A stretch of 6,725 bases of DNA from Deltaproteobacteria bacterium (GTDB taxonomy: Bacteria; JAUYMQ01): assembly GCA_030698575.1 (NCBI GenBank), contig JAUYMQ010000482.1:1-6725 (forward strand). Direction: 5' to 3'. This document shows, piece after piece, positions 1-6,725 of this stretch (its first letter is position 1; each line of letters starts with the position of its first letter). The position numbers and the translations under genes are program-made. The notes under the pieces were generated by a model. The model ran no database searches. It was not told where the DNA came from and saw only the letters and a program-made list of their open reading frames with translations.

Positions 1-1
1 C

Positions 2-850
2 AAGGAGCTGGTCGCCCGCGAGCTGCACCGGCTGGGCGCGAATCCCAAGGGACCGTTCGTGGCGATCAACAGCGCCGCGCTGCCGCACGAGCTGATCGAG
101 AGCGAGCTGTTCGGCCACGAGCGGGGCGCGTTCACCGGCGCCAGTGCGACCCGCAAGGGCGCGTTCGAGTCGGCGCACGGCGGCACGCTGTTTCTGGACG
201 AAATCGGCGACCTGCCGCCGGCGGCGCAGGCGAAGCTGCTCAGAGTGCTCGAGGAGCGGCAGGTCACGCGAGTCGGCGGGTCGCGCACGATCGCGGTCGA
301 CACGCGCGTCGTCGCGGCGACGCACCGCGACCTCGAAACGGAGGTCGCGGAAAGCCGCTTCCGGGACGATCTGTTCTATCGGCTCAACGTGCACGTGCTG
401 CGCGTCCCACCGCTGCGGGACCGGCTGTCGGACATCCCGGCGTTGGTCGAGCATCTTCTGGGGGCGACGTGCGCGCGGTTCGGCATGCGGCCCCGGACGC
501 TCGCCGCCGAGGCGCTCGACGCGCTGATGCGGTACGACTGGAAGCGCAACAACGTGCGCGAGCTGCGCAATGTGATCGAGCGCATGATCATCGCGAGCGA
601 CGGGGACAAATTGACGCTCGAGAACGTGCCTCTCGAACTCCGTGACGCGAAGCGGGCGTTCCCGCGCACCGCGCACCACTCACCGCGCACCTTCGAAGAG
701 CAGAAGCTCGAGGCCGAACGCCAGATCGTGATCAGCGCGCTCGAGCGCAACGACTGGCAAATCACCAAAACCGCCAAAGAGCTGGGGCTCGCCGACCACG
801 CGAGCCTGCTGAAAGTCATGCGCCGCCTGGGTGTCCAGCGCGACACGTAG
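2..850 (+). CDS. Sigma-54-dependent transcriptional activator, Fis family (5'-truncated by window edge)
   Basis: This is the C-terminal 282 residues of a bacterial enhancer-binding protein, which uses ATP hydrolysis to open promoters held by sigma-54 RNA polymerase. The reading frame is open from base 2. The first visible residues (KELVARELH) directly follow where the Walker A loop would be, so Walker A and any N-terminal sensory domain lie upstream. Numbered from the first visible residue, the sigma-54-contacting GAFTGA loop is at 42-47 and Walker B (GGTLFLDEIGDL, with Asp66 and Glu67) at 60-71. These are followed by the sensor I stretch (VVAATHRDL), the arginine-finger region (FRDDLFYRLNV) and the sensor II segment (VRELRNVIERM). 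After a linker rich in Arg, His and Pro comes a Fis-type helix-turn-helix at about 252-278, beginning ITKTAKELGL. The recognition helix (ADHASLLKVMRRLGV) differs from the common SRSTLYRKLKKLGI type. Family identity is secure. The target genes are unknown, and the signal class (response regulator, GAF or FHA) cannot be told from this fragment. Confidence 0.96.
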   Translation, partial: KELVARELHRLGANPKGPFVAINSAALPHELIESELFGHERGAFTGASATRKGAFESAHGGTLFLDEIGDLPPAAQAKLLRVLEERQVTRVGGSRTIAVDTRVVAATHRDLETEVAESRFRDDLFYRLNVHVLRVPPLRDRLSDIPALVEHLLGATCARFGMRPRTLAAEALDALMRYDWKRNNVRELRNVIERMIIASDGDKLTLENVPLELRDAKRAFPRTAHHSPRTFEEQKLEAERQIVISALERNDWQITKTAKELGLADHASLLKVMRRLGVQRDT

Positions 851-970
851 GCCCGCTGCGGGTGTGAACGGCGAGACACAGCGTGGAATAGGAGCGTTGC
901 ATGGCAATCACTTAGAGTCTGGCCCGCCGCCTGCTTTTCCTCCGGGCGAACCCAAGCTCCCGGAGGAGCC
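851..970. other. Intergenic gap between the sigma-54 activator and the TPR gene
   Basis: This 120-bp gap separates two co-oriented genes. I see no U-tract terminator. A TGGCA at 902-906 resembles a sigma-54 -24 element, but the matching -12 element is poor (TAGA instead of TTGC). Apart from the ribosome binding site at its right end, nothing here can be assigned. The TPR gene may be read through from upstream or have its own unrecognised promoter. Confidence 0.4.
962..968 (+). promoter_or_regulatory. Ribosome binding site of the TPR gene
   Basis: GGAGGAG lies immediately upstream of the ATG at 971, and its GGAGG core is 4 bases from the start codon. This fixes the start, even though it gives a rather long polar N-terminus before the hydrophobic segment. 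Confidence 0.75.
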
Positions 971-1906
971 ATGTCGTACCAATTCTCGATCGATCGCACG
1001 TCTCCCGCGAAAGTCTCCGCGCTGGTCGTGATCGCGATGGTGTTCATCGTGGTCGCCGGCTATGTCCTCGCCGCCTGCGGGGACCGCACGCCGAAGCCGG
1101 CGTCGGCGGGAGAGCCCGTCGTGTCCACGCCCGCCGCGGACCCGGTGGCGGGGCCCGCAGAGACGTCCACCCTGATCATCGCCGGCCCGGTGTCGTTCGG
1201 CCTGGCCGACTCGGCGTATCGCGACCGGCGCTATGACGATGCCGTGACGCTATTCGAGGTGTACACCGAAGAGCACTCCACCAACCCCTGGGGCTTCTAC
1301 ATGCTGGGGCTGTCGGCGTGGAAGTCGGGAGAGGGGGAGCAGGCCGAGATCGCCTTCGGCCGGGCGCTCGCGCTCGACTCCAATCACGTGAAGAGCCACA
1401 TCAACCTGAGCCGGGTGTTGCTCGAGGGGGCCAAGCCGGAGAGCGCGCTCGTCCACATCGAGACGGCCATCACCCTCGATTCGACGTCGAGCGAGCCGCT
1501 GCGGCTGTTGGGCCGGGCGTATGAAGGTCTGGGCCGGACCGACGAGGCGATCGCCGCCTACCACCGCGCGATCGGGCGCAACGACGGCGATGTCTGGGCG
1601 TTGAACAACCTCGGCGCGCTCTACATCAAGCTGGACCGCTTCGAGGACGCGATCGGCCCGCTGGCGCGCGCCCTCGAGCTGGAGGACGGCGTCGCCACGT
1701 TCTACAACAACCTCGGGATGGCGTTGGAGCTGACGGGCCGCTTCTCGGCGGCGAGCGAAGCCTACCGGGCGGCGCTGGCGATCGAGGGGACGTACGGCAA
1801 GGCCGTGGCGAACCTCGCCCGCGTGGAGCAGGTGAAGGAAGATCCCTCTGTACCGCCGGTGGACTTGTCCGAACGCAGCCGGCAGTTCCAGCAGACGCCG
1901 CGCTAG
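971..1906 (+). CDS. TPR-repeat protein, probable lipoprotein or signal-anchored
   Basis: This 311-residue protein is predicted to be exported. Residues 1-17 are polar. Residues 18-35 are strongly hydrophobic and end in a lipobox-like LAAC with Cys36. Residues 37-70 form a Pro/Ala/Ser/Thr-rich linker typical of a secreted tether. From about residue 73 to 274 there are roughly six consecutive 34-residue tetratricopeptide repeats. Clear repeats include 107-138 (WGFYMLGLSAW...), 174-206 (LRLLGRAYEGLGRTDEAIAAY), 208-240 (VWALNNLGALYI) and 242-274 (ATFYNNLGMAL). TPRs make protein-binding superhelices, and the binding partner is unknown. The C-terminal 35 residues look disordered. The long n-region before the hydrophobic stretch is unusual for a lipoprotein, so a single membrane anchor is also possible. 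The gene follows the sigma-54 activator after 120 bp and could be its target, but no promoter supports this. Its TAG stop overlaps the opposing gene's stop. Confidence 0.9.
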   Translation: MSYQFSIDRTSPAKVSALVVIAMVFIVVAGYVLAACGDRTPKPASAGEPVVSTPAADPVAGPAETSTLIIAGPVSFGLADSAYRDRRYDDAVTLFEVYTEEHSTNPWGFYMLGLSAWKSGEGEQAEIAFGRALALDSNHVKSHINLSRVLLEGAKPESALVHIETAITLDSTSSEPLRLLGRAYEGLGRTDEAIAAYHRAIGRNDGDVWALNNLGALYIKLDRFEDAIGPLARALELEDGVATFYNNLGMALELTGRFSAASEAYRAALAIEGTYGKAVANLARVEQVKEDPSVPPVDLSERSRQFQQTPR

Positions 1907-2616
1907 TTCTCCGGGAGCCGCTTCAAGAATCTGTTGAGGCGGCTCTCGCTGCTGTGCGGATCGGTCCCGAGATAGTCTTCGCGGGCCTCCGAGAGCGCCG
2001 CGTGAACGGCGGCGCGCTGCTCGGCGGCGCGCGCGCACAAGGCCGCTTCTTCGGGCGACGCGCCCTCGAGCAGCTCGGCGGCGAGCGCGAGCATCCGGCC
2101 GGCGAAGGTAACGTAGGCGCGCACCATGCCGGAGCCGGCGCCGCGGCGCGCGACCCATTCGGGGAAACAGCCGGCCCACCACAGCGCGACCGCGGCGGCA
2201 TCGGCCGCCGCTTCGGCCTGCGCGATGGTGCCCGGCGGCAGCTCGGAGACGAAGCGCCACCAGGTGGCCACGCCGTTCTCGCCCTGGGCGATGACGTCGA
2301 GCGAGCGGGAGGTGGCGAACCAGACCGGCAGCGTGGCGGCGTAGTCGGCGAGCTGGACGTCGGTCACGCCGCGCGTCCGGAGCTGCGCACGCACGGGGAT
2401 GTACCACAGCAGCGTGAGGGGCAGGGGGGCGGGCACGCCGCCGCGGCCGAGCACCGCTTCGAGGGCCGCGGGGGAATCGAGCACCGAATCGACCTCGCCG
2501 GCCTGGATCGCCTGTTCGGCGTCCCGGCCCTGGGCGCTGTCCACGCGGGCGATCTCGTGCACGAGCAGCATGAGGTCGCCGCGGGTGAGTAGCCGATGGA
2601 TGATAGGCCTGATCAT
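1903..2616 (-). CDS. Conserved-looking hypothetical protein, 237 aa
   Basis: I do not recognise this family. Coding on the minus strand is supported by an excellent Shine-Dalgarno sequence (AAAGGAGG) before the ATG at 2616, GC-rich third positions, and a balanced composition; the opposing frame is Gly/Arg-rich and shadow-like. No signal peptide or clear membrane segment is visible. The N-terminal half has a helical stretch at 1-60 and a hydrophobic/aromatic patch (LTLLWYIPVRAQL, 68-80), followed by GVTDVQLADYAA (83-94). The central part has WWRFV (119-123) and a Trp-rich ALWWAGCFPEWVARRGAG (144-161). The C-terminal half is Ala/Glu-rich helix (165-215) and ends in a charged tail. It may be a soluble all-helical protein, and no catalytic motif is evident. 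It is transcribed divergently from EF-P and converges on the TPR gene, with both stop codons inside one CTAG (1903-1906). Confidence 0.82.
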   Translation of the reverse strand: MIRPIIHRLLTRGDLMLLVHEIARVDSAQGRDAEQAIQAGEVDSVLDSPAALEAVLGRGGVPAPLPLTLLWYIPVRAQLRTRGVTDVQLADYAATLPVWFATSRSLDVIAQGENGVATWWRFVSELPPGTIAQAEAAADAAAVALWWAGCFPEWVARRGAGSGMVRAYVTFAGRMLALAAELLEGASPEEAALCARAAEQRAAVHAALSEAREDYLGTDPHSSESRLNRFLKRLPEN

Positions 2617-2781
2617 GCCGCCTCCTTTGCCTCTCCAAACCGGGGCAAGCTTGGTGCCGTGCGCCTATATCCAGCCAATACAATCACTTACGTTTTTTGA
2701 GGTCGGCCGTGCTGTCCTCGTTTTCTGCGACAATATAAGGCCTTTGACCGTTTGGGTCCCGCGTTTATGTTCCCGCTCCCC
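2617..2781. promoter_or_regulatory. Divergent promoter region between the hypothetical gene and EF-P
   Basis: This 165-bp gap is noticeably richer in A and T than the surrounding genes, with runs such as TTTTTT at 2693-2698. It must contain promoters for both divergent genes. The best -10 candidate toward EF-P is TATAAG at 2734-2739 (5 of 6 to consensus), but the expected -35 positions match poorly. The 8-bp palindrome AAGGCCTT (2737-2744) overlaps it and could be an operator or chance. TACAAT at 2679-2684 is another -10-like hexamer without a -35 partner. I could not choose a promoter toward the minus-strand gene. The call as a promoter region rests mainly on gene orientation and base composition. 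Confidence 0.45.
2621..2628 (-). promoter_or_regulatory. Strong Shine-Dalgarno for the 237-aa hypothetical gene
   Basis: Read on the minus strand this is AAAGGAGG, 4 bases from the ATG at 2616. It is the best ribosome binding site in the window and is the main reason for choosing this start and strand. Confidence 0.8.
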
Positions 2782-3339
2782 ATGAAAGCCACCGATATCC
2801 GCAAAGGGCACGTGCTGCTGATCGACGGTCAGCCGTGCCGCGTCATGGACTTCACGCACCGCACGCCGGGCAACCTGCGCGCCTTCGTGCAGGTCCGGTT
2901 CCGGAGCCTCGTTTCCGGGAACACGTTCGATCAGCGTCTCGCCGCCACCGACTTCCTGAACGAGGCTCGGCTCGATACCAAGGAGATGCAGGTTCTGTAT
3001 CAGGATCAGGGCGGCGTGCACGTGATGGATCAGGCGAACTACGAGCAGTACACCCTCGACGAAAGGGCCGTGGGCGATGATGCGCCGTGGCTGCAGCCGG
3101 AGATGGTCGTCCAGGTGGAATGGCTCGAAGGGCGCCCGATCGCGATCGAGCTGCCGTCGGCGATCGAGCTGAAGGTCGTGGATACGTCGCCCGTCATGAA
3201 GACGGCGACGAAGAACGCCAGCACCAAGCCCGCCAAGCTGTCCAACGGCGTGACGGTGCAGGTGCCAGATTTTATCAGCCCGGGCGAGAAGGTCCGCGTC
3301 GATCCGCGCTCGGGACAGTATCTGGAGCGGGCGAAGTAA
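2782..3339 (+). CDS. efp: Elongation factor P, with non-canonical loop tip
   Basis: EF-P binds beside the peptidyl-tRNA on the ribosome and relieves stalling at consecutive prolines. The 185-residue length and three-domain layout fit the family. Domain I is at about 1-62 (MKATDIRKG..., LIDGQPCRVMDF). Domain II begins near TKEMQVLYQD (66-75). Domain III contains GRPIAIELPSAIELKVVDTSP (117-137) and ends VPDFISPGEKVRVDPRSGQY (161-180). The loop normally reading PGKG, whose Lys (E. coli Lys34) is lysylated, here reads TPGNLRAF. Asn31 replaces the modified residue, Leu32 follows, and the nearest basic residue is Arg33. Start choice: upstream in-frame TTG (2752) and ATG (2767) exist, but MKATDIRKG at 2782 matches the usual EF-P N-terminus. 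None of the three has a clear Shine-Dalgarno. The C-terminal 21 codons overlap the 3' end of tag on the other strand. It could be a distinct EF-P-like paralogue. Confidence 0.94.
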   Translation: MKATDIRKGHVLLIDGQPCRVMDFTHRTPGNLRAFVQVRFRSLVSGNTFDQRLAATDFLNEARLDTKEMQVLYQDQGGVHVMDQANYEQYTLDERAVGDDAPWLQPEMVVQVEWLEGRPIAIELPSAIELKVVDTSPVMKTATKNASTKPAKLSNGVTVQVPDFISPGEKVRVDPRSGQYLERAK

Positions 3340-3901
3340 GGGTGGCGTAGCGGTGGCACGTCACCAGATGGTCGTTGACCATCCCGGTGGCCTGCATGAA
3401 GGCGTAGCAGATCGTCGGTCCCACAAAGCGAAAGCCCCGTTCCACCAGCGCTTTGCTCATGGCGACCGATTCGTTGGTCTCCGCGGGCACCCCGCGCATC
3501 GTCTTCCAGGCGTTGTGCTTCGGTTTCCCGCCCACGAATTGCCAGAGGAACGACGCGAACGACTCGCCCGCGCCCGTCATCGCGAGGAACGCCCGCGCGT
3601 TGGTGACGGCGGCCGCCACCTTCTGGCGGTTGCGGACGATGTCGGGATTCTTGAGGATCCTGGCGATGCGCCGCGCGTCGTAGCGCGCCATGCGCTCGGG
3701 GGCGAAGCCGTCGAAGGCGTCGAGGAAGCCGTCGCGCTTACGGAGGATGATCGCCCACGACAGACCGGCTTGAAAGCCGTCCAGCACCAGTTTGCCGAAC
3801 AGCTGCCGGTCGTCGTGGACGGGAACGCCCCACTCGCGGTCGTGGTAGGCGATCATCAGATCGCTGGAGGTCGCCCACCCGCATCGGTTTTCGGAAGTCA
3901 G
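3275..3901 (-). CDS. tag: DNA-3-methyladenine glycosylase I, probable CTG start
   Basis: Tag excises 3-methyladenine from alkylated DNA, the first step of base-excision repair. The zinc ligands known from E. coli Tag (Cys4, His17, His175, Cys179) have counterparts at Cys7 (RCGW), His20 (AYHD), His178 and Cys182 (NDHLVTC). The base-pocket residues Tyr16 and Trp46 correspond to Tyr19 and Trp49 (QAGLSW). The position of catalytic-pocket Glu38 is Asp41 (LDGFQAGLSW). The HhH-like core (NPDIVRNRQKVAAAVTNA) and the GPTICYAFMQATGMVNDH block are intact. No ATG, GTG or TTG lies in frame just upstream of RCGW. The first plausible initiator is CTG at 3901-3899, sharing CTGA with the lipoprotein's TGA stop, which gives 208 residues and implies translational coupling. 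Starting at the downstream ATG (Met16) would delete a zinc ligand. The last 21 residues form a polar tail encoded entirely antisense to efp. Confidence 0.92.
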   Translation of the reverse strand: MTSENRCGWATSSDLMIAYHDREWGVPVHDDRQLFGKLVLDGFQAGLSWAIILRKRDGFLDAFDGFAPERMARYDARRIARILKNPDIVRNRQKVAAAVTNARAFLAMTGAGESFASFLWQFVGGKPKHNAWKTMRGVPAETNESVAMSKALVERGFRFVGPTICYAFMQATGMVNDHLVTCHRYATLTSPAPDTVPSADRRGPSRPG

Positions 3902-4755
3902 TCTGCCGTGCCGTTTGTTTGCCCTTCCAGAACGATGATGAGGAAGCGCGAGTTCCGCCAGAAATCCTCGGGCGAGGCGATCTGGAGGCTCGGCACATCC
4001 CTGACCCGGTTGCCTTTGCGCGGGGTCGCGAGCGCATCGAGGTTCTGCCGCGACGCGATGCGATACTCCGCCGTCGAGTCGGGCAGCGGGATCTCGATCG
4101 TGGCCCGCTTGTCGACCGCCGTGAACAAGGAGGGGTCGAGGTTCCGCGCCGGCGCGAGGGTGCGGCCGGTGCGCCACAGGATGAACAAGACCCGGCTGCC
4201 GCCCTCTTCCACGAGCAGGCCCCGCTGTTTGAGCTCGTCCCGCGTACCGATGACGTAGTACACGATGCTCAGCGAGTCGCTCATCGCCAGGTTCTCGGCG
4301 GTCAGCGTCTCGACGCGCTGGGTGAGCCAGTCGATCGTGCTCTTCTGCTCCGCGATGACGGTCTGGAGGTTCGTGACGGTGGAGTCGAGCATGCCGCGCA
4401 GGCTGTCCGACAGGCTGGTGAGGTTGCGGATCCGCGCGCGGCTCTGGCCCAGCTGCTGCTCGGTTTGGCGGACGCGGGTCACGACGTAGCGCAGCTTGGC
4501 CAGCATCGTATCGCGCTGCGCGGTCAGCGGCGACTCGGACGACACCGCCAGCCGGTTGCCGCGCACCTGCACCTTGGCGATCTCGACGCTGACGTCGCTC
4601 AGCAGCCGCGAGCTGAGCGCGATCTCCTGCATCAGACTGTCTTTCTGCGCGTTGGCCAGCTCCAGCTCGGCCAGCTTGCGCTCGGTCTCCGCCGACGTTC
4701 CGCACGCACCGGACACGGCCACGAGCAGCGCGCCGGCGATGAGCTTCAGATTCAT
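3898..4755 (-). CDS. Coiled-coil lipoprotein of unknown function
   Basis: This 285-residue exported protein starts at the ATG at 4755, chosen because it places a short basic start and hydrophobic stretch (MNLKLIAGALLVAVSGAC) at the N-terminus; a longer in-frame start at 4836 would bury the signal. Cys18 is the likely lipidated residue, although the lipobox has Ser rather than Leu at -3. Only a weak G-rich ribosome binding site precedes it. Residues about 22-66 and 78-165 are heptad-like, rich in Glu, Gln, Ser and Leu, and predict a long coiled coil. The C-terminal domain (166-278) starts YYVIGTRDELKQRGLL and ends PEDFWRNSRFLIIVLEG. From memory, this layout resembles coiled-coil lipoproteins annotated in Bacteroidota, some labelled adhesin-like, but I cannot verify the match. 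It is the first gene of a two-gene unit with tag, overlapping it by 4 bases. A role in surface or cell-envelope structure is an inference. Confidence 0.87.
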   Translation of the reverse strand: MNLKLIAGALLVAVSGACGTSAETERKLAELELANAQKDSLMQEIALSSRLLSDVSVEIAKVQVRGNRLAVSSESPLTAQRDTMLAKLRYVVTRVRQTEQQLGQSRARIRNLTSLSDSLRGMLDSTVTNLQTVIAEQKSTIDWLTQRVETLTAENLAMSDSLSIVYYVIGTRDELKQRGLLVEEGGSRVLFILWRTGRTLAPARNLDPSLFTAVDKRATIEIPLPDSTAEYRIASRQNLDALATPRKGNRVRDVPSLQIASPEDFWRNSRFLIIVLEGQTNGTAD

Positions 4756-4804
4756 AGTGCCCCCAAACTCCCGGTTCGAAATAGGTCGCGTTAGCTTTGC
4801 CGCG
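4756..4804. promoter_or_regulatory. Short divergent intergenic region, lipoprotein-tag unit versus DUF72 gene
   Basis: Only 49 bp separate two divergent start codons, so promoters in both directions must overlap or extend into the genes. I see no confident -10/-35 pair and no clear Shine-Dalgarno before the DUF72 ATG at 4805. That transcript could have a very short leader. This entry rests on gene orientation only. Confidence 0.3.
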
Positions 4805-5542
4805 ATGCCATCAGCTCCCAGGCTGCTCACCGGCACCTCCGGCTACAACTTCCCCGAGTGGAAAGGCAGCTTCTACCCGCCCACACTCTCGAGCGCCCAA
4901 TGGCTCGAGTACTACGCCCGACAATTGGGCACGGTGGAGATCAACTACACTTTCTACCGCATGCCCAGCGCCAAAACGATCGCCGGATGGAATGCGGCGA
5001 CCCCGGAGGACTTCATCTTTGTCGTGAAAGCGCCACAACGTATTACCCACTTCGCGCGCCTTCGGAACATCGATGAGCCGCTCCGCCTCTTCCTCGAGAC
5101 GGTGGGCAAGCTCCATGCCAAGCTCGGGCCCGTCCTCTTTCAGCTGCCGCCCAACTTCAAGAAAGATGTCGAGGCGCTCGGCGATTTGCTGACGCAGTTT
5201 CCGTCGCATGTCCGCTGCGCGTGTGAGTTTCGTCACACGTCGTGGTGGTCAGAGGACGTCTACGAGATGCTCCGGACCGCCAACGCCGCGCTATGCGTCG
5301 CCGATACAGAAGAAGGCACGACGCCCTTCGAGGTCACCGCCGACTTCGGCTATGTGCGGCTACGCGATGAGGGCTATACCGAGGACGAGCTGAAGGGGTG
5401 GGTCGAAAAACTGAAGGCGCCCGCCTGGGCGGACGCCTTCGTGTTCTTCAAGCATGAGGAAAAAGGAATCGGGCCGAAGCTCGCCGCCCAGTTTCAGGCC
5501 ATCTGGGGCATGCGCGGCGGGGCGCCGGAGCCGCCGCCCTGA
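4805..5542 (+). CDS. DUF72 (YecE-like) family protein
   Basis: This 245-residue protein belongs to the DUF72 family, a TIM-barrel-like fold without an agreed biochemical function. Family signatures appear in order: TGTSGYNFPEWKGSFYP (9-25), TVEINYTFYRMP (43-54), KAPQRITHFARL (75-86), GPVLFQLPPNF (108-118), CEFRHTSWW (140-148), FGYVRLRDEGY (181-191) and AFVFFKHEEKG (211-221). The last block replaces the YFNND-type sequence of many members, as I recall for one common subgroup. The start at 4805 is chosen because the family begins just before the GTSG motif; the frame stays open upstream but there lies antisense to the lipoprotein gene. No signal peptide is visible, so it is probably cytoplasmic. 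The last 16 codons and stop overlap the opposing membrane-protein gene by 49 bp. The nearby Ku and Tag genes hint at a nucleic-acid role, but that is only contextual. Confidence 0.93.
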   Translation: MPSAPRLLTGTSGYNFPEWKGSFYPPTLSSAQWLEYYARQLGTVEINYTFYRMPSAKTIAGWNAATPEDFIFVVKAPQRITHFARLRNIDEPLRLFLETVGKLHAKLGPVLFQLPPNFKKDVEALGDLLTQFPSHVRCACEFRHTSWWSEDVYEMLRTANAALCVADTEEGTTPFEVTADFGYVRLRDEGYTEDELKGWVEKLKAPAWADAFVFFKHEEKGIGPKLAAQFQAIWGMRGGAPEPPP

Positions 5543-5883
5543 TACTCGGCGCTGCCCCAGGCGAGGATCGGCAGGAAGATGAGGCTCAGGAACGCGAGTC
5601 CGAGCCCGAAGCCCACGCCTTTGCCGAACGCCTGCGCGAACGCGATGTAGACCATGACCGCCACGACGATGTTGACGATCGGGATGAGCAGCAGCAGGAT
5701 CCACCAGATCGGCTTCCCGGCGATCTGCAGAATCACCACGAGATTGTAGATCGGGACGATCGCCGCCCAGCCGGGTTTGCCCGCCTTCGTGAAGACCTTC
5801 CACATGCTGGCGATGAAGAACACCATCACGCAGCCCCAGATCAACCAGAACATGATGCCCGGCTGTCCGGCTTGCTGATCCAT
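5494..5883 (-). CDS. Small multi-pass membrane protein, DUF5684-like
   Basis: This 129-residue hydrophobic protein is predicted to sit in the cytoplasmic membrane. Hydrophobic segments lie at about 11-29, 38-56 (GWAAIVPIYNLVVILQIAG, possibly re-entrant or amphipathic), 58-83 and 92-110. A Gly/Pro/Met-rich tail follows. The pattern KAGKPGWAAIVPIYNLVVIL...GKPIWW...AFGKG...GFGLGLAFL is characteristic of the DUF5684 family, whose function is unknown. The start at 5883 is supported by GGGGAG seven bases upstream. The gene lies 39 bp after Ku on the same strand, so the two are probably co-transcribed. The region between them holds a stem-loop, and the Shine-Dalgarno itself can pair weakly. Its 3' end overlaps the DUF72 gene. 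A role in DNA repair is not implied by the sequence, and the linkage to Ku may be incidental. Confidence 0.88.
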   Translation of the reverse strand: MDQQAGQPGIMFWLIWGCVMVFFIASMWKVFTKAGKPGWAAIVPIYNLVVILQIAGKPIWWILLLLIPIVNIVVAVMVYIAFAQAFGKGVGFGLGLAFLSLIFLPILAWGSAEYQGGGSGAPPRMPQMA

Positions 5884-5889
5884 GCGAAG

Positions 5890-5901
5890 CTCCCCGTGGA
5901 G
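5890..5901 (-). promoter_or_regulatory. Shine-Dalgarno of the DUF5684-like gene inside a small stem
   Basis: On the minus strand the ribosome binding site GGGGAG (5895-5890) can pair its GGAG with an upstream CTCC (5901-5898) across a 4-base loop. The stem is only four pairs, so any masking effect would be mild. Confidence 0.35.
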
Positions 5902-5904
5902 GTT

Positions 5905-5923
5905 GGCCCCTAAGATAGGGACC
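5905..5923 (-). other. Intercistronic stem-loop immediately after Ku
   Basis: The minus-strand transcript reads GGUCCCUA, then UCU, then UAGGGGCC, forming eight pairs (one G-U wobble) around a three-base loop. The hairpin begins at the first base after Ku's open frame closes and overlaps the last base of its TAG stop. No U-tract follows, so it is not a standard intrinsic terminator. mRNA 3'-end stabilisation, processing, or partial attenuation between Ku and the membrane-protein gene would fit. On the plus strand one pair is lost (C-A), so the structure favours the minus-strand RNA. Confidence 0.5.
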
Positions 5924-6725
5924 TAGCGGCCTCCCGCCACTTTTCGGCGCCTGGCCGGCTTCGGCTCGTCCGCTTTGAGGCTGGCTTTGAGCGCCTGCAT
6001 CAGATCGATGATCTGGGTCTTGGGCGCCTCTTCGGGCTCCTCGGTGATCTCCTGGCCCTCGACCTTGCGCTCGATCTGCTCCAGCATCCGTTTGCGGACG
6101 TTGTCCTCGTACGCCTCCGGTTTGAATTCGTCGGAGGATGCCTGGTCGATCACCCTGATGGCCATGTCGAGCTCGGCCTTCTTGACCTCGGTCTTGGGAA
6201 TCGGGACGTCCCCGATGCTCCGCAACTCGTCGGCGTAGCGGAGCTGCTCCATCGCGAGGCCCCCCTCCAACGGCCGCACCAGAATCAGATACTGCTTGCC
6301 GCGCGCGGCGTACTGGCCGAGCGCCACGCGATTCGTCTTTTTGAGCGCCTCGGCGAGCAGTTTGTAGGCGCGCTCGCCGCCCTTGTCGGGGGCGAGGAAG
6401 TACGTCTTCTCGAGGTAGATGCGGTCCACCTGCTCGGCCGGCAGGAACTCGTTGATGTCGATCGCGCCGGTCGCCCGCTCCTCGAGCGCCTTCAGCTCTT
6501 CGGGAGTGAAGAGGACGTACTGCCCCTTCTTGAACTCGTAACCCTTGACCATCTCGTCGCGCTCGACCTTCTCGCCGTCCTTGGAGCAGACGTATTGCTG
6601 CTTGAGGCGGGCGCCGTCCTGTTTGTGCAGCCAGTTGAACGAAATGCTGGCCTTCGATTCGCCCGCGGTATAGAGCTGCACGGGCACGGAGACAAGGCCA
6701 AACGAGACCGTGGCGGATCCGATGG
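5923..6725 (-). CDS. ku: Ku protein, bacterial non-homologous end joining (N-terminal few residues beyond window)
   Basis: Bacterial Ku forms a homodimeric ring on double-strand DNA ends and recruits LigD for end joining. The visible 266 residues start IGSATVSFGLVSVPVQLYTA, which in this family follows directly after a short start such as M-R-A. Only about three codons are therefore missing, and the internal GTG at 6687 is not the real start. The core includes FNWLHKQDGARLKQQYVC (29-46), DEMVKGYEFKKGQYV (56-70), IDINEFLPAEQVDRIYLEKTYFLAP (88-112), the bridge-region motif ALGQYAARGKQYLILVRP (134-151) and LRYADELR (161-168). A single Cys46 is present where some Ku proteins have CxxC. The C-terminus (about 230-266) is the acidic-then-basic tail typical of bacterial Ku, ending in Arg/Lys-rich residues implicated in LigD contact and DNA binding. 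It is followed by a stem-loop and the DUF5684-like gene. No ligD lies in this window. Confidence 0.95.
   Translation of the reverse strand, partial: IGSATVSFGLVSVPVQLYTAGESKASISFNWLHKQDGARLKQQYVCSKDGEKVERDEMVKGYEFKKGQYVLFTPEELKALEERATGAIDINEFLPAEQVDRIYLEKTYFLAPDKGGERAYKLLAEALKKTNRVALGQYAARGKQYLILVRPLEGGLAMEQLRYADELRSIGDVPIPKTEVKKAELDMAIRVIDQASSDEFKPEAYEDNVRKRMLEQIERKVEGQEITEEPEEAPKTQIIDLMQALKASLKADEPKPARRRKVAGGR

Follow-up and report, generated by a model that had tools for sequence, protein, structure and literature searches.

Elongation factor P (EF-P) is taught as requiring a long, modified and positively charged loop tip, and both lysylation and hypusination require a Lys at this position. 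Known systems close to the protein reported here include the Lys-type EF-Ps, such as that of Escherichia coli, in which the tip is beta-lysylated by EpmA and EpmB; shared features include the three domains, a seven-residue loop, and a Pro-Gly pair preceding the tip. Arg-type EF-Ps, rhamnosylated by EarP, share the EF-P fold and the presence of an Arg in the loop. A third comparison is with EfpL (YeiP), an EF-P homologue whose R33 tip is active without modification and which provides a precedent for an unmodified tip (PMC11611912). EF-Ps with Asn at the tip have also been recorded, accounting in 2010 for 2.2% of EF-Ps in organisms lacking yjeA and yjeK (PMC2821294) and in 2019 for 2.23% of 1166 EF-Ps, always with Pro at the -2 position (PMC6544042), and they are mentioned again in 2024 (PMC11611912); what we say of these three papers refers to their accessible portions, in which no mechanism for Asn tips is given. 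We found no paper on the EF-P loops of Gemmatimonadota in the literature outside subscription journals.

The efp gene of the window

The window, by which we mean the whole 6,725-nucleotide stretch of DNA analysed, encodes an EF-P with the following features.

2782..3339, + strand: efp, elongation factor P, 185 aa plus stop, with three EF-P domains (open reading frame with ATG start, TIGR00038, Pfam, AlphaFold2)
2863..2883, + strand: seven-residue beta3-beta4 loop of domain I, T28-P-G-N-L-R-A34 (gap-free alignment to E. coli KPGKGQA; flanking predicted strands)
2872..2874, + strand: Asn31 codon AAC, equivalent to E. coli Lys34 (sequence; alignment; only AAC or AAT in 100 distinct relatives)
2875..2880, + strand: Leu32-Arg33, the residues that switch with the tip (332-protein tally; independent-pairs test on the tree)

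With 205.9 bits, the predicted product exceeds the 185.8-bit threshold of TIGR00038, the NCBIfam equivalog model for EF-P; it matches all three of the Pfam domains EFP_N, EFP and Elong-fact-P_C, and is about 35% identical to EF-Ps of solved structure. Its AlphaFold2 model has a mean pLDDT of 90.9 with EF-Ps as the best PDB matches, and predicted strands at residues 17-27 and 35-42 flank loop residues 28-34. The loop reads T28 P29 G30 N31 L32 R33 A34 F35, and a HMMER alignment with E. coli EF-P (6enj) passes through it without gaps, placing Asn31 on Lys34, Leu32 on Gly35, and Arg33 on Gln36. An earlier note made from the sequence alone had described an Asn at the tip and Leu32 in the place of a Gly, and both descriptions are borne out by the translation and by this alignment; it had also judged the protein unlikely to be decayed, in agreement with the domain matches and with the codon usage described below. 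The motif it named is likewise present, but the interval given for it, 2860-2883, starts three bases early and encodes RTPGNLRA, with TPGNLRAF lying at 2863-2886.

With Asn at the position of residue 34 and Pro at that of residue 32 (T-P-G-N), the window EF-P falls within the set of Asn-tip proteins surveyed previously (PMC2821294, PMC6544042), and is thus a member of a known, understudied class. It differs from the Lys-type in having N-L-R where the latter has K-G-Q, and from the Arg-type in that its Arg lies two positions after an Asn tip and that Pro29 occupies the -2 position, where Pro is nearly absent in Arg-type proteins (PMC6544042). The EfpL loop is two residues longer, has an Arg tip, and belongs to a protein that co-occurs with EF-P, whereas the window loop is of canonical length and its protein is usually the sole copy; the seven-residue loop, the Asn tip, and a score with the EfpL models of 121.7 bits against a cut-off of 264 rule out its assignment as an EfpL.

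Several other genes lie in the window. The last ~60 bases of efp are overlapped by the C-terminal end of a convergent methyladenine glycosylase open reading frame (3278-3339, - strand), and a Ku-domain protein of bacterial end joining (PF02735) is encoded at 5926-6687 on the - strand. Two further - strand reading frames, at 1906-2616 and 3901-4836, have no Pfam match, and in the nearest relatives the former has a counterpart at the corresponding position next to efp.

Distribution of Asn tips in Gemmatimonadota and Acidobacteriota

The source genome is a soil Gemmatimonadota metagenome-assembled genome (MAG), and the closest relatives of the window EF-P are encoded in soil Gemmatimonadetes MAGs (92-94% identity). 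PGNLRA is present in all of the Gemmatimonadota loci of the relative scan that cover the loop, together with one locus of Granulicella (Acidobacteriota), and more distant matches in the same scan have PGKG or other tips. Among 27 Gemmatimonadota genomes reached through EF-P loci, 24 have one EFP_N gene. An even sample of 170 genomes of the phylum, from a search centred on the relative Roseisolibacter, contains EF-P in 162, with exactly one copy (of either Lys or Asn type) in 153 and more than one in nine; of the 130 EF-P loci that we read within it, 78 have PGKG and 52 have PGNLRA. PGNLRA with its flanking residues is also present in 35 of 149 Acidobacteriota genomes, where further Asn tips include PGNLRG, PGNWRG, PGNKRG and PGNLPA, and tips of the types PGNLRA/G, PGNWRG and PGNKRG are common in that phylum. 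The window EF-P is ordinary for its clade. The earlier note suggested that similar PGNLRAF tips exist in other phyla and that they may be a clade trait, both of which hold; PGNLR tips are indeed common and Asn tips had been described before, this prior description not extending to their mechanism in the portions of the three papers noted above.

In 100 distinct Gemmatimonadota proteins with PGNLRA the Asn codon is AAC in 79 and AAT in 21, and the Leu codon is CTG in 60, CTC in 30, CTT in seven, TTG in two and CTA in one. Because the residues are fixed while the codons drift synonymously, we conclude that the motif is under purifying selection and is not decaying; taken with the 94% identical orthologues in independent MAGs, this leaves virtually no probability that the gene is degenerate or that the Asn is a sequencing error.

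Six Gemmatimonadota genomes encode one Lys-type and one Asn-type EF-P, the locus pairs being L207/L272 (G217), L211/L274 (G205), L167/L255 (G305), L208/L233 (G332), L137/L144 (G016) and L136/L143 (G017). In G217 the two genes lie on separate contigs, one 611 kb and the other 348 kb long. These genomes are natural cases in which both types of EF-P can be compared within one cell.

The source genome (G000) itself contains a second EF-P gene, on contig C291 (L001, 615-1178, - strand), with the tip TQGNKRG, again an Asn tip but one in which a Gln replaces the Pro at -2. The contig is 2.7 kb long with a GC content of 63% (66% in the window), the best matches of its EF-P in the 149 Acidobacteriota genomes are 60-62% identical, and in the tree it groups with Acidobacteriota GNWRG/GNKRG proteins. 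A check for a second efp, as the earlier note had proposed, thus does find one, but an EFP_N search of the 27 Gemmatimonadota genomes revealed no copy of this type in near relatives; the C291 gene is probably either a contaminant, the bin having an estimated contamination of 4.6%, or was acquired from Acidobacteriota by transfer.

Coupled changes in the EF-P loop

A tally of 332 distinct EF-Ps reveals that the residue at the tip and those following it vary together. The residue after Asn34 is Leu, Trp, Lys or Arg in 180 of 180 proteins and Gly in none, and that after Lys34 is Gly in 131 of 132; Arg is present at the +2 position (36) in 170 of the 180 Asn-tip proteins and in 4 of the 132 with Lys tips. 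One substitution at the third codon position is enough to convert Lys to Asn, yet there is no Asn-Gly intermediate among the 332 proteins. On an EF-P tree constructed without the loop columns, about 14 switches between Lys and Asn are needed, although this is a quick tree and the exact count is uncertain. Residue 35 changes along with the tip in eight of eight well-supported independent pairs (sign test, p 0.008), and Arg36 trends in the same direction in about five of five informative pairs, which is not significant. A single clade of all Asn-tip EF-Ps is rejected (AU test, p 1.3e-5). With support of 98-99, the Gemmatimonadota Asn-type proteins nest within a group of Acidobacteriota PGNLRA proteins and are separate from the main Lys-type of their own phylum, and because of this grouping we suggest that there has been either transfer between the two phyla or an old paralogy. 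The new point, at the level of sequence comparison, is that the loop switches as a block, the tip together with residues 35-36; the accessible portions of PMC2821294, PMC6544042 and PMC11611912 make no mention of this coupling.

Some loops depart from these patterns. Acidobacteriota EF-Ps L357, L358, L361 and L389-L393 have HQTPGNLPAR loops with an Asn tip and Pro rather than Arg at +2, and such PGNLPA-bearing members of the phylum show that not every EF-P of the Asn-tip class has an Arg at +2. PGRWKA or PGRYKS loops in Acidobacteriota EF-Ps L321, L359, L367, L370 and L386 have an Arg tip despite Pro at -2, a combination reported to be very rare (PMC6544042). AGGGKLGG and SGVAQMAG loops occur in very divergent second EF-P-like proteins of Acidobacteriota (L380, L383).

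Modification, paralogy and the proposed action of the Asn-tip loop

The Lys34 that is the substrate of EpmA and EpmB, and that is 5-aminopentanolylated in YmfI-type EF-Ps, is Asn31 in the window protein. YmfI is one of many similar short-chain dehydrogenases. No match to EpmA (TIGR00462) exceeds the cut-off in any of the 170 Gemmatimonadota genomes of the phylum sample, which are relatives of the source genome; the weaker matches listed sit in open frames of at least 468 aa, the size to be expected for lysyl-tRNA synthetase. The lysine-aminomutase family that includes EpmB (TIGR00238) has no match in the source genome, which is 91.6% complete, and 9 of 14 controls were positive; the EarP search gave no match in the source genome and none in any control genome either. 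Examination of 55 efp loci identified no flanking gene common to all relatives that might encode a linked modifier. If efp and the composite reverse-frame cluster belonging to it are set aside, no flanking cluster is present in more than 15 of the 55 loci, and the synteny of the window is kept only in the 10 nearest relatives.

The main rival to an unmodified loop is a post-translational modification of Asn31 or Arg33 by an enzyme outside of the EpmA, EarP, YmfI and DHS (deoxyhypusine synthase) families. Most of the Lys- and Arg-tip EF-Ps studied so far depend on modification of the tip, the single change K34N renders E. coli EF-P inactive (PMC6544042), and the strict conservation of the loop as a block could reflect an enzyme recognition motif; the neighbourhoods, however, hold no conserved gene, NLRA does not contain an N-glycosylation sequon, and the frequent switches to and from Lys would require the enzyme to have been gained or lost repeatedly, and we regard such a modification as unlikely. 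DHS itself was suggested in PMC6544042 as a modifier in bacteria with Lys or Asn tips, and the source genome does encode a full homologue, as do 155 of the 170 Gemmatimonadota genomes above the cut-off. DHS, however, transfers an aminobutyl group onto the amine of a lysine, which Asn does not have, and homologues accompany both types of tip, including many Lys-tip genomes, with two Asn-tip (G214, G278) and many Lys-tip genomes among those lacking one. The bacterial homologues characterised so far, SpeY and CdmS, make polyamines, with homospermidine or caldomycin as products (PMC10407285, PMC10981699). On the grounds of its chemistry and of its presence with both tip types we reject DHS as the modifier, according it only the slightest probability.

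A further alternative, also raised in the earlier note, is that the window gene encodes a specialised EfpL-like paralogue with an altered preference for stalling motifs that acts beside a canonical EF-P. The second gene on C291 and the six genomes with both a Lys-type and an Asn-type copy are what would be expected of such an arrangement, but the window-type copy stands alone in nearly all close relatives and the protein does not have the EfpL loop extension. The C291 copy, moreover, is on a short contig in a partly contaminated bin, has Acidobacteriota affinities and is without a near-relative counterpart. We consider a paralogue of this kind quite improbable, and the usual sole-copy status of the window-type EF-P rules it out as the main reading.

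The reading that we favour, by a modest balance, is that the window gene encodes the main, functional EF-P of its host, a member of the Asn-tip class that would act through a modification-free Asn-bulky-Arg loop. Because E. coli K34N is inactive (PMC6544042), Asn alone cannot replace Lys; we infer that this inactivity and the never-seen Asn34-Gly35 combination fit a block with compensating residues at 35-36. In this class, Asn-bulky-Arg (NLR, NWR or NKR) stands as a block in place of the modified Lys34-Gly35 pair, leaving unchanged the Pro-Gly hairpin and the seven-residue length of the loop. In the proposed mechanism the Asn would make short polar contacts, the bulky residue may stiffen the loop or contribute to its packing, and the Arg two positions on from the tip would supply a positive charge contacting the tRNA or rRNA backbone. 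The unmodified loop would then position the CCA end of the P-site tRNA, acting on stalled ribosomes as do other EF-Ps.

More broadly, we tentatively propose that the Asn-bulky-Arg loop may represent a third chemical answer to polyproline stalling, one that needs no modification. Lineages would have entered and left it by repeated block switches, and in many Gemmatimonadota and Acidobacteriota it would have taken the place of the modified-lysine loop in their sole EF-P. The EF-P on which many bacteria of these two soil phyla depend has a tip that is short and neutral. The change of the loop as a block makes the working mode of the Asn tip testable, and loops of this type could help to explain why the modification enzymes are missing from many phyla in surveys.
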